Part shown: one piece after another, positions 1 through 64,000 of the stretch | How the letters are laid out: each line of letters opens with the position of its first letter | Position numbering within the stretch: position 1 is the stretch's first letter | Assembly (NCBI GenBank): GCA_017305665.1 | Contig: JAFKKH010000009.1 | Coordinates: 124,001 to 188,000, forward strand | DNA from: Hyphomicrobiales bacterium | GTDB lineage: Bacteria; Pseudomonadota; Alphaproteobacteria; Rhizobiales; Xanthobacteraceae | Direction of reading: 5' to 3' | DNA length: 64,000 bases | Program-made: the position numbers and the translations under genes | The notes under the pieces: generated by a model | Seen by the model: the letters and a program-made list of their open reading frames with translations, nothing else | What the model was told of the DNA's origin: nothing | Database searches by the model: none

Positions 1-1242
1 CGGTACGCAATCCGGGAACAGCAGACTCATAGTGTTGTCGAACCGGATCACGTTGAAGCGGTCGTTCGGCTGCAGACGGCCCAGCGCATAGATGAGACTG
101 GCCTTGGCCTGCGCGATCGATGTGCCGCCCATGGAGCCGGAGTTGTCGATCACGAACACCACCTCGCGCGGACGCGGCTTCTGCTCGGCTTCGCTCAGCG
201 CCGGCGGCGTGACGAACGCCAGCATGTAATCGGAATCGCCGACGTGTTCGCGGAACAGTCCGACCGACGGCGTCTTGCCGGGTGCGGCTTTCCAGGTCAG
301 TTCGAAATCGCGGTCGGCGGGCACGGCACCTTCGGCCAACCTGACGATGCGCGTGCTGGCATTCGGCGCTTCCATGTTGACGGCGTGGAATGAACTCTTC
401 ACCTCGCCGAGCGGAAAGCCGGCCTGCAGGCGCACGGTGATCTGCGTTGGATTGACCGGCGCGTGGTCGGCGGGATCGAGCACGGGGGCCGCGATCTTGT
501 CGCGATCCGGCACCGGATCGGTCGTAGCCGCGCCCCAGCCGCCGCCGTCGCTGCGCAGATCGACGCTCTGCACGACGGGCGCGGGATTGTAGCGCGGACC
601 GACCACGAGCGGCACCCGCAGCGAGAACGTATCGCCGGATTGATGCACCGGCTCCTGATACTCGATCTGCACCAGCACGGTTTCGCCGGGGCCGATGTTG
701 GCCACCGCATTGGTGAAGATGTTCGGCCGCTGCTGCTCGGTGAGCGCGGCCTTATGGCCCGAGCGCTTGGCCTGCTCATAGATCACGCGCGCCTGCTGAC
801 GCTCCTTGATCTCGCCGACCACGACGCGGTCGCCGACCACCATCTTCAGCGTATCGACGGCGCCGCCCTCCGGCAGCGGATAGACGTAAGTGGCTTCGAC
901 CCAGTCCTTGCTCTCGTTGCGGAAGATTTGCGTGACGCGCGCCCGCGCCGTCGGGCCGGACACGGTGACATCGACATCGATGCCAAGCCGCGTGGCCTCG
1001 GTGTAGCCATCGCCGGTCTTCAGGAGCAGCGCGCCGGAGCGCGCTTCGTTGGGCGATGTGATCGTCACCGGACTTTCCGCCGACCACACCGGCCTCAGGT
1101 CCACGAACAGCGCCGCGAAGCCGAGCAGCAGCGCGCCGCATGCGCCGAACAGCGGAGGCACCATCGCCGCGGCCATTCGCTTAAGCGCCCGGCCGCCGCT
1201 CCACGCCACACCTTCGATCCGGATGTCATCGTAAAGGCTCAT
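1..1242 (-). CDS. VIT and von Willebrand factor A domain membrane protein (marine proteobacterial sortase target-like), 3' end outside window
   Basis: The frame is open from an ATG at 1240-1242 to the window edge, giving 414 codons with no stop. A hydrophobic segment at about residues 27-48 suggests a membrane anchor or uncleaved signal. Residues about 60-190 look like a VIT (inter-alpha-trypsin) domain. A VWA domain starts near residue 360 with a metal-ion site D366-x-S368-x-S370 in VIDNSGSM. The order TM-VIT-VWA is that of proteins annotated as marine proteobacterial sortase target protein, normally about 700 residues with a C-terminal sorting signal and a partner class sortase. Both would lie outside this window, so the family call is good but the sortase link is inference. 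Confidence 0.85.
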   Translation of the reverse strand, partial: MSLYDDIRIEGVAWSGGRALKRMAAAMVPPLFGACGALLLGFAALFVDLRPVWSAESPVTITSPNEARSGALLLKTGDGYTEATRLGIDVDVTVSGPTARARVTQIFRNESKDWVEATYVYPLPEGGAVDTLKMVVGDRVVVGEIKERQQARVIYEQAKRSGHKAALTEQQRPNIFTNAVANIGPGETVLVQIEYQEPVHQSGDTFSLRVPLVVGPRYNPAPVVQSVDLRSDGGGWGAATTDPVPDRDKIAAPVLDPADHAPVNPTQITVRLQAGFPLGEVKSSFHAVNMEAPNASTRIVRLAEGAVPADRDFELTWKAAPGKTPSVGLFREHVGDSDYMLAFVTPPALSEAEQKPRPREVVFVIDNSGSMGGTSIAQAKASLIYALGRLQPNDRFNVIRFDNTMSLLFPDCVP

Positions 1243-1432
1243 GATCGTCACTCCCGCAGTTTGAATTCGCGATGGCACCGTTGTGCGAGAGCGGCCGCCG
1301 CGCCGCGAGCGTGATGATCGGCAATGTTCGGACGCATCACGCCGCGATCTGCCACGGCATGTGCGGGAACGTGCGGGTTTGTGCGGAGATGTCCGTCTGC
1401 TAGACTTCGCGCCGGAATCGAAGGGAGCGAGG

Positions 1433-2185
1433 ATGGCGACGCCGGACAAGCAGCTTTCCGCGGAGCAGAGCCGTCAGGTGGCGGCGACGATCCGCGAAGA
1501 ACTCGCGCGCAAGCGGATGTCGCGGCAGCAACTCGCCGACCGCGCCAAACTCAGCATCTCGACGCTGGAGAAGGCGCTCGGCGGCGGACGGCCGTTCACG
1601 CTCGCCACCATCGTGCGACTGGAGGAAGCGCTCGGCGTCTCCCTGCGCAACGGCGGAGACGATGCGCCCGACAACGGCGATATCGCACCCGATCATCTCG
1701 GCGGCTATTCGCGGCGCTCGGTCAAGTGGATGGAAGGCACTTACGTGACCTTGCGGCCGTCGTTCGGCGACCGCGCCGCGATCTATGCCTATCGCACCGA
1801 GATCATGTGGGACGCCGCCGCCTCATGCCTGACGTTTCGCGAGGCCGAACGGCTCGACGCCAACTACACGCAATACGGCGAGGTGTCGGTGCCGAACCAG
1901 TCCGGGCACATCTATCTCACCACGAATCGCCACGGCCAGTTGCGCGTGATCACGGTGTCGCGGCCGACCATCGTCGGCGAAATGTACGGCATCATCACCA
2001 CGCTGCTGGCAGGGCGCGGATCGCAACTCACCCCGATCGCAGCGCCGATCGCGCTGTTGCCGATCAAGGGATTTCCCGAGGCGACGTTCGGGCGGATCGG
2101 TGCTGACGATCCGAACCGCGCGGCCTATCACAGCCATCTCAAGCGCATCACCGACGAGCCGTTCGCGATGTTTTTGCCGGGGTAG
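1433..2185 (+). CDS. XRE-family helix-turn-helix transcriptional regulator
   Basis: A 250-residue protein. Residues about 10-65 form a Cro/CI-type helix-turn-helix (SRQQLADRAKLSISTLEKAL followed by a short wing and LEEALGV). The C-terminal 160 residues form a domain without a cofactor or protease motif that I recognise, rich in beta-type sequence (YVTLRPSFGDRAAIYAYR). The ATG at 1433 is preceded closely by AAGGGAGCGAGG; an in-frame extension upstream to 1283 lacks such a site and looks non-coding. It is divergent from the VIT/VWA gene, with about 190 bp between. Its target and ligand cannot be read from the sequence. Confidence 0.85.
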   Translation: MATPDKQLSAEQSRQVAATIREELARKRMSRQQLADRAKLSISTLEKALGGGRPFTLATIVRLEEALGVSLRNGGDDAPDNGDIAPDHLGGYSRRSVKWMEGTYVTLRPSFGDRAAIYAYRTEIMWDAAASCLTFREAERLDANYTQYGEVSVPNQSGHIYLTTNRHGQLRVITVSRPTIVGEMYGIITTLLAGRGSQLTPIAAPIALLPIKGFPEATFGRIGADDPNRAAYHSHLKRITDEPFAMFLPG

Positions 2186-2197
2186 AGTCGTTCTTGC

Positions 2198-2250
2198 TGT
2201 CATTCCGGAAGCCGCGTAGCGGCTATCCGGAATCCATAGTCCCTGCAGCG
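2198..2250. repeat. Partial copy of dispersed CGTCATTCCGG palindromic repeat
   Basis: TGTCATTCCGG is followed after a short stem by ATCCGGAATCCATA, as in the full copies near 13.9, 21.7 and 40.7 kb. The second outer arm is missing. It lies between the XRE gene and the convergent GST gene. Confidence 0.7.
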
Positions 2251-2267
2251 ATCGCCGGATCGCTCCC

Positions 2268-2918
2268 TCACTCCTCCGGAAACAGATGCGCGTAGGGCTT
2301 GGCTTCATCGAGCACGCGCGCGAAAGCCGGCCGCGCCATCAATCGGTCGAGGTAAGCCGCGACGTGGCGATGGGTATCGCGGAATGGCAGCACCCTGTTG
2401 GCGTAGTAAAGCGACGGCGATGCCGAGCAATCGGCGATCGTGAAGCTCTCGCCCATGCCCCACTGCTTCGCCGCCATCTCCGCCTCGATCATGTCATAGC
2501 AGGTGCGCAGCCGCGCTTTCGCCTCCTCGAGGCCGTGCGGGTCCTTTGCGCCGGCGGGACGCAGCCGGTTGCCGACGATGGCCTGGGTCGGCAGATGCAC
2601 GTAGAGGTCGTAGAACCGGTCCTTCAGCCGCGTCTGCCACGCCGCGTCGCCATCGGCGGGTGTGAAGCGGGTCTGCCCCCGATAATAGCGGTCGAGATAG
2701 TCGATGATGATGCTGGATTCCGGAACGGTCTGATTGCGCGCGTCGTCGCGCAGCACCGGGAATTTTCCGATCGGCCACAGCTTCAACAGCGCGGCTCGCT
2801 CGTCGGGATCGCCGAGATTGACCGAGACCGGTTTGAACGGGGTACCGTTCTCATAGAGCGCGATCAGTGCCTTCCAGCAGAACGACGACAGCGGATGATA
2901 ATAGAGCGTCAGCGACAT
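2268..2918 (-). CDS. Glutathione S-transferase family protein
   Basis: A 216-residue protein with an N-terminal thioredoxin-like GST domain (MSLTLYYHPLSSFCWKALIAL, then PVLRD and PESSIIIDYLD, the usual glutathione-contacting PxxxLxD-like and ESxxI segments) and a helical C-terminal domain with FTIADCSASPSLYYA. The length is typical of the family. It starts only 10 bp downstream of the DHFR-like gene on the same strand, so the two are probably co-transcribed. Substrate is unknown. Confidence 0.88.
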   Translation of the reverse strand: MSLTLYYHPLSSFCWKALIALYENGTPFKPVSVNLGDPDERAALLKLWPIGKFPVLRDDARNQTVPESSIIIDYLDRYYRGQTRFTPADGDAAWQTRLKDRFYDLYVHLPTQAIVGNRLRPAGAKDPHGLEEAKARLRTCYDMIEAEMAAKQWGMGESFTIADCSASPSLYYANRVLPFRDTHRHVAAYLDRLMARPAFARVLDEAKPYAHLFPEE

Positions 2919-2928
2919 CGGGATTTTC

Positions 2929-3486
2929 TCACGCCTGCGGCACGTAACGGTTGATGACGATTCCGGTCGACAGCGACCGGCTGTCGGTGAGCTTCAGCCT
3001 GACCCGTTCGGCGGCCGGCTTGAACAGCGGCGTTCCGTTCCCCAGCACCACCGGGCAGATGCCGATGCGGTATTCGTCGATCAGCCCATGCGGCATCAAT
3101 TCGCCGCACAGCACCGCGCTGCCGAAGATGAAGATGTCCTTCGCGGTCTCGCGCTTCAGACCGGCGACCGTGCCGGCGAGATCGGAGCCGAACAGGCGCG
3201 TGTTCGACCAATTCGAGGACGTCAGCGTGCACGAGAACACGAACTTCGGCAGGCGATTCATGAAGCCAGCGACCTCGGCCTCATCGCCGGTTTCGTTCGG
3301 CCAGTAATTCGCCATCAGGTCATAGGTGACGCGGCCGAACATCAGCCCGCCTGCAGCCTTGAGTTGCTCGATCGAGAGCTTTTCCAGTTCCTCGCCCCAG
3401 ACGTCCATATGCCAGGACAGATCGCGCCCCGGACCTTCCATGAAGCCGTCCAGCGTCATCAGATTCCACATGATCAGCCGCGCCAC
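2929..3486 (-). CDS. Dihydrofolate reductase / RibD C-terminal domain family protein
   Basis: A 185-residue protein of the RibD_C/DHFR-like fold: WNLMTLDGFMEGPGRDLSW at the N-terminus, a central GLMFGRVTYDLMANYW, and IFIFGSAVLCGELMPHGLIDEYRIGICPVVLGNGTPLF. This small stand-alone family is common next to HxlR or GST genes and its substrate is usually unknown. I chose the GTG at 3486 because GGAGG lies seven bases upstream; the long in-frame extension into the divergent HxlR gene is not credible. It is divergently paired with the HxlR regulator and followed by a GST. Confidence 0.85.
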   Translation of the reverse strand: MARLIMWNLMTLDGFMEGPGRDLSWHMDVWGEELEKLSIEQLKAAGGLMFGRVTYDLMANYWPNETGDEAEVAGFMNRLPKFVFSCTLTSSNWSNTRLFGSDLAGTVAGLKRETAKDIFIFGSAVLCGELMPHGLIDEYRIGICPVVLGNGTPLFKPAAERVRLKLTDSRSLSTGIVINRYVPQA

Positions 3487-3513
3487 GGTGCGTCCTCCAT
3501 ACCGATTGCATTT

Positions 3514-3527
3514 TGCAACTGGTTGCA
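3514..3527. promoter_or_regulatory. Palindrome TGCAAC-TG-GTTGCA, candidate HxlR operator
   Basis: A perfect 6-bp inverted repeat with a 2-bp centre sits in the 93-bp gap between the divergent DHFR-like and HxlR genes. A further TTGCAA lies nearby at about 3550. Regulation of both genes by the adjacent HxlR protein is inferred from position. Confidence 0.5.
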
Positions 3528-3579
3528 GCCTAGGCAAACCGGTGCGATATTGCAAGCGGTTTTTGGGGAACGATCCGCG

Positions 3580-4107
3580 ATGGCTGCAACAACGGAGACA
3601 GGGCGCTCGGCCTGCGCGATCAACCTCACGCTCGAGGTGGTCGGCGACAAATGGAGCCTGCTCATCATCCGCGACATCATCTTCGGCAACCGGCGGCACT
3701 ACCGCGAACTGCTGACCAAATCCGATGAAGGCATCTCGTCGAACATCCTCGCCGACCGGCTGAAGACGCTGATGGAAGCCGGCATCCTGACCCGCGAGGA
3801 CGATCCGACCCACAAGCAGAAGGGCATCTACTCGCTCACCGAGCAGGGCATCGAGCTGCTGCCGGTGCTGGCGCAAATGGCGACGTGGGGCGTGAAGTAT
3901 CTGCCGGTCAGCGAAGAGCTCGGCATCCGCGCGCAACTGCTGCGCGATGGTGGTCCGAAGATGTGGGCGGAATTCATGGACGAGTTGCGCGAGACCCATC
4001 TCGGCATCAAGCGCAAGCGCAAAGCGGGACCGTCAGTCAGCGAGCGGCTGCGAAAAGCCTACGAGGCTGTGGTCGCCAAGCGCACAGGCAAACGCCATCA
4101 CGCGTGA
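3580..4107 (+). CDS. HxlR-family winged helix transcriptional regulator
   Basis: A 175-residue protein. Residues 12-110 match the HxlR winged helix: CAINLTLEVVGDKWSLLIIRDIIFG, RHYRELLTKSDEGISSNILADRL and YSLTEQGIELLPVL. A single N-terminal Cys12 is in the position used for redox sensing in some family members. The C-terminal 65 residues are basic and helical. ATG 3580 fits the family start; the frame is open further upstream but runs back through the divergent gene. It is likely to repress itself and the DHFR-GST pair through the palindrome at 3514-3527 (inference). Confidence 0.88.
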   Translation: MAATTETGRSACAINLTLEVVGDKWSLLIIRDIIFGNRRHYRELLTKSDEGISSNILADRLKTLMEAGILTREDDPTHKQKGIYSLTEQGIELLPVLAQMATWGVKYLPVSEELGIRAQLLRDGGPKMWAEFMDELRETHLGIKRKRKAGPSVSERLRKAYEAVVAKRTGKRHHA

Positions 4108-4136
4108 CCCTTCGGCATTGCCGGGAGCAGCGAAAT

Positions 4137-4268
4137 CTACACGCCGAACGACCGTGCGACCTGATTGAGCATCGCAACAACCCTGTCGGTATAGAAACCA
4201 AAAGCGAAGTGCTGGTCGACGAGATACAAGACAATGACAGCAATCAAAAATCCGATAAAGATTCGCAT
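4137..4268 (-). CDS. Small hypothetical membrane protein, 43 aa
   Basis: A 43-residue reading frame from ATG 4268 begins MRIFIGFLIAVIVLYLVDQH, a single hydrophobic helix, followed by a short amphipathic tail. No clear ribosome binding site is visible, and the frame is open further upstream with no protein-like signal. The composition looks like a real single-pass membrane peptide, but this is the weakest CDS call in the region. Confidence 0.5.
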   Translation of the reverse strand: MRIFIGFLIAVIVLYLVDQHFAFGFYTDRVVAMLNQVARSFGV

Positions 4269-4423
4269 GACGAGGTAACCCGCGATGCGGGCCGGTTGTT
4301 CCCGGCATACCGACGCGGCGCTCGCCGAATGACGCTCGCGCTCGCCACTTTCCAATACTGCGAGAGCGCTTGACGGCCTGCGCGCGATCACCGATGGAAA
4401 GGCCCATCCATCACGGAGTGCCC

Positions 4424-5215
4424 ATGACAACATCGGATCGGACAAAGGTTGCCCTCGTCACCGGCGCGGCGCGCGGCATCGGCCTCGCCACGGCGAAGCG
4501 GTTTCTCGCCGAGGGCTGGCGCGTCGCGCTGCTCGACATCGCCGCCGACATCCTGTGGCCGGCGGTGCAGGCGCTCAACAAGCCGGGGGACGTGCTCGGC
4601 CTGCAGTGCGACGTGTCCGACGCATCGGCCGTCAAAAGCGCCATCGCCGAGATCGAGCGCAAGTTCGGCCGGCTCGATGCGCTGGTCAACAACGCCGGCA
4701 TCGCCACCTTCGCGCCGGTGATGGAGACCTCCGACGCCGACTGGATGCGCATCATGGCGGTCAATCTCACCGGTCCGTTTCTCTGCACCAAGGCGGCGGT
4801 GCCGCTGATGCGCGAGCACGGCGGCGGCGCCATCGTCAACATCACCTCGATCTCGGCGGTGCGCGCCTCGACGTTGCGCTCGGCCTACGGAACGAGCAAG
4901 GCTGGGCTCGCGCACCTCACCAAGCAACTCGCGGTGGAACTCGCCTCATCGGGCATCCGGGTCAACGCGGTGGCGCCGGGGCCGGTGGAAACCGCGATGG
5001 CCAAGGCGGTGCACACCAAGGAGATCCGCGCCGACTATCACGACGCCATTCCGCTCAACCGCTACGGGCTGGAAGAGGAACTGGCCGAAGCGATCTTCTT
5101 CCTGTGCAGCGACCGCGCGAGCTACATCACCGGACAGGTGCTGGCGGTCGACGGCGGATTCGACGCCGCCGGCATCGGCCTGCCGACGCTGCGCGGGGAA
5201 CGACGCAACGTATAG
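4424..5215 (+). CDS. SDR-family NAD(P)-dependent oxidoreductase
   Basis: A 263-residue classical short-chain dehydrogenase. It shows the nucleotide-binding TGAARGIG at about residues 13-20, NNAG in LVNNAGIATF, the catalytic Ser in NITSISAV, YGTSK with the catalytic Tyr and Lys, and PGPVETAM. The C-terminus SDRASYITGQVLAVDGGF is the usual family ending. The ATG at 4424 has GGAG five bases upstream. The alcohol/ketone substrate is not evident from sequence or neighbours. Confidence 0.9.
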   Translation: MTTSDRTKVALVTGAARGIGLATAKRFLAEGWRVALLDIAADILWPAVQALNKPGDVLGLQCDVSDASAVKSAIAEIERKFGRLDALVNNAGIATFAPVMETSDADWMRIMAVNLTGPFLCTKAAVPLMREHGGGAIVNITSISAVRASTLRSAYGTSKAGLAHLTKQLAVELASSGIRVNAVAPGPVETAMAKAVHTKEIRADYHDAIPLNRYGLEEELAEAIFFLCSDRASYITGQVLAVDGGFDAAGIGLPTLRGERRNV

Positions 5216-5307
5216 CGGTTCCCTGCGGGAACGCGCTCAACCCCACGTCGTTGTCCCCTCCGCCGATCAATTCCATAGTGTTTGGATAGTGCGAGGGGAT
5301 TTCCGGA

Positions 5308-5748
5308 ATGAAAACGGCTTCTGTCGCGTTCGCGTTCGTGCTGGCCCTTGCAGCTTCATCATTCGCCACGTCCGCCGACGCGGAGGTGCGAATCCTCTCC
5401 AGTCCCGGCGGGCAAGTCGGAACCTTTCTCGATCTGTTCGAGACCATTCGCCAGACCGGCGAGCGCGTGGTGATCGACGGCCCCTGCTACTCGGCCTGCA
5501 CGCTGGTGCTCGCCGCGATTCCAAGCGACCACATCTGCGTCACGCGGCGCGCGGTGCTCGGCTTCCATGGCGCGCGATCGGTGGACAAGCGCGGCCGCTT
5601 CCACTCCGAACCCGAAGCGTCCACCGCGGTGCTGGACGCCTATCCCGAGCCGGTGCGCGCCTGGATCCGCAAGCGCGGCGGCCTCAATTCGCGCATGCTG
5701 CTGTTGCGCGGTCGCGCGCTGACCCGGATCTATCCGCGCTGCGCCTGA
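5308..5748 (+). CDS. Exported protein with ClpP/crotonase-like fold, function unknown
   Basis: A 146-residue protein with a signal peptide (MKTASVAFAFVLALAASSFATSADA, cleavage near residue 25). The mature part has SSPGGQVGTFLDLFETIRQTGERVVIDGPCYSACTLVLAA and later AVLGFHGA. This resembles the Gly-x-x-Ser-x and His neighbourhood of ClpP-like serine peptidases (Ser in CYSAC, His in GFHGA). Similar small periplasmic ClpP-like proteins are common in Bradyrhizobium relatives. Protease activity is inference. It ends 12 bp from the convergent efflux gene. Confidence 0.75.
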   Translation: MKTASVAFAFVLALAASSFATSADAEVRILSSPGGQVGTFLDLFETIRQTGERVVIDGPCYSACTLVLAAIPSDHICVTRRAVLGFHGARSVDKRGRFHSEPEASTAVLDAYPEPVRAWIRKRGGLNSRMLLLRGRALTRIYPRCA

Positions 5749-5760
5749 GCGGCACTTCGT

Positions 5761-6963
5761 CTACTCCGCCATCTGCGGGGCGGGATGCGGTCCGCGCAAG
5801 GTGAGCACGCTCGCGACCAGCGCGCCGCAGGCGCAGAGCGCAATCGCCGCCACCATCGGCCCCGAGGTGCCGTTGAAGAACTGGCTGACCACCGCGATCA
5901 TGACGCCGCCCGCCAGCATCTGCAGCGTGCCGCCGAGCGCCGATGCGATGCCCGCGATCGGACCGTGGTTCTCCAGCGCCAGGATCATGCTGGACGGGAT
6001 CACGAGACCGAGGAAGGCGAACGACAGGAACAACAGCGTCACCAGCACTGCAAAACTGTCGGCGCCGAGCATGGTTGCAATGAGCAGGATCACCGCGAAC
6101 AGCGCATGCAGCGTCACCGCGCCCAATACGACACGCGGAATTCCGAACCGCGCGCCGAGGGAGGCCGCGAGTTGCGACGCGCCGATGAAGCCGATCGCAT
6201 TGGCCGCGAACGCCATGCTGTACTGGGTCGGCGTCAGCCCGTAGTGATCGATATAGACGAACGACGAGCTTGCGAGGAAGCTGAAGAAACTCGCCATGCC
6301 GAGGCCGCCGATCAGCGTCAGCCCGAGGAAGTGCCAGTCGCGAAACAGCACGCCGAAGCCGGCCAGCACGCCGCCGACGCTGACCTTGATGCGATCCTGC
6401 ACCGGGCGCGTCTCCGGAAACACGGTCGCCAGCAGCATTAGCGCCAGCACCGCGGCGACCGTCACCGCCACGAACACGGCACGCCAGCCGAACGGCACGA
6501 TCAGCGCGCTGCCGGTCAGCGGCGCGAGGATCGGCGAAATGCTGAACACCAGCATCACCAGCGACATCAGCCGCGTGGCTTCGACGCCGGTATGGAGGTC
6601 GCGGATGATCGCGCGCGGAATCACCATCATCGCCGATGCTCCGAGCCCCTGCACGAAACGGAACGCGACCAGCCATGCAACATTCGGCGCCAGCGCGCAG
6701 CCGACCGAGCCCGCGGTGAACAGCGCAAGACCGACATAGAGCGGCGGCTTGCGGCCGACCATGTCGGACACCGGCCCATAGGCGAGCTGGCAGATGCCGA
6801 TCGCCACGAAGAACGCGGTCAGCGTCATCTGCGTCGCGGCGGTCGACGCGTGAAGATCGGTTGCGATCGACGGCAGCGCCGGCAGGTACATGTCGATGGC
6901 GAACGGCCCGACGGCCGACAACAGGCCGAGCACGATGGCGTTCTTCAGATAGTTCGAGGTCAT
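5761..6963 (-). CDS. MFS transporter, Bcr/CflA drug-resistance type
   Basis: A 400-residue, 12-segment major facilitator of the DHA1 Bcr/CflA group. The first helix contains SAVGPFAIDMYLPALPSIATDL, typical of Bcr, and the loop 2-3 motif is YGPVSDMVGRKPPLYVGL. VFSISPILAPLTGSALIVPFGWRAVF follows in helix 5, the drug-antiporter motif C region. It is expected to export drugs or small metabolites in exchange for protons across the inner membrane. It lies 103 bp downstream of the VOC/SRPBCC array on the same strand and could be its last gene. Confidence 0.9.
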   Translation of the reverse strand: MTSNYLKNAIVLGLLSAVGPFAIDMYLPALPSIATDLHASTAATQMTLTAFFVAIGICQLAYGPVSDMVGRKPPLYVGLALFTAGSVGCALAPNVAWLVAFRFVQGLGASAMMVIPRAIIRDLHTGVEATRLMSLVMLVFSISPILAPLTGSALIVPFGWRAVFVAVTVAAVLALMLLATVFPETRPVQDRIKVSVGGVLAGFGVLFRDWHFLGLTLIGGLGMASFFSFLASSSFVYIDHYGLTPTQYSMAFAANAIGFIGASQLAASLGARFGIPRVVLGAVTLHALFAVILLIATMLGADSFAVLVTLLFLSFAFLGLVIPSSMILALENHGPIAGIASALGGTLQMLAGGVMIAVVSQFFNGTSGPMVAAIALCACGALVASVLTLRGPHPAPQMAE

Positions 6964-7066
6964 TGCAGTCTTCTTGTTCTGGTTTGGCGTGGTGTGGCGC
7001 GCGGGGCGCGCGTCACATCACTGCGGTATGGCAATCTCAAGGCGGGTTCGCCTGAGGGCCAAATAC

Positions 7067-7480
7067 TCACATCTCCATCGGGCTGATCACCTGCCAGGGA
7101 ATACCGAACTTGTCGACGCACATGCCGAACCCTTTGGCGAAGAACGTCGCCGAGAACGGCATGCCGACGCTACCGCCGTCCGCCAGCGCATTGAACTTGC
7201 GCTCGGCGTCAGCGACGTCGTCGACATGCAGCGTCACCGAAAAGCCCTGCGGCTTGGAATAGAACGACGGCGGCGCATCGGTCGCCATCAGCACATGACC
7301 GTCGATGGTCACCTCGCCGTGCAGCACCTTGTCTTTCCAATCCTTCGGCATGTGTTCTTCCGCCGGCGATCCGCCGACCTTCATGATCACGCTGGTCTTG
7401 GCGCCGATCACCTTGCCGTAATAGGCGAACGCCTCCTCGCAATTGCCGGCGAAATGGACATAGGGATTGATCTTCATCAT
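7067..7480 (-). CDS. VOC-family (PhnB-like glyoxalase superfamily) protein
   Basis: A 137-residue protein of the vicinal oxygen chelate fold, PhnB/3-demethylubiquinone-like group: NPYVHFAGNCEEAFAYYGKVIGA at the start, SVTLHVDDVADAERKFNALADGG in the middle, and GFGMCVDKFGIPWQV at the end. GAGGAG precedes the start. It is 26 bp downstream of an SRPBCC gene and probably in the same transcript from the ECF-type promoter at 8081-8107. The substrate of such proteins is rarely known. Confidence 0.88.
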   Translation of the reverse strand: MMKINPYVHFAGNCEEAFAYYGKVIGAKTSVIMKVGGSPAEEHMPKDWKDKVLHGEVTIDGHVLMATDAPPSFYSKPQGFSVTLHVDDVADAERKFNALADGGSVGMPFSATFFAKGFGMCVDKFGIPWQVISPMEM

Positions 7481-7506
7481 GCTCTCCTCGGGTGTGAACG
7501 GTTGAA

Positions 7507-8043
7507 TCAGCTTTCCGTTGCCTTGCGCAGGTTGGCGAGACCGGCCTCGAAGTCGGTGCCGACCATGCGGTCCATGTTAATGAACACGTGCATGATCTTG
7601 CCGATGAACGGCGTCGGCCCCTGCATCGCCCATGTGACACGGGTGCCACCGCCCTGCGGCTGTAGTGTGAATTCGGCGGTGTTGTGCGCCTCGAAGGGCT
7701 TCAGGAAATCCAGCTTGATGACGACCTTCTGCGGCGCCGGCGCATCGAGGATTTCTATGTGGCCGGTGCCGACATTGCTGTCGCCCTCCCAGGCGTAGGT
7801 CGCACCCTGGCCGCGCTCGGCGCCGCCATAGGTCCGCTTCATGCCGGGATCGCGGGTCTCGTAGGGCGACCATTGCCCCCACTGATGGAAGTCAGCGATC
7901 AGCGGGAAGATCTTGTCCGGCGGCGCCTTGATCATGGCGGAGCGCTCGACGCGGAAGGTGTCCGGCTTGGTCGCGGCCAGCACCACGACGACGGCGACGG
8001 CAACGACGAGGATGGCAGCGAGGACGGCAAGGGCTTTCAACAT
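7507..8043 (-). CDS. SRPBCC-family (polyketide cyclase/START-like) protein with N-terminal membrane anchor
   Basis: A 178-residue protein. Residues 1-24 form a hydrophobic helix (LAVLAAILVVAVAVVVVLAA). The rest is a START/Bet v1 fold: FRVERSAMIKAPPDKIFPLIADFHQWGQWSPYE, then AEFTLQPQGGGTRVTWAMQG. A hydrophobic ligand pocket is expected. The start lies about 40 bases downstream of a candidate ECF42 promoter. It is followed by a VOC gene after 26 bp. Confidence 0.87.
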   Translation of the reverse strand: MLKALAVLAAILVVAVAVVVVLAATKPDTFRVERSAMIKAPPDKIFPLIADFHQWGQWSPYETRDPGMKRTYGGAERGQGATYAWEGDSNVGTGHIEILDAPAPQKVVIKLDFLKPFEAHNTAEFTLQPQGGGTRVTWAMQGPTPFIGKIMHVFINMDRMVGTDFEAGLANLRKATES

Positions 8044-8080
8044 GGCAATCTCACAATCTGAATAAACAGGACGGCCCCAG

Positions 8081-8107
8081 GACGAACGGCGAAGCGATAT
8101 CCCGACA
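8081..8107 (-). promoter_or_regulatory. Candidate ECF42 promoter upstream of SRPBCC-VOC pair
   Basis: On the minus strand TGTCGG is followed after exactly 13 bases by CGTTCGTC and then CT. The same two blocks at the same spacing occur upstream of the VOC gene at 9865 and of the YciI-sigma operon. The arrangement fits the reported ECF42 -35 (TGTCGA-like) and -10 (CGTC-like) elements; use by the adjacent sigma factor is inference. Confidence 0.7.
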
Positions 8108-8140
8108 CCCGATCGAAATATTTTTTCGGGGCCGCTGAAA

Positions 8141-9421
8141 TCAGCCGCCCGACTTCGCAGCCTTGGCCCGCGGCGTCCCTTCCTTCATCAGGCGGTCGAG
8201 GTGCATGCGGATATGCGCGGCCTCGGCGGTGGTCGTAGCAAGCGCGATGGCGCGATCGAAGGCGACGCGGGCCTCCTCGTCGCGGCCAAGTTGCATCAGG
8301 TATGCACCCTTGACGCCAAAGAAATGAAAATAGCCGGACAGACGCTGCTCCAGCGGCGCGATCAGGGCCAGCGCGGCCTCCGGCCCCGCGACCTTGGACA
8401 CCGCCACGCTGCGGTTGAGCGTCACCACCGGCGACGGCTGCAACTGCTCGAGCGTCGCGTACAAGAGATCGATCTGGCGCCAGTCGGTATCGTCGGGCTT
8501 GTCCGCGCCGGCATGCAGCGCCGCGATTGCCGCCTGCACCTGATACGGCCCGGCGCGGCGGTGGCGCATCGCCTTGTCGATCAGCGCGGTGCCTTCCGCG
8601 ATCATCTTCCTGTTCCACAGACCGCGGTCCTGATCCTCGAGCAGGATCACGGCGCCGTCGGCATCGAAGCGCGCGGCGGCGCGGGCATGCTGCAGCAGAA
8701 GCAGCGCCATCAGGCCCATGATCTCGGGCTCGTTCTGGAACAGCCGCAGCAGCAGCCGCGCAAGGCGAATGGCCTCCTCGCAGAGCGGCGCGCGGATGTC
8801 CGAGGTGTCGCCGCTCGCGGAATAACCTTCGTTGAAGATCAGGTAGATCATCGCCGCGACCACGCCGAGCCGTTCGCTGCGATCGACCGCGCCGGGCGTC
8901 TCGAACGGCACGCCGGCTTTCGCCACCGCCGCCTTGGCGCGGGTGATGCGCTGCTCCATCGCGGCTTCGCTGACCAGGAAGGCGCGCGCGATCTGCTTCA
9001 CCGTCAGTCCCGACACGATGCGCAGCGCCAGCGCGATCTGCTGGGTCGCGGGCAAGTCGGGATGGCAGCAGATGAACAGCAGCCGCAGAATGTCGTCGCG
9101 ATAGTGCGAGCCATCGAGCCGCTCGGCGATTTCACCCTCGGCATCGCCGAGCTCGGAGATCGCATCCTCCTCATCGGGCAACGCCTGCTGCTTGCTTCGC
9201 CGCCGCACCTCGTCGAGCGCCGCATTGCGGCCGACCATGATCAGCCAGGCGGCCGGATCGCGCGGCGGGCCGTTCTGCGGCCAGTTCTTCAACGCACGCA
9301 GGCAGGCGTTCTGATAGGCCTCCTCGGCGGTGTCGAGATCGCGAAAATAGCGCAGGAGCGCGCCGAGCGCCTGGGGACGCGCCGCCGTCAAAGCTGCATC
9401 GATCCAGGCGACATCGGTCAT
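8141..9421 (-). CDS. ECF-type RNA polymerase sigma factor, ECF42 group, with long C-terminal extension
   Basis: A 426-residue protein, more than twice the usual ECF length. Sigma region 2 is at about residues 10-75 (LLRYFRDLDTAEEAYQNACLRALKNWP). Sigma region 4 is at about 115-170 (LPATQQIALALRIVSGLTVKQIARAFLVSEAAMEQRITRAK). The roughly 240-residue helical C-terminal extension (DUF6596/TPR-like: YLIFNEGYSASGD, HARAAARFDADGAVILLEDQDRGLW) is diagnostic of ECF42. The start overlaps the YciI/DGPF gene by 4 bp. ECF42 factors lack a classical anti-sigma factor and pair with DGPF proteins. Confidence 0.92.
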   Translation of the reverse strand: MTDVAWIDAALTAARPQALGALLRYFRDLDTAEEAYQNACLRALKNWPQNGPPRDPAAWLIMVGRNAALDEVRRRSKQQALPDEEDAISELGDAEGEIAERLDGSHYRDDILRLLFICCHPDLPATQQIALALRIVSGLTVKQIARAFLVSEAAMEQRITRAKAAVAKAGVPFETPGAVDRSERLGVVAAMIYLIFNEGYSASGDTSDIRAPLCEEAIRLARLLLRLFQNEPEIMGLMALLLLQHARAAARFDADGAVILLEDQDRGLWNRKMIAEGTALIDKAMRHRRAGPYQVQAAIAALHAGADKPDDTDWRQIDLLYATLEQLQPSPVVTLNRSVAVSKVAGPEAALALIAPLEQRLSGYFHFFGVKGAYLMQLGRDEEARVAFDRAIALATTTAEAAHIRMHLDRLMKEGTPRAKAAKSGG

Positions 9422-9786
9422 GCCACGGCCCCTCCGGCATCGAACACGCCGACAGGACGGATCTCATAGGAGCCGCCGGGGTTGGCATTGCCAAGCTCCT
9501 GCGCGGTTTCCAGCGCCTCGTCGAGATTCTTGCAATCGATCAGGTAGAAGCCGAGCAGTTGCTCCTTGGTCTCGGCGAACGGGCCATCGACGATCAGGGG
9601 CGGGTCTTCCTTGCGCAGCGTGGTCGCCGCCGTGGTCGGCAGCAGCCGCGCCACCGGGCCAAGCCGGCCCTGCTTGCGCAACTTGTCCTGCACGACCGCA
9701 AGCTTTTCCATGACGGCGGCGTCCTGCTCCTTGCTCCAGGAGCCGACGACGTCTTCATTGTGATAGCAAAGGATGGCGTAGAGCAT
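9418..9786 (-). CDS. YciI-family protein (DGPF domain)
   Basis: A 122-residue single-domain protein. VDGPFAETKEQLLGFYLIDCKNLDEALE contains the signature DGPF and KE segments of the YCII-related family. It overlaps the ECF42 sigma gene by 4 bp, so translation is probably coupled. DGPF proteins are the standard genomic partners and targets of ECF42 factors. A possible sensory or enzymatic role is unproven. The leader from the candidate promoter at 9812-9838 is about 25 bases. Confidence 0.92.
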   Translation of the reverse strand: MLYAILCYHNEDVVGSWSKEQDAAVMEKLAVVQDKLRKQGRLGPVARLLPTTAATTLRKEDPPLIVDGPFAETKEQLLGFYLIDCKNLDEALETAQELGNANPGGSYEIRPVGVFDAGGAVA

Positions 9787-9811
9787 ACGGAACGGTTCCT
9801 TCTTGCTTCAG

Positions 9812-9838
9812 GACGAACGAGTATGCCGGTTGCCGACG
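9812..9838 (-). promoter_or_regulatory. Candidate autoregulatory ECF42 promoter upstream of YciI-sigma operon
   Basis: On the minus strand CGTCGG, 13 bases, then CGTTCGTCCT. This is the variant copy of the motif (CGTCGG in place of TGTCGG), placed just before the operon that encodes the sigma factor itself. Confidence 0.65.
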
Positions 9839-9864
9839 GCACAGCCCATGATTTTCTCGGCGGG

Positions 9865-10338
9865 CTATCCGTTCGCCGCCGCCTCGATGTCGGCGATGAC
9901 GATCTTCTTCATCTTCATCATGGCCTGCATGGCGCGATCGATCCTGGCGCGATCGGGATTCTGCAGCAGCCGCGGCATGATGTCGGGCACGATCTGCCAG
10001 GACACGCCATACTTGTCCTTGAGCCAGCCGCACTGGCTCGGCGCGCCGCCGTCGGCCGTCAGCTTGTCCCAGAAGTAATCGACATCGTCCTGATTCTTGC
10101 AGTCGACGCTCAACGAGATCGCTTCGTTGAACTTGAAATGCGGGCCGCCGTTGAGCGCCTGGAACCGCATGCCGTTCAACTCAAAAGTGACCACCAGAAC
10201 CGTGCCGGCCGGCATGTGGCCGCCTTCGCCGTAATATGACGTCTCGATGATCTTCCCGTTCTTGAACACCGAAATATAGAATTTCGCGGCCTGCTCGGCT
10301 TCGCGGTCGAACCAGAGGCAGGGGGTGATGGCTGGCAT
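9865..10338 (-). CDS. VOC-family (PhnB-like) protein
   Basis: A 157-residue PhnB-type VOC protein: MPAITPCLWFDREAEQAAKFYISVFKNGKI, GPHFKFNEAISLSVDCKNQDDVDYFWDKLTADGG, QCGWLKDKYGVSWQIVPDIMPRLL. It is closely similar to the neighbouring VOC protein encoded at 10502-10930, indicating a tandem duplication. GGAG lies upstream of ATG 10338. A candidate ECF42 promoter lies 64 bp upstream, inside the unusually wide 163-bp gap separating it from the preceding gene. Confidence 0.9.
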   Translation of the reverse strand: MPAITPCLWFDREAEQAAKFYISVFKNGKIIETSYYGEGGHMPAGTVLVVTFELNGMRFQALNGGPHFKFNEAISLSVDCKNQDDVDYFWDKLTADGGAPSQCGWLKDKYGVSWQIVPDIMPRLLQNPDRARIDRAMQAMMKMKKIVIADIEAAANG

Positions 10339-10401
10339 GAGGGTCTCCGGAATTGGTGTTTCTGCGGTGACTGCAACGGATTTTGCCGTCGTCGATCCGA
10401 G

Positions 10402-10428
10402 GACGAACGAGGGCGCGACGATCCGACA
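10402..10428 (-). promoter_or_regulatory. Candidate ECF42 promoter upstream of VOC gene
   Basis: On the minus strand TGTCGG, 13 bases, then CGTTCGTCCT, identical in both blocks and spacing to the copy at 8081-8107. Confidence 0.7.
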
Positions 10429-10501
10429 CGGCTTCCGGCTTTTTTTTGCGATTTTTTTCGACCCGGGACGCCGATACGCGCACCCCTATCCCACGCCGGC
10501 C

Positions 10502-10930
10502 CTATCCGCCGGCGGCGGCCTCGAGATCGGCGACGATGATTTTCCTCATCTTCATCATGGCCTGCATCACCCGGTTGGCCCGGGCGCGATCGGGGTCCTT
10601 CAACAGGCGCGGCAGCGCGTCCGGAACCACCTGCCAGGACACGCCGAATTTATCCTTCAGCCAGCCGCACTGACCGGGCGTGCCTCCGGCCCCAAGCTTG
10701 TCCCAGAAGTAATCGACCTCGTCCTGCGACTTGCAGTCCACGTAAAGCGAGATCGCCTCGTTGAACTTGAAGTGCGGGCCACCGTTGAAGGCAATGAATT
10801 CGACGCCATCGAGTTCGAAGGCCGCGTTCGGGCCGTCAGCCGCTTTCGAGTTCTTGAAGATCGACGTGTAGAAGGTCATCGCCTCCTCGGCCTGACCGTC
10901 GAACCACAGGAACGGGATGATCCTTTGCAT
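10502..10930 (-). CDS. VOC-family (PhnB-like) protein
   Basis: A 142-residue protein: MQRIIPFLWFDGQAEEAMTFYTSIFKNSKA, GPHFKFNEAISLYVDCKSQDEVDYFWDKLGAGG, QCGWLKDKFGVSWQVVPDALPRLL. It is a paralogue of the next gene downstream (9865-10338). I chose the ATG at 10930, with GGAGG eight bases upstream, over an in-frame extension to 11002 that would overlap the previous gene. It is 35 bp downstream of an SRPBCC gene and likely belongs to the ArsR-led transcript. Confidence 0.9.
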   Translation of the reverse strand: MQRIIPFLWFDGQAEEAMTFYTSIFKNSKAADGPNAAFELDGVEFIAFNGGPHFKFNEAISLYVDCKSQDEVDYFWDKLGAGGTPGQCGWLKDKFGVSWQVVPDALPRLLKDPDRARANRVMQAMMKMRKIIVADLEAAAGG

Positions 10931-10965
10931 TTCGCTTCCTCCGTATCGAAAAAACACTGGCAGGC

Positions 10966-11424
10966 CTACTTGCCGAGGTAGGCACCGAGCCGATCGAGGC
11001 ATTCGCTCCAGCCCGTGTACTGCTCGTTACGCTCATGCAACGAGACCAGCACGGCCTTGTGGAAGGTCATGATCGTCTTGCCGCCGGTTTCCTCGAAGGT
11101 CAGCGTCACCAGCGTCTCATGGCCGGATGCGCCATGCCCATCTTCCCAGACATGGGTGAAGACCAGCCGCTCCGGTGCGGCGATCTCGCGATAGACGCCA
11201 TGCATCCAGTAGTCGCGTCCCTCGGACGAATGGATGCAGATGCGCCAGCGTCCACCGGGGCGCACGTCGGCCTCGACCGAGGGGGCCGTGAAATTCTTCG
11301 GGCCGAACCAGCGGGCGAGTTGCGCAGAGTCGGCCCACGCCGCGAACACTTTCTGGCGCGGCGCATCGAACGTGCGGGTGATGACGATGGTTCGATCCAG
11401 CGTATCGGCGGCGACAACGGACAT
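10966..11424 (-). CDS. SRPBCC (AHSA1-type) domain protein
   Basis: A 152-residue AHSA1/START-like protein: IVITRTFDAPRQKVFAAWADSAQLARWFGPKNFTAPSVEADVRPGGRWRICI, then ERLVFTHVWE and LVTLTFEETGGKTIMTFHKAVL. This is the pattern of activator-of-Hsp90-ATPase-1-like proteins that follow ArsR regulators. GAAGGAG precedes ATG 11424. It is paralogous to the upstream SRPBCC gene and separated from it by 24 bp. Confidence 0.9.
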   Translation of the reverse strand: MSVVAADTLDRTIVITRTFDAPRQKVFAAWADSAQLARWFGPKNFTAPSVEADVRPGGRWRICIHSSEGRDYWMHGVYREIAAPERLVFTHVWEDGHGASGHETLVTLTFEETGGKTIMTFHKAVLVSLHERNEQYTGWSECLDRLGAYLGK

Positions 11425-11448
11425 GATCGGTTCTCCTTCAGCGCGATG

Positions 11449-11946
11449 TCAGGCGACAGCCATCGACTGAACCACTGCGGCAAGCCGGTCATAGGCTTCG
11501 CCTGCCCCGCGCTCCATGCCGGAGCCCAGATGCATGTCGCGATTCTCGCGGCAGGTGTGCAGGATGGTGACGGTCAGCGTCGTTCGTCCATCGGTCTCGG
11601 CGAAGACCGACGTCACCAGCGCCGCGTCGCTCGAAAAGCCTTCAGTGACATAGGCTTCGGTATGAACGAGACGATCCGGCGGTGACACCTCGCGATAGAT
11701 GCCGTGCAACGTGTGGTCGACGCCGTCGGGGCTCCGCATCGTGAAGCGATAAGCGCCGCCGACCCGCAGATCGATGTCGCAGACGGTGAGGCTGAAGGCA
11801 TCGCAGCCATACCATCGCCGGACGTGCTCGGCTTGCGTCATCGCGGCAAAGACGAGACGGCGCGGCGCATCGAAGCTGCGCGTCAGCACGATCTCGCAAT
11901 CCGACGGCGTCGTCACCTCAAGCGCATTGGCTATCCGGGCATCCAT
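11449..11946 (-). CDS. SRPBCC (AHSA1-type) domain protein
   Basis: A 165-residue AHSA1-type protein: CEIVLTRSFDAPRRLVFAAMTQAEHVRRWYGCDAFSLTVCDIDLRVGGAYRFTM. The ATG at 11946 has GGGAG about seven bases upstream. A GTG at 11991 would instead overlap the ArsR stop as GTGA and add 15 residues, so translational coupling is a live alternative. Position directly after an ArsR regulator is the usual arrangement for this family. Confidence 0.88.
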   Translation of the reverse strand: MDARIANALEVTTPSDCEIVLTRSFDAPRRLVFAAMTQAEHVRRWYGCDAFSLTVCDIDLRVGGAYRFTMRSPDGVDHTLHGIYREVSPPDRLVHTEAYVTEGFSSDAALVTSVFAETDGRTTLTVTILHTCRENRDMHLGSGMERGAGEAYDRLAAVVQSMAVA

Positions 11947-11987
11947 CGTCACTCTCCCTGGCTGAACAACAACACACACATGATCTG

Positions 11988-12392
11988 TCACCGCTTCCGC
12001 GGCCGCGGCGTACGCTTCGAGCCCTTCGCTCCGGACTTGCGCCGCGCCTTGCTGCCGCCCTTCGCTTCCGCTGCCTTCATCTCCTCAAGATAATCATCGA
12101 GCCGGTCGAAGCTTTCCTCCCAGAACTTGCGGTAGCGCTCGAGCCAGCCGTCGACGTCCCGGAGCGCTGCCGGCGCGATCCGGCACGGCCGCCACTGCGC
12201 CTCGCGACCGCGCGAAATCAGGTTGGCGTGTTCGAGCACCTTGAGATGCTTGGAGATCGCCGGAAGGCTCATGGCGAAAGGCTCGGCGAGTTCCGTCACC
12301 GACGTTTCACCGAGCGCCAGACGCGCCAGGATGGCGCGGCGCGTCGGATCGGCGAGCGCTGCAAAGGTGGTGCTGAGCGGGTCGAGCGGCAT
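11988..12392 (-). CDS. ArsR-family transcriptional regulator
   Basis: A 134-residue winged helix protein: PLSTTFAALADPTRRAILARLALGETSVTELAEPFAMSLPAISKHLKVLEHANLISRGREAQWRPCRI. It lacks the CxC metal motif of arsenic or cadmium sensors, as is usual for the ArsR-AHSA1 subgroup. The last 30 residues are very basic (KGGSKARRKSGAKGSKRTPRPRKR). It is the first gene of the minus-strand SRPBCC-VOC array. Palindromes just upstream are candidate operators. Confidence 0.92.
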   Translation of the reverse strand: MPLDPLSTTFAALADPTRRAILARLALGETSVTELAEPFAMSLPAISKHLKVLEHANLISRGREAQWRPCRIAPAALRDVDGWLERYRKFWEESFDRLDDYLEEMKAAEAKGGSKARRKSGAKGSKRTPRPRKR

Positions 12393-12407
12393 CTTGCTTA
12401 GCCTATC

Positions 12408-12428
12408 GGTTAAATAACCTTTAGGTTA
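12408..12428. promoter_or_regulatory. Overlapping palindromes upstream of arsR-type gene, candidate operator
   Basis: TAACCT-TT-AGGTTA (12415-12428) and GGTTA-AA-TAACC (12408-12419) overlap 16-36 bp upstream of the ArsR start. This AT-rich island with two dyads in GC-rich DNA is a likely self-regulatory site for the ArsR protein (inference). Confidence 0.55.
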
Positions 12429-12496
12429 AATACAGGCGGCGCGGCAGACTGTCAAGTGCGTCGCATTTTTTTGAAAGAAGCGTCCGGTCTCGCGCG

Positions 12497-13156
12497 TCAG
12501 CGCGGTCCGCACATCAGGTCGATGGCATTTTTGACGATCGCCTCGAGGTCGCGGCGTGGCGCACCGGCACGCGCGCGGATGGCGATGGTGTGAATCGTGG
12601 CCGACGCGAGCTGTGCCAGCGCGGCCGGATCGGCGCTGCCGGACAATTCGCCCTTCTCCTTCGCGATCCGGAAGCACGACGCGAACGCCTTGTCGAGTTC
12701 GGTGAGGCCTTCGGTCACCATGGCGCGGATGTCGGGATCGGCCATCGCTTCCGACCCCGCCGTCATCACCGTGAAGCAACCGCGCGGGCCGCCTTCGCCG
12801 GCGAGATAGATGTCGAGCGCCACCGCATAGATGCGCTTAAGCCGCGTGCGGATCGGCAGCTCGCCCTTGAAGACATCCTGCATCGCCGCGCGCGCGTCAG
12901 CGCGATAGCGCTCATAGGTCTTGATGAAGAGTTCGCGCTTGTCGCCGAACGCGCCATAGAGACTTGGCCGGTTCATCCCGGTGGCGGCGCTGAGATCGTC
13001 GAGCGAGGTGGCGGCAAAGCCGTCCCTGCGGAACAGATCGAGCGCCTTGCCGAGCGCGACATCCGGCTCATAGGCGCGCGGCCGCCCGCGCCGCTTCGGC
13101 GCCACCCCGTCAGGTGATTTCGCGCCGCGATCGCTGCTGACAGTTTTTTGTACCAT
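12497..13156 (-). CDS. TetR/AcrR-family transcriptional regulator
   Basis: A 219-residue protein. The helix-turn-helix at about residues 25-75 reads ALDLFRRDGFAATSLDDLSAATGMNRPSLYGAFGDKRELF. The C-terminal ligand domain includes GPRGCFTVMTAGSEAMADP and is close to the TetR_C_16/YcdC-like type. ATG 13156 lies inside an inverted-repeat arm shared with the divergent GST gene. It probably represses itself and that GST gene (inference from divergence and the repeat). Confidence 0.9.
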   Translation of the reverse strand: MVQKTVSSDRGAKSPDGVAPKRRGRPRAYEPDVALGKALDLFRRDGFAATSLDDLSAATGMNRPSLYGAFGDKRELFIKTYERYRADARAAMQDVFKGELPIRTRLKRIYAVALDIYLAGEGGPRGCFTVMTAGSEAMADPDIRAMVTEGLTELDKAFASCFRIAKEKGELSGSADPAALAQLASATIHTIAIRARAGAPRRDLEAIVKNAIDLMCGPR

Positions 13157-13207
13157 TTCGCAAACTATTCCTTGACCGCCCAATTTTCATACGAGATGGT
13201 ACAAAAA
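13145..13207. promoter_or_regulatory. Inverted repeat with 12-bp arms spanning the TetR/GST intergenic region
   Basis: TTTTTGTACCAT at 13145-13156 and its exact complement ATGGTACAAAAA at 13196-13207 are separated by 39 bp. The left arm contains the TetR start codon. The arms lie symmetrically about the divergent promoter region and are the obvious candidate TetR operators. Confidence 0.55.
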
Positions 13208-13264
13208 TCAAGATCGTGGCCACGACTTGTTGTCGACCCCAGCAATTCCCTTCAGGAGACGACC

Positions 13265-13909
13265 ATGGATCTGTATTTCTCACCGCTCGCCTGCTCGATG
13301 GCGACACGCATCGCGTTCTACGAAGCCGGCGCGGACGCGGCCTATTTCGAAGTCGACCCCAAGACCAAGCGCGTGCAGACCGACAATTCGGATTTCCGCG
13401 CCATCAACCCGCTTGGCCTGGTGCCGACGCTGCGCACCGACGACGGCGTGGTTTTGACTGAAAACGCGGCGATCCTGCAATATGTCGCCGAACAGTTCGC
13501 GGACTCACATATCGGCGCCAAGCCGGGCATGGAACGCGCACGGCTGCAGCAATGGCTGTGCTTCATCGGCACCGAATTGCACAAGGCGCTGTTCGTGCCG
13601 CTGCTCGACCGCAAGGCGGCGCCGGAGGTCCACGCCTTCACGCTATCGAAGCAAATCTCGCGGCTCGACTATCTCGACAGCTATCTCGAAGACCGCGAGT
13701 TCCTGCTCGATCACTTCAGCGTGGCGGACGCTTATCTCGTCACGGTCATCAACTGGACCATGGCGACGCCGCCGATCGATCTCGCCAAGTGGCCGAACAT
13801 CAAGGCCTATCACAAGCGGCTGCGCGAGCGCCCGAGCATCGCCAGGGCCGTAGCCGAAGAGTTCGAGCTGTATCAGGCCGAACTCGCACGCCACAAGGCG
13901 GCGGCTTAA
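13265..13909 (+). CDS. Glutathione S-transferase (beta-like)
   Basis: A 214-residue GST. The N-terminal domain MDLYFSPLACSMATRIAFYEAGADAAYFEV resembles bacterial beta-class GSTs (Cys10 in SPLACS). It continues with INPLGLVPTLRTDDGVVLTENAAILQYVAEQF. The C-terminal domain has FLLDHFSVADAYLVTVINW. ATG 13265 has AGGAG upstream; an in-frame extension to 13148 would run through the operator. It is divergent from the TetR gene, which fits an inducible detoxification gene. Confidence 0.9.
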   Translation: MDLYFSPLACSMATRIAFYEAGADAAYFEVDPKTKRVQTDNSDFRAINPLGLVPTLRTDDGVVLTENAAILQYVAEQFADSHIGAKPGMERARLQQWLCFIGTELHKALFVPLLDRKAAPEVHAFTLSKQISRLDYLDSYLEDREFLLDHFSVADAYLVTVINWTMATPPIDLAKWPNIKAYHKRLRERPSIARAVAEEFELYQAELARHKAAA

Positions 13910-13934
13910 GTCGGCCGACCGCCGGCATCCTCTG

Positions 13935-14033
13935 CGTCATTCCGGACGCCGCATCAGCGGCGATCCGGAATCCATATTCCCTGCCGTGGTTGTGGATTCC
14001 GGGTTCGGCGCTCCGCGCCGCCCCGGAATGACG
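13935..14033. repeat. Dispersed palindromic repeat, CGTCATTCCGG...CCGGAATGACG
   Basis: Perfect 11-bp outer arms flank an inner dyad (ATCCGGAATCCA / TGGATTCCGGG). Near-identical copies lie at 21740-21842 and 40682-40780. It sits between the GST gene and the convergent DUF1348 gene, where it could also form a terminator-like hairpin. Confidence 0.85.
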
Positions 14034-14039
14034 GAATTT

Positions 14040-14507
14040 TCAGAACGGCTGATCGTCCAATCCCGGCACATCCGCCGGCCGCGGGCCCGGGGCCGACCAA
14101 TGGAAGCGGCGGTCCTTTTCCGCGATCACCACGTCATTGATGCTGGCCTCGCGGCGGCGCATCAGCCCGTGCTCGTCGAACTCCCACTGCTCGTTGCCGT
14201 AGGAGCGATGCCACTGGCCTGACGTATCGTGCCATTCGTACTGGAAGCGCACCGCGATGCGGTTGTCGTGGAAGGCCCAGAGATCCTTGATCAGGCGATA
14301 GTCCTGCTCCTTGGCCCACTTGCGGGTAAGGAATTCGACGATGGCGGCGCGGCCCTGAAGAAACTCCGAGCGATTGCGCCACACGCTGTCCTCGGAATAG
14401 GCGAGCGATACCTTGACCGGATCGCGCGAATTCCAGCCATCCTCACCGCCGCGCACCTTCTGCGCAGCGGTCTCGCGGGTGAACGGCGGCAACGGCGGAC
14501 GGGACAT
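14040..14507 (-). CDS. DUF1348 / nuclear transport factor 2-like protein
   Basis: A 155-residue SnoaL/NTF2-like protein of the DUF1348 group: [50 protein letters not shown] and [33 protein letters not shown]. The family is compact and nearly the whole sequence is the domain. No catalytic role is established. It occupies the place directly downstream of ybgC where tolQ is usually found in relatives. Confidence 0.88.
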
Positions 14508-14617
14508 GGCGACCTCTCATCGTAATGCAAATTTTCGATGCGGGATCGTAGTCACCGGATGGACGAAGTCGATAGCGACTCCCCTATCGCCCGATTGAGA
14601 GAGGCGATCGTACCTGA

Positions 14618-15079
14618 TCAGATTTGATCCGCCTTCATGGCGATGCGCAGCGGTTTTGGAATCGGCTTCGCGCGCCCTTCCGAAACGAACGCCACCTTGA
14701 CGCTGGCTTGCAGCAGCAGCACGTCGCCGCGCCGCACCTCCTGATGCAGCGTGATCGACGCGCCGCGCACGTCGAGCGGCCGCGTCACCACGTCGAGCAG
14801 ATCGTCCATGTGCGCGGGCTTGAGGAAGTCGATCTGCATCGAGCGCACCACGAAGGCGAAACCCGGCGCCTCGCTCGCGGCCTCATCGAACAGCGCGCGC
14901 TGATCCGCACCCAGAAGACGCAGGTAGTTGCTGCGCCCACGCTCCATGAAACGCAGGTAGTTGGCATGATAGACGAGGCCGGAAAAGTCCGTGTCCTCGT
15001 AGTAGACGCGCACCTGCATGTGATGCTTGCCGTCGCGGATGTATCCGTCGAGGTGATCGGTTTGCGGCGGCGGTTTCAT
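14618..15079 (-). CDS. ybgC: Tol-Pal-associated acyl-CoA thioesterase YbgC
   Basis: A 153-residue hotdog-fold thioesterase. [38 protein letters not shown] contains the YbgC signature with catalytic Asp in YYEDTD and the Tyr/His/Asn segment VYHANYLRF. It hydrolyses acyl-CoA thioesters. The start overlaps the ruvB stop as ATGA (15076-15079), so it is the fourth gene of ruvCAB-ybgC. The tolQRAB-pal genes that usually follow are not downstream here. Confidence 0.93.
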
Positions 15080-16122
15080 TCGTCCTCATCCTGTCCGAAC
15101 AGGCCGAACTGACTGGGATCGCGCGACGGTTCGGCAAGGCCGAGATGTCTGAACGCGTGCGAGGTCAGCAATCGCCCGCGCGGCGTGCGCTGCAAGTAGC
15201 CGCACTGGATCAGGAACGGTTCGATGATGTCCTCGATGGCGTCGCGCGGCTCCGACAGCGCCGCCGCCATGGTCTCGACGCCGACCGGCCCGCCGCCGTA
15301 ATTCAGCGCGATGGTGGTGAGATAGCGGCGATCCATGGCGTCGAGGCCCGCGGCATCCACTTCCAGCGCGCCAAGCGCATGATCGGCGATCTTGCGGTCG
15401 ACCGCCGCCGCATCGGCGGCTTCCGCAAAGTCGCGCACCCGCCGCAACAGCCGTCCGGCGATGCGTGGGGTGCCGCGCGCGCGGCGCGCGATCTCGTTGG
15501 CGCCATCCGCCGTCATGCCGACGCCGAGCACGCGGGCGCCGCGGGTCACGATCTGCTCCAGCTCCTGCTCGGTATAGAAATTCAGCCGCACCGGAATGCC
15601 GAAGCGGTCGCGCAGCGGATTGGTCAGCAGGCCTGCGCGCGTCGTCGCGCCGACGAGGGTGAATTTCGCGAGGTCGATCTTCACCGAACGCGCCGCCGGT
15701 CCCTCGCCGATGATCAGGTCGAGCTGAAAGTCCTCCATCGCGGGGTACAGCACCTCCTCCACCGCCGGCGAGAGGCGATGGATCTCGTCGATGAACAGCA
15801 CATCGCGCTCTTCGAGATTGGTCAGCAGCGCCGCAAGGTCGCCGGCCTTGGCGATCACGGGACCCGACGTGGCGCGAAATCCGACACCCAGCTCACGCGC
15901 CACGATCTGCGCCAGCGTAGTCTTGCCGAGACCCGGAGGACCGACGAACAGAACGTGGTCGAGCGCCTCCTTGCGTTTGCGGGCCGCATCGATAAACACC
16001 TGCAGATTGGCGCGCGCCTGCCGCTGCCCGACGAACTCGGACAGCTTTTGCGGACGCAACGCGGTGTCGCCGACATCGTCGGAGCGGCGCTCGGGTGTGA
16101 CGAGACGGGAGGGATCGCTCAC
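15076..16122 (-). CDS. ruvB: Holliday junction branch migration ATPase RuvB
   Basis: A 348-residue AAA+ motor. Walker A is GPPGLGKT at residues 61-68, Walker B IDEIH ends at 115, and sensor I lies in GATTRAGLL near 158-166. The C-terminal winged helix ends in [24 protein letters not shown]. RuvB drives branch migration of Holliday junctions with RuvA. The start is a GTG that overlaps the ruvA stop by 4 bp, and its own stop overlaps ybgC. Confidence 0.98.
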
Positions 16123-16736
16123 TTCGCCAGCTCCTTCAGCCCGAGCCGGATCAGTTGCGCGGTCTCGGCGCCCTCACCGGCGCTGCGCGAGGCCGCCGCG
16201 ATCGCCGCCGCCGCCTGCGGCTGGCCGTAGCCGAGATTGACCAGCGCCGAGATCGCATCGGTCACCGGGCGCGGCGCGCGCTGCTCGTCGACGGCGCCGG
16301 CGAGATGCACCACCGCCGGATCGACGTTCGCGAACGTCGGCGCCTTGTCCTTCAGCTCCGTGACGATGCGCTCGGCCACCTTGGGCCCGACGCCGGGCGT
16401 TCGCGCCACCGCTGCCTTGTCGCGCAGCGCGATCGCATTGGCGAGGTCGGACGGCGACAGCGTGCCGAGCACGGCAAGCGACACCCGCGCGCCGACGCCC
16501 TGCACGGTCTGCAGCAGGCGAAACCACTCGCGTTCGATATCGGTGCGGAAGCCGAACAGCTTGATCTGGTCCTCGCGCACATAGGTCTCGATCGACAGTA
16601 CCGCCGCCTCGCCCGGCGACGGCAGCGCCTGCAGCGTGCGCGAGGCGCAATGCACCTGATAGCCGACGCCACCGACATCGAGGATCACATAGTCCTCGCC
16701 GTAGGAATCGATCAGGCCTTTCAGCTTGCCGATCAT
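16119..16736 (-). CDS. ruvA: Holliday junction branch migration protein RuvA
   Basis: A 205-residue protein with the N-terminal OB fold ([31 protein letters not shown]). Tandem helix-hairpin-helix motifs follow ([21 protein letters not shown] and [22 protein letters not shown]). The C-terminal domain III ([21 protein letters not shown]) binds RuvB. ATG 16736 overlaps the ruvC stop by 4 bp. Confidence 0.98.
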
Positions 16737-17245
16737 CCCGCCACCTTCATCCGCAGCGCCGCGCTGCCGCGATGGTGCGCGTGGGTGATGGCGATGGCGA
16801 GCGCATCGGCGGCATCGGCGCTTTTCGGCGTGGCTTTCGGCAGCAGGATTTTCAGCATGGCCTGGATCTGGGTCTTGTCGGCGTGCCCGGCGCCGACCAC
16901 CGTTTTCTTGACCTGATTGGGCGCGTATTCGGCGACCGTGATGCCGAACATCGCCGGCACCAGCATCGCGATCCCCCGCGCCTGGCCGAGTTTCAGCGTC
17001 GCCACGCCGTCCTTGTTGACGAAGGTCTGCTCGACCGCTGCTTCCGCAGGGCGAAACTCATCGAGCACCCGGCCGAGCCCGTCATGGATCGCGAGCAGCC
17101 GGCTCGCCAGCGCCACGCCCTCGCGGGTTTCCACCGAGCCGCAGCCGACGAACATCAGGCGGTTGCCCTCGATGTCGAGCACACCCCAGCCAGTGCGGCG
17201 CAGGCCGGGATCGATGCCCAAAATGCGAATCGGTGACGAGGTCAT
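16733..17245 (-). CDS. ruvC: Crossover junction endodeoxyribonuclease RuvC
   Basis: A 170-residue Holliday junction resolvase. The four acidic catalytic residues are visible: D12 in [14 protein letters not shown]72 in AAVEQTFVN, and D144 and D147 in [12 protein letters not shown]. It is the first gene of the ruvC-ruvA-ruvB-ybgC unit, with overlapping junctions throughout. Confidence 0.98.
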
Positions 17246-17296
17246 GGCTCACCATATCGCAACGGGCACCAAATTGGTGCCCTGCGGGAACCAGTT

Positions 17297-18664
17297 CTAC
17301 AACAGCGTGCCGCGCAGGATCAGCAGCGCTACGCTGAAATAGATCACCAGCCCGGTGACATCGACCAGTGTCGCCACGAAGGGCGCGGAGGCGCTCGCCG
17401 GATCGAACCCCGCCCGTTGCAGCAGGAACGGCAGCATCGAGCCGGTCAGCGAACCGAAGGTGACGACGCCGATCAGGGCGGCCGCCACCGTCACGGCGAT
17501 CAGAATCCAGTGCTCGCCATAGTCGTAGAAGCCGAGCTTCTGCCATGCGGTGATACGCACCACACCGATCAGCCCCAGTATTCCGCCCAACAGCAGCCCG
17601 GTCGGCAGTTCGCGCAGCGCCACGCGCCACCAGTCGCCAAGCCTGACCTCGCGCAACGCCAGCGAACGGATCAACAGCGAGGTCGCCTGCGACCCGGAGT
17701 TGCCGCCGGAACTCATGATCAGCGGAATGAACAGCGTCAGGACGATCGCCTTTTCCAGTTCGACCTCGAAATACTGCATGGCGCTCGCGGTCAGCATCTC
17801 GCTGATGAACAGCACGGCCAACCAGCCGCCGCGCTTTTTCAGCATTTCCAGCAGCCCGATCTGCATGTACGGCTCGTCGGTGGCTTCCATGCCGCCGAAC
17901 TTCTGCACGTCCTCGGTATTTTCCTCGATGATGGTGTCGATGATGTCGTCGACCGTGACGATGCCGAGCACGTGGCCGGCCTTGTCGACCACGGGCACCG
18001 CCAGCAAGTCGTGCTTCGAGATCAGCCGCGCCACATCCTCGCGATCGATCAGCGGCAACGTGGTGACCGGCTCGCGCGACAGATCCATGATGTTGGTGGA
18101 CGGCTCGCCGGCGATCAGCCGCCGCAGCGACACCGCGCCGACCAGCCGCCGCGTGAAGGCATCCAGCACATAGATGGCGTAAACGGTCTCGCGGGTCCGT
18201 TCGACCCGACGGATGTGCTGCAGGGTCTGCTCGACGGTCCAGGTGGCGGGCACGCTGACGAACTCCGTCGTCATCATCGCACCCGCGGTGTTCTCCGGGT
18301 AAGTGAGCAGATTCTCGATGGTCGTCCGCGTATTCCGGTCGAGCCCCTGCATCAGCTCGGTGCGCGCCGGCTCGTCGAGTTGCTGCACGATGTCTGCGGC
18401 AACGTCCGACGACATTTCGGTCAGAAGGATAATGGCGGTGCGCCGGGGCAGCGCGGCGATGATCTCCGCCCCGTAATACAGCTCCGGCTTGTCGAGAATC
18501 TGGACCGACATCTCGACCGGCAGCAGCAGCAGGATCGCGGCCGCATCCTCGGAATCGAGCTGGTTCAGGATCTCGACGTTGTCGGCGACATGCCCATCGC
18601 TCAACCGCGAGGCCATCGCCAGCGTATCAACGGCGCCATCCGTCGTTTCAAGGATTTCCGTCAT
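17297..18664 (-). CDS. mgtE: Magnesium transporter MgtE
   Basis: A 455-residue MgtE channel. It has the cytosolic N-domain (helical repeats, LNQLDSEDAAAILLLLPVEM), two CBS domains at about 140-260 (VYAIYVLDAFTRRLVGAVSLR; LLAVPVVDKAGHVLGIVTVDDIIDTI), and five C-terminal membrane helices. The latter include SGGNSGSQATSLLIRSLALREV, the family pore signature. Mg2+ binding between the N and CBS domains gates the channel. The leader has a hairpin that pairs the ribosome binding site (see 18666-18772). Confidence 0.95.
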   Translation of the reverse strand: MTEILETTDGAVDTLAMASRLSDGHVADNVEILNQLDSEDAAAILLLLPVEMSVQILDKPELYYGAEIIAALPRRTAIILLTEMSSDVAADIVQQLDEPARTELMQGLDRNTRTTIENLLTYPENTAGAMMTTEFVSVPATWTVEQTLQHIRRVERTRETVYAIYVLDAFTRRLVGAVSLRRLIAGEPSTNIMDLSREPVTTLPLIDREDVARLISKHDLLAVPVVDKAGHVLGIVTVDDIIDTIIEENTEDVQKFGGMEATDEPYMQIGLLEMLKKRGGWLAVLFISEMLTASAMQYFEVELEKAIVLTLFIPLIMSSGGNSGSQATSLLIRSLALREVRLGDWWRVALRELPTGLLLGGILGLIGVVRITAWQKLGFYDYGEHWILIAVTVAAALIGVVTFGSLTGSMLPFLLQRAGFDPASASAPFVATLVDVTGLVIYFSVALLILRGTLL

Positions 18665-18665
18665 A

Positions 18666-18772
18666 GCTCACCTTCGGGGTCTGCCGGCAATGGCAGGCCT
18701 GGTGAGCCCTTCAAGCTCTCAGACCGGCACCGCTGTCGGCGAGGTACCTCGCAAAGTACTTTGCAAAGTACT
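18666..18772 (-). promoter_or_regulatory. mgtE 5' leader: hairpin pairing the ribosome binding site, plus two upstream palindromes
   Basis: GCTCACC (minus strand, from 18707) can pair with GGTGAGC ending two bases before the mgtE ATG. The second arm carries the AAGGTGA ribosome binding site. An inner CTGCC/GGCAG stem (18681-18696) stacks within. Upstream are two perfect palindromes, GCGAGGTACCTCGC (18739-18752) and AGTACTTTGCAAAGTACT (18755-18772). This looks like a regulatory leader, perhaps magnesium-responsive. It does not resemble the M-box as I know it. Function is inference. Confidence 0.5.
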
Positions 18773-18916
18773 CGGACTGTCGCTTGGCATAATGTTTGGT
18801 GTTCCAGTGATGAGACGCCGACCGCGATCGATCGTCTCGCGCGGCTGACATGATCCTTTGCGTCAACGGCGTCAAGGAAAAAAGGCGCGACTACGCGGTT
18901 GGGAAACCGGCAGCCT

Positions 18917-18960
18917 CGTCATCCTGAGGTGCGAGCGAAAGCGAGCCTCGAAGGGTGACG
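18917..18960. repeat. Short imperfect hairpin repeat in the mgtE-yebC gap
   Basis: CGTCATCCTGAGG and CCTCGAAGGGTGACG are imperfect inverted arms around a GCGAGCGAAAGCG loop region. This type of element is common between genes in Bradyrhizobium relatives. The rest of the 316-bp gap (18665-18980) holds the mgtE leader and no gene. Confidence 0.5.
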
Positions 18961-18980
18961 GCGCTCGGCAAAGAAGCTGG

Positions 18981-19727
18981 CTACCCGCCCATCTTGGCGA
19001 CGAGGGCGTCCGAGACCTCGAAGTTGGCATAGACGTTCTGGACGTCGTCGTGCTCATTCAGGTTATCGATCAGCTTGAGCAGCTTCTCGCCGGTCTCGTC
19101 GTCCACCGCGATGGTATTCTGCGGCTTCCAGGTCAGCGCCGCTTTCCGCGCCTCGCCGAACTTGGCTTCCAGCGCCTTGGCCACCTCGCGAAAGGTCTCC
19201 TGCGAGGCATAGACCTCATGGCCGTCGTCGCCGGACACCACGTCGTCGGCACCGGCCTCGATGGCGGCGTCCAGCATGTCGTCCGCCGAGGCAACGCCCG
19301 CGTCGTATTCGACGATCCCGGTGCGATCGAACATGAAGGCGACCGAACCGGTTTCGCCGAGGTTGCCGCCCGATTTGGTGAAGAACGAGCGAATGTCGGA
19401 GGCGGCGCGATTGCGGTTGTCGGTCAGCGCCTCGACGATGACGGCGACGCCGCCGGGACCGTAGCCCTCGTAGCGGATCTCGTCGTAGTTCTCGCTGTCG
19501 CCGCCGATCGCCTTCTTGATCGCGCGCTCGATGTTGTCCTTCGGCATGTTTTCCGCCCGCGCAGCGATCACTGCCGCCCGCAGCCGCGGGTTCATCGCAG
19601 GATCGGGCGTGCCCAGTTTCGCGGCGACCGTGATTTCGCGGGCCAGCTTGCTGAACAGCTTTGACTTCTGGGCATCCTGCCGGCCCTTGCGGTGCATGAT
19701 GTTCTTGAATTGGGAATGTCCGGCCAT
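18981..19727 (-). CDS. YebC/PmpR-family DNA-binding regulatory protein
   Basis: A 248-residue protein with the family N-terminus [32 protein letters not shown], the [13 protein letters not shown] segment, and the acidic C-terminal ELMV-like region [42 protein letters not shown]. Members act as transcriptional regulators or as translation factors at poly-proline stalls. I start at ATG 19727; an in-frame extension to 19838 is not family-like. In many alphaproteobacteria yebC lies next to ruvC, as here with mgtE between. Confidence 0.95.
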
Positions 19728-19963
19728 GCGGAAGCTCTTTCTCGAATCTCTGGGCAGGCCCGGTGGCGTCGCACCGGGCAGCTTAGCAAAAAGGTGTATG
19801 CGGCGCGGCGTTATAAGCCGGGATACCGGCAGAATCAAAGACTTGGTCGGAAAATCCGACCACCGTCCCCCGGCCCTCCGTTACCGCAGCACCGGCCAAA
19901 TTAACCCAACCTTCACCATAAGTCGGCAGGTTTGTGACACTTTTCATCACACCGGCAGACTCC

Positions 19964-21724
19964 ATGGCGACGCTCTTTTCCCGCAAGCGCAAGCCAGAAG
20001 AGGTTCCGACAGAAGAACCCGCGATTGCAGCCTCAGCGGCCCCGGCCGCTCCCACCACGACCGACACGCCGCCGGACAATCCGGCCAAGGACATCCTCGA
20101 CCTGCTCGAACTCGAATTGCAGGCGATGATGCGGCAGCTCGAGCGCGCCGCCCAGTCGGTCGCGTCGGGCGCGCAGTCGACCGCCGAGACGCTGACCGCG
20201 ATCCGCCAGCGCACCGATGACCTCACCGGGCGCACCAGTTCCGCCCGCACCACCGCCGACACCTTCTCGCAGGCCGCCGACAAATTCACCGAATCCGCCG
20301 ACGGCATCGGCTCGCAGGTCCGCGACGCGAGCCGCCTCGCCGATCAGGCCGCCAGCGCCGCGCGCGAGGCGAGCCTCAACGTCGATCGCCTGCGCGAGTC
20401 TTCGGCAGCGATCGGCAACGTCGTCAACCTGATCGCCTCGATCGCCAAGCAGACCACTCTGCTCGCGCTCAACTCCACGATCGAAGCGGCGCGCGCCGGC
20501 GAGGCCGGCAAGGGATTTGCCGTGGTGGCGAGCGAGGTCAAGGCGCTCGCGGTGCAGACCCAGAGCGCGACCGAGGAGATCAAGCAGAAGATCGACGCCC
20601 TGCAGGAGGACGCGACGACCTCGATCGACGCGGTGCATCGCATCTCGCAGGCGATCGACGCCATCCGCCCGGTGTTCGAAACCGTCAACGGCGCGGTCGC
20701 CGACCAGAGCGCCACCACCGGCGAGATGGCGCAGAACGCGGCCGTCACCTCGAACTTCATCGTGTCGGTGGTCGACAGCGCCGCCGCCATCGATGGCGTC
20801 ACCAAGGAGGCCGAGAGCCATGGCGACAACGTCGCCAAGGCCGGCCAGATCGTGGCCGGGCTGGTGGAGAAGCTGAAAAGCCGCTGCGCCATCCTGCTCC
20901 GGCGGAGCGACGCGGACAAGGCGCGCAAACAGGAGCGCGCGCCCTGCAATATCGCCGTCACCATCGACATGCGTCCGCCTGCCAAGGCCGCGATCTACGA
21001 ACTGTCGCGGACGTCGATGCTGATCGCCGAAGGCGACGCCGCAAAACTTCCCGCGGGCCAGACGCTCACGGCCGACATCGACGGCATCGGCACCTGCCGG
21101 ATTCGCGTGGGCGCCCATACGGAACTCGGTGCCGAGACCGAATTCGTCGGCCTCGACGCCGAAACCCTCGACAAGATCGAGGACAAGCTATTCGCCCTGC
21201 ATGATGAGAACGCCGAAGGCGTCGCACGTGCCATGGAAGCGGGCGTCACGATCAATAAAATCTTCGCCGACGCGGTCGCGCAGGGCCGCATCAGCATCGA
21301 GACCCTGTTCGATACCGACTACCAGCAGATCGAGAATTCCGATCCGCCGCAGTTCATGTCGAAATTCACCCACTGGGTGGAGCGCGACCTGACCGATATC
21401 CAGGAAGCGGTGCTGGCGATGGACCCGCGCCTGAAGTTCTGCGCGGTGGTCGATCGCAATGGCTATCTCGCCATGAACAACAGGTACTGCTCGCTGCCGC
21501 AGCGCAAGGGCGACCCGGCCTGGAACGTGACCAACGCGCGCAACCGCCGGTTCTTCAACGACGCCGCGGGCCTTGCCGCCGCGCGCAACACCCGCACCTA
21601 CTTCGTGCAGAGCTATCCGCGCGACATGGGCAACGGCGTGCGCGTCCGGATGCGCGAGATCGACGTGCCGATCCGTGTCAACGGCAGACACTGGGGCAAT
21701 TTCCGCACGGCGTATACGCTGTAG
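19964..21724 (+). CDS. Soluble methyl-accepting chemotaxis protein with central PilZ-like and C-terminal Cache-like regions
   Basis: A 586-residue protein without membrane segments. Residues about 60-300 form a long coiled-coil signalling domain with the tip IASIAKQTTLLALNSTIEAARAGEAGKGFAVVASEVKALA. Next, RKQERAPCNIAVTIDMRPPAKAAIYELSRTSMLI looks like a PilZ-type beta domain. The C-terminal 130 residues (LDPRLKFCAVVDRNGYLAMNN-like, NARNRRFFND) resemble the distal part of a Cache sensor. The usual order is reversed: signalling domain first, sensor last. ATG 19964 is preferred; GTG 19934 is an alternative. A GGTCGGA/TCCGACC hairpin lies upstream at 19845-19861. Confidence 0.88.
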   Translation: MATLFSRKRKPEEVPTEEPAIAASAAPAAPTTTDTPPDNPAKDILDLLELELQAMMRQLERAAQSVASGAQSTAETLTAIRQRTDDLTGRTSSARTTADTFSQAADKFTESADGIGSQVRDASRLADQAASAAREASLNVDRLRESSAAIGNVVNLIASIAKQTTLLALNSTIEAARAGEAGKGFAVVASEVKALAVQTQSATEEIKQKIDALQEDATTSIDAVHRISQAIDAIRPVFETVNGAVADQSATTGEMAQNAAVTSNFIVSVVDSAAAIDGVTKEAESHGDNVAKAGQIVAGLVEKLKSRCAILLRRSDADKARKQERAPCNIAVTIDMRPPAKAAIYELSRTSMLIAEGDAAKLPAGQTLTADIDGIGTCRIRVGAHTELGAETEFVGLDAETLDKIEDKLFALHDENAEGVARAMEAGVTINKIFADAVAQGRISIETLFDTDYQQIENSDPPQFMSKFTHWVERDLTDIQEAVLAMDPRLKFCAVVDRNGYLAMNNRYCSLPQRKGDPAWNVTNARNRRFFNDAAGLAAARNTRTYFVQSYPRDMGNGVRVRMREIDVPIRVNGRHWGNFRTAYTL

Positions 21725-21739
21725 CAGGTCCACCCGCCT

Positions 21740-21842
21740 CGTCATTCCGGACCGCTGCGAAGCAGCGATCCGGAATCCATACCGGGCTCGTGCTATCGGC
21801 GCGAACCCGAAGCGTTCGTCGCCCGCGCGCCCCGGAATGACG
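21740..21842. repeat. Dispersed palindromic repeat, CGTCATTCCGG...CCGGAATGACG
   Basis: Perfect 11-bp outer arms with the same inner ATCCGGAATCCATA segment as the copies at 13935 and 40682. It sits between the chemoreceptor gene and the convergent DUF488 gene. Confidence 0.85.
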
Positions 21843-21857
21843 GCCACCAGCGCCCCC

Positions 21858-22394
21858 TCACGCCGCCGCGGGATAGGTCAGAACGCCGTCCGCCGCCGGT
21901 CTCGCGCCGTCGGTCATCCGCGCTGGCTCGATGCGGCCGTCGCCCATGATGTGGAAGACCTCGTCGCCAGCAGCGATCAGATAATCGCTGATGATCCGCC
22001 GGTGGCACCGCCACCACACCGCCTCCGCGCACATCATCGCGCATGGCGTGCGGTGGCCCAGCTCCCGCAATTGAGCAAGACCCGCGCGAAACTCCGCGCT
22101 CATGGCGTAGTCGGCGTAGTTGTGAAAGCTCTGGTTCTGCCAGAAGGCGTTGACGGCCTCAGGCGTGTCGCGCTTGTGCCCGCGCAAGCCGCCGAGCGCC
22201 GCGATATGTTCGTAGCCGATCTGGAATTCCGCGAGCGTCGCGGGCAGTTCATCGCGATTGTATTGCGGATTGGTGCGCGAGCGCGGGACGGTGCGCACAT
22301 CGACCACCAGCCGCACGCCGGCTCCTTTCAGCAGATCGACAAACTCCGCGATCGTTCGGGTCGAATGGCCGATCGTGAAGAAGGCATGCGGCAT
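21858..22394 (-). CDS. DUF488 family protein
   Basis: A 178-residue protein that is almost entirely the DUF488 domain: FFTIGHSTRTIAEFVDLLKGAGVRLVVDVRTVPRSRTNPQYN and CAMMCAEAVWWRCHRRIISDYL, the conserved CAE...WRCHR segment. The biochemical function of the family is not established. It ends the minus-strand unit zapA - 6S - cyclo-ligase - ymdB-like - DUF488, starting 3 bp after the upstream stop. Confidence 0.9.
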   Translation of the reverse strand: MPHAFFTIGHSTRTIAEFVDLLKGAGVRLVVDVRTVPRSRTNPQYNRDELPATLAEFQIGYEHIAALGGLRGHKRDTPEAVNAFWQNQSFHNYADYAMSAEFRAGLAQLRELGHRTPCAMMCAEAVWWRCHRRIISDYLIAAGDEVFHIMGDGRIEPARMTDGARPAADGVLTYPAAA

Positions 22395-22397
22395 CGC

Positions 22398-23219
22398 TCA
22401 CGTCCAGAACGACGGCACCGCCTGTTCGAGCCGCCCGCCGATCCGCACCGGCCCAACCTTCACCGCGAGACCCGTCGCATCGTCAGTCTCGACCGCAACG
22501 CCGCTCAGCGTCGCGACGCCGTTGGCCGGCTCGAACCGGCCACTCGGGATGCCGGTGGTGAAGCGGCGCAGCGGCTCCTCCTTCTGCATGCCGATCACGG
22601 AGTCATAGTCGCCGGTCATGCCGGCGTCGCTCATATAGGCGGTACCGCCCGGCAGGATCTGGTGATCGGCCGTCGGCACATGGGTATGGGTGCCGACCAC
22701 GAGGCTGGCACGGCCGTCGCAGAAAAATCCCATGCCCTGCTTCTCGCTGGTCGCCTCGCCATGGAAGTCAATCACGATCGCGTCGGCCGCCTCGCGCAGC
22801 GGGCAGGCATCGAGTTCGCGATCGATGGCGCGGAAGGGATCGTTGAGCGGCTCCATGAAGATGCGCGCCATGCAATTGATGACCAGCGCGCGGCGGCCGT
22901 CCTTGGTGTCGACCAGCGCCGCGCCCCGCCCCGGCGTATGGCGCGGGAAATTCAGCGGGCGAATGAGCTTTGGCGCACGCTCGATAAAGACCAGCGCCTC
23001 CTTCTGATTCCACGCGTGGTTGCCGAGCGTCACTGCGTCGGCGCCGGCATCGAGGAATTCCTGGTAGATCGCTTCGGTGATGCCGAAACCGCCAGCCGAA
23101 TTCTCGCCGTTGATGATGACGAGATCGAGTTTCCAGTCCTTGACGAGCGACGGCAGGTGTTCGGTGATCGCGGTGCGGCCGGCCTTGCCGACGACATCGC
23201 CAATGAAAAGAATACGCAA
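22398..23219 (-). CDS. TIGR00282-family metallophosphoesterase (YmdB-like)
   Basis: A 273-residue protein: MRILFIGDVVGKAGRTAI, VIINGENSAGGFGI, TLGNHAWNQKE and VVGTHTHVPTADHQILPGGTAYMSDAGMTG. These carry the dinuclear metal ligands of the YmdB cyclic-nucleotide phosphodiesterase family. The start is TTG at 23219, with GGAG eight bases upstream inside the last codons of the cyclo-ligase gene, so translation is probably coupled. The specific substrate (2',3'-cAMP or RNA ends) is inferred from the family. Confidence 0.92.
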   Translation of the reverse strand: MRILFIGDVVGKAGRTAITEHLPSLVKDWKLDLVIINGENSAGGFGITEAIYQEFLDAGADAVTLGNHAWNQKEALVFIERAPKLIRPLNFPRHTPGRGAALVDTKDGRRALVINCMARIFMEPLNDPFRAIDRELDACPLREAADAIVIDFHGEATSEKQGMGFFCDGRASLVVGTHTHVPTADHQILPGGTAYMSDAGMTGDYDSVIGMQKEEPLRRFTTGIPSGRFEPANGVATLSGVAVETDDATGLAVKVGPVRIGGRLEQAVPSFWT

Positions 23220-23223
23220 CGGT

Positions 23224-23805
23224 TTAGCTCCGGAAGTCGAATATATCCGTCTCGGTTAGCACGAAATCGAGCCGGACGTCGTGGGACAATGCCGGCACCT
23301 GCGGAATTTCCTGCGCCGCGAAAGCAAGGCCGATCGCGGTCACCGGCTTCAATTGGCGCAGGCGCGCAAAGGTCCGGTCATAATAGCCGCCGCCGTAACC
23401 GACGCGATGGCCGGCACGGTCGAACGCGGCAAGCGGCACCAGCACGATATCCGGAATGACCTTGAGCGCGGTCGCAGGCGGCTCGGAAATTCCGAACATC
23501 CCGCGCACCAGCGCATCGCCCGGCGTCCATTGCCGAAAGACAAGCGAGGCGTTGCGCGCGGAAATCGCCGGCAATGCCAGCGTCGCGCCACGGCCTGCGA
23601 ACTTCTGCATCAGTTGCACGGGATCGATCTCGCTGCGGATCGGCGCATAGCCGGCAACGACCATCGACGGCCTGATGTCGAGCGGCGGCAGATGCGCCGC
23701 GATCGCCAGCGCCGCGCTCGCCCGTTCCTGCACGCTCAGCGCATCGCGCCGCGCCAGTGCGGCGACGCGCAGGATGTCCTTCTCGGATTGCGCGACTGAA
23801 CTCAT
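23224..23805 (-). CDS. 5-formyltetrahydrofolate cyclo-ligase
   Basis: A 193-residue protein. It shows KDILRVAALARRDALS at the N-terminus, VVAGYAPIRSEIDP, and the ATP/folate signature PDIVLVPLAAFDRAGHRVGYGGGYYDRTFARLR. It converts 5-formyl-THF to 5,10-methenyl-THF with ATP. I start at ATG 23805; the frame is open back to 23991, but that stretch is the 6S RNA gene. Linkage to 6S RNA and zapA is conserved widely in proteobacteria (ygfA/fau context). Confidence 0.95.
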   Translation of the reverse strand: MSSVAQSEKDILRVAALARRDALSVQERASAALAIAAHLPPLDIRPSMVVAGYAPIRSEIDPVQLMQKFAGRGATLALPAISARNASLVFRQWTPGDALVRGMFGISEPPATALKVIPDIVLVPLAAFDRAGHRVGYGGGYYDRTFARLRQLKPVTAIGLAFAAQEIPQVPALSHDVRLDFVLTETDIFDFRS

Positions 23806-23879
23806 GCCACAAGGTTCTAAAGACGTGGACGCTCCGGACAATAGGCAATCCGCAGGCAGCGCCGTTCGACGAACGGCTA

Positions 23880-24038
23880 GCCCGGCCTGACGATGATGCG
23901 AAAGGGAAAGTGCGAAGCCGCAAACGCCGTTGAAGCACTCGATCCCGGAGTTCCCTACGAAAGTAGGTGGGCACCATATGTCCGGGTCCACGGACCCGGC
24001 CAGGGACAGTTCCCTAAAGGATCGATAAGGCCCCGGGG
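23880..24038 (-). ncRNA. ssrS: 6S RNA
   Basis: Between zapA and the cyclo-ligase gene, on the same strand, about 160 bases fold like alphaproteobacterial 6S RNA. The ends pair (CCGGGGCCT with AGGCCGGG). An apical hairpin is formed by CCGGGTCC/GGACCCGG at 23982-23999. The bubble-side mini-hairpin CCTAC-TTTC-GTAGG lies at 23954-23967, next to GGGAACT. TATAT just upstream of the 5' end could be the -10 element. Ends are approximate. 6S RNA binds the housekeeping RNA polymerase holoenzyme. Confidence 0.9.
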
Positions 24039-24134
24039 ATATATGGCTCCTGACGCGCGACGCAGCTTCGCCGGGACAATGTAGTGGCGATGCAGGGGCA
24101 ACGCCAGCGGCCCGAATGCAATGATTTCTCTTGT

Positions 24135-24151
24135 CCTCCCCTGTGGGGAGG
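24135..24151. terminator. Hairpin downstream of zapA, possible terminator
   Basis: CCTCCCC-TGT-GGGGAGG is a perfect 7-bp stem 8 bp after the zapA stop and upstream of the 6S RNA. It lacks a strong T tract on the minus strand, so termination may be weak. Confidence 0.4.
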
Positions 24152-24158
24152 GATTTCG

Positions 24159-24542
24159 CTACCCGATCGCGATGCCGTTGCCGACGGTGCGGTTGAGCAC
24201 CTGGGTGGTCTTCTCGATCCGCTCCGCCGCGGCGTTCAGCGCCGCGGCCACGGCGGCCTGCGTTGCGCGTGCGCGATCGGCCGCATTGGCGCGAACATTA
24301 CGCAACGAATTGAGTTCTTCCTCCAGCGCGCGGATGCGATTGTTCGCATCCAGCAGTTCGTCCGAAGTCGTCAGCGCCGCCATCACCTCGAGCCGTTGGT
24401 CGCCGATCTCGCCGAATTTGCCGCGCAACTCGCCGATCCTGCTTTCGAGATCTTCCGCGAGTTTCAGGAGTCGCGGCTCCTGCCCGTCCTCGCAGGCCAT
24501 CCGGTACTGGCGGCTGTTGATGGTGACGTTGATGTGGCTCAT
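24159..24542 (-). CDS. zapA: Cell division protein ZapA
   Basis: A 127-residue protein: the N-terminal ZapA domain VTINSRQYRMACEDGQEPRLLKLAEDLESRIGEL, then a long coiled coil with LLDANNRIRALEEELNSLR. ZapA bundles FtsZ filaments at the Z-ring. It overlaps the upstream DUF4164 gene by 4 bp, the usual alphaproteobacterial pair. Confidence 0.93.
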   Translation of the reverse strand: MSHINVTINSRQYRMACEDGQEPRLLKLAEDLESRIGELRGKFGEIGDQRLEVMAALTTSDELLDANNRIRALEEELNSLRNVRANAADRARATQAAVAAALNAAAERIEKTTQVLNRTVGNGIAIG

Positions 24543-24871
24543 GGCCTTTCTCCCGCCGCATCGAGCACCGACTTGATGGTGCCGATCGCCGCATCGAGTT
24601 TTTCGGCGATCTCGCGATTGGTCCGCTCGAGCTTGCGCGTGCGCACCAGCGAGCCGTCGAGTTCGTCCGCGAGTCGCGAGCGATCGGCGCCGAGTGCCTG
24701 GATGCGGGTCGCCAGTTCGTCCTCGTTGCGGTCGGCATCGCGCCGCCGTTCGACCGCGCTTTCCAGCGCATCGAGCGCGGCCGTCAGCCGCCGCGTCGCC
24801 GCGTCGATGTCCGGCGCGCCGCCGGTAGCCGGATCGGCGCTGGGGGAACGGTTGGCTGGTCGATCAGTCAT
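24539..24871 (-). CDS. DUF4164 family coiled-coil protein
   Basis: A 110-residue protein, helical nearly throughout: IDAATRRLTAALDALESAVERRRDAD and LADELDGSLVRTRKLERTNREIAEKLDAAIGTIKSVLDA. It matches the DUF4164 family that precedes zapA in Rhizobiales. I chose ATG 24871; a TTG at 24910 is in frame. By neighbourhood it may act with ZapA in division, which is inference. Confidence 0.85.
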   Translation of the reverse strand: MTDRPANRSPSADPATGGAPDIDAATRRLTAALDALESAVERRRDADRNEDELATRIQALGADRSRLADELDGSLVRTRKLERTNREIAEKLDAAIGTIKSVLDAAGERP

Positions 24872-25150
24872 GCGCGTTTCACGGGTCCTCGCCCGCCGCT
24901 CGGCGGTCAAAAAATCGCGACTCGGCAGGCCTTTAGACCTTGAAATTTACGTGGCGGGCGAGGCCAGCGCAACGCCGCCGCCCAGCTATGCACTGCAATT
25001 CGTTGCGTTCTGTGCAGGAGTAGCCTGCCGCGCTTGGACTCAAGGGAACCAGATGCTATCCACCCCCTGAATTTTTCCGCTGACGGTTGCATCGAAATGC
25101 GGTGCTGCACGTTATCGTTTATCCCACCTCTCCTCCAACCGGATGTCCCC

Positions 25151-27136
25151 ATGGCGAGCGTCGATTCCTCCCGTATGGCGAATGCAATCCGCGCGCTCGC
25201 GATGGATGCTGTCGAAAAAGCAAAGTCCGGCCACCCCGGCCTGCCGATGGGCGCGGCCGATGTCGCCACGGTGCTATTCACGAAATTCCTGAAGTACGAC
25301 GCCGCCGATCCGCACTGGCCGGACCGCGACCGCTTCATTCTCTCCGCCGGCCACGGCTCGATGCTGCTCTACGCGCTGTTGTACTTGACCGGCTACAAGG
25401 AGATGACGCTCGACCAGATCAAGAATTTTCGGCAGCTCAATTCCAAGACCCCCGGCCATCCCGAGAACTTCATCACCACGGGCGTCGAAACCACGACAGG
25501 TCCGCTCGGCCAGGGCGTCGCCACCTCGGTCGGCTTCGCGCTCGCCGAACGTCTGCTGGCGGCGGAGTTCGGCAGCGATGTGGTCGATCACTACACCTAC
25601 GTGCTGTGCTCCGACGGCGACCTGATGGAAGGCGTCAGCCATGAAGCGATCGCGCTCGCGGGTCACCTCAAGCTCAACAAGCTGATCTTCCTCTACGACG
25701 ACAACAGCATCACCATCGACGGCCCGATCACGCTGACCGACAACGTCGATCAGGTGGCGCGCTTCAAGGCGCACGGCTGGAACGCGAAGCAGATCGACGG
25801 TCACGATCAGAAGGCAATCGCAGCCGCGATCCGCCGCGCGCAGAAATCCGACAAGCCGTCGCTGATCGCCTGCAAGACCACGATCGGCTTCGGCGCACCG
25901 ACCAAAGCCGGCACCTCGAAGGCGCACGGCGAACCGCTCGGCGCCGAAGAACTCGCCGGCGCCAAGAAGGCGCTGGGCTGGAATTACGGCCCGTTCGAAA
26001 TTCCCGACGACGTGCTCAAGGCCTGGCGCAGCGCCGGCCGCAAGGGCAAGCGTCACAACAAGGACTGGCGCGCGCGTCTCGAGGCCAAACCGGATGCGCA
26101 GCGCGGCGAATTCACGCGCCGCGCCATCGAGCGCAAGCCGCCGCAGAATCTCGACGAGGTGATCCGCAAGCTCAAGGACAAGCTCGCCGCCGAGCCGCCG
26201 ACGGTCGCGACCCGCAAGGCCAGCGAACTCGCGCTCGACGTACTGGTGCCGGCGATGCCGGAATTGCTGCTCGGCTCCGCCGATCTCACGCCCTCCAACA
26301 ACACCCGCGTCAAGGGCCAGAAGGACGTGCAGCCCGGCCACTACGACGGGCGCTACATCCACTACGGCATCCGCGAGATGGGGATGGCCGCGGCCATGAA
26401 CGGCATCACGCTGCACGGCGGTTTCCGGCCGGCCGGCGGCACCTTCATGTGCTTCACCGATTACGCGCGCCCGGCGATGCGCATCTCCGCGCTGGCGCAC
26501 GTGCCGGTGGTCTACATCATGACCCATGATTCAATCGGACTCGGCGAAGACGGACCGACCCATCAGCCGGTCGAGCATCTGGCGAGCCTGCGCGCGATGC
26601 CGAACATGCGCGTCTTCCGTCCGGCCGATGCGATCGAGACCGCGGAATGCTGGCAACTGGCGCTGGAGCGGCCGAAGGGGCCGACGGTGCTGGCGCTGTC
26701 GCGGCAGAATCTCACGCCGGTGCGCAAGGAAGCCCATGCGGACAACCGCTGCGCGCATGGTGCCTACGAACTGGTCGCCGCCAACGGCGAGGCCAGGGTG
26801 TCGATCTTCGCCTCCGGCTCGGAAGTCGAGATCGCGGTCGCTGCACAAAAGCAGCTCAGCGAGCGCGGCATCGCGACGCGGGTGGTCTCGGTGCCCTCGC
26901 TTGAATTGCTGCTGGAGCAGCCCGAGGAGCGGCGGCACGCCATCGTCGGCAACGCGCCGGTCAAGGTCGCGGTCGAGGCCGCCGTCCGCTTCGGCTGGGA
27001 TGCCGTGATCGGGCCCGATGGCGGTTTCGTCGGCATGCACACGTTCGGCCACAGCGCCCCCGCCAAGGATCTGTTCAAGCACTTCGGAATCACCGCCGAG
27101 GCCGTGGTAAATGCAGCCGAGACCCGCCTTCGTTGA
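25151..27136 (+). CDS. tkt: Transketolase
   Basis: A 661-residue thiamine diphosphate enzyme: [39 protein letters not shown], the cofactor motif [12 protein letters not shown]...DDN at about residues 153-185, and [16 protein letters not shown] in the pyrimidine domain. The C-terminal domain closes with [24 protein letters not shown]. It acts in the pentose phosphate and Calvin cycles. It is the first gene of tkt-gap-pgk-fba. ATG 25151 is the family start; the in-frame upstream stretch is not protein-like. Confidence 0.97.
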
Positions 27137-27286
27137 GGTTGAGATTGCCCCAAAAAAGGGCTAGCTAGGCTGCATTACCAATGGTCGCCGCCCGGCAGAA
27201 CCGGGCGACACAGGCGTCGACGCCGCGAAAAGCTGGAACTTCCGGTTGCGCGGGGGATTGCCGCCTATTTGAAGGAGAATGCTGAC

Positions 27287-28294
<1,008 letters not shown>

Positions 28295-28304
28295 CAACCA
28301 CGGT

Positions 28305-28354
28305 GTCCCGGGTCTGCAGCGCGGCACCGAGGTGCCGCGCTGCAGACCCGGGAC
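28305..28354. repeat. Perfect palindrome, 23-bp arms and 4-base loop, between gap and pgk
   Basis: Two exactly complementary 23-base arms (beginning GTCCCGGGTCTGCAGCGCGG) enclose CGAG. A hairpin this long and GC-rich just 10 bp after the gap stop could terminate or protect the gap transcript. There is no T tract, and the composition resembles an intergenic repeat. Confidence 0.8.
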
Positions 28355-28371
28355 CATTCTACGTCGTGACG

Positions 28372-28418
28372 GTCCCGGCTCTGCGGTGCACCGTTACACG
28401 CTGCACTGCGTCCGGGAC
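28372..28418. repeat. Second, imperfect palindrome between gap and pgk
   Basis: GTCCCGG...CCGGGAC outer arms with inner GTGCA/CTGCAC-type pairing. The arm ends share GTCCCGG with the neighbouring perfect palindrome, suggesting a tandem pair of one repeat type. It ends 8 bp before the pgk ATG. Confidence 0.65.
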
Positions 28419-28426
28419 ACGCCGCC

Positions 28427-29623
28427 ATGACAAAACCCTTCCGCACCCTTGATGACGTCGATGTCCGAGGCAAACGCGTGCTGCTGCGCGTCGATCTCAA
28501 CGTGCCCATGGACCAGGGGCGCGTCACCGACACCACGCGGCTCGATCGCGTGGCGCCGACCATCACGGAGATCGCGGACAAGGGCGGCAAGGTCATCCTG
28601 CTCGCGCACTTCGGCCGGCCCAAGGGCCGCGACGCCAAGGACTCGCTGAAGCCGGTCGCCGCCGAGCTCGCGAAGGTCGTGAAGAAACCGGTCGGCTTCG
28701 CCGACGATTGCATCGGCGATGTCGCGCAGAAGGCCGTCGACGCCATGAAGGATGGCGACATCCTCTGCCTCGAGAACACCCGCTTCCACAAAGAGGAAGA
28801 GAAGAACGATCCAGCCTTCGTCGCGGAGCTCGCCAAACTCGGCGACATCTGGGTCAACGATGCCTTCTCCGCCGCGCACCGCGCCCATGCTTCGACCGAA
28901 GGCCTCGGCCACAAGTTGCCCGCCTATGCCGGGCGCACCATGCAGGCCGAACTCGAAGCGCTCAACAAGGCGCTGGATGCGCCGACCAAGCCGGTCATCG
29001 CCATCATCGGCGGCGCCAAGGTCTCGACCAAGATCGATCTTCTGGAAAACCTCGTCAGCAAGGTCGATGCGCTCGTGATCGGTGGCGGCATGGCCAACAC
29101 CTTCCTGCACGCGCGCGGCATCAATGTCGGCAAGTCGCTGGCGGAAAAGGATCTGGCCGCGACCGCGCTGCGCATCCTGGAAAAGGCGGAAGCCGCCAAC
29201 TGCGCCATCATCCTGCCGGTGGACGCGACCGTCGCGTTTCACTTCGCCGCCAACGCGCCCTCTCATGCCTACGGGCTCGATGCCATTCCCGCGGAAGGCA
29301 TGATCCTCGACGTCGGGCCGCAATCGGTCGAGCGCGTCCATTCCGCCATCGACGATGCGGCGACGCTGGTCTGGAACGGCCCGCTCGGCGCTTTCGAGAT
29401 GCCGCCGTTCGACCGCGGCACCATCGTGGCGGCCAAGCATGCCGCGGCCCGCACCAAGGCCGGGAAGCTGGTATCGGTCGCCGGCGGCGGCGATACCGTT
29501 GCGGCGCTGAATCAGGCCGGCGTGGCCGGCGATTTCACCTATGTTTCGACCGCGGGCGGCGCGTTCCTGGAGTGGATGGAAGGCAAGCCGCTCCCGGGCG
29601 TCGAGGTATTGAGAACACAGTGA
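28427..29623 (+). CDS. pgk: Phosphoglycerate kinase
   Basis: A 398-residue kinase: [18 protein letters not shown] near the N-terminus, [21 protein letters not shown], and the nucleotide-binding [17 protein letters not shown] and [13 protein letters not shown]. The length is standard. Two palindromic repeats lie immediately upstream and no clear ribosome binding site is visible, so expression may depend on read-through from gap. Confidence 0.97.
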
Positions 29624-29726
29624 CGCCTCCCTCGCGCCAAAATGAACTGGGAACCGGAATTTTCGACTTCGCATTATCTTGAATCCGACATCTTCGTTTC
29701 GCATCAGACGCACGCAGGAGACCTTC

Positions 29727-30761
29727 ATGAACCTCGCTGACCTCAACAAAGTGGCTCAGGCCATGGTCCAGCCCGGCAAGGGCATTCTCGCCGCCGACGA
29801 GTCCGGAGGAACGATCAAGAAGCGCTTCGACGCCATCAAGGTCGAGTCCACCGAGGACAATCGCCGCGACTATCGCGAGATGATGTTCCGCGCCAAGGAC
29901 GCGATGACCAAATACATCTCCGGCGTCATCCTCTACGACGAGACCATCTGGCAGAAGGCGAAGGACGGCACCCCGCTGGTCAAGCTGATCGAGCAGGCCG
30001 GCGCCATTCCCGGCATCAAGGTCGACGAAGGCACCCAGGCGCTGCCCGGCTGCCCCGGCGAACTCGTCACCGTCGGCCTCGACAAGCTCGCCGAGCGGCT
30101 GAAGAAATATTACGAGCAGGGCGCGCGCTTCGCCAAGTGGCGCGCGGTGATCGACATCAACGCCGCGAGCGGCATTCCCAGCATGACCGCGATCCGCGTC
30201 AATGCGCACGCGCTGGCGCGCTACGCCGCGCTGTGCCAGGCCGCGCAGATCGTGCCGATCGTCGAGCCGGAAGTGCTGATGGACGGCGATCACGACATCG
30301 ACCGCTGCTACGACGTCACCACGCGCGTGCTCAACAAGACCTTCCAGGAGCTGCGCGTGCAGCGCGTCGCGCTCGAAGGCATGGTACTGAAGCCGAACAT
30401 GGCGATCTCGGGCAAGAAGTGCGCAAAGCAGGCCTCCGTCGAGGAAGTCGCCGAGAAGACCGTGCGCATGCTGAAATCCTGCGTGCCCGCCGCCGTGCCC
30501 GGCATCGCCTTCCTATCCGGCGGACAGAGCGACGAGGAAGCGACCGCGCATCTCGACGCCATGAACCGGATCGGCAACCTGCCGTGGGGCCTCACCTTCT
30601 CCTATGGCCGCGCGCTGCAAGCCGCGCCGCAGAAGGCGTGGTCCGGCAAGGCCGAAAACGTGGGTGCCGGCCAGCAGGCCTTCACCCATCGCGCCCACAT
30701 GAATTCGCTTGCCAGCAAGGGCGAGTGGAAGGCCGACCTGGAAAAGAAGAAGGCAGCTTAG
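29727..30761 (+). CDS. Class I fructose-bisphosphate aldolase
   Basis: A 344-residue aldolase. GKGILAADESGGTIKKRFDAI is at the N-terminus, and the Schiff-base lysine is K222 in ALEGMVLKPNM. GIAFLSGGQSDEEATAHLDAMN and PWGLTFSYGRALQ follow. This eukaryote-like class I type is found in several alphaproteobacteria. ATG 29727 has CAGGAG upstream. It completes the tkt-gap-pgk-fba set for gluconeogenesis, glycolysis or CO2 fixation. Confidence 0.96.
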   Translation: MNLADLNKVAQAMVQPGKGILAADESGGTIKKRFDAIKVESTEDNRRDYREMMFRAKDAMTKYISGVILYDETIWQKAKDGTPLVKLIEQAGAIPGIKVDEGTQALPGCPGELVTVGLDKLAERLKKYYEQGARFAKWRAVIDINAASGIPSMTAIRVNAHALARYAALCQAAQIVPIVEPEVLMDGDHDIDRCYDVTTRVLNKTFQELRVQRVALEGMVLKPNMAISGKKCAKQASVEEVAEKTVRMLKSCVPAAVPGIAFLSGGQSDEEATAHLDAMNRIGNLPWGLTFSYGRALQAAPQKAWSGKAENVGAGQQAFTHRAHMNSLASKGEWKADLEKKKAA

Positions 30762-30767
30762 GGTTCA

Positions 30768-31463
30768 ATGACCCAGCGATCAGCCCCGTCTCGCCCGGCG
30801 ACGCGATTGTATCTCGCGACGCCGGTGATCGATGATCCAGCGGCACTGATCGCAAGCCTGCCTTCCCTGCTCGCGGCAGCCGATATTGCCGCCGTACTGC
30901 TGCGGCTCGCGGACTCCGATCCGCGCACGCTGATCTCTCGCATCAAGGCCTTGGCGCCCGCCGTTCAGAGTAGCGGCGCGGCGCTGCTGCTCGACGGTCA
31001 CGCCGATCTCGTGGCGCGCGCCGGCGCCGATGGCGCGCATCTCACCGGCATCGACGCCATGCAGGAAATGCTTTCTTCGCTGAAACCGGACCGCATCGCC
31101 GGCGTCGGCGGACTGTCCACCCGTCACGATTCCATGATCGCAGGCGAGGCCGGCGCCGATTACGTGCTGTTCGGCGAGCCCGATGAGAATAATGAGCGGC
31201 CGTCGGTGGATGCGATCGCCGAGCGGCTGCAATGGTGGGCCGAGTTGTTCGAGCCGCCCTGCATCGGCTACGCCGCAACCCTCGACGAGGCGCGGCTGTT
31301 CACAGCCGCGGGCACCGATTTCGTCCTGGTGGACGATCTGGTCTGGACCGATTCACGCGGCGCGGCCGCGGCGCTGATGGATATTGCGAATGCGATCCGG
31401 CAAGGTCCCGCATCGCAAGGTGGCCGGGCCGTCTCCGGACCAGTCGAAGCCGGACAGGGGTAA
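30768..31463 (+). CDS. Thiamine phosphate synthase (ThiE)-like TIM-barrel protein
   Basis: A 231-residue protein of the ThiE/TenI fold: RLYLATPVIDDPAALIASL, ALLLDGHADLVARAGADGAHLTG, RIAGVGGLSTRHDSMIAGEAGADYVLFGEPD. The canonical ThiE phosphate-binding and catalytic stretches are only loosely kept, so enzymatic ThiE activity is doubtful. It follows the aldolase by 6 bp and precedes the Sel1-repeat gene by 7 bp, so it is in the same operon. Confidence 0.82.
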   Translation: MTQRSAPSRPATRLYLATPVIDDPAALIASLPSLLAAADIAAVLLRLADSDPRTLISRIKALAPAVQSSGAALLLDGHADLVARAGADGAHLTGIDAMQEMLSSLKPDRIAGVGGLSTRHDSMIAGEAGADYVLFGEPDENNERPSVDAIAERLQWWAELFEPPCIGYAATLDEARLFTAAGTDFVLVDDLVWTDSRGAAAALMDIANAIRQGPASQGGRAVSGPVEAGQG

Positions 31464-31470
31464 CGCCGGG

Positions 31471-32553
31471 ATGACCCGCCTGCGTCCTGTTGCCATTGCC
31501 GTCAGCCTTCTCATGTTCGGAGGAAGCGCGTTCGCGCAGCTTCAGCTCACGCCGCAAACGGCCGACCCGTTGGCCAAGACCGGCAAGCCGCCCGACAAGC
31601 CGGTCAAGACCAAGACGATCAAGCCGCCACTGCCGAAGAAGGAGGCCGCACCGCCTGCGAAATCCGCGCCGGCAGCCGCACCGGACAACAAGGCCGAAGC
31701 GCCCGCGCCCGACAATCCGAACGTCGACCTCGTCTACGGCGCCTATCAGCGCGGCATGTACAAGACCGCGTTCGATCTCGCGACGAAGCGCGCGCAGGAA
31801 AATAAAGATGCCGCCGCCATGACCATGCTCGGCGAGCTCTATGCCAATGCGCTCGGAGTCAAGCGCGACTACGGCAAAGCGATCGAATGGTACCAGCGCG
31901 CGGTCGACCTCGGCGACCGCGAAGCGATGTTTGCGCTTGCCATGATGCGGATCAGCGGCCGCGGCGGACCGACGGACAGCGCGGCGGGCGCTAAACTGCT
32001 GGCGTCGTCCGCGAAGCTCGGCGAGCCCAAGGCCGCCTACAATCTCGCGCTGCTCTATATGGATGGGCAGACGCTGCCGCAGGATTTCAAGCGCGCCGCC
32101 GAATTGCTGCGCTTCGCCGCCGATGCCGGCAATCCGGAGGCGCAATACGCGCTCGCGACGTTCTACAAGGAAGGACGCGGCGTCGAAAAGAATCTCTACA
32201 AGTCGGTGCGGCTGCTTCAGTCGGCGTCGGTCGCCGGCAACGTCGATGCCGAGGTCGAATACGCCATCGCGCTGTTTAACGGCACCGGCACCGACAAGAA
32301 CGAGCCCGCCGCGCTGTCGCTGCTGCGCAAGGCCGCCCGACAGAACAGCGCGATCGCGCAGAATCGTCTCGCGCACGTCCTCGTCTACGGGATGGGCGCG
32401 CCGGTGGACAAGGTCAACGGCCTGAAATGGCACATCGTGGCGAAAACCGCCGGCAAGGGCGATCTGCAGCTCGATGAGGCGCTGGCCCAGGCCACGCCGG
32501 AAGAACGCGAGAAAGCCCAGGCTGCAGCCCGCAAATGGCTGGGCATCAAATGA
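31471..32553 (+). CDS. Exported Sel1-like (TPR) repeat protein
   Basis: A 360-residue protein with a signal peptide (MTRLRPVAIAVSLLMFGGSAFA, cleavage near 22). A Lys/Pro/Ala-rich linker at about 30-85 is followed by five to six Sel1-like repeats (e.g. AMTMLGELYANALGVKRDYGKAIEWYQRAVDLG, EAQYALATFYKEGRGVEKNLYKSVRLLQSAS). Such proteins serve as periplasmic scaffolds. The partner is unknown. It is the third gene after the aldolase. Confidence 0.9.
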   Translation: MTRLRPVAIAVSLLMFGGSAFAQLQLTPQTADPLAKTGKPPDKPVKTKTIKPPLPKKEAAPPAKSAPAAAPDNKAEAPAPDNPNVDLVYGAYQRGMYKTAFDLATKRAQENKDAAAMTMLGELYANALGVKRDYGKAIEWYQRAVDLGDREAMFALAMMRISGRGGPTDSAAGAKLLASSAKLGEPKAAYNLALLYMDGQTLPQDFKRAAELLRFAADAGNPEAQYALATFYKEGRGVEKNLYKSVRLLQSASVAGNVDAEVEYAIALFNGTGTDKNEPAALSLLRKAARQNSAIAQNRLAHVLVYGMGAPVDKVNGLKWHIVAKTAGKGDLQLDEALAQATPEEREKAQAAARKWLGIK

Positions 32554-32621
32554 ACCGCCTTGACGGCGGCAGCCCTACAGGGCACCCAGTCCCCTTCCCG
32601 TCATCCTGCTGAGCCGAGACC

Positions 32622-33416
32622 ATGCTGCAATCCGCCCTCATGAACGTCATGGTCAAGGCCGCGCGCCGCGCCGGCCGTAACCTGAAGCGCGATCTCGGCG
32701 AGATCGAGAATCTTCAGGTGTCACTGAAGGGACCGGCGAATTTCGTCAGCCTCGCAGACAAGCGCGCCGAGGAGATGCTGTACGACGATCTCAGCAAGGC
32801 GCGACCGGGCTACGGCTTCATCGGCGAGGAAGGCGGCTCGCGCGAGGGCTCGGACAAGAGCCACACCTGGATCGTCGATCCGCTCGACGGCACCACCAAC
32901 TTCCTGCACGGCATTCCGCAATTCGCGATCTCGATCGGCCTGCAGCGCGAGGGCGTGCTGATCGCCGGCCTGATCTACAACCCCGCCAACGACGAGCTCT
33001 ACACGGCCGAGCGCGGCAAGGGCGCGTTCCTCAACGACCAGCGGCTGCGCGTCGCAGGACGGCGGCAGATGAACGAATGCGTGATCGCCTGCGGCCTGCC
33101 GCATATCGGACGCGGCGACCACGAACTGTCACGCCGGGAGATGACCGCGATTCAGGAGAAGGTCGCCGGCCTGCGCCGGTTCGGCGCGGCGTCGCTCGAC
33201 CTCGCCTTCGTTGCGGCGGGCCGTCTCGACGGCTACTGGGAGCGCAACCTGCAAGCCTGGGACATGGCGGCGGGCATACTGATGATCCGCGAAGCCGGCG
33301 GCACCGTCAGCGGCATCCAGGGCAACGACGATCCGCTCAAGACCGGCCACATCGTCTGCGGCAACGAGGCCATCCATCGCGAGCTGGTGAAGATCCTGAA
33401 GCCGCTGGAAGCGTAA
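32622..33416 (+). CDS. suhB: Inositol monophosphatase family protein (SuhB-like)
   Basis: A 264-residue Mg2+-dependent phosphatase. Metal ligands appear in FIGEEGG (E69/E70) and WIVDPLDGTTNFLHG (D86, D89), and the third site in LQAWDMAAGILMIREAGG. It may act on inositol phosphates or, by analogy to E. coli SuhB, also in rRNA antitermination. It is separated by about 70 bp from the Sel1 gene and converges with the RND efflux genes. Confidence 0.93.
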   Translation: MLQSALMNVMVKAARRAGRNLKRDLGEIENLQVSLKGPANFVSLADKRAEEMLYDDLSKARPGYGFIGEEGGSREGSDKSHTWIVDPLDGTTNFLHGIPQFAISIGLQREGVLIAGLIYNPANDELYTAERGKGAFLNDQRLRVAGRRQMNECVIACGLPHIGRGDHELSRREMTAIQEKVAGLRRFGAASLDLAFVAAGRLDGYWERNLQAWDMAAGILMIREAGGTVSGIQGNDDPLKTGHIVCGNEAIHRELVKILKPLEA

Positions 33417-33443
33417 CGCCGCCTGTCACGACTGCGACGCTCG

Positions 33444-36400
33444 TTACTCCGCCGCACGCAGCGGCGCGGGCGGGCCGTAGATTTCCGGTGCCGCGACGAC
33501 CGGCTCCAGTCCGCTCTTGTCGCGTCCGAGCACGCGCATCACGACGACGAAGAATACCGGCACCATCAGCAGCGCCAGGATCACCACTGCGATCATGCCG
33601 CCCATCACGCTGGTGCCGAGCGCCTGCTGGCTGGCGCCGCCCGCGCCGTGCGCGACCACCATGGGCAGCACGCCGCAGACGAAGGCGAGACCCGTCATCA
33701 GAATCGGGCGGAAGCGCAGCGCACACGCTTCGACGGTGGCTTCGCGCAGCGGCTTGCCCTGCGCGCGCAGATCCTTGGCGAACTCGATGATCAGAATGGC
33801 GTCCTTCGCAGCCAGGCCGATGATGGTGATCAGGCCGACGGTGAAATAGACGTCGTTGGCAAGTCCGCGCACGGTCGCCGCCAGCACCGCGCCGCAGATG
33901 CCGAGCGGCACCGTCAGCAGCACGGCGAGCGGAATGGTCCAGCTCTCATAGAGTGCGGCCAGACACAGGAACACCACCAGCGCCGACAGCGCGAGCAGGA
34001 ACGGCGCTTGCGATCCCGACAGCTTTTCCTGCAGCGACTGCCCGGTCCATTCGTAACCGAAGCCGCGCGGCAGGCGGCCGGCGAGCCGCTCCATCTCGGC
34101 GATGGCATCGCCCGAGGTAAAGCCGGCCCGTGCCTCGCCGCTGATGCGCACCGAGGGATAGTAGTTGAAGCCGACGATCTGGGCCGGCCCCTTCGACCAT
34201 TCGACCGAGGCGAACGACGAGAACGGCACCAGCCGTCCGCTGCTGTTCTTGACGTTGTAGTTGAGGATGTCCTCGGGGTTGGTGCGGCCGTCGCGGTCCG
34301 CCTGCACGATCACGCGCTGCATGCGTCCGCGATTGGGGAAGTCGTTGACGTAGGCCGAACCGAGATTGGTCGACATGGTGTCGTTGATCTCCTGGAACGT
34401 GACGCCGAACGCGCTGGCCTTCTCGCGGTCGATCACCAGATTGACCTGCGGCGCCGGCGGCAGGCCCTCGACGTAGACGTTCTTCAGCACCGGGCTGGCA
34501 TTGGCCTCCGCGATCAACTGATCGGTCGCCTTCATCAGTGCCGCATAGCCCTTCTGGCCGCGATCCTGCAGGCGGAAGCTGAAGCCGGCGGAATTGCCGA
34601 GGTTGTCGATCGGCGGCGGCTGCAGCGCGGAGATCTTGGCGTCGCGCAGCGACGACAGATCGCGGTTGATGTCGGCCACGATGTTGGCCGCGGACTCCTT
34701 TTCCGGCCGCTCCGACCAGTCCTTCAGGGTGATGAAGGCCTGCGCGGTGTTCATGCCCTGGCCCGAATAGCTGTAGCCGGTGAGGAAGGTGACATCCTGT
34801 ACGCCCGGCCGTTTGGCCAGATACTTCTCGACCGCCGCGACCGCCGCTTCGGTCCGGCCGTGGGACGAATCCGATGGCGTCTGCACGTCCGTCGTGATGA
34901 AGCCCTGATCGTCCACCGGCACGAAACCGGCCGGCAATTGCACGAAGGCCCAGGCGAGACCGCCGACCAGCACGGCGTAGATCACCATCAACCGTCCAGT
35001 TCGCCCCAGCGACCAACCGACGGTCGAAACATAACGGCCGCGCGCGCCATCCAGCGCGCGATTGAACCAGCCGAACACGCCCTTGCGCGCATGGCCATGA
35101 CCGGCCTCGACCGGCTTCAGCAGCGTGGCGCACAGTGCCGGCGTCAACGTTAGCGCCATCAAGGCGGAGAAGCCGATCGCGGCGACCACGGTGACGGAGA
35201 ACTGCCGGTAGATGATGCCGACCGATCCCGGAAAGAAAGCCATCGGGACGAACACCGCCACCAGCACCAGCGTGATGCCGATGATCGCGCTCTGAATCTG
35301 CGACATCGCCTTGCGCGCGGCTTCCCTGGGGGGCAGCCCTTCCTCCGACATGATGCGCTCGACGTTTTCGACCACCACGATGGCGTCATCGACCAGGATG
35401 CCGATGGCCAGCACCATGCCGAACATGGTCAGCATGTTGATGGAGTAGCCCATCAGCAGCAGCACCGCGCAGGTACCGAGCAGCGCCACCGGCACCACGA
35501 CGGTCGGGATGATGGTGTAGCGGATGTTCTGCAGAAACAGGAACATCACCAGGAACACAAGCACCACCGCCTCGATCAGCGTATGCACGACTTTCTCGAT
35601 CGAGGCCTTCACCACCGGCGTGATGTTGTAGGGAATGTCGTAAGCGATGGTCGCCGGGAAGAACTTCGACAGCTCCTTCATCTTGGCTTCCACCGCACGC
35701 GCGGTCGCCAGCGCATTGGCGCCCGGCGCAAGCATCACCGACAGGCCTGCGGTCGGCTTGCCGTTGAGGCGCGTGGTGAAGCGGTAGTCCATGCCGCCGA
35801 TCTCGATTCGCGCGACATCGCGCAGCCGCACGGTCGAGCCGTCGCGGTTGGCGCGCAGCAGAATGGAGCCGAATTCCTCGGGCGTGGTGAGCTGCCCCTT
35901 CACCAGCACCAGCGCGGAAGTTTTCTGTCCGGCCCGGCTCGGCGGCGCGCCGATGCTGCCCGAGGCGACCTGCGCGTTCTGCGCCGCGATGGCCTTGGTC
36001 ACATCATCCGACGTCAGGTCGTAACCGACCAGCTTGTCCGGATCGACCCAGACGCGCAGCGAACGTTCAGTGGAGAACAGCGTGGCGCGGCCGACGCCGG
36101 GAATGCGCCGGATCTCGCCGATGATGTTGCGCATCATGAAGTCGCCGAGACCGACCTCGTCGAGACTGCCATCGGTCGAGCGCAGCGTAACGATCTGCAG
36201 GGTGTCGCTGGACGCTTCCTCGACCAGGATACCTTCCTTCAGCACGGCGGCCGGCAATCGCGACTCGATACGCTTGATGCGGTTCTGCACGTCGACCGAC
36301 GCCATGCCGAGATCGGTGCCCGGAACAAAGTTCGCGGTGATCTCGACCTGGCCCAGCGAGTCGCTGGTGGACTCGAAGTTCAGGATGCCCGAGGCGCCGT

Positions 36401-36608
36401 TGAGCTGTTCCTCGATCAGACGCGTCACGCTGTTGTAAAGGTTCTGCGGCGACGCGCCGGGGTAGCTGGTCGAGACCGAAATCGAGGGTGGCGCGATGAT
36501 CGGATACTGCGCCACCGCCAGCAGTGGAATCGAGATCGCGCCGATCAGACAGATGAACAGCGCGATCACCCACGCGAAGATGGGTCGGTCGATGAAGAAG
36601 CTCGGCAT
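33444..36608 (-). CDS. HAE1-family RND efflux transporter permease (AcrB/MexB-like)
   Basis: A 1054-residue inner-membrane proton/drug antiporter. The start MPSFFIDRPIFAWVIALFICLIGAISI is the AcrB-type first helix. The proton-relay double Asp is in GILVDDAIVVVENVERIM. Two large periplasmic loops and 12 helices are arranged as in AcrB. It follows the adaptor gene by 9 bp. No outer-membrane TolC-like gene or adjacent regulator is present in the window, so it probably uses a TolC encoded elsewhere. Confidence 0.96.
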   Translation of the reverse strand: MPSFFIDRPIFAWVIALFICLIGAISIPLLAVAQYPIIAPPSISVSTSYPGASPQNLYNSVTRLIEEQLNGASGILNFESTSDSLGQVEITANFVPGTDLGMASVDVQNRIKRIESRLPAAVLKEGILVEEASSDTLQIVTLRSTDGSLDEVGLGDFMMRNIIGEIRRIPGVGRATLFSTERSLRVWVDPDKLVGYDLTSDDVTKAIAAQNAQVASGSIGAPPSRAGQKTSALVLVKGQLTTPEEFGSILLRANRDGSTVRLRDVARIEIGGMDYRFTTRLNGKPTAGLSVMLAPGANALATARAVEAKMKELSKFFPATIAYDIPYNITPVVKASIEKVVHTLIEAVVLVFLVMFLFLQNIRYTIIPTVVVPVALLGTCAVLLLMGYSINMLTMFGMVLAIGILVDDAIVVVENVERIMSEEGLPPREAARKAMSQIQSAIIGITLVLVAVFVPMAFFPGSVGIIYRQFSVTVVAAIGFSALMALTLTPALCATLLKPVEAGHGHARKGVFGWFNRALDGARGRYVSTVGWSLGRTGRLMVIYAVLVGGLAWAFVQLPAGFVPVDDQGFITTDVQTPSDSSHGRTEAAVAAVEKYLAKRPGVQDVTFLTGYSYSGQGMNTAQAFITLKDWSERPEKESAANIVADINRDLSSLRDAKISALQPPPIDNLGNSAGFSFRLQDRGQKGYAALMKATDQLIAEANASPVLKNVYVEGLPPAPQVNLVIDREKASAFGVTFQEINDTMSTNLGSAYVNDFPNRGRMQRVIVQADRDGRTNPEDILNYNVKNSSGRLVPFSSFASVEWSKGPAQIVGFNYYPSVRISGEARAGFTSGDAIAEMERLAGRLPRGFGYEWTGQSLQEKLSGSQAPFLLALSALVVFLCLAALYESWTIPLAVLLTVPLGICGAVLAATVRGLANDVYFTVGLITIIGLAAKDAILIIEFAKDLRAQGKPLREATVEACALRFRPILMTGLAFVCGVLPMVVAHGAGGASQQALGTSVMGGMIAVVILALLMVPVFFVVVMRVLGRDKSGLEPVVAAPEIYGPPAPLRAAE

Positions 36609-36617
36609 GGCCGGTGA

Positions 36618-37823
36618 CTACCGGACGACCGCGGTCTTGCCCGGCACCGCGCCGGTCACGTCGGTCGCATCGGCTTCCGCCCACATCACCGGACGGACCT
36701 TGTCGCCGACAGCGAATTTCTGGAAGCCCTCGACCACGACGCGGTCACCGGCCTTCAGGCCGTGGCTGACCATCGACCGGCCATCCTGGACGAACGCGGT
36801 CCGGATCGGACGCGCAATCACATGGTTGTCGTCCTTGACGACATAGACCTCGCTGCCGCCGCTGGAATCGCGCTGCACCGCCTGTTGCGGAACGGCGATC
36901 GCATCGCTATCGACGCCCTGCTCCAGCAGCACGCGGACATACATGCCCGGCAACAGCTCGCGGTTCGGATTCGGGAATTCACCGCGCAACGTCACCTGAC
37001 CGGTCGAGGCATCGACCTTGGCTTCAGAGAACAGGAATTTTCCTACCAGCGGATAGGTCGTTCCATCGTCCAGCACGAGGCGGACCTTTGCCGCGCCGGG
37101 CGCGATGCGCTCCAGTTCACCGCTCTCGAAGGCGCGACGCAGGGCACCGAGTTCGCTCGCCGACTGGGTGAAGTCGGCATAGATCATGTCGAGCTGCTGG
37201 ACAGTCGCAAGATTGGCCGTGTCGTTCTGAACGACCAGCGCACCCTCGGTAACCTGCGCCGCACCGACGACGCCACCGATCGGCGCGCGGATGGTGGTGT
37301 AATCGAGATTGAGCCGGGCCCGCGCAACGTCCGCCTTGCGGCCGGCGACATCGGCTTCCGCCTGACGCATGTTGGCGATCGCCTTTTCATTCTCGGCTGT
37401 GGACGTGACGTGCTGGGCCGCGAGTTGCGCGATACGGTGCGCCTGATGCGACGCCTGCTCGAAGACGGCATTGGCCTTTGCCAGCGCGGCCTCGGCAGCC
37501 TGGAGTTCCACCTCGAACGGCTTCGGGTCGATCTGATACAGGGGATCGCCGGCCTTGACCTCGCTGCCCTGCTTGAACAGCCGCTCGGTGATGATGCCGG
37601 ACACGCGCGGACGCACGTCGGCGACGCGGGTCGGCGCGATGCGGCCGGGCAGTTCGCGCACCATCGCGTGCGGCTTCGGAACCACCGTGACCACACTGAC
37701 CTCAGGCGCAGAGGGATGAGGTGCAGCATGCGCCGTCACCGGCTCGTCGCAGCCGCCAAGGAGCGGCGACAATCCGACAAGCAAGAGGGCGACGGACGTC
37801 AGTCGTGAATCAAATCGCGGCAT
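36618..37823 (-). CDS. RND efflux periplasmic adaptor, lipoprotein (AcrA/MexA-like)
   Basis: A 401-residue membrane fusion protein. The lipoprotein signal ends in LVGLSPLLGGC. It then has the barrel-sandwich half VADVRPRVSGIITERLFKQGSEVKAGDPLYQID, a helical hairpin, and the beta-barrel GQVTLRGEFPNPNRELLPGMYVRVLLEQG. I start at ATG 37823, ten codons inside an open frame, because the lipobox is then at a normal distance. It is the first gene of the two-gene efflux operon. Confidence 0.94.
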   Translation of the reverse strand: MPRFDSRLTSVALLLVGLSPLLGGCDEPVTAHAAPHPSAPEVSVVTVVPKPHAMVRELPGRIAPTRVADVRPRVSGIITERLFKQGSEVKAGDPLYQIDPKPFEVELQAAEAALAKANAVFEQASHQAHRIAQLAAQHVTSTAENEKAIANMRQAEADVAGRKADVARARLNLDYTTIRAPIGGVVGAAQVTEGALVVQNDTANLATVQQLDMIYADFTQSASELGALRRAFESGELERIAPGAAKVRLVLDDGTTYPLVGKFLFSEAKVDASTGQVTLRGEFPNPNRELLPGMYVRVLLEQGVDSDAIAVPQQAVQRDSSGGSEVYVVKDDNHVIARPIRTAFVQDGRSMVSHGLKAGDRVVVEGFQKFAVGDKVRPVMWAEADATDVTGAVPGKTAVVR

Positions 37824-38183
37824 TGGAACCTGGGAACCCCGTGATGGACGCACAAGTCCGCATTCCGCGAAGCATGACGCCTCGCAGAGTCACATGCGAA
37901 TCCGCGCGATCTCTGATGCGTTCAGGTTAAACGACAACGACTGCGATGCAATATGCTTTCGCGGCGGCGCAATGTCACACAGCGCTATCGCCTTGGAATT
38001 AAAACCGTTTTGTGGACTCACACAGTCGTGAGCCGGGTTCCATTCAAATTGAAAGAAAATGGTAAGCTCCGCTGCCCTCTAACGCGGCGCTCGCATGCCC
38101 AAAGACGGGGCAATCCTGCAATGACGCAGCGAGCGCCAGCAGAAAAGAGTGCGTCGTCGCAGACGGCGAGCACGCGCTGCGGA
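37824..38183. other. 360-bp gap without a gene
   Basis: It carries the promoter region of the efflux operon on the minus strand and the 3' flank of the methyltransferase gene. An AT-richer part is at about 37995-38065. I see no convincing ORF, operator dyad, terminator or RNA. Confidence 0.5.
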
Positions 38184-39209
38184 TCAAGCCGCCGTCATCC
38201 GATAATGGCTGACGCCCCATTCGCTGCCGCCGGCGTAGCCGAACAATCCGGCGGTCGCGAGAAAGAACCAGCGCCAGCGCCGCATCCACAGCGCGGTCTC
38301 GCCGCCGTAGACCGGCTCGAAGATGACTTCGATCTCCGCGCGGTTGCGGTCGAAGTTCGCGAGCCAATCCATCGCGGTGCGCTGATAATGCACGCCGCTC
38401 CAGCGCCATTCCTTCTCCACCGTGAACAGATCGGCATATTGCCGGATCAGATGATGGCTCGGCATCACCCCGCCAGTGAAGAAGTGCTGCGAGATCCAGT
38501 CTTCCCCGTCGGCGTGATCGAACAGATAGGCGCCGGTGCGATGGTTGAAGATGTGCATGAAGAAGCGGCCGTCCGGCACGAGCCACGATCTGACGCGCGC
38601 CATGAGATCGCGCCAATTCATGATGTGCTCGAACATCTCGACCGAGACGATCCGGTCGAATTTGCGCGCGGGATCGAACGCATTCATGTCCTGCGTGACG
38701 ATCTCCAGATTGCCGAGACCGCGGTCCGCCGCTTGTTGCTCGATATAGTCGCGCTGCGATCGTGAATTCGACACCGCCAGAATCTTTGCATTTGGAAACC
38801 GGCGCGCCATCCACAGCGATAGCGCGCCCCAGCCGCAACCGAGCTCGAGGATGGACTGGCCGTCGGCCAGATCCGCGTGATCGACGGTCTGGCGCAATGC
38901 TTCCTCCTCAGCTTCCTGCAATGTCGAGGCAGTCTCCTTGTAGAAGCACGCGGAATATTTCCGGTTCGGCCCCAGCACGCGCGCAAAGAACGCCGCCGGC
39001 ACGCCCTGATGCGGCTCATTGGCCTCGTCGGTGTATTCGGCAATGGCGCGCGCGGCCATTTCGTCGGCGAAGGCCGCATCGCTGCCGCCATCGCTGGTCG
39101 CGAACTTCGCCGCGGTGCGCGAACATAACCGGTTGACGCCGGCGCGGATCACCGCGTCGGGCAGCGGCACCCGCTCCGCGGTGCCGATGATCGTCGAAAG
39201 AAGGCTCAT
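38184..39209 (-). CDS. Class I SAM-dependent methyltransferase, cyclopropane-fatty-acid synthase family
   Basis: A 341-residue protein with the SAM motif SILELGCGWGALSLWMARRFPNAKILAVSNS. KYSACFYKETASTLQEAEEEAL precedes it, and RIVSVEMFEHIMNWRDLMARV and FMHIFNHRTGAYLF follow. These are characteristic of the CFA synthase/mycolic acid methyltransferase group. The N-terminus is shorter than in true CFA synthases. ATG 39209 overlaps the stop of the small upstream gene by 4 bp. The lipid or other substrate is unknown. Confidence 0.9.
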   Translation of the reverse strand: MSLLSTIIGTAERVPLPDAVIRAGVNRLCSRTAAKFATSDGGSDAAFADEMAARAIAEYTDEANEPHQGVPAAFFARVLGPNRKYSACFYKETASTLQEAEEEALRQTVDHADLADGQSILELGCGWGALSLWMARRFPNAKILAVSNSRSQRDYIEQQAADRGLGNLEIVTQDMNAFDPARKFDRIVSVEMFEHIMNWRDLMARVRSWLVPDGRFFMHIFNHRTGAYLFDHADGEDWISQHFFTGGVMPSHHLIRQYADLFTVEKEWRWSGVHYQRTAMDWLANFDRNRAEIEVIFEPVYGGETALWMRRWRWFFLATAGLFGYAGGSEWGVSHYRMTAA

Positions 39210-39460
39210 GACGTCGCTCCTGTCTGCGGCGGCAGCGAAGAGAACATGCCGGCTGTGATACGGGTTGTTCGCACCGCAATATGAAGCGCGGAGCGCAGCG
39301 ACCGGAGCACGCCGCCGGCGCCAACGAGTCCCTGCAAAAATGTCCGGATGACATCGACCCGGCCGGAATTGCCGATACACTGTTGCACCGCCCACGCAAT
39401 CGCGATCAAAATCGACAGCGCCAGCACGCGTGGGACCAGGGCGGCAAGACAAACGATCAT
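39206..39460 (-). CDS. Small hypothetical membrane protein preceding the CFA-like methyltransferase
   Basis: An 84-residue protein with one N-terminal hydrophobic helix (MIVCLAALVPRVLALSILIAIAWAV) and a basic tail. AAGGA lies about nine bases before ATG 39460. Its stop overlaps the methyltransferase start as ATGA, strong support for a real, translationally coupled gene. I do not recognise a family. Confidence 0.65.
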   Translation of the reverse strand: MIVCLAALVPRVLALSILIAIAWAVQQCIGNSGRVDVIRTFLQGLVGAGGVLRSLRSALHIAVRTTRITAGMFSSLPPQTGATS

Positions 39461-39649
39461 GCAAAGTCCTTCAGCGGCGCGAAATTTCGCGCGCCCGAAA
39501 CAAATACGTCATGATTCAAGCCTGGCTGCGGACACAGGTTCCGGATCGACGGGGTAAAACCGGTGGAACAAACTATTTTTTCCCAGTCCCACTGTGCCAT
39601 ATTGCGTGCGGTTGCATTTCTGGTCCTCTCGTAACGGGTAAGCACGATA

Positions 39650-40648
39650 ATGGCGCAAGGCACGGCCCCCCGCTCCGCACTGGAGATCGAACTGACCAAG
39701 CTGTCGTCGCCCCGGATTTTCCTGGTGCGAATGCTGGTGTTTATCGTGCTGTGCGCGCTGGTGGCCGTCGTGCTTTACAAGCAGATCGTCCTGGCGTTCT
39801 TCGCCAACCCCGGCCTCAATGCGCTGATCGGCGCGGTGCTGGCGATCGGCACCATTCTGGCGTTCCGGCAGGTGATCCGGCTGTATCCCGAGGTCGCGTG
39901 GGTCAATAATTTCCGCATCGCCGATCCCGGCCTCGCGCTGGACCGGCGGCCGCGGCTGCTGGCGCCGATGGCGGCCATTCTCGGCGGCGAGCGCACCGGA
40001 CGGATGTCGATCTCGCAGCAGACCATGCGGCATCTGCTCGATTCCATCGCGACCCGCCTCGATGAGGCGCGCGACATCTCCCGTTACATGACCGGCCTGC
40101 TGGTGTTCCTCGGCCTGCTCGGCACCTTCTGGGGCCTGATCGAGACCGTGGGCTCGGTCGGCAAGGTAATCGACGGCCTGAAAGTCGGCAGCGATGCCGG
40201 CGCGATGTTCGACACGCTGAAGGAAGGTCTCGCCGCGCCGCTCGGCGGCATGGGCATTTCGTTTTCGTCGTCGCTGTTCGGTCTCGCCGGCTCGCTGATC
40301 CTCGGTTTCCTCGACCTGCAATCGAGCCAGGCGCAGAACCGCTTCTACACCGATCTCGAAGACTGGCTCGCCACCACCGTGCGCGAATATGGCGGCGAGA
40401 CGCCGCAAAGCTCGTCGACCGAAGTGCAGGGCGCCATCGAGAAACTTCGCACCGCTGTGCAGGACATGGGCTCCAGCCGCAGCACTACCACCGCGATGGC
40501 CAACCTCGCGGAAGCCATTCAGGGCCTCGTCGCCCATATGCGCACCGAGCAGCAGATGATCCGCGAATGGGCCGACGGCCAGGGCGAGCAGAACCGCGAG
40601 ATCCGAAAGCTGCTCGAGCGGCTGGCGCGAGAGCCGGAGAAAAGTTGA
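39650..40648 (+). CDS. MotA/TolQ/ExbB-type proton channel family protein
   Basis: A 332-residue protein with two N-terminal helices (LVRMLVFIVLCALVAVVLY and ALIGAVLAIGTILAF). Two more flank a cytosolic loop (YMTGLLVFLGLLGTFWGLIETVGSVG and GGMGISFSSSLFGLAGSLILGFLDL), the MotA/ExbB TGT...F-type core. The C-terminus is helical and cytosolic. It is paired with a MotB/OmpA-like gene, so together they likely form a proton-driven motor or peptidoglycan-linked stator of unknown output. Confidence 0.88.
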   Translation: MAQGTAPRSALEIELTKLSSPRIFLVRMLVFIVLCALVAVVLYKQIVLAFFANPGLNALIGAVLAIGTILAFRQVIRLYPEVAWVNNFRIADPGLALDRRPRLLAPMAAILGGERTGRMSISQQTMRHLLDSIATRLDEARDISRYMTGLLVFLGLLGTFWGLIETVGSVGKVIDGLKVGSDAGAMFDTLKEGLAAPLGGMGISFSSSLFGLAGSLILGFLDLQSSQAQNRFYTDLEDWLATTVREYGGETPQSSSTEVQGAIEKLRTAVQDMGSSRSTTTAMANLAEAIQGLVAHMRTEQQMIREWADGQGEQNREIRKLLERLAREPEKS

Positions 40649-40681
40649 GGCATGGTTTTGCCGAATGGCATGAGGATAATC

Positions 40682-40780
40682 CGTCATTCCGGGACAAGCT
40701 TCCTGGCGTGGGCCCGGAATCCATATTCCCGGCGGTGGTTATGGATTCCGGGCTCGCGCTTCGCGCGCACCGGAATGACG
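40682..40780. repeat. Dispersed palindromic repeat, CGTCATTCCGG...CCGGAATGACG, inside the MotA/OmpA-like operon
   Basis: A full copy of the repeat with perfect 11-bp outer arms lies in the 153-bp gap between the channel gene and its OmpA-like partner. It ends about 10 bp before the GGAGG of the second gene, so it can form a hairpin within the shared transcript. Confidence 0.85.
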
Positions 40781-40801
40781 ACGTAATTTTCCGGAGGCAT
40801 C

Positions 40802-41830
40802 ATGGCCCTTGCACGCACGCGCCGGAACGAGAGCGCATTCAACTACTGGCCGGGCTTCGTCGATGCCCTCTCGACGCTGGTGCTCGCCGTCGTATTCCTG
40901 CTGTCGGTGTTTCTGGTCGTACAATTCTTCCTGTCGCAGCAGGTCAGCAACAAGGACAAGGCGCTCGACCAGCTCAACGCCAAGATCGCGCAGTTGAACG
41001 AATTGCTGTCGATGGAGAAGCTCGGCAAGATCGACCTCAGCGACGAGGTGAGCCAGTTGCGCGCTGGTCTCGCTTCGGCGCAAGCCGAGCGCGACCGGGT
41101 CAAGGGCCTCTATGAAGGCCTCGCCAACGCCGGCAACGATGCTGCGGGCCGCAACACCGAACTCAACAAGGCGCTGGATTCCGAAAAGCAGATTTCGTCG
41201 CGCGCGCTGGCGCAGGTCGAGATCCTGACCCAGCAGATCAGCGCGCTGCGCCGGCAGCTCGCGGCACTCGAGGACGCGCTCGACGCTTCGGAAAAGAAAG
41301 ACAGGGAATCGCAGAGCCGTATCGCCGATCTCGGACAACGACTCAACGTGGCGCTGGCCAAGCGCGTGCAGGAACTGTCGCGCTACCGCTCGGAATTCTT
41401 CGGACGACTGCGCACCATTCTCGGCAACCGGCCCGACATCCGCGTGGTCGGCGACCGCTTCGTGTTCCAGTCGGAGGTGTTCTTCGATACCGGACAGGCA
41501 ACGCTGTTGCCGGATGGCAAGGCCGAACTCGACAAGGTGGCGTCGGCGCTGATCGAACTGGACAAGCAGATCCCGAGCGAGATCGCCTGGGTGCTGCGGG
41601 TCGATGGCCATACCGACGCACGGCCGATCAACAGCCCGGTGTTCAAGTCGAACTGGGAATTGTCGTCGGCGCGCGCGATCTCGGTGGTGCAGTATCTGGT
41701 GTCGCTCGGCGTGCCGCCACAGCGCCTGGTCGCCGCCGGCTTCGCCGAATTCCAGCCGCTCGACACCGGCACCACCGAAGAAGCCTACAAGCGCAACCGC
41801 CGCATCGAGCTGAAGCTGACGGAAAAATGA
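40802..41830 (+). CDS. OmpA/MotB-like peptidoglycan-binding protein
   Basis: A 342-residue protein. One N-terminal helix (YWPGFVDALSTLVLAVVFLLSVFLVVQFF) carries an Asp like the proton-accepting Asp of MotB. A coiled coil of about 150 residues follows (DKALDQLNAKIAQLNELLSM, LTQQISALRRQLAAL). The C-terminal OmpA domain has FFDTGQATLLPDG, LRVDGHTDARPI and NWELSSARAISVVQYL. GGAGG precedes ATG 40802. It is the expected partner of the upstream MotA/ExbB-like protein. Confidence 0.9.
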   Translation: MALARTRRNESAFNYWPGFVDALSTLVLAVVFLLSVFLVVQFFLSQQVSNKDKALDQLNAKIAQLNELLSMEKLGKIDLSDEVSQLRAGLASAQAERDRVKGLYEGLANAGNDAAGRNTELNKALDSEKQISSRALAQVEILTQQISALRRQLAALEDALDASEKKDRESQSRIADLGQRLNVALAKRVQELSRYRSEFFGRLRTILGNRPDIRVVGDRFVFQSEVFFDTGQATLLPDGKAELDKVASALIELDKQIPSEIAWVLRVDGHTDARPINSPVFKSNWELSSARAISVVQYLVSLGVPPQRLVAAGFAEFQPLDTGTTEEAYKRNRRIELKLTEK

Positions 41831-41851
41831 TTGCGTTGCGCTCATCCGCTG

Positions 41852-41928
41852 CGTCATTGCCGGGCTTGACCCGGCAATCCATCTTTTCTGAGGAGTGATG
41901 GATGCCCGGATCAAGTCCGGGCATGACG
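41852..41928. repeat. Variant palindromic repeat, CGTCATTGCCGG...CCGGGCATGACG
   Basis: The outer arms resemble the CGTCATTCCGG family but with CATTGCCGG/CCGGGCATG and shifted pairing. Inner CCGGGCTTGACCCGG and CCGGATCAAGTCCGGG dyads are present. It ends 12 bp before the GNAT start. Confidence 0.75.
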
Positions 41929-41939
41929 GCGGTGACCAT

Positions 41940-42389
41940 ATGAGCAGTTCATTCACCCTCCGCCCCTACGCGCCGTCGGACGAGGACGCCGCCATCGCGC
42001 TGTGGCAGGAGACCTGGCAGCGGGCCTATCCCGCGATCGATTTCGCAAGCCGCGTCGCGTGGTGGCGCGAGCGCTGGCGCAACGAGCTGGTTCCGAACGC
42101 CACGATCGTCGTCGCCGAGCAATCCGGTACACTCACAGGATTCGTCACCATCGATGCGACCGGCTATCTCGATCAGCTCGTCGTCGAGCCCGCGCATTGG
42201 GGCTCCGATCTGGCGACCGCGCTGATGGACGAGGCCAAGCGGCTATCGCCCACGCAGATCACGCTGCTGGTCAACCTCGACAACGCCCGCGCCATTCGCT
42301 TCTACGAACGCAACGGCTTTGTTCACGCGGGCAATGACGTGAACCCGACATCGGGGCGGCCGGTGCTGAAGATGATGTGGAAGGCGTGA
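41940..42389 (+). CDS. GNAT-family N-acetyltransferase
   Basis: A 149-residue protein. FTLRPYAPSDEDAAIALWQETWQRAYP opens the fold, VAEQSGTLTGFVTIDATGYLDQLVVEPAHWGSDLATALMDEAK contains the acetyl-CoA region, and LLVNLDNARAIRFYERNGFVHAG is the typical GNAT end. The R/QxxGxG/A loop is weak (AHWGSD). I start at ATG 41940, because the in-frame codons upstream are just translated repeat DNA. Substrate is unknown. Confidence 0.87.
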   Translation: MSSSFTLRPYAPSDEDAAIALWQETWQRAYPAIDFASRVAWWRERWRNELVPNATIVVAEQSGTLTGFVTIDATGYLDQLVVEPAHWGSDLATALMDEAKRLSPTQITLLVNLDNARAIRFYERNGFVHAGNDVNPTSGRPVLKMMWKA

Positions 42390-42398
42390 CGGCTTTCT

Positions 42399-42427
42399 TT
42401 TCCCTCTCCCCTCGTGGGAGAGGGAAA
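42399..42427. terminator. Bidirectional terminator between GNAT and ABC transporter genes
   Basis: TTTCCCTCTCCC and GGGAGAGGGAAA form a perfect 12-bp stem with a 5-base loop, placed between two convergent genes. The A/T-rich stem ends give short T runs on both strands. Confidence 0.7.
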
Positions 42428-42428
42428 T

Positions 42429-44333
42429 TCACACGCCCTCGAACTGCAGCCGCGCCAGCCGCGCGTACAATCCGTTGGCGGCGACCAGCGAGGCGTGGGT
42501 GCCCTGCTCCACGATGCGCCCCTGATCCATCACCATGATGCGGTCGCACGACAGCACCGTCGCGAGGCGATGAGCGATCACCAGCGTGGTGCGGTGCTTC
42601 ATCAGTTCTTCCAGCGCGGTCTGCACCAGCGTTTCGGATTCGGCATCGAGCGACGAGGTCGCCTCGTCGAGCAGCAGCAGCGGCGCATCGCGCAGGATCG
42701 CACGCGCAATCGCAATGCGCTGGCGCTGGCCGCCAGACAGCGTCACGCCGCGTTCGCCGAGTTGCGCCTCGAAGCCGCCGGGCAAGCGGCGGATGAATTC
42801 GGTGGCGTGCGCCAGATCGGCCGCGCGCTCGACGTCGGCATCGGAGGCGTCGGGCCGGCCGAAGCGGATGTTCTCGCGCGCCGTGGCGGCGAATACCACC
42901 GAGTCCTGCGGCACCAGTGCGATCCGCGTTCGCACCTCGCGCGGATCGGCGGTGCGCAGCGGCACGCCATCGAACGAGATCGTGCCGACGGCCGGATCGT
43001 AGAACCGCAGCAGCAGGTGGAACAGCGTGCTTTTTCCCGCGCCGGACGGCCCGACGATCGCGACCTTCTCGCCGGCTTTCACCGACAGGGCGACGTTGTC
43101 GAGCACATTGACCTTGGGGCGCGCCGGATAGGCGAAACTGACATTGTCCAGCGCGACGTCGCCGCGCGGTGGCGCCGGCAGCGCACGGGGGGCTGCGGGT
43201 GCTGCGATCTCCGAGCGGACATGAAGCAGCTCGAACAGTCGCTCGGCCGCGCCCGAAGCCGCCGACATCTCGCCCCAGACCTCGCTGAGCTGGCCGAGGG
43301 CGGAGGCGGCGAAGGCCGCGTAGAGCACGAACTGGCCGAGGCGGCCGGCGCTGATGCTGTGCGTCGCCACGTCGTGCGAACCGACCCACAGGATGACCAC
43401 GACGCTGGTAAAGACGATGAAGATGATAATGGCGGTGAGCATGGCACGCGCGCGCGCCGAATTGCGGGCGGCCGCGTAGGCGCTCTCGACCTCGCCGCCG
43501 AAGCGCGCGCCGGCAAGCCGCTCGTTGGTATAGGCCTGCACGACGCGGATCGCGCCGACCAGTTCGGAAGCATAGGCGGTGGCCTCCGCCAGCGTGTCCT
43601 GCGCGTTGCGCGACAGCCGCCGCACCCAGCGTCCGAACGCCACCAGCGGCAGCACGATCAGCGGAATCGCTGCCAGCACGAAGCCGGACAGCCGCGGACT
43701 TGTCACGACCATCATGGCTGTCGCGCCGAGAAACAGCACGAGGTTGCGCAGCGCGATCGACACCGACGAGCCGACCGCCGACTTGATCTGCGTGGTATCG
43801 GCGGTCAGCCGCGACACCAGTTCGCCGCTGCGGGCGCTGTCGAAGAACACCGGCGACAACGACATCAGATGAGTGAACACGTCGCGGCGGAGATCGGCGA
43901 CGATACGCTCGCCGAGCGTGGTGACGAGGTAGTAGCGCGACGCGCTCGCGCCGGCGAGCACCGCGACGACGCCGACCATCACGCTGAAATAGCTGTTGAT
44001 CATGGCGATGCCTTCGGGGCTGAAGCCGAAGTCGATCATCCGCCGCACCGCGATCGGCACCACCAGCGTCGTGATCGCGGCCACGACCAGCGCCACCAGC
44101 GCGAGTAGCGCGCGGCCGCGATAGCGGCCGACATAGGGCATCAGCGCCAGCAAGGGCCGCAGCCGTCCCGTGCGCGGCGCCGAAGCCGCGGGGGCCGCAC
44201 CGTCGGCCGCATCGTCCTTGGTCAAAATATCCCCAGCGGTAACGGTCTCGCGGGACGGCACCTGTTCCCGCGCCGTCGATTGATCGTCCTGCCGTTCCGC
44301 CAGAGCCATCCGCGCCACCACGCCTTTAGTCAT
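42429..44333 (-). CDS. ABC transporter, fused permease and ATP-binding protein (MsbA/LmrA-like)
   Basis: A 634-residue half-transporter. A cytosolic tail of about 80 residues is followed by six membrane helices ([28 protein letters not shown] onward). The nucleotide-binding domain has Walker [19 protein letters not shown], Walker [16 protein letters not shown] and the His switch VIAHRL. The family exports lipids or drugs as a homodimer. I start at ATG 44333; ATG 44309 is a possible internal start. Confidence 0.93.
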
Positions 44334-44493
44334 TCTAAGCTTCGCCGCCCGCGGCCACCTGATAGGCCTCGGGGGTGGCGCTGGCAAATCCGCCGGTGCG
44401 GCTTGTCTATCAAACCTTGGTGCGATATAGAGCGGCCCAAATCTGCCCAAAATTCATCGAATTGCAGGCGCCGGCGCGCCCGAAGGACATGTC

Positions 44494-44721
44494 ATGAAAG
44501 CCGAAATTCACCCGGATTATCATACGATTAAGGTCGTCATGACCGACGGGACCGAGTACCTGACCCGCTCCACCTGGGGCAAGGAAGGCGATACGATGAA
44601 CCTCGATATCGACTCCAAGTCGCACCCGGCCTGGACCGGCGGCTCCCAGCAGATCCTCGACCGCGGCGGCCGCGTCTCCCGGTTCCAGAAGAAGTTTTCG
44701 GGCTTCCTCAAGAAGGACTGA
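44494..44721 (+). CDS. rpmE: 50S ribosomal protein L31
   Basis: A 75-residue protein: [40 protein letters not shown], then SHPAWTGG and [15 protein letters not shown]. There are no cysteines, so it is the zinc-free (C-minus) form of L31. It is divergent from the ABC transporter gene and followed by a strong terminator, hence a monocistronic gene. Confidence 0.97.
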
Positions 44722-44747
44722 TCCGCTCCTTCGGATTTCGCATTTCG

Positions 44748-44780
44748 AGCGCCCCCGCCTCGCGGGGGCGCTTTCGTTTT
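44748..44780 (+). terminator. Rho-independent terminator of rpmE
   Basis: AGCGCCCCCGC / GCGGGGGCGCT is a perfect 11-bp stem with a 3-base loop, followed by TTCGTTTT. It lies 27 bp after the rpmE stop. Confidence 0.9.
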
Positions 44781-45613
44781 CAGGATGTCCAGCCGACGCA
44801 GGCGGCGCCGAGCGCAATGATGCAGCAGGCGATGATCCGCCGTGGAGTCATGCGCTCGCCGAGGAACAGGACGCCCAACAGCGCTGCGAACACCACGCTG
44901 GTTTCACGCAGCGCCGACACCACACCCATGTGGCTCGACTGCATCGCCCAGATGATGGCGCCGTAAGCCAGCAGCGAGATCAGGCCGCCGGTCGTTGCCA
45001 TGGCTGCCTGCGGCAACGTCATCGCAACAATCGGCGCGCGGCGGCGCGCCAGTTGCCACAGCGGCGCGGCCAGAAAGAACACGAACATGGTGCCGATGTA
45101 GCCGGCCCAGTTGCCGGACGCGCGCACGCCGATCCCGTCGACGACGGTATAGGTCGCGATGACGACGCCCGTGGTCAGCGCCCACGGCAAATCCATCTGG
45201 CGCAGACGTTCCTTCGCAGCCAGCATGAAGATGCCGATGCAGACGAGCCCGATGCCGGCCGCGGCCACCGCGTTCATCCACTCGCCCGCGAACAGGCTGG
45301 CGCCAAGCGCGACCAGCGCCGGCGAAGAGCCGCGCGCGACCGGATAGGTCTCACCGAGATCGCCGCGACGATACATCCGCACCAGCAGTGCGTTGTAAAC
45401 GAGATGGATCAGGCCGGAGGCGATCACATAACCGGCGCTCGCGGCCGACGGCAGGCCAGCGACCACCACCATCAAAATACCCGTGATCCCGACCGTCACG
45501 TTCATGACGAGCATGGATTGCGCGCGATCGGCGCCGCCGCGCAGCAGCGCGTTCCAGCTCGCATGCAGCAAGGCCGCCAGCAGAACGAGGGTGAGGGACA
45601 GCGGAGTCAGCAA
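44780..45613 (-). CDS. EamA/DMT-family transporter
   Basis: A 277-residue protein with about ten hydrophobic helices in two EamA repeats: LTLVLLAALLHASWNALLRGGADR and YPVARGSSPALVALGASLFAGEWM in the first half, and SALRETSVVFAALLGVLFLGERMTPRRIIACCIIALGA in the second. It likely exports metabolites or amino acids. The first codon appears to be TTG at 45613 with a poor ribosome binding site, so the exact start is uncertain. It converges with rpmE at the terminator. Confidence 0.88.
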   Translation of the reverse strand: MLTPLSLTLVLLAALLHASWNALLRGGADRAQSMLVMNVTVGITGILMVVVAGLPSAASAGYVIASGLIHLVYNALLVRMYRRGDLGETYPVARGSSPALVALGASLFAGEWMNAVAAAGIGLVCIGIFMLAAKERLRQMDLPWALTTGVVIATYTVVDGIGVRASGNWAGYIGTMFVFFLAAPLWQLARRRAPIVAMTLPQAAMATTGGLISLLAYGAIIWAMQSSHMGVVSALRETSVVFAALLGVLFLGERMTPRRIIACCIIALGAACVGWTS

Positions 45614-45704
45614 GGAGAAATCAACCGGTCGCCAGACGAGAAAATGTCAGGCCAGCACTTCCGCGCCGTCACCGGACATCGTGCGCGGTTGATGATTTTG
45701 GCCG

Positions 45705-46226
45705 TCAACCGATCTGGCGCTCGAAAGCTTCCTTGAGACGGTTGAGCTGCGGCACCAGCGGATTGCCGATCGGCGCGCGTTCCATCGCCACGCCATGCAT
45801 GGTCGCATCGAGACGGCGAACCCGCGCCTGCAAATTCATCGAACGCGTGATCAGATCGCGCAACTGCTCCGGCAGCTTCGTGATCATATCCTCCGGCCCC
45901 GGATCGGCAGCCGTGAGCTTGACCTTGGTCTTTTCGCGGTTGGCCTGCACCAGTGTCATCTCGCCTTCCTTCACGGCGCGATGCAGCAGCAACCATGACG
46001 CAAGCTGCATCAGCCGCGTGGTCAGGCGCATGCTTTCGGTCGCATAAGTCAGGCTGACAGAACGTTCCAGCGTCTTGGCCTCGGTGCGGCCATCGCCGTC
46101 GAGATAGGCCGCGGTTTCCTCGACGAGATCCATGCCTTCGCGAAACAGGGCCGTGAAGGCCGCCGACCCGGCCAGTCGCTCGCTGAACTGAACTAGACCG
46201 GTGTCACCCGCCAGACGATCGGACAT
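45705..46226 (-). CDS. DUF1465 family protein, RcdA-like proteolysis adaptor
   Basis: A 173-residue helical protein: VQFSERLAGSAAFTALFREGMDLVEETAAYLDGDGR, TYATESMRLTTRLMQLASWLLLHRAVKEGEM, and a C-terminal MERAPIGNPLVPQLNRLKEAFERQ. This matches DUF1465, the family of Caulobacter RcdA. RcdA helps deliver CtrA and other substrates to ClpXP through CpdR. A GAGG stands before ATG 46226, and TTAACCAT, a CtrA half-site-like octamer, overlaps the start codon. Confidence 0.9.
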   Translation of the reverse strand: MSDRLAGDTGLVQFSERLAGSAAFTALFREGMDLVEETAAYLDGDGRTEAKTLERSVSLTYATESMRLTTRLMQLASWLLLHRAVKEGEMTLVQANREKTKVKLTAADPGPEDMITKLPEQLRDLITRSMNLQARVRRLDATMHGVAMERAPIGNPLVPQLNRLKEAFERQIG

Positions 46227-46370
46227 GGTTAACGCCTCACGCAAAAAACGCCGCCCGCCGGCTGTTATAAACGCCGACTTATGATGAACAAATCATTGCG
46301 CGCTTGCGGGCGGGAGTCCAGCGGAGGTGCTGGCAAAGGTTAATATGGCGCCAGTCCGGATGCGGAACGC

Positions 46371-46400
46371 AAAAAAGAGCCGCCGTTTCCGGCGGCTTTT
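46371..46400. terminator. Bidirectional terminator-like hairpin
   Basis: AGCCGCCG-TTTC-CGGCGGCT is a perfect 8-bp stem with a 4-base loop. It has six A before it and four T after it, so it can work on either strand. It lies about 145 bp after the plus-strand side of the RcdA-like start and 185 bp downstream of the DUF1192 stop on the minus strand. Confidence 0.8.
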
Positions 46401-46585
46401 GAAGTTGATAACAGGGAGGCGTCAAACAGAGTGGACAGGAGCCACTCGGTGTCCAAACAAGGACATTTCGGTCATAGTCGAGAAAGCTTAATCGGTCGTA
46501 AACGAACGATTATTTTCAGCTTTCGTTTGCAATTGGGGCAAGGCGGGGGATCCCTCTGTTCCCGCGTTCCCGCCAAGTCCCCTTC
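46401..46585. other. Non-coding stretch between DUF1192 and the terminator, possible 3' UTR or small RNA
   Basis: The full gene-free gap is 46227-46585 (359 bp). Besides the terminator it holds TGTCC-AAACAA-GGACA (about 46449-46464) and AAACGAA...TTCGTTT (about 46500-46530) dyads in AT-richer DNA. A minus-strand RNA reading through DUF1192 would carry these and end at the terminator. No ORF is credible here. A small RNA is possible but unproven. Confidence 0.35.
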
Positions 46586-46777
46586 TCAGGATTTGAAGAA
46601 GCTGTTGGCGGCGTCCTTGGAGGCGCGCTTTTTGACCTCGGCGGCGCGCAGTCGCTCGATCTCGGCAGTCAGCAGCGCGATGCGCGCGCCGAGCTCCTCG
46701 ACCGAAAGCAGCGACAAATCCTGCCCGATCTCATGGCTGACCTTTTTCCTCGGCTTGTCGTCATCCTCGATGGCCAT
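46586..46777 (-). CDS. DUF1192 family protein
   Basis: A 63-residue protein: MAIEDDDKPRKKVSHEIGQDLSLLSVEELGARIALLTAEIERLRAAEVKKRAS. The central LSVEELxxRIxLLxxEIxRL stretch is the DUF1192 signature, a short helix likely to form a coiled coil. It is divergent from the quinone oxidoreductase gene, a pairing conserved in Bradyrhizobium relatives. Function is unknown. Confidence 0.9.
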   Translation of the reverse strand: MAIEDDDKPRKKVSHEIGQDLSLLSVEELGARIALLTAEIERLRAAEVKKRASKDAANSFFKS

Positions 46778-46896
46778 GATTTGCTCCCGGCTAGTGGTCC
46801 GTTTGGTTGCTCAACGGTCCGTGAGGCGGTTGCCAGCCCGCGACGGGCTGTCTAATCAGGGACCGTCGACTTTCCCGCATTTCCCAAGGACAAATC

Positions 46897-47895
46897 ATGG
46901 AAAAGCTGCCCGCGCAAATGACCGTCATCGGCATCAGCAAACCTGGCGGCCCGGAAGTCCTTGTGCCCGAAACCCGCCCGGTTCCCGCGCCTGGCGCAAA
47001 TGAAATCCTGATCAAGGTCGCGGTGGCCGGCGTCAATCGCCCGGATGTCGCGCAGCGCTCCGGCAGCTATCCGCCGCCGCCCGGCGCGAGCGACCTGCCC
47101 GGCCTGGAAGTGGCCGGCGAGGTGGTGGCGCTCGGTGCCGGCGCCAGCAAATACAAGCTTGGCGACAAGGTGATGTCGCTGGTGTCCGGCGGCGGCTATG
47201 CGCAGTACTGCATCGCGCATGAATCGATCGCCATGCCGGTTCCCGCCGGATTGTCGATCACCGAAGCCGGCGCCACGCCGGAAACGCTGATGACGGTGTG
47301 GCACAACGTCTTCGAACGCGGCGGCCTGAAAGCCGGCGAAACGCTGCTGATCCATGGCGGTTCATCCGGCATCGGCACCATGGCGATCCAGCTCGCCAAA
47401 GCATTCGGCGCGAAAGTGATCGTGACCGTCGGCTCGCAGGACAAGGCCGACGCCTGCCTGAAACTCGGCGCCGATCGCGCAATCAATTACAAGACACAGG
47501 ATTTCGTCGCCGAAACCAAGGCCGCGACCGATGGCGCGGGTGCGAATGTCATCCTCGACATGGTTGGTGGCGATTACATCGAGAAAAACTATGACGCCGC
47601 TGCCGTCGACGGCCGCATCGTCCAGATCGCATTCCTCGGCGGACCGAAGGCGACCGTCAATTTCGCGAAGCTGATGGTCAAGCGGCTGCATCACACCGGA
47701 TCGACGCTGCGGCCGCGTTCGGTGGCCGACAAGGCGGCGATGGTGAACGCCATTGAGGCCAAAGTGCTGCCGCTGATGCGCGACGGACGCATCAAACCGG
47801 TGATGGACAGCACCTTTCCGCTCGAAAAGGCCGTTGACGCGCACCGGCGCATGGAAACCAGCGCCCATATTGGCAAAATTGTGTTGATGGTTTAA
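46897..47895 (+). CDS. NAD(P)H-quinone oxidoreductase, PIG3/QOR-type zinc-independent MDR
   Basis: A 332-residue medium-chain dehydrogenase/reductase: VAVAGVNRPDVAQRSGSYPPPPGASDLPGLEVAGEV, the nucleotide-binding LLIHGGSSGIGTMAIQLAKAFGAKVIVTVGS, and a C-terminal FPLEKAVDAHRRMETSAHIGKIVL. The catalytic zinc cysteines are absent, as in the TP53I3/PIG3 group, which reduces quinones with NADPH. ATG 46897 has AAGGA upstream. Confidence 0.93.
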   Translation: MEKLPAQMTVIGISKPGGPEVLVPETRPVPAPGANEILIKVAVAGVNRPDVAQRSGSYPPPPGASDLPGLEVAGEVVALGAGASKYKLGDKVMSLVSGGGYAQYCIAHESIAMPVPAGLSITEAGATPETLMTVWHNVFERGGLKAGETLLIHGGSSGIGTMAIQLAKAFGAKVIVTVGSQDKADACLKLGADRAINYKTQDFVAETKAATDGAGANVILDMVGGDYIEKNYDAAAVDGRIVQIAFLGGPKATVNFAKLMVKRLHHTGSTLRPRSVADKAAMVNAIEAKVLPLMRDGRIKPVMDSTFPLEKAVDAHRRMETSAHIGKIVLMV

Positions 47896-48100
47896 CTCGT
47901 TACAAATGCGCTAAAGCCTATGATTTGCCTCGCATTTATGCCATTTATCCGGCTCGACGGGTGGGTTCGGCGCAAGCGGGTGGAGGCTTTGCGCGCGAAT
48001 TTGCTTTCATTCTGTGACATACAGGAACGTCATCACGCGAGCGTCGCTTTGCGTCGTTCGCAATGCTTCTGGACTGTATGTTGAACGCGGGGAATTGACA

Positions 48101-50977
48101 TTGCGTCCGATCAGGTGGCTTGCGCCGCTCGCGCTGGCCCTCATGATTTTCGTGGCCGCATCACCGGCACATGCGATCGACGCCGTCAGCGTCCGTAGCG
48201 ACGCGCCTGCTATCGACCTCACCGCTGTCCTCGATCATCAGCACAGCGACACCGACCGCATCCAGGTCTCCACCGCGCCCGGCACCGACGGCATCGTCCG
48301 CCGCGTCGAGGTGCGCGCGCGAGAAGGCGGCCAGAACTGGGTGGTGTTCGCGCTCGCCAACAACACCGACGACCAGCTCGACCGCCTGATCGTCGCGCCG
48401 CACTACCGCATCGTGTCGTCGGGATTGCTCTGGCCCGACCTCGGCCAGTCGCGCATCGCGACCATCACGCCATCGACCGGCGATCGCCCCGAGCGGCAGG
48501 AGAGTGCCACCGCCGACGTTTTCCGCGTCACGCTCGATCCCGGCGCCGTCATCACTTTCGTCGTCGAGTTGCGCACCGACAAGCTGCCGCAGCTCTATCT
48601 GTGGGAACCCGACGCCTACAAGGACAAGGTCAACTCCTTCACCCTGTATCAGGGCATCGTCATCGGCATCTCGGGCCTGCTGGCGCTGGTGCTCACGATC
48701 CTGTTCGTGGTCAAGGGCAGCATCATGTTCCCCGCCGCCGCCGCACTGGCCTGGGCGGTGCTGGTCTATATCGGCGTCGATTTCGGCTTCTGGGGCAAGG
48801 TGCTGGACATGTCGGCCGGCGCCGAGCGGATCTGGCGCGCGTCCGGCGAAGCAATGCTCTCGGCAACGCTGCTGGTGTTCCTGTTCGCCTATCTCAACCT
48901 CAACCGCTGGCACGTCCGCTATTCGCACATCACCCTTGGCTGGCTCGCATTCCTCGGCTCGCTGGTGGCGCTCGCGCTGTTCGATCCGGCAGTCGCCTCC
49001 GGCATCGCGCGGATCTCGCTGGCGCTGATCGCGGTATTCGGCTTCGCCCTGATCGTCTATCTCTCGACCCATGGCTTCGATCGCGCGGTGCTGCTGATCC
49101 CGACCTGGTTCCTGCTGGTGGTGTGGGTCGGCGCGGCCGCGATGACGGTCGAGGGCAGCGTCACCAACGATATCGTCGGTCCCGCGCTGCTCGGCGGCCT
49201 CGTGCTGATCGTGATGCTGATCGGCTTCACGGTGATGCAGCACGCCTTTGCGGGCGGCGGTGCCACCACCGGCGTCGTCTCCGACGTGGAGCGCCGCGCG
49301 CTGGCGCTGACCGGCTCCGGCGATCTGATCTGGGACTGGGACGTGTCCGCCGACAAGGTCTTCACCAGCCCCGAAACCGAACATCTCCTCGGCCTCAAGC
49401 GCGGCACGCTCGAAGGCCCGGCGGCCAACTGGCTCGAGGTGCTGCACCCGCTCGACCAGGACCGCTTCCGTGCCGCGCTCGACAGCGTGCTCGATCAGCG
49501 CCGCGGACGCCTGGTGCAGGATTTCCGGCTGCGCACACCGGACGGGCACTTCATGTGGTTCGCGCTGAAGGCGCGCCCGGTGGTCGGCTCCGACGGCGAG
49601 GTCGCCCGCGTGGTGGGCACGTTGACCGATGTCACCGAAACCAAGAACGCCGAAGAGCGGATGCTGCACGACTCCGTGCACGACAACCTGACCGGCCTGC
49701 CCAACCGCAAGCTGTTCATGGACCGCCTCAACGCGGTCGCGACGTTCGCCAAAACCATGCCGAACCTGCGACCGACCTTGATGGTGATTGATCTCGACCG
49801 CTTCAAGCAGGTCAACGATTCCGTCGGCATCGCGGTGGGCGACTCGATCCTGCTGACGCTGGCGCGGCGGCTGACGCGCATCCTGAAACCGCAGGACACG
49901 CTGGCGCGGCTCGCCGGCGACCAGTTCGGCCTGATCCTGCTGTCGGAGCAGGACCCCGCGCGCATCACCGCCTTCGCCGAAACCATCCGCAAGACCATCC
50001 GCGCACCGATCGCCTTCAACGACCGCGAGATCTTCCTGACGGCGTCGATCGGATTAGCGCTCAGCGATCCGCAGACTCAACTGACGGACGAGATCATCAA
50101 GGACGCCGAGCTTGCGATGTATCACTCCAAGCGCATCGGCGGCGACCGCATCGACGTCTACAAGCCTGCGATGCGCGCGCGCAAGACCGACCGCTTGACG
50201 CTGGAATCGGAATTGCGGCGCGCCATCGAGCGCAAGGAGATCACCATCCTCTATCAGCCGATCGTGCGGCTTGAGGATCGCTCGATCGCCGGCTTCGAGG
50301 CGCTGGCGCGCTGGGATCATCCGAAACTCGGACGGATGGCGCCCGACGAATTCATCGCCATCGCCGAGGAGACCGGCCTGATCGTCGACCTCGGCATGTT
50401 CGTGATGGACCAGACCGCGCGTCAGCTCGCGGTGTGGCAGCGCGCCATGCGCTCGCAGCACCCGATCTTCGCCAGCGTCAACGTCTCCTCGCGGCAGTTG
50501 CTGCGGCACGATCTGATCCACGACATCCGTACCGTGCTGTCGCGCTCGTCGATCGCACGCGGCACGCTGAAGCTGGAGCTGACGGAATCGCTGGTGATGG
50601 AGAATCCGGAGCACGCCGCCCAGATGCTGCAGCGGATCCGCGAACTCGGCACCGGGCTGTCGCTCGACGACTTCGGCACCGGACATTCCTCGCTGTCCTA
50701 TCTGCAGCGCTTCCCGTTCGACACCATCAAGATCGACCAGTCGTTCGTCCGCACCACCAGCCGCGGCACGCGCCCCGTCATCCTGAAATCGATCATCGCG
50801 CTGGCACATGACCTCGGCATGGACGTGGTCGCCGAAGGCGCCGAGACCGACTCCGATGCGGTCGAGCTCTATCAGCTCGGTTGCGAATACGCGCAAGGAT
50901 TTGCGTTCGGCGAACCGATGGATGCCGATGCCGCCATGCGGCTTCTCACCGACGAGCGGCTCGAAGCGGCGAGCTAG
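48101..50977 (+). CDS. Membrane GGDEF-EAL protein with degenerate GGDEF, probable c-di-GMP phosphodiesterase
   Basis: A 958-residue protein: signal peptide (to SPAHA, near residue 25), a periplasmic domain to about 190, seven membrane helices to about 385, a PAS domain (GDLIWDWDVSADKVF), then GGDEF and EAL. The GGDEF signature is AGDQF (605-609), which argues against cyclase activity. The EAL domain has E733-A-L, NVSSRQ, ELTES, DDFGTG, IKID and AEGAET, all needed for catalysis. No ATG fits; TTG 48101 with GGGG upstream places the signal peptide first. GTG 48014 is an alternative. Confidence 0.9.
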   Translation: MRPIRWLAPLALALMIFVAASPAHAIDAVSVRSDAPAIDLTAVLDHQHSDTDRIQVSTAPGTDGIVRRVEVRAREGGQNWVVFALANNTDDQLDRLIVAPHYRIVSSGLLWPDLGQSRIATITPSTGDRPERQESATADVFRVTLDPGAVITFVVELRTDKLPQLYLWEPDAYKDKVNSFTLYQGIVIGISGLLALVLTILFVVKGSIMFPAAAALAWAVLVYIGVDFGFWGKVLDMSAGAERIWRASGEAMLSATLLVFLFAYLNLNRWHVRYSHITLGWLAFLGSLVALALFDPAVASGIARISLALIAVFGFALIVYLSTHGFDRAVLLIPTWFLLVVWVGAAAMTVEGSVTNDIVGPALLGGLVLIVMLIGFTVMQHAFAGGGATTGVVSDVERRALALTGSGDLIWDWDVSADKVFTSPETEHLLGLKRGTLEGPAANWLEVLHPLDQDRFRAALDSVLDQRRGRLVQDFRLRTPDGHFMWFALKARPVVGSDGEVARVVGTLTDVTETKNAEERMLHDSVHDNLTGLPNRKLFMDRLNAVATFAKTMPNLRPTLMVIDLDRFKQVNDSVGIAVGDSILLTLARRLTRILKPQDTLARLAGDQFGLILLSEQDPARITAFAETIRKTIRAPIAFNDREIFLTASIGLALSDPQTQLTDEIIKDAELAMYHSKRIGGDRIDVYKPAMRARKTDRLTLESELRRAIERKEITILYQPIVRLEDRSIAGFEALARWDHPKLGRMAPDEFIAIAEETGLIVDLGMFVMDQTARQLAVWQRAMRSQHPIFASVNVSSRQLLRHDLIHDIRTVLSRSSIARGTLKLELTESLVMENPEHAAQMLQRIRELGTGLSLDDFGTGHSSLSYLQRFPFDTIKIDQSFVRTTSRGTRPVILKSIIALAHDLGMDVVAEGAETDSDAVELYQLGCEYAQGFAFGEPMDADAAMRLLTDERLEAAS

Positions 50978-51063
50978 GCCAGGCGAACCTCACGACGATT
51001 TATATGAATCCATGCCCGTGATGAGCACGAGCATGACGCAGTCGTTTCGCGGAAGAAGACGAC

Positions 51064-51714
51064 TCAGGCGTGGCCGGCGTCGTTCGACAACATGCCGGGA
51101 TCGATGCCGATTTTGTGCAGCGCCCGGTTGTATTTGTCCTCGACATCGCGGCCGAAGATGAGGTCGGGATCGGCCGGGCAATGCAGCCATCCATTACTCT
51201 GGATCTCGGTCTCGAGTTGCCCCGGTGCCCATCCGGCGTAACCGAGCGCCAGCATCGCATGTTTCGGGCCCGCGCCCTTCGCGATGGCTTTCAGGATATC
51301 GACCGTCGCGGTCAGGCAGATGCCGTCATCGATCGGCAGCGTGGCGTCCTCGATGAAGAAATCGCTCGAATGCAACACGAAGCCGCGCCCGGTCTCGACC
51401 GGACCACCCTTCATCACCTTCATCGCCTCGGCGGTCTCCGGCAATTTGATCTGATCGGATGTCTTGATGATGTCGAGCTGCACGAGCAGATCGGTGAAAT
51501 CGATGCTGCCGGCGGGACGGTTCACGATGATACCCATCGCGCCTTCCGACGAATGCGCGCAAACATAGATCACCGAGCGCGCGAACCGCTCGTCTTCCAT
51601 GACCGGCATCGCGATCAGCAACTGGCCATCCAGATAACCCTGACCGACGACGTCGTCATTTGCGTCGATCGCCCTGGAGCGGCCATTTCCTGGCCCTTTT
51701 CGTGCTGGATTCAT
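51064..51714 (-). CDS. YqgE/AlgH family protein
   Basis: A 216-residue protein: [42 protein letters not shown], then [16 protein letters not shown] and [31 protein letters not shown]. This is the full UPF0301 domain. I start at ATG 51714, since the in-frame upstream codons enter the divergent promoter region. The molecular role of YqgE is not settled. It is divergent from the DsbD-domain gene. Confidence 0.93.
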
Positions 51715-51850
51715 CAGCAAACGACTCTCATGTTGCACCTTATCCTGATATTGGGTGCTAATTCTGTCAATCAACCATCCGGCTTGGTTCGAACGGCGGA
51801 TCACAAGCAATTCAATGGTTTGCCACAACGCCTGCCTGTAAAGACGTCGC

Positions 51851-52690
51851 ATGACCACCAGAGTTCCCCTCGCCGCCGCACCTTGCGTTGCCGCCGCACT
51901 GCTCACGTCACTGTTGATCGTCCCCGCAACGGCTCAGGACGCCTCGCCATGGCAGCAGGAGAGCCACTCCGCGGTCCGCCTGCTCGCGGGTTCGCGCAGC
52001 GGCACGGTGCTGCTCGGCGGAATCGCGTTTCAGCTTGAGCCGGGGTGGAAAACCTACTGGCGCACCCCGGGCGACTCCGGCGTGCCGCCGCGCTTCGACT
52101 TCTCCAAATCGGAAAACATCGACGCCGTCACCGTGCTGTGGCCAGCACCGTCGCAATTTCCCGATGGCGCGGGAGGACATTCGCTCGGCTACAAGAATCA
52201 GGTCGTGCTGCCGCTGCGCATCGTTGCCAAGAGCGCCGACAAGCCGATCAAGCTGCGCGCCACCATCGACTACGCCGTGTGCGAAAAGCTTTGCATTCCC
52301 ATTCAGGCCACCGTCGAGCTTCCCTTCTCGAGCGTCGCCAGCACCGAAGACAGCGCGCTGTCCGCAGCGCTCGATACCGTGCCGAAGCCGGCCCAGATCG
52401 GCGACCCGAACCCTGTGACCATCCGCGATGTCAAACGCGAGGGAAAATCCGAGGTCGTGGTCGACGTCACGACGCAGAACCCAAAGGACGACGTGCATCT
52501 GTTCGTCGAAGGCCCGACGCCGGACTGGGCGCTGCCAATTCCGAAGCCCGTTCATGCACCGCCGGGCGTGAAGCGGTTTGTGTTCCAGCTTGATGGCCTG
52601 CCACCCAACACGGATCCGGTGGGTGCGGCGCTCAAACTGACGCTGGTCGGCGGCACGCGCGCCTATGAATTCAATATCAACCTGGATTGA
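51851..52690 (+). CDS. Periplasmic DsbD alpha/ScsB-like domain protein
   Basis: A 279-residue exported protein (signal peptide to about residue 28, PATAQD). The body matches the DsbD N-terminal thiol-disulfide interchange domain: [39 protein letters not shown] and [23 protein letters not shown], with the redox Cys pair in CEKLC. It lacks the transmembrane and thioredoxin parts of full DsbD, so it would need separate partners. Divergent from the YqgE gene, as is common in the Bradyrhizobium group. Confidence 0.88.
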
Positions 52691-52805
52691 CTGACGAATT
52701 CCCGGCCGTGACGAAGCCGGCGTTGCGGCCTCACCCAACAAAATCTTAACGAATCGTTGCTAGGCCGAACGCTCGCCGTATCTCGCGCGGCACGAGGATT
52801 TTGCT

Positions 52806-54179
52806 GTGGCCGTCACAGACACCCAATCTGCACCCGCCTCGCGATCGCCCGGTGTGATCGCACGGCTGCGTGCGATGCTGGGTGATTCCAGCGAAGCCTC
52901 GCTGACCAAGCGCCTCGCCGGCACCATCTTCATCATTCGCGTCATCAGCGCCGGCCTCGCCTACGTCGCGCAGATCCTGCTGGCGCGCTGGATGGGCACA
53001 TCCGACTACGGCGTCTATGTCTACGTTTGGACCTGGGTGCTGTTGCTCGGCAGCATGATGGACTTCGGCACCTCGGCATCGGCGCAGAAGATCATTCCGG
53101 AATATCGCGCCAGCGGCGACGATGCGTTGCTGCGCGGATTTCTCATCGGCAGCCGCTGGATGACGTTCATCGTCTCCTCGCTGGTTTCGCTGCTGCTCGC
53201 CTATCTCGTGACGATGTTGTCGCCGTGGCTCGATCCGGCGAGCGTGATGCCGCTCTATCTCGGCTGCCTGATCCTGCCGGCCTTCGTCGTCGCCAACATG
53301 CAGGACGGCATTGCGCGCTCCCACGACTGGATGCGGCTCGGGCTGATGCCGCAATTCATCGTGCGCCAGTCGCTGATCATCGGCTTCACCGCCGGCGCGT
53401 TCGTGCTCGGCTTTCGTCTCAGCGCCACGATCGCAATGCTGGCCAGCGCAGCCGCGGTGTGGTTCGCCATGATCGGCCAGATGATCGTGCTCAACCGCCG
53501 ACTCGACAGCGTCGTGACGTCGGGGCCCAAGGCCTACGATTTCCGCGGCTGGCTCTCGGTCTCGCTGCCGATTCTGCTGGTCGAGAGCTTCTATCTGCTG
53601 CTGTCCTACACCGACGTGCTGGTGCTGCAGCAGTTCCGGCCTTCCGAAGAAGTCGGCATCTATTTCGCCGTGATCAAGACGCTGGTGCTGGTCTCGTTCA
53701 TCCACTACGCGATGTCGGCAACCACCGCGCACCGCTTCACCGAATATCATGCGGCCGGCGACCGCGAGCGGCTCGCGGCCTATGTCGCACATGCGATCAA
53801 GTGGACGTTCTGGCCATCGCTCGCAGCGACTCTGGTGCTGCTGGCGCTCGGCAAGCCGCTGCTATGGCTGTTCGGCCCGCAATTCGTCACCGGCTACAGC
53901 ATCATGTTCATTGCCGCGATCGGACTGGTGGTCCGCGCAGCGATCGGCCCGGTCGAACGCCTGCTCAACATGCTCGGCCATCAGCACGCCTGCGCGGGAG
54001 CCTATGCGCTGGCCTTCGGCATGAACGTGGCGCTCTGCTTCGCGCTGGTGCCGCGCTATGGCGGCCACGGCGCTGCCGCCGCGACCTCGATCTCGCTGGT
54101 GTTCGAAACGATCCTGCTGTTCTGGATCGTCCGCCAAAAGCTCGGCCTGCACGTGCTGGTATTCGGGAAGAAAAGCTAG
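52806..54179 (+). CDS. Polysaccharide/lipid flippase family membrane protein (Wzx/MATE-like)
   Basis: A 457-residue protein with about 12-14 hydrophobic helices. LAGTIFIIRVISAGLAYVAQILLARWMGTSDYGVYVYVWTWVLLLG is the polysaccharide biosynthesis (Wzx/RfbX-like) start, and MLGHQHACAGAYALAFGMNVALCFALVPRYGGHGAAAATSISL is the typical end. The start codon is GTG 52806 with GAGG eight to nine bases upstream. No glycosyltransferase genes are adjacent, so the substrate cannot be inferred. Confidence 0.87.
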   Translation: MAVTDTQSAPASRSPGVIARLRAMLGDSSEASLTKRLAGTIFIIRVISAGLAYVAQILLARWMGTSDYGVYVYVWTWVLLLGSMMDFGTSASAQKIIPEYRASGDDALLRGFLIGSRWMTFIVSSLVSLLLAYLVTMLSPWLDPASVMPLYLGCLILPAFVVANMQDGIARSHDWMRLGLMPQFIVRQSLIIGFTAGAFVLGFRLSATIAMLASAAAVWFAMIGQMIVLNRRLDSVVTSGPKAYDFRGWLSVSLPILLVESFYLLLSYTDVLVLQQFRPSEEVGIYFAVIKTLVLVSFIHYAMSATTAHRFTEYHAAGDRERLAAYVAHAIKWTFWPSLAATLVLLALGKPLLWLFGPQFVTGYSIMFIAAIGLVVRAAIGPVERLLNMLGHQHACAGAYALAFGMNVALCFALVPRYGGHGAAAATSISLVFETILLFWIVRQKLGLHVLVFGKKS

Positions 54180-54188
54180 GTGAGATCC

Positions 54189-54216
54189 TTCCCTCTCCCC
54201 TGCGAGAGAGAGGGAA
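54189..54216. terminator. Hairpin between flippase and bdhA, probable bidirectional terminator
   Basis: TTCCCTCTC / GAGAGGGAA form a 9-bp stem between convergent genes. The stem sequence is almost the same as that of the hairpin at 42399-42427. Confidence 0.55.
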
Positions 54217-54233
54217 GAAGAACGACCGGCCGC

Positions 54234-55022
54234 TTATTCCGCGGTCCAGCCGCCGTCGATCGACAGGTTGGAGCCGGTGATCTGCGCGGCATCATCGCCG
54301 CACAGGAACAGCGCCAAGGCTGCAACCTGCTCCACCGTGACGAATTCCTTGGTCGGCTGCGCGTCCAGCAGCACATCGTTGATGACCTGCTCCTTGGTCA
54401 TGTTGCGCGCCTTCATGGTGTCGGGAATCTGCTTCTCGACCAGCGGCGTCCAGACATAGCCGGGGCTGATGCAATTGCAGGTGATCTTGTGGGTCGCGAC
54501 CTCCAGCGCCACGGTCTTCGTGAGGCCGGCGATGCCGTGCTTGGCGGAGACGTAGGCCGACTTGAAGGGCGACGCCACCAGCGAGTGCGCCGAGGCGGTG
54601 TTGATGATGCGGCCCCAGCCGCGCTTTTTCATGCCGGGCACGGCGGCGCGGATGGCATGGAAGGCCGACGACAGGTTGATCGCGATGATCGCATCCCATT
54701 TCTCGACCGGGAATTCCTCGATCGGCGACACGAACTGGATGCCGGCATTGTTGACGAGGATGTCGACGGAGCCGAAGGTCTTCTCGCCGAGCGCGATCAT
54801 CTCCGCGATCTCCGCGCCCTTGGTCATGTCGGCCGGCGAATAGATCGCCTTGACCTTGAAGTCGGTCTCGATGGCGGAGCGCTCTTTTTCAATATCGGCC
54901 GGGGCGCCGAATCCGTTGATCACCACATTGGCGCCGGCGCCCGCGAAGGCGCGCGCATAGGCGAGACCGATTCCGCTGGTGGATCCCGTCACAACCGCCG
55001 TCTTGCCTTTCAGATTGGTCAT
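54234..55022 (-). CDS. bdhA: D-3-hydroxybutyrate dehydrogenase
   Basis: A 262-residue SDR: VVTGSTSGIGLAYARAFAGAGANVVINGFG, ILVNNAGIQFVSPIEEFPVEKWDAIIAINL, the catalytic NTASAHSLVASPFKSAYVSAKHG with Tyr and Lys, and CNCISPGYVWTPLVEKQIPD. The ISPGYVWTPLVEKQI stretch is typical of 3-hydroxybutyrate dehydrogenases. It interconverts 3-hydroxybutyrate and acetoacetate in PHB turnover. It is preceded on the same strand by a patatin-like gene. Confidence 0.93.
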   Translation of the reverse strand: MTNLKGKTAVVTGSTSGIGLAYARAFAGAGANVVINGFGAPADIEKERSAIETDFKVKAIYSPADMTKGAEIAEMIALGEKTFGSVDILVNNAGIQFVSPIEEFPVEKWDAIIAINLSSAFHAIRAAVPGMKKRGWGRIINTASAHSLVASPFKSAYVSAKHGIAGLTKTVALEVATHKITCNCISPGYVWTPLVEKQIPDTMKARNMTKEQVINDVLLDAQPTKEFVTVEQVAALALFLCGDDAAQITGSNLSIDGGWTAE

Positions 55023-55083
55023 CGTCTTCTCCTGTTTGATCCAGCCGTCGTACCCGGGTTCTGCGAAAGTTATTTGGCGAAAG

Positions 55084-56244
55084 TTATTTGTAATCGTCGG
55101 CGGTGAGGTCGTAGGTCACCATGGTCTCGCCGTTCTGCGGCCGCTCGAGCCACTCCGGGTGACGCATCGACAGATCGACGTCATGCTCGCCGGACGACCA
55201 GTGCTCGACCATGTTAAGGCGCGAGAAGTCGTAGTCCTTTGACGACGCTTCGTAATTCTTGCGGCGGTAGATCAGGTGAACCACCGTGACGGTGTTCTCC
55301 TTGGCGGCCTTTTTCAGGAATTCGACCGAAGGATCGCCCTTGAGATTATCGGGCAGCTTCGAAATCAGGTCGCGGACCGCCTTGCGTGCGTTGTGGATCT
55401 GCTTGTTCTTGTCGGTGTTCATGCGGGTCCGGCTGGAATAGCGGATGTCCTTTTCGCGCTCGGCGGCTTCCAACAGCGTAGTCGGCAGCGGGCCCCGTGC
55501 GCTGAACAGGTCGACCTGGAAGATCAGGAGATCGGCCGCGGTCTCCTGGTCCAGCACGTAATCCAGCGGCGTATTGGTGGCGATGCCGCCGTCCCAGTAG
55601 TATTCGCCGTCGATCTCGATCGCGGGAAAACCGGGCGGCAGCGCGCCCGACGCCATGATGTGCTCCGGCCGGATCGTGCACTTGGTGTTATCGAAGTAGG
55701 TGAAGTTGCCGGTCGCGATATTGACGGCACCGACGCTGAGCCGCGTGGTCTTGGCGTTGATGCGATCGAAGTCCACCAACCGTTCCAGCGTCGCGCGCAG
55801 CGGCGCGGTGTCGTAGTAACTCAGGGATTGCGGATTGGCCGATGGCCAGAATTGCGCCGGCGGAAAGCGCGGCGTGAAGAAGCCGGGCACGCCGAACGCG
55901 GCGATCATGGCCGCGCTGGTCTCGTTGAACAGGGAATGCACGCGCTCGTCCGACAGCACCGGCTGCCAGGGTACCGGCGACGAGGCCAGTTCCCAGAATT
56001 CCTTGAGACGCTCGACGCGCCGCTCGCGCGGATTGCCGGCGATGATCGCGGCGTTGATCGCCCCGATCGAGATACCGGCCACCCAGTCGGGCTCGAAATC
56101 ATAGCGGCAGAGCGCCTGATAGGCGCCGGCCTGATAGGAGCCGAGCGCGCCGCCCCCCTGCAAGACCAGCACGCGGCGGGCCTTTGCCGGGATCGAGACG
56201 TCGGACGAGGATGAGGCTTCTGACGAGGGAGACAGGGAATCCAT
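55084..56244 (-). CDS. Patatin-like phospholipase family protein (DUF3734 type)
   Basis: A 386-residue protein. The oxyanion glycine loop is QGGGALGSYQAG (about 29-40), the nucleophile elbow is GISIG with Ser59, and the catalytic Asp is in YYWDGGIATNTPLD. The C-terminal 100 residues (DFSRLNMVEHWSSGEHDVDLSMRHPEWLERP) match DUF3734. It sits 61 bp upstream of bdhA in one transcript, which suggests a role in mobilising lipid or PHB. That role is inference; lipase activity itself is supported by the dyad. Confidence 0.93.
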   Translation of the reverse strand: MDSLSPSSEASSSSDVSIPAKARRVLVLQGGGALGSYQAGAYQALCRYDFEPDWVAGISIGAINAAIIAGNPRERRVERLKEFWELASSPVPWQPVLSDERVHSLFNETSAAMIAAFGVPGFFTPRFPPAQFWPSANPQSLSYYDTAPLRATLERLVDFDRINAKTTRLSVGAVNIATGNFTYFDNTKCTIRPEHIMASGALPPGFPAIEIDGEYYWDGGIATNTPLDYVLDQETAADLLIFQVDLFSARGPLPTTLLEAAEREKDIRYSSRTRMNTDKNKQIHNARKAVRDLISKLPDNLKGDPSVEFLKKAAKENTVTVVHLIYRRKNYEASSKDYDFSRLNMVEHWSSGEHDVDLSMRHPEWLERPQNGETMVTYDLTADDYK

Positions 56245-56344
56245 GACGAACGCCGCCGACAAATACCGGGAACCTGGCGGAACCGTGGCGTCAGTTCGCA
56301 ACCGCGTCAATCAGCGCAAGGGATACCCCGGTATCACGCAACGG

Positions 56345-56851
56345 TTACCGTTCGTCGGTCGAGGCCAGCACCAGCGCCCAGAACACCTTGTATTTGGTGT
56401 TCGGCGCATAGGTCGCCGCGATACCCAGTTTGTTGACACCCTTCTTGAGCATGTTCTCGCGGTGATGGGGTGAATCGCGCCAGCCCGAAAACGCCTCGGC
56501 CAGAGTGTGATAGCCCGCCCCGATGTTCTCGACCGCCAGTGTGGCCGGATAGTGCGCGGACGCCAGCCGCTTGGGCAGCGTCCCAACCACGTCGTGATCC
56601 ATCTTGTTGCGTTTGGCCATCGCCATGGACTGGGTTTCGGCCACCTGCATCAGGCCGGGATCGACCGTCACCGGACCGAGCCCGTTATTGGCGCGATAAC
56701 CGGAGATCATGGACGCCGCGACGGCGGGATCGAGCTTGGCCCCGCCATGGGCCAAGTCGAGATAGAAGGCCGGCTGCTCCGGAGGAACATATTCGGCGGC
56801 GCATCCGGCAAGCGCCAGAACGCCGAGAATCGCGGCAATGGTGCGGATCAT
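56345..56851 (-). CDS. CAP (SCP/PR-1)-domain lipoprotein
   Basis: A 168-residue protein with a lipoprotein signal (MIRTIAAILGVLALAGC). A CAP domain follows: MISGYRANNGLGPVTVDPGLMQVAETQSMAMAKRNKMDH, then AVENIGAGYHTLAEAFSGWRDSPHHRENMLKKGVNKLGIA, with the conserved His/Glu/His set (NKMDH, ENIG, HHRENML). Bacterial CAP proteins of this kind have no fixed function. It is the gene after the sulfate cluster on the same strand. Confidence 0.9.
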   Translation of the reverse strand: MIRTIAAILGVLALAGCAAEYVPPEQPAFYLDLAHGGAKLDPAVAASMISGYRANNGLGPVTVDPGLMQVAETQSMAMAKRNKMDHDVVGTLPKRLASAHYPATLAVENIGAGYHTLAEAFSGWRDSPHHRENMLKKGVNKLGIAATYAPNTKYKVFWALVLASTDER

Positions 56852-56913
56852 CTGGATTTCCCCAAGTCAGCCAGCGTTGTTGCACACCAACCGTGGCTGA
56901 AAGGTGAACGATC

Positions 56914-57963
56914 TCAGGGTTGATCGGCAAAAATGCGGTAACGGCGGGGCTGCAGCCCGACGATATCGCCGCTGTGGAGTTCGCGGTCCCGCGGCGCATC
57001 GATCTCGATGACGGTTTCGCCCAGCCGTCCGGGCACCGCGATGTCGGCGCGCTGGATCGGGCCAAAGGTCCGCACCCTCCGCACCGTACCTTCGAGGCCG
57101 CCCCAGCCGGGCGCACTGACCTGCATGTCGTGGCGGCGAACGAACAGTTTCGACGGCCCCGCACTGCCACGCTCCGCGGCGATGTTCAGCGCGGTGTCGC
57201 CGAGCCGGACCACACCGTCATGAATTTCGACCGGCAGCACGATCGACTCGCCGATAAAGCCGTGCACGAACGCCGTCTCCGGATTGTCATAAACATCGCT
57301 CGGCGTGCCGACCTGCTCGATGCGGCCCTTGTCCATCACCACCACACGGTTGGCGACCTCCAGCGCCTCTTCCTGATCGTGGGTCACGAAGATCGAGGTG
57401 ACGTTGATTTCCTCGTGCAGCGCGCGCAGCCAGGTGCGCAGCTCCTTGCGCACCTTGGCATCGAGCGCGCCGAACGGTTCGTCAAGCAGCAGGATGCGCG
57501 GCTCGATCGCCAGCGCGCGCGCCAAGGCCACGCGCTGACGCTGACCACCGGAGAGCTGACCGGGATAGCGATCAGCGAGCCAGTCGAGCTGAACGAGATC
57601 GAGCAATTCCTTGACGCGGGCACGGATTGCGGAGTCGGGCTTGCGAATGGCGCGTGGCTGCACCCGCAAGCCGAATGCGACGTTCTCGAACACCGTCATG
57701 TGCCGAAACAGCGCGTAGTGCTGGAAGACGAAACCGACCCCGCGCTCGCCCGCGCCGCGCGCCAGCGCATTCTGGCCATCGAACGACACCTCGCCGGCAT
57801 CCGGCCAGTCGAGACCCGCGATGATGCGCAGCAGCGTGGTCTTGCCGGATCCTGACGGCCCGAGCAGCGCCAGCAGTTCGCCGCTGCGAATCTTGAGATC
57901 GACATGATCGAGCGCGGCAAACGCGCCGAACTTTTTCACCAGATTGCGGACTTCAATGGCCAT
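56914..57963 (-). CDS. cysA: Sulfate/thiosulfate ABC transporter ATP-binding protein CysA
   Basis: A 349-residue ATPase. Walker A is GPSGSGKT at 35-42, followed by [53 protein letters not shown] and [17 protein letters not shown]. The C-terminal TOBE-like domain is present. It couples ATP hydrolysis to sulfate uptake with CysT, CysW and Sbp. ATG 57963 gives an 11-bp overlap with cysW. Confidence 0.95.
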
Positions 57964-58870
57964 GGGGAATCTGCCCTTCATCCAGACGCCGCTCAAGCAC
58001 GGTCTTCACCACCAAGGTGACAAGCGCCAGCATCGCGAGCAGCGACGCGATCGCGAATGACGCGACGAACTGGTATTCGTTGTAGAGAATCTCGACCAGC
58101 AGCGGCATGGTATTGGTCTCGCCGCGGATGTGCCCGGACACAACCGACACCGCGCCGAATTCGCCCATGGCGCGCGCGTTGCACAGCAGGACGCCGTAGA
58201 GCAGGCCCCATTTGATGTTAGGCAAGGTCACCCGGAAAAAGGCCTGCAGCCCGGAGGCGCCGAGCGAGATCGCGGCTTCCTCCTCCTGCGTGCCCTGCTC
58301 CTGCATCAGCGGAATCAAGGCGCGGGCGACGAACGGAAAGGTCACGAAGGTCGTCGCCAGCACGATTCCGGGAATCGCGAACAGCACATGAATGTTGTGC
58401 GCCTGCAGCCATGGCCCCCAATAGCCCTGCGCACCGAACAGCAGCACGAACACGAGACCGGAGATGACCGGGCTGACGGAGAACGGCAGATCGATCAGCG
58501 AAATCAGGAACGTCTTGCCGCCGAACTCGAATTTCGCGATCGCCCAGGCCGCGACCAGCCCGAACACCAGATTGAGGCTGACCGACAACGCCGCGACGCA
58601 GAGCGTCAGGCGGATCGCGGACAATGCCTCGGGGTCCGACAGCGCGGACAGATAGGCGGCTATGCCCTTGGAGAACGCCTGCGCGAACACCAGCACCAGA
58701 GGCAGGACGACGAAAACCGAAAGAAACGCGACCGCTACCCCGATGATGAGCCAGCGGACCGGCCCCGGTTCGGTGCGCGGATCGCGCCGCGCCGATCGCG
58801 CGGCCATGGCGTCTCGTCTGCTCCGATCGGTCGCGGATGTGTAGCGCGGCAGGGCCGTCTCCATGGTCAT
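57953..58870 (-). CDS. cysW: Sulfate ABC transporter permease CysW
   Basis: A 305-residue permease with six helices after a basic N-terminal tail of about 40 residues. The EAA-type loop toward the ATPase reads [79 protein letters not shown] is a CysW hallmark. It starts 10 bp after cysT and overlaps cysA. Confidence 0.95.
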
Positions 58871-58880
58871 GTGGGAGCCC

Positions 58881-59714
58881 TCACTGCGCCGGAGCGCGGA
58901 CCTGCGCCCAGCGCTGCAGTCGATTGACCGCGAAGATGATCAGGAATGCTGCGACCAGCATCACCACCGCGATGGCGGTCGCATCGGCGTAGCGGAACTC
59001 GGACAGCCGGATCACGATCAGCAGCGGCGCGATCTCGGACACGTTCGGCAGGTTGCCGGCAATGAAGATCACCGAGCCGTATTCGCCGACCGCCCGCGCG
59101 AACGCCAGCGCGAAACCGGTCAGCACGGCCGGCATCAGGCTCGGCAGGATGACTTTCGAGACGATGTGCCAGCGGTTGGCGCCGAGGCTTGCCGCGGCCT
59201 CCTCGATTTCGCTGTCGAGATCGAGCAGCACCGGCTGCACCGTGCGCACCACGAACGGGATTCCGATGAACACCATCGCGACGAAAATGCCGATCGGCGT
59301 GAACGCGACCTTGATGCCGAGTTCGGCCAGCGGCGCGCCGAGCCAGCCCTTCTGCGCAAACAGCGACGTCAGCGCCACGCCCGCTACCGCGGTCGGCAAG
59401 GCAAAAGGAATATCGACGATGGCATCGAACAGGCGGCGGCCGGGGAAACGATAGCGGACCAGCGCCCACACCACGATCATGCCCATCACCAGATTGACGA
59501 GCGCGGCGCAGAACGCCAGCCCGAACGAAATCTTCAGCGCATTCAACGTGCGGCGGCTGGTAAGGATGGCCCAGAATTGATCCGGGCCAAGCTCCATCGT
59601 CTTCAGGAACAGGCCGGCGAGCGGGATCAGCACGATGATCGACAGCCACGTCAGCGTCAGTCCCATGGTGAGACCGAAGCCCGGCAGCGTATTTCGTCGC
59701 AATCCCCCACTCAC
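58881..59714 (-). CDS. cysT: Sulfate ABC transporter permease CysT (CysU)
   Basis: A 277-residue permease: GFGLTMGLTLTWLSIIVLIPLAGLFLKT, VDIPFALPTAVAGVALTSLFAQKGWLG, and the EAA loop EIEEAAASLGANRWHIVSKVILPSLMPAVLTGFALAFARAVGEYGSVIFIAGNLP. I chose GTG 59714 because GAGG lies six bases upstream and the frame beyond it reads into hairpin DNA. That ribosome binding site lies only a few bases from the end of hairpin A. Confidence 0.94.
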   Translation of the reverse strand: MSGGLRRNTLPGFGLTMGLTLTWLSIIVLIPLAGLFLKTMELGPDQFWAILTSRRTLNALKISFGLAFCAALVNLVMGMIVVWALVRYRFPGRRLFDAIVDIPFALPTAVAGVALTSLFAQKGWLGAPLAELGIKVAFTPIGIFVAMVFIGIPFVVRTVQPVLLDLDSEIEEAAASLGANRWHIVSKVILPSLMPAVLTGFALAFARAVGEYGSVIFIAGNLPNVSEIAPLLIVIRLSEFRYADATAIAVVMLVAAFLIIFAVNRLQRWAQVRAPAQ

Positions 59715-59727
59715 AATGGTCCTCGCG

Positions 59728-59803
59728 CTAGTGATCCGATTCCAACATTTGCGTCCCGTTCCGGAAAGTGCTCGCGCAAATGTTGGAATCAAAGGATCAC
59801 TAG
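59728..59803. repeat. Hairpin A of the TAGTG...CACTA family, just upstream of cysT
   Basis: CTAGTGATCC with GATTCCAACATTTGCG, and the matching CGCAAATGTTGGAATC with GGATCACTAG, form a stem of about 25 bp with a three-base bulge and a loop of about 20 bases. It ends 4 bp before the cysT ribosome binding site. Confidence 0.85.
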
Positions 59804-59816
59804 AAAATATAAGCTC

Positions 59817-59895
59817 CGAGTGGAGCCAGGAATTTGACATTCGCCTCTCTGACTCGCCGCAACGTGTATAGCGAATGTCAAATTCGCTCCACTCG
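59817..59895. repeat. Hairpin B, same architecture, just downstream of the sulfate-binding protein gene
   Basis: CGAGTGGAGC with AATTTGACATTCGC, and the matching GCGAATGTCAAATT with GCTCCACTCG. The arms are complementary to each other but differ in sequence from hairpins A, C and D. It starts 14 bp after the sbp stop on the minus strand. Confidence 0.8.
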
Positions 59896-59908
59896 TGTTC
59901 CAGCGAAA

Positions 59909-60898
59909 TCAGTTCTTGTAAATCTGGTCGAAAACGCCGCCTTCGCTGAAGTGTTCCTTCTGCGCCTTGGTCCAGCCACCGAATACATCGTCGATCGTGA
60001 ACAGATCGACCTTCGCGAAGGATTTTTCATACGTCTTTGCGATTTCAGGATCGCGTGGACGATATGAATTCTTCGCGGCGATTTCCTGGCCTTCCTTGGT
60101 GTACCAGTATTTCAGGTATGCCTCTGCGACAGCACGGGTGCCCTTTTTATCGGCAACGCCATCAACGACGGCCACCGGCGGCTCGGCGAGAATCGACAGC
60201 GGCGGTGCAACGATCTCGAACTTGTCCTTGCCGAATTCCCGTTGCGCGAGAAAGGCTTCGTTCTCCCACGCCAGCAGCACGTCGCCCACGCCACGCTCGA
60301 CGAACGTGACTGTCGCCCCGCGCGCACCGGTATCCAGCACCGGCACGTTCTTGTAGAGATCTGCGACAAATTGCTTCGCCTTGTCGGCAGAGCCGTACTT
60401 CTTCAGCGCATAGCCCCACGCCGCCAGGTAGTTCCAGCGCGCGCCGCCCGAGGTCTTCGGGTTCGGCGTGATGACCGAAACGCCGGGCTTGATCAGATCG
60501 TCCCAATCCTTGATGCCTTTCGGATTGCCCTTGCGCACCAGGAAGACGATGGTCGAGGTGTAGGGCGACGAATTCAGCGGCAGCCGCTTCTGCCAGTCCG
60601 GCTTGATCAGGCCTTTCGCAACGATGGCATCGATGTCGTAGGCAAGCGCGAGCGTCACGACATCTGCCTGCAGGCCGTCGATCACCGCACGCGCCTGCGA
60701 GCCGGAGCCGCCGTGCGATTGCTTGATCTCGACGCTCTTGCCGGTTTCCTTCTGATAGGCTGCGGCGAACGCCTTGTTGAAATCGACATAGAGCTCGCGC
60801 GTCGGATCATAGGAAACGTTGAGCAACGAGATGTCCGCGGCGAATGCCGATGTCGTCCAGATCAGCGTGGCCGCAACGGCAAGAACGCGATGAAACAT
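59909..60898 (-). CDS. sbp: Sulfate ABC transporter substrate-binding protein
   Basis: A 329-residue periplasmic protein with a signal peptide (cleavage after TSAFA, residue 20). [64 protein letters not shown] is the classic sulfate-binding N-lobe. [20 protein letters not shown] and the C-terminal [16 protein letters not shown] complete the family. It precedes cysT-cysW-cysA with two hairpins between. Confidence 0.96.
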
Positions 60899-61023
60899 TT
60901 TTTATCTCCATACGATTCCGCAACGTGATGGTTGCCGAGAACGTACGAACAAAACTGTTGAAGTGGCGCGGCGAAGTCAACGAAACCGCTTTTCAATGTT
61001 TGCAGCGGCGCAGCGGCGTTTTG

Positions 61024-61100
61024 CTAGTGTGGTGGTTCAGAAGTTCGCTCATTTTCTCCGCGAGTCCGTCTAGCGAACTTCTGAACCAAAACCACACTAG
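61024..61100. repeat. Hairpin C of the TAGTG...CACTA family, upstream of sbp
   Basis: CTAGTGTGGTGGTTCAG with AAGTTCGCT, and AGCGAACTT with CTGAACC...CCACACTAG. The stem is about 25 bp and the loop about 20 bases. Confidence 0.88.
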
Positions 61101-61113
61101 AATTTCAGGATTG

Positions 61114-61189
61114 CTAGTGTCCCTTTGATTCCGAAGTTCGCATCAAGGGGCGCGGCAAAGACATGCGAACTTCGGAATCGGGACACTAG
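61114..61189. repeat. Hairpin D of the TAGTG...CACTA family, overlapping the cysH stop codon
   Basis: CTAGTGTCCC with GATTCCGAAGTTCGCAT, and ATGCGAACTTCGGAATC with GGGACACTAG. It lies 13 bp from hairpin C. Its terminal CTAG supplies the TAG stop of cysH on the minus strand. Confidence 0.9.
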
Positions 61190-61908
61190 GAGACCTTCAT
61201 CGTATGGATGCCGCATTCCGTCTTGCCTTTTCCGCGCCAGCGGCCGGCGCGCGCATCCTCGTTCGACTCGGCGCGGCTCGTACACGGCATGCAGCCGACC
61301 GAACGGAAGCCGGACGCCACCAGCGGATGCGGCGGCAGTTTTGCGGATGCATAGATCGCCGCGATATCCTGCGGCGTGACATTGGCGAACGGATTGAACT
61401 TCAACCGCGCGCCATCGTCCTCGACCACCCGAATCTCGGCGCGCTGACCGCCCTGAAAGCGCTTGCGCCCGTTGATCCAGGCATCGAAGGATTTAAGCGC
61501 GCGTGCCAGCGGCTCCACTTTCCGGATGCGGCAGCAGGCATCGGGATCGGTGAACCATAACTCGCGATCCGGATCCTCGCGCTTCAGCGTCTCTTCCGAA
61601 GGCTGAATCGAACGAACATCCCGAAGGCCGAGCGCGGCAATCAGCGTGTCGCGATAGGCCAGCGTTTCCTCGAACAGCCATCCGGTATCGAGAAAGATCA
61701 CGGGAATGGCGGGATCGACGTCCGCCATGACCTTCAACAGCGCAGCCGACTCCGTTCCGAACGACGACACCAGCGCCAGCCGATCGCGACCGACCGCGCG
61801 CAATGCCGAAGCGATCACCTCTCCGGGCGACGCCTCGCGCAGCGCGTCATTCAACGCAGCCGCGGATGGCAACTCGGCATCTGTCGTTATTCGGGCCAGC
61901 TGAGCCAT
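61186..61908 (-). CDS. cysH: Thioredoxin-dependent adenylyl-sulfate (APS) reductase
   Basis: A 240-residue CysH. LALVSSFGTESAALLKV is the nucleotide-binding loop. The 4Fe-4S cysteines C125, C126, C206 and C209 (DACCRIRKVEPL and VGCMPC) mark the APS-specific type rather than PAPS reductase. The catalytic Cys is C232 in ECGIH. It reduces APS to sulfite. It lies 5 bp after the DUF934 gene; its TAG stop is formed by the end of hairpin D. Confidence 0.95.
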   Translation of the reverse strand: MAQLARITTDAELPSAAALNDALREASPGEVIASALRAVGRDRLALVSSFGTESAALLKVMADVDPAIPVIFLDTGWLFEETLAYRDTLIAALGLRDVRSIQPSEETLKREDPDRELWFTDPDACCRIRKVEPLARALKSFDAWINGRKRFQGGQRAEIRVVEDDGARLKFNPFANVTPQDIAAIYASAKLPPHPLVASGFRSVGCMPCTSRAESNEDARAGRWRGKGKTECGIHTMKVS

Positions 61909-61913
61909 GACAC

Positions 61914-62426
61914 CTACCGTGACGCGGCCGCATAGGGCCTGAACAGCCGCTGACGCAGCGCGGTGAACCGCCCGTCGGCGGTCGGCTGATAGAACACCGA
62001 GTAACGCTTGATGGTCTCCTCGAACGCCAGAGCGTCGCTGTCCTTCTTCACCTCGAAAGCATCGAAGCCGGCGCGGATCATGAAGACGAACTGGTCGCGC
62101 AATACCTGACCGGTGGCACGCAATTCGCCGTCGTATCCGTAACGCTCGCGCAGCAGTCGTGCCTGGCTGTAAGCGCGGCCGTCGCGGAAAGTGGGGAACA
62201 CTAGTGCGATCAGCGCAAGCCTTTCCAGATAGGGCTCGAGATCGTCGGGGTCGCGATTGTTGGGCAGGATCACGCCGACCTTGCCGTCACGCTGCAACAG
62301 TGCCTCGGCGTCTTCCAGAAAACGCGCGAGCGGAATCAGGACGTTGCCACCCGCAGGGATCGTCGCATCATCCGCGACACGGACGAAATCGTCGGCGGTG
62401 ATCTTTTCATTTCTAACGAGTGGCAT
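61914..62426 (-). CDS. DUF934 family protein, sulfite reductase-associated
   Basis: A 170-residue protein: VGVILPNNRDPDDLEPYLERLALIALVFPTFRDGRAYSQARLLRERYGYDGELRATGQVLRDQFVFMIRAGFDAFEV, the whole DUF934 signature. The family is found between cysI and cysH in many alpha- and betaproteobacteria and is thought to assist sulfite reduction, possibly as an electron-transfer or assembly factor. ATG 62426 overlaps the cysI stop by 14 bp. Confidence 0.93.
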   Translation of the reverse strand: MPLVRNEKITADDFVRVADDATIPAGGNVLIPLARFLEDAEALLQRDGKVGVILPNNRDPDDLEPYLERLALIALVFPTFRDGRAYSQARLLRERYGYDGELRATGQVLRDQFVFMIRAGFDAFEVKKDSDALAFEETIKRYSVFYQPTADGRFTALRQRLFRPYAAASR

Positions 62427-64000
62427 AGACACGCTCCCGGAATGGTTCGACGCCAAGACGCTTGACCGCGTCGATGAACAGCTCGTCCGGCCCTTCACGC
62501 AGCGCAAGATAGGCCTCGACGATATCCTCCACCACATCGGCGACTTCGCCGTAGGGCACCGCGGGTCCGATCAGATTGCCGAGCTCGGCATTCTCGTCGG
62601 CGCGGCCGCCGATGGTGATCTGGTAGACTTCCTGGCCGTTCTTCTCGACGCCGAGGATGCCGATATGGCCGACGTGATGATGGCCGCAGGCATTGATGCA
62701 GCCGGAGATATTGATGTGCAGCCGGCCGATCAGGCTTGCCGTCTCGTGATTGGCGAAGCGGCGCGTCAGCTCCTGCGCGATCGGAATCGAGCGCGCGTTG
62801 GCGAGCGAGCAATAGTCGAGGCCGGGGCACGCGATGATATCGCTGACCAGATTCACGTTGGGGGTTGCGACGCCGATCTTGTCCAGCGCGCGCCACAGCG
62901 CCGGCAGATCGCGCTTGGCGACATGCGGCAGCGCCAGGTTCTGCTCGTGACCGACGCGGATTTCGCCGAAGGAATAGCGGTCCGCCAGATCGGCGATAGC
63001 ATCCATCTGCTCGGCGGTGGCATCGCCCGGCGGCATGCCGACCGGCTTCAGCGACAGCGTGACGATGGCGTAGCCGGGCACCTTGTGCGGCGCCACCGAA
63101 TTCTTGCGCCAGGCCTCGAAACGCGTGTCATGCGCCGCCGCCTTCAGCTCGTCCGGCATATGCGGCAGATTTTCGTAGACCGGATAGCTGAAGCGGGAGC
63201 GGACGTTCTCGATGTCGGCATCGGTCAGCGTCAGGACGCGCTTGTCCATCTGCCGCCACTCCTCCTCGACCTCTTGCGCGAACTTGTCGGCGCCGAGTTC
63301 GTGGACGAGGATCTTGATGCGGGCCTTGTAGATGTTATCGCGGCGGCCATAGCGGTTGTAGACGCGCAGGATCGCCTCGACATAGCTGAGCAGGTCGTGC
63401 CCGTGGACGAAGTGGCGGATGGTCTTGGCGAGGAACGGCGTGCGCCCGAGCCCGCCGCCGACCATCACCTCGAAGCCGGTCTCGCCCTTGTCGTTCCTGT
63501 GCAGGCGCAAGCCAACATCGTGAATCTTGATCGCGGCACGGTCGTGCTTGGACGCGGTGATCGCGAACTTGAACTTGCGCGGCAGGAACGAGAATTCCGG
63601 ATGCAGCGTCGTATACTGGCGCAGGATCTCCGACCAGATGCGCGGGTCCTCGACCTCGCCCGGCGCGACGCCGGCCCATTGGTCCGAAGTAACGTTGCGG
63701 GTGTTGTTGCCGCTGGTCTGCATCGAGTGGATGCCAACTTCAGCGAGATCGGCCAGCGCGTCGGGCAATTCGGCGAGCTTGATCCAGTTGAACTGGATGT
63801 TTTGCCGCGTCGTGAAGTGGCCGTAGCCGCGATCATAGGTCCGCGCCACATGCGCGAGCCGCCGCAACTGCTTTGACGACAGCGTGCCGTAGGGAATGGC
63901 GACGCGGAACATATAGGCGTGCAATTGCAGATAGACGCCGTTCTGCAGCCGCAGCATCTTGAATTCGTCTTCGGTGAGCTCGCCGGAAAGGCGGCGCTTC
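62413..64000 (-). CDS. cysI: Nitrite/sulfite reductase hemoprotein, 5' end outside window
   Basis: The frame is open to the window edge, so the start is missing; a methionine codon at 63957 is internal. About 529 residues are visible. The siroheme/4Fe-4S cysteines are in CPGLDYCSLANARSIPIAQ and NISGCINACGHHHVGHIGILG. Earlier segments HVARTYDRGYGHFTTRQNIQFNWIKL and NNTRNVTSD are typical of ferredoxin-type sulfite reductases. Its neighbours DUF934 and cysH support sulfite to sulfide reduction rather than nitrite reduction. Confidence 0.94.
   Translation of the reverse strand, partial: KRRLSGELTEDEFKMLRLQNGVYLQLHAYMFRVAIPYGTLSSKQLRRLAHVARTYDRGYGHFTTRQNIQFNWIKLAELPDALADLAEVGIHSMQTSGNNTRNVTSDQWAGVAPGEVEDPRIWSEILRQYTTLHPEFSFLPRKFKFAITASKHDRAAIKIHDVGLRLHRNDKGETGFEVMVGGGLGRTPFLAKTIRHFVHGHDLLSYVEAILRVYNRYGRRDNIYKARIKILVHELGADKFAQEVEEEWRQMDKRVLTLTDADIENVRSRFSYPVYENLPHMPDELKAAAHDTRFEAWRKNSVAPHKVPGYAIVTLSLKPVGMPPGDATAEQMDAIADLADRYSFGEIRVGHEQNLALPHVAKRDLPALWRALDKIGVATPNVNLVSDIIACPGLDYCSLANARSIPIAQELTRRFANHETASLIGRLHINISGCINACGHHHVGHIGILGVEKNGQEVYQITIGGRADENAELGNLIGPAVPYGEVADVVEDIVEAYLALREGPDELFIDAVKRLGVEPFRERVYATR

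Follow-up and report, generated by a model that had tools for sequence, protein, structure and literature searches.

Paired hairpins in an alphaproteobacterial sulfate operon as probable copies of an IS630-mobilized MITE of the CIR type

In the window, i.e. the whole analyzed stretch of 64,000 nucleotides from a Hyphomicrobiales bacterium (contig JAFKKH010000009.1, positions 124,001 to 188,000), four hairpins occupy two gaps of a sulfate operon and form two composites of about 167 bp (166-168 bp). With high probability, each of these pairs is a copy of an IS630-mobilized MITE of the CIR type that has jumped into the operon. The composites are short, multi-copy and bounded by terminal inverted repeats, with no transposase gene inside them, and a mobile IS630-type MITE is very likely what they represent. 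No evidence was found for a host function at the two operon sites.

The hairpins A (59728-59803, plus strand), B (59817-59895, minus strand), C (61024-61100, plus strand) and D (61114-61189, minus strand) are present where the first-pass annotation had placed them. As it also claimed, three of them (A, C and D) start with CTAGTG and end with CACTAG; B has CGAGTG and CACTCG instead. The exact inner arms measure 16, 15, 17 and 17 bp, and the loops 21, 26, 22 and 19 bases (A, B, C and D, respectively). Folded as single-stranded DNA, each sequence forms one hairpin, with z values of -9.4 (A), -7.9 (B), -9.3 (C) and -9.8 (D) and none of 200 shuffles as good. An Rfam search returned miRNA models only, with scores well under the gathering thresholds. 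Within the window, five centres have exact 15-bp arms and a loop of 10-30 bases, as compared to none in each of 20 Markov shuffles, and these five would be the four hairpins plus a palindrome at 28305. The latter (28305-28354) is a near-perfect 24-bp palindrome with a 2-base loop, GTCCCGGGTCTGCAGCGCGGCACC/GGTGCCGCGCTGCAGACCCGGGAC. A second, repeated palindrome, consisting of GCCCGGAATCCATA, 14 bases and TATGGATTCCGGGC, occurs in two places in the genome, namely at 40712-40753 of the window and at 2474-2515 of locus L021, and could be a REP-type family.

Within each composite the hairpins are inverted around a 13-base spacer (59804-59816 and 61101-61113), and each hairpin has a 3-base one-sided bulge that faces the spacer: AAA on the 3' side in A and C, and TTT (D) or CAG (B) on the 5' side. 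Composite 1 (59728-59895), which reads BA on the minus strand, belongs to a subfamily with the ends TAGTGG...ACATTCGC (A/B), and composite 2 (61024-61189, plus strand, CD) to a subfamily with the ends TAGTGT...GAAGTTCGC (C/D). Composite 2 is bounded by outer arms that form an imperfect inverted repeat, with 72% identity over 39 nt. A and D are the ends with GANTC at position 11 and are matched by the single-hairpin covariance model R1, while B and C are the partner ends, with arms free of GANTC and with GACTC (B) or GAGTC (C) in the loop.

Both composites are intergenic. The operon runs on the minus strand in the order cysH, composite 2 (as D, C), sulfate-binding protein gene, composite 1 (as B, A), cysT, cysW and cysA. 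The cysH gene (61186-61908, minus strand), encoding phosphoadenylyl-sulfate reductase (NCBIfam NF002537, above cut-off), has its stop codon within hairpin D, and the gene for the sulfate ABC transporter substrate-binding protein (59909-60898, minus strand; NF008022 and TIGR00971, above cut-off) lies between the two composites. In the case of cysT (58881-59840, minus strand), the TIGR02139 match starts at residue 52 of the listed open reading frame, whose start at 59840 is inside hairpin B; the true start is probably near 59716. Automatic annotation of this reading frame could add a false N-terminus built of the repeat.

Eight relatives of the same genus were searched, and both insertions were missing in all seven genomes in which the sulfate locus was recovered. 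At the composite 2 site, the empty sequence ...CTA-CG(A/G)A... of the seven relatives aligns with the filled sequence CTA[GTGTGG...GACAC]TAG, revealing a duplication of TA at the TA of the cysH stop codon, where TAG is restored by the first base of the element. The two copies of the duplicated TA are at 61025-61026 and at 61187-61188, the latter within the cysH stop codon TAG (61186-61188, minus strand). At the composite 1 site the insertion is likewise missing in the relatives, with flanks so diverged that the target is illegible. In G002, one of the relatives, a separate composite of the TAGTGG type sits in this cysH gap, some 75 bp away from the place of composite 2. Loci L262 (G000) and L322 (G006) have an intergenic site in common, at about 1218-1388, that is occupied by different subfamilies in the two species, TAGTGT-type in one and TAGTGG-type in the other, which can be read either as one target reused or as a replacement. 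Composites or parts of them also occur end to end with one CTAG in common (L109 at 4379, L120 at 26, L169 at 1662, L176 at 1499 and L323 at about 1402). No transposase was seen by eye among the open reading frames listed between two adjacent composites in L009. Out of 204 gene ends directed at a composite, 125 lie before it, 50 at the terminal TAG, 28 inside, and one gene reads through. This count replaces a smaller one (46 of 133) that overlooked reading frames ending deep in the element. An insertion at the TA of a stop codon would spare the gene, because the element starts with GTG and so rebuilds TAG.

The family is well represented in the genome itself. The pattern GATTCNNANNTTYGC gave 45 arms, and model R1 gave 128 rows at E<=0.01, equal to at least 73 distinct hairpins by hand count in 5.0 Mb, a minimum since the best 150 of 1972 first-look candidates were scored. 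These hairpins make up 26 pairs and 21 unpaired ones, and the strand that scores better is plus for the first and minus for the second hairpin in every one of the 26 pairs. Some of the unpaired hairpins (L018, L023, L025, L274 and L275) appear by eye to be hybrids, with the outer arm of one hairpin joined to the outer arm of the other. Beyond this genome, R1 matches were found in 64 out of 119 genomes of the same family (up to 40 candidates scored per genome) and in 10 out of 299 genomes of a phylum-wide sample, all ten of the same order (up to 16 candidates scored). A scan of named genomes found at least 118 stretches with the composite family; among the 80 matches listed were Bradyrhizobium, Nitrobacter, Afipia, Brucella, Mesorhizobium, Hyphomicrobium, Asticcacaulis, Xanthobacteraceae, Sphingomonadales and others. 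The hairpin family is widespread in Alphaproteobacteria, with a spacer of 12-14 bases in 172 of 173 composites. Single hairpins at L267 1253-1331, L329 1219-1297 and L271 1231-1305, starting with CTAGTACCGC or similar, perhaps constitute a third subfamily, to be compared with the ISRj1-type IS630 ends, which start with CTAGTACC. Plasmids and phages were considered as carriers and set aside: the CD composite had no match among plasmid records, and the BA composite matched 3 of 72,556 plasmid records, at 71-72% identity, and no phage record. The first-pass annotation had named a mobile palindromic element family as one possibility, and the dispersed copies, the empty sites and the TA duplication at one site all bear this out.

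The ends of the composites point to IS630-family transposases of related bacteria. In the genome itself, a search for DDE_3 (IS630, PF13358) was negative, and no relatives of the L217 or A2 transposases were found at the cut-offs used, so the copies are either relics, or their helper has been lost or was missed in the 47-contig draft. PF13358 was matched in seven of nine genomes of the genus, in six of them above cut-off. The 20 IS630 loci fetched from the genus comprise eight with TAGAGC ends, 11 without ends in the scan, and L217 from G008, an element of 1150 bp with a 376-aa product and the ends CTAGTGGATGGAATCTAACACTTGG and CTAGTGGATCGCGTCTGACATTTGAATCC. Relatives of the L217 transposase occur in 25 of the 119 family genomes (E<=1e-30) and include L236, L237 and L238, with ends that closely resemble the D and C arms; the transposases of all four have DDE_3 and helix-turn-helix domains above cut-off.

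The closest likeness was seen in L236 and L237 (372 aa), with the ends CTAGTGTCCCGAGTCAYAAGTTCGC and CTAGTGTCCTGAACCAGAAGTTCGC: 17-18 of the 21 bases beyond CTAGTG match the hairpin arm, and none of about 2120 interior windows in each element is as good. The ends of L217, L228 and L229 as well as L238 match at 14-17 of 21. For L217, L228 and L229, one end reaches 16 of 21 (0 of 1998 interior windows as good) and the other 14-15; the GANTC-bearing end of L217 (14 of 21, with 15 of 1998 interior windows as good) and the second end of L228 (14-15 of 21) are not significant when taken alone. The genus groups with TAGAGC ends match at 9-11 of 21, which is no better than their interiors. Altogether, 8 of the 20 IS630 elements scored have at least one end above all interior windows, two of them both ends, and 12 have none. 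Each MITE subfamily thus has a look-alike IS630 subgroup, L236 and L237 being of the C/D kind and L217 and L228 of the A/B kind, although not all IS630 elements show such a likeness. The association across genomes is weak, as the repeat is found in 17 of 25 family genomes with the IS and in 47 of 94 without it. The end arm was not repeated as a hairpin in any of six IS elements checked (in L228 there is just a 7-bp palindrome, at 23-41), and descent from the IS alone therefore leaves the mirrored inner arms unaccounted for. R1 likewise found no hairpin when run on 17 of the 20 genus IS630 loci.

A mechanism can be proposed in which A+B and C+D would each represent a DNA transposon of about 167 bp that is non-autonomous (a MITE) and whose two ends would derive from the unlike ends of an IS630-family (Tc1/mariner-type) IS. 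A and D would correspond to the IS end with GANTC at position 11, and B and C to the other IS end. Each end would then have been joined to its own reverse complement, turning it into a hairpin; each subfamily resembles the ends of a separate IS630 subgroup. An IS630-type transposase acting in trans would excise the element and insert it at TA, preferably in CTAG, with TA duplicated. IS630-family elements are described as inserting at TA and duplicating it (PMC2170065), and a title cited in the same paper has an IS630 composite favouring the TA in CTAG. We infer that such transposases move the elements and that the hairpin matters for transposition.

The compensatory changes highlighted in the first-pass annotation proved to be genuine and strong. 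In 124 hairpins, from 62 composites picked for diversity after filters on length and ends had reduced 159 distinct composites to 122, 24 of 27 pairs vary on both sides. Of the cells, 94.1% are paired, as compared to 76.3% when shuffled, and 661 are two-sided, as compared to 232. The covariation score is 0.499, against 0.180 when shuffled and at most 0.120 with the partner slid by 1-3 columns. One outer-stem pair illustrates this well, occurring as UA (30), AU (28), GC (27) and CG (24). Most of the named-genome loci were collected with a pattern in which some bases of the A/D inner arm are fixed, and the pairing is accordingly inflated at the fixed bases; the outer stems, the B/C hairpins and five arm positions were left free by the pattern. 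The first-pass annotation had given only recent identical copies, without an excess of compensatory changes, as the outcome speaking against it, and this was not the picture obtained.

Strong covariation by itself need not mean host selection on RNA structure. Host-selected RNA or DNA hairpins that tune the operon (by way of mRNA ends, attenuation or polarity), with compensatory changes reflecting that function, would agree with the two-sided covariation and with two copies sitting between co-directional genes of one operon, but such selection is improbable here. Both insertions are missing in the seven relatives with the locus, and the gene context of the 123 composites with both sides called (of 199) is mixed, with 77 co-directional, 27 divergent and 19 convergent cases. 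In seven insertions common to G007 and G008, moreover, substitutions were found at 19 of 578 arm positions, 10 of 312 loop and spacer positions and 170 of 3528 flank positions, i.e. arms change as fast as loops (p 1.0) and slightly, not significantly, slower than flanks (p 0.11). None of the 19 arm changes is compensated, a comparison of low power at about 5% divergence, where double changes are rare anyway. An apparent conservation of the arms (13/622, as compared to 18/281 in loops and 168/3512 in flanks, with p 0.002 and p 0.001, respectively) was rejected as a bias, arising because the arms had been set by folding the sequence of one species, with mismatched pairs counted as loop; the difference is gone with the position-defined arms used above. 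On the transcribed strand, G.U mismatches slightly outnumber A.C mismatches (69 and 54, hairpins with more than eight mismatches dropped; 30 and 18 in a smaller earlier set), but this excess is not significant (p 0.21), so selection at the RNA level was not detected. The suggestion that a hairpin, whether of DNA or RNA, is under selection is therefore not supported for the individual sites. As one-sided changes are not purged relative to loops, the covariation stems most likely from the history of moving lineages, the fold being kept in the moving lineage and not detectably by the host at each site.

Two other readings concern how the palindromes are maintained and moved. Arm-to-arm copying during replication or transposition, through template switching or quasi-palindrome correction, might keep the arms alike with no selection on the fold and with the same mobility. 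Wobble intermediates are indeed few (one-sided changes in 43 of 3321 cells, summed over pairs), and structure-oriented G.U and A.C mismatches are similar in number (66 and 80). However, at 18 of the 19 arm differences between the G007 and G008 copies, one species has a Watson-Crick pair and the other has none (direction unpolarised), so mismatches do persist at fixed sites, and we hold this copying to be possible, with the balance tilted against it. A REPIN unit consists of two palindromes in inverted orientation, and its likeness to the composites extends to the one-sided bulge and the short spacer; REPs are, in addition, known in Bradyrhizobium and Rhodopseudomonas (PMC3733652). The composites are nevertheless very improbable as REP or REPIN elements moved by a RAYT (Y1) transposase. 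The RAYT-type gene that the first-pass annotation proposed to look for elsewhere in the genome was not recovered, a Y1_Tnp search of the one genome being negative, and the evidence favours the IS630-family (DDE) transposases of relatives, a different class. The hairpin units are also larger, 76-79 bp with loops of 19-26 bases as against REPs described as 20-40 bp, the ends are CTAG and not GTAG or CGTC tags, and TA is duplicated. The IS630-mobilized MITE remains the preferred reading.

GANTC is more than two-fold depleted in the window (150 sites, 345 expected), as would be expected of a CcrM host, and the four hairpins (308 bp) hold six. GATTC lies exactly at arm position 11 in the left arms of A (59738-59742, partner GAATC at 59786-59790) and D (61127-61131, partner GAATC at 61175-61179), and the loop sites of B and C are at 59851 and 61062. 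GANTC is the site of CcrM (PMC2229807). Among 78 composites not picked with a GATTC pattern, some of which were found with a model trained on GATTC-rich copies, 62 have a hairpin with GANTC at position 11 (53 GATTC and 12 GAATC sites). Of the B/C loops, 30 of 57 contain GANTC (4.8 expected) in a set gathered without selection for GATTC, and 20 of 107 (8.6 expected) in the set selected for it; the A/D loops contain it in 1 of 57 and 3 of 107 cases, respectively. The position-11 placement of this cell-cycle methylation site recurs in the putative partner elements: of the 22 IS630 elements with CTAG-type ends (24 minus L353 and L363, whose ends are of another type), 19 show it in one or both ends, the misses being L244, L255 and L340, and in seven elements the other end has GANTC at position 24. 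With copies from 23 plasmid loci added (four of them, L368, L372, L378 and L382, without readable IS ends), position-11 GANTC was found in 29 of 33 alphaproteobacterial elements as compared to 1 of 11 others (Fisher p 4e-6, kinship ignored and near-copies included). In a tree, this contrast rests on few independent changes, namely an alphaproteobacterial clade beside a beta-/gammaproteobacterial clade, plus the pair L242-L374; a seven-row long-branch group, apparently read in a wrong frame, was set aside and two short proteins were omitted, the remaining clades being used.

Dam sites tie the transposition of IS10 and IS50 to the hemimethylated state after the fork. By analogy, CcrM methylation of the element end may have a role. 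The CcrM sites of CIR-type repeats in Alphaproteobacteria would in that case act as methylation switches in transposon ends. The IS630 transposons and the two-hairpin MITEs would then keep GANTC 11 bases inside one end, tying transposition to the post-replication hemimethylated state, and a MITE with four related arms would be a distinct non-autonomous kind whose ends co-evolve with IS630 subgroups; we put this forward tentatively, and methylation-gated transposition as such is plausible, at well short of an even chance. Alternatively, GANTC in the ends may be just a transposase binding site, unrelated to CcrM methylation, which comes close to an even chance. A terminal repeat is a likely place of transposase binding, and the Streptomyces element L371 has GAGTC at position 11 of both ends, which speaks against a pure CcrM link. 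A mere binding site agrees less well with the freedom of the N (A 8, C 7, T 2 and G 2 in the 19 IS630 elements), with the GAGTT found in its place at both ends of six beta- and gammaproteobacterial relatives (L364-L367, L369 and L370), or with the contrast between alphaproteobacterial and other elements given above. A literature search, conducted mostly outside subscription journals, returned no link between the repeat and IS630, nor between CcrM and transposition.

Among known systems, the RUP of pneumococcus, with IS630-Spn1, is similar in being a short repeat with a TA target and ends like those of an IS630-family IS (PMC2229807), but it is 107 bp long, forms one stem from its two ends and belongs to Firmicutes, and no DNA motif like GANTC is reported for it. 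IS870, ISAr1 and ISRj1 (names taken from record annotation) share the CTAG ends and the GANTC at position 11 of one end, and their transposases are 69%, 70% and 43% identical to that of L217, respectively; these are autonomous elements of 1.1-1.2 kb, unlike the composites. The Bru-RS1 and Bru-RS2 repeats of Brucella are palindromic and intergenic in a related genus, and the composite family itself was found in Brucella daejeonensis, B. haematophila and B. cytisi (L038, L046, L072, L089, L091 and L093). As compared by description, Bru-RS1 and Bru-RS2 are 103-106 bp long (PMC10800456, PMC3163539) and differ in this from the composites of about 167 bp.

The closest known relatives are the CIR repeats, the Caulobacter CcrM-associated intergenic repeats of Chen and Shapiro 2003 (via PMC2229807). 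As described there, CIR repeats (Caulobacter, Brucella) and the present composites consist of two stem-loops and a linker, have TA termini, are mostly intergenic and are alphaproteobacterial. GANTC is conserved in CIR and lies at the terminal loop of one of the two stem-loops (PMC2229807), where both window composites have it as well; across the family, the loop GANTC occurs in about half of the unpicked set and a fifth of the picked set. The differences are the length, about 110 bp in CIR (PMC2229807) as compared to about 167 bp here, and the GANTC present here also in both arms of the other hairpin. On the basis of these descriptions (PMC2229807), membership of the CIR family is likely. In PMC2229807, no TIR is given for CIR, target duplication is left open and the mechanism of mobility is said to need more information. 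A possible answer is hereby offered to two questions of that review, namely how CIR-type repeats move and where their CcrM site originates, and a descriptive repeat family becomes a testable system with defined ends, candidate transposases, a methylation site and a methyltransferase.
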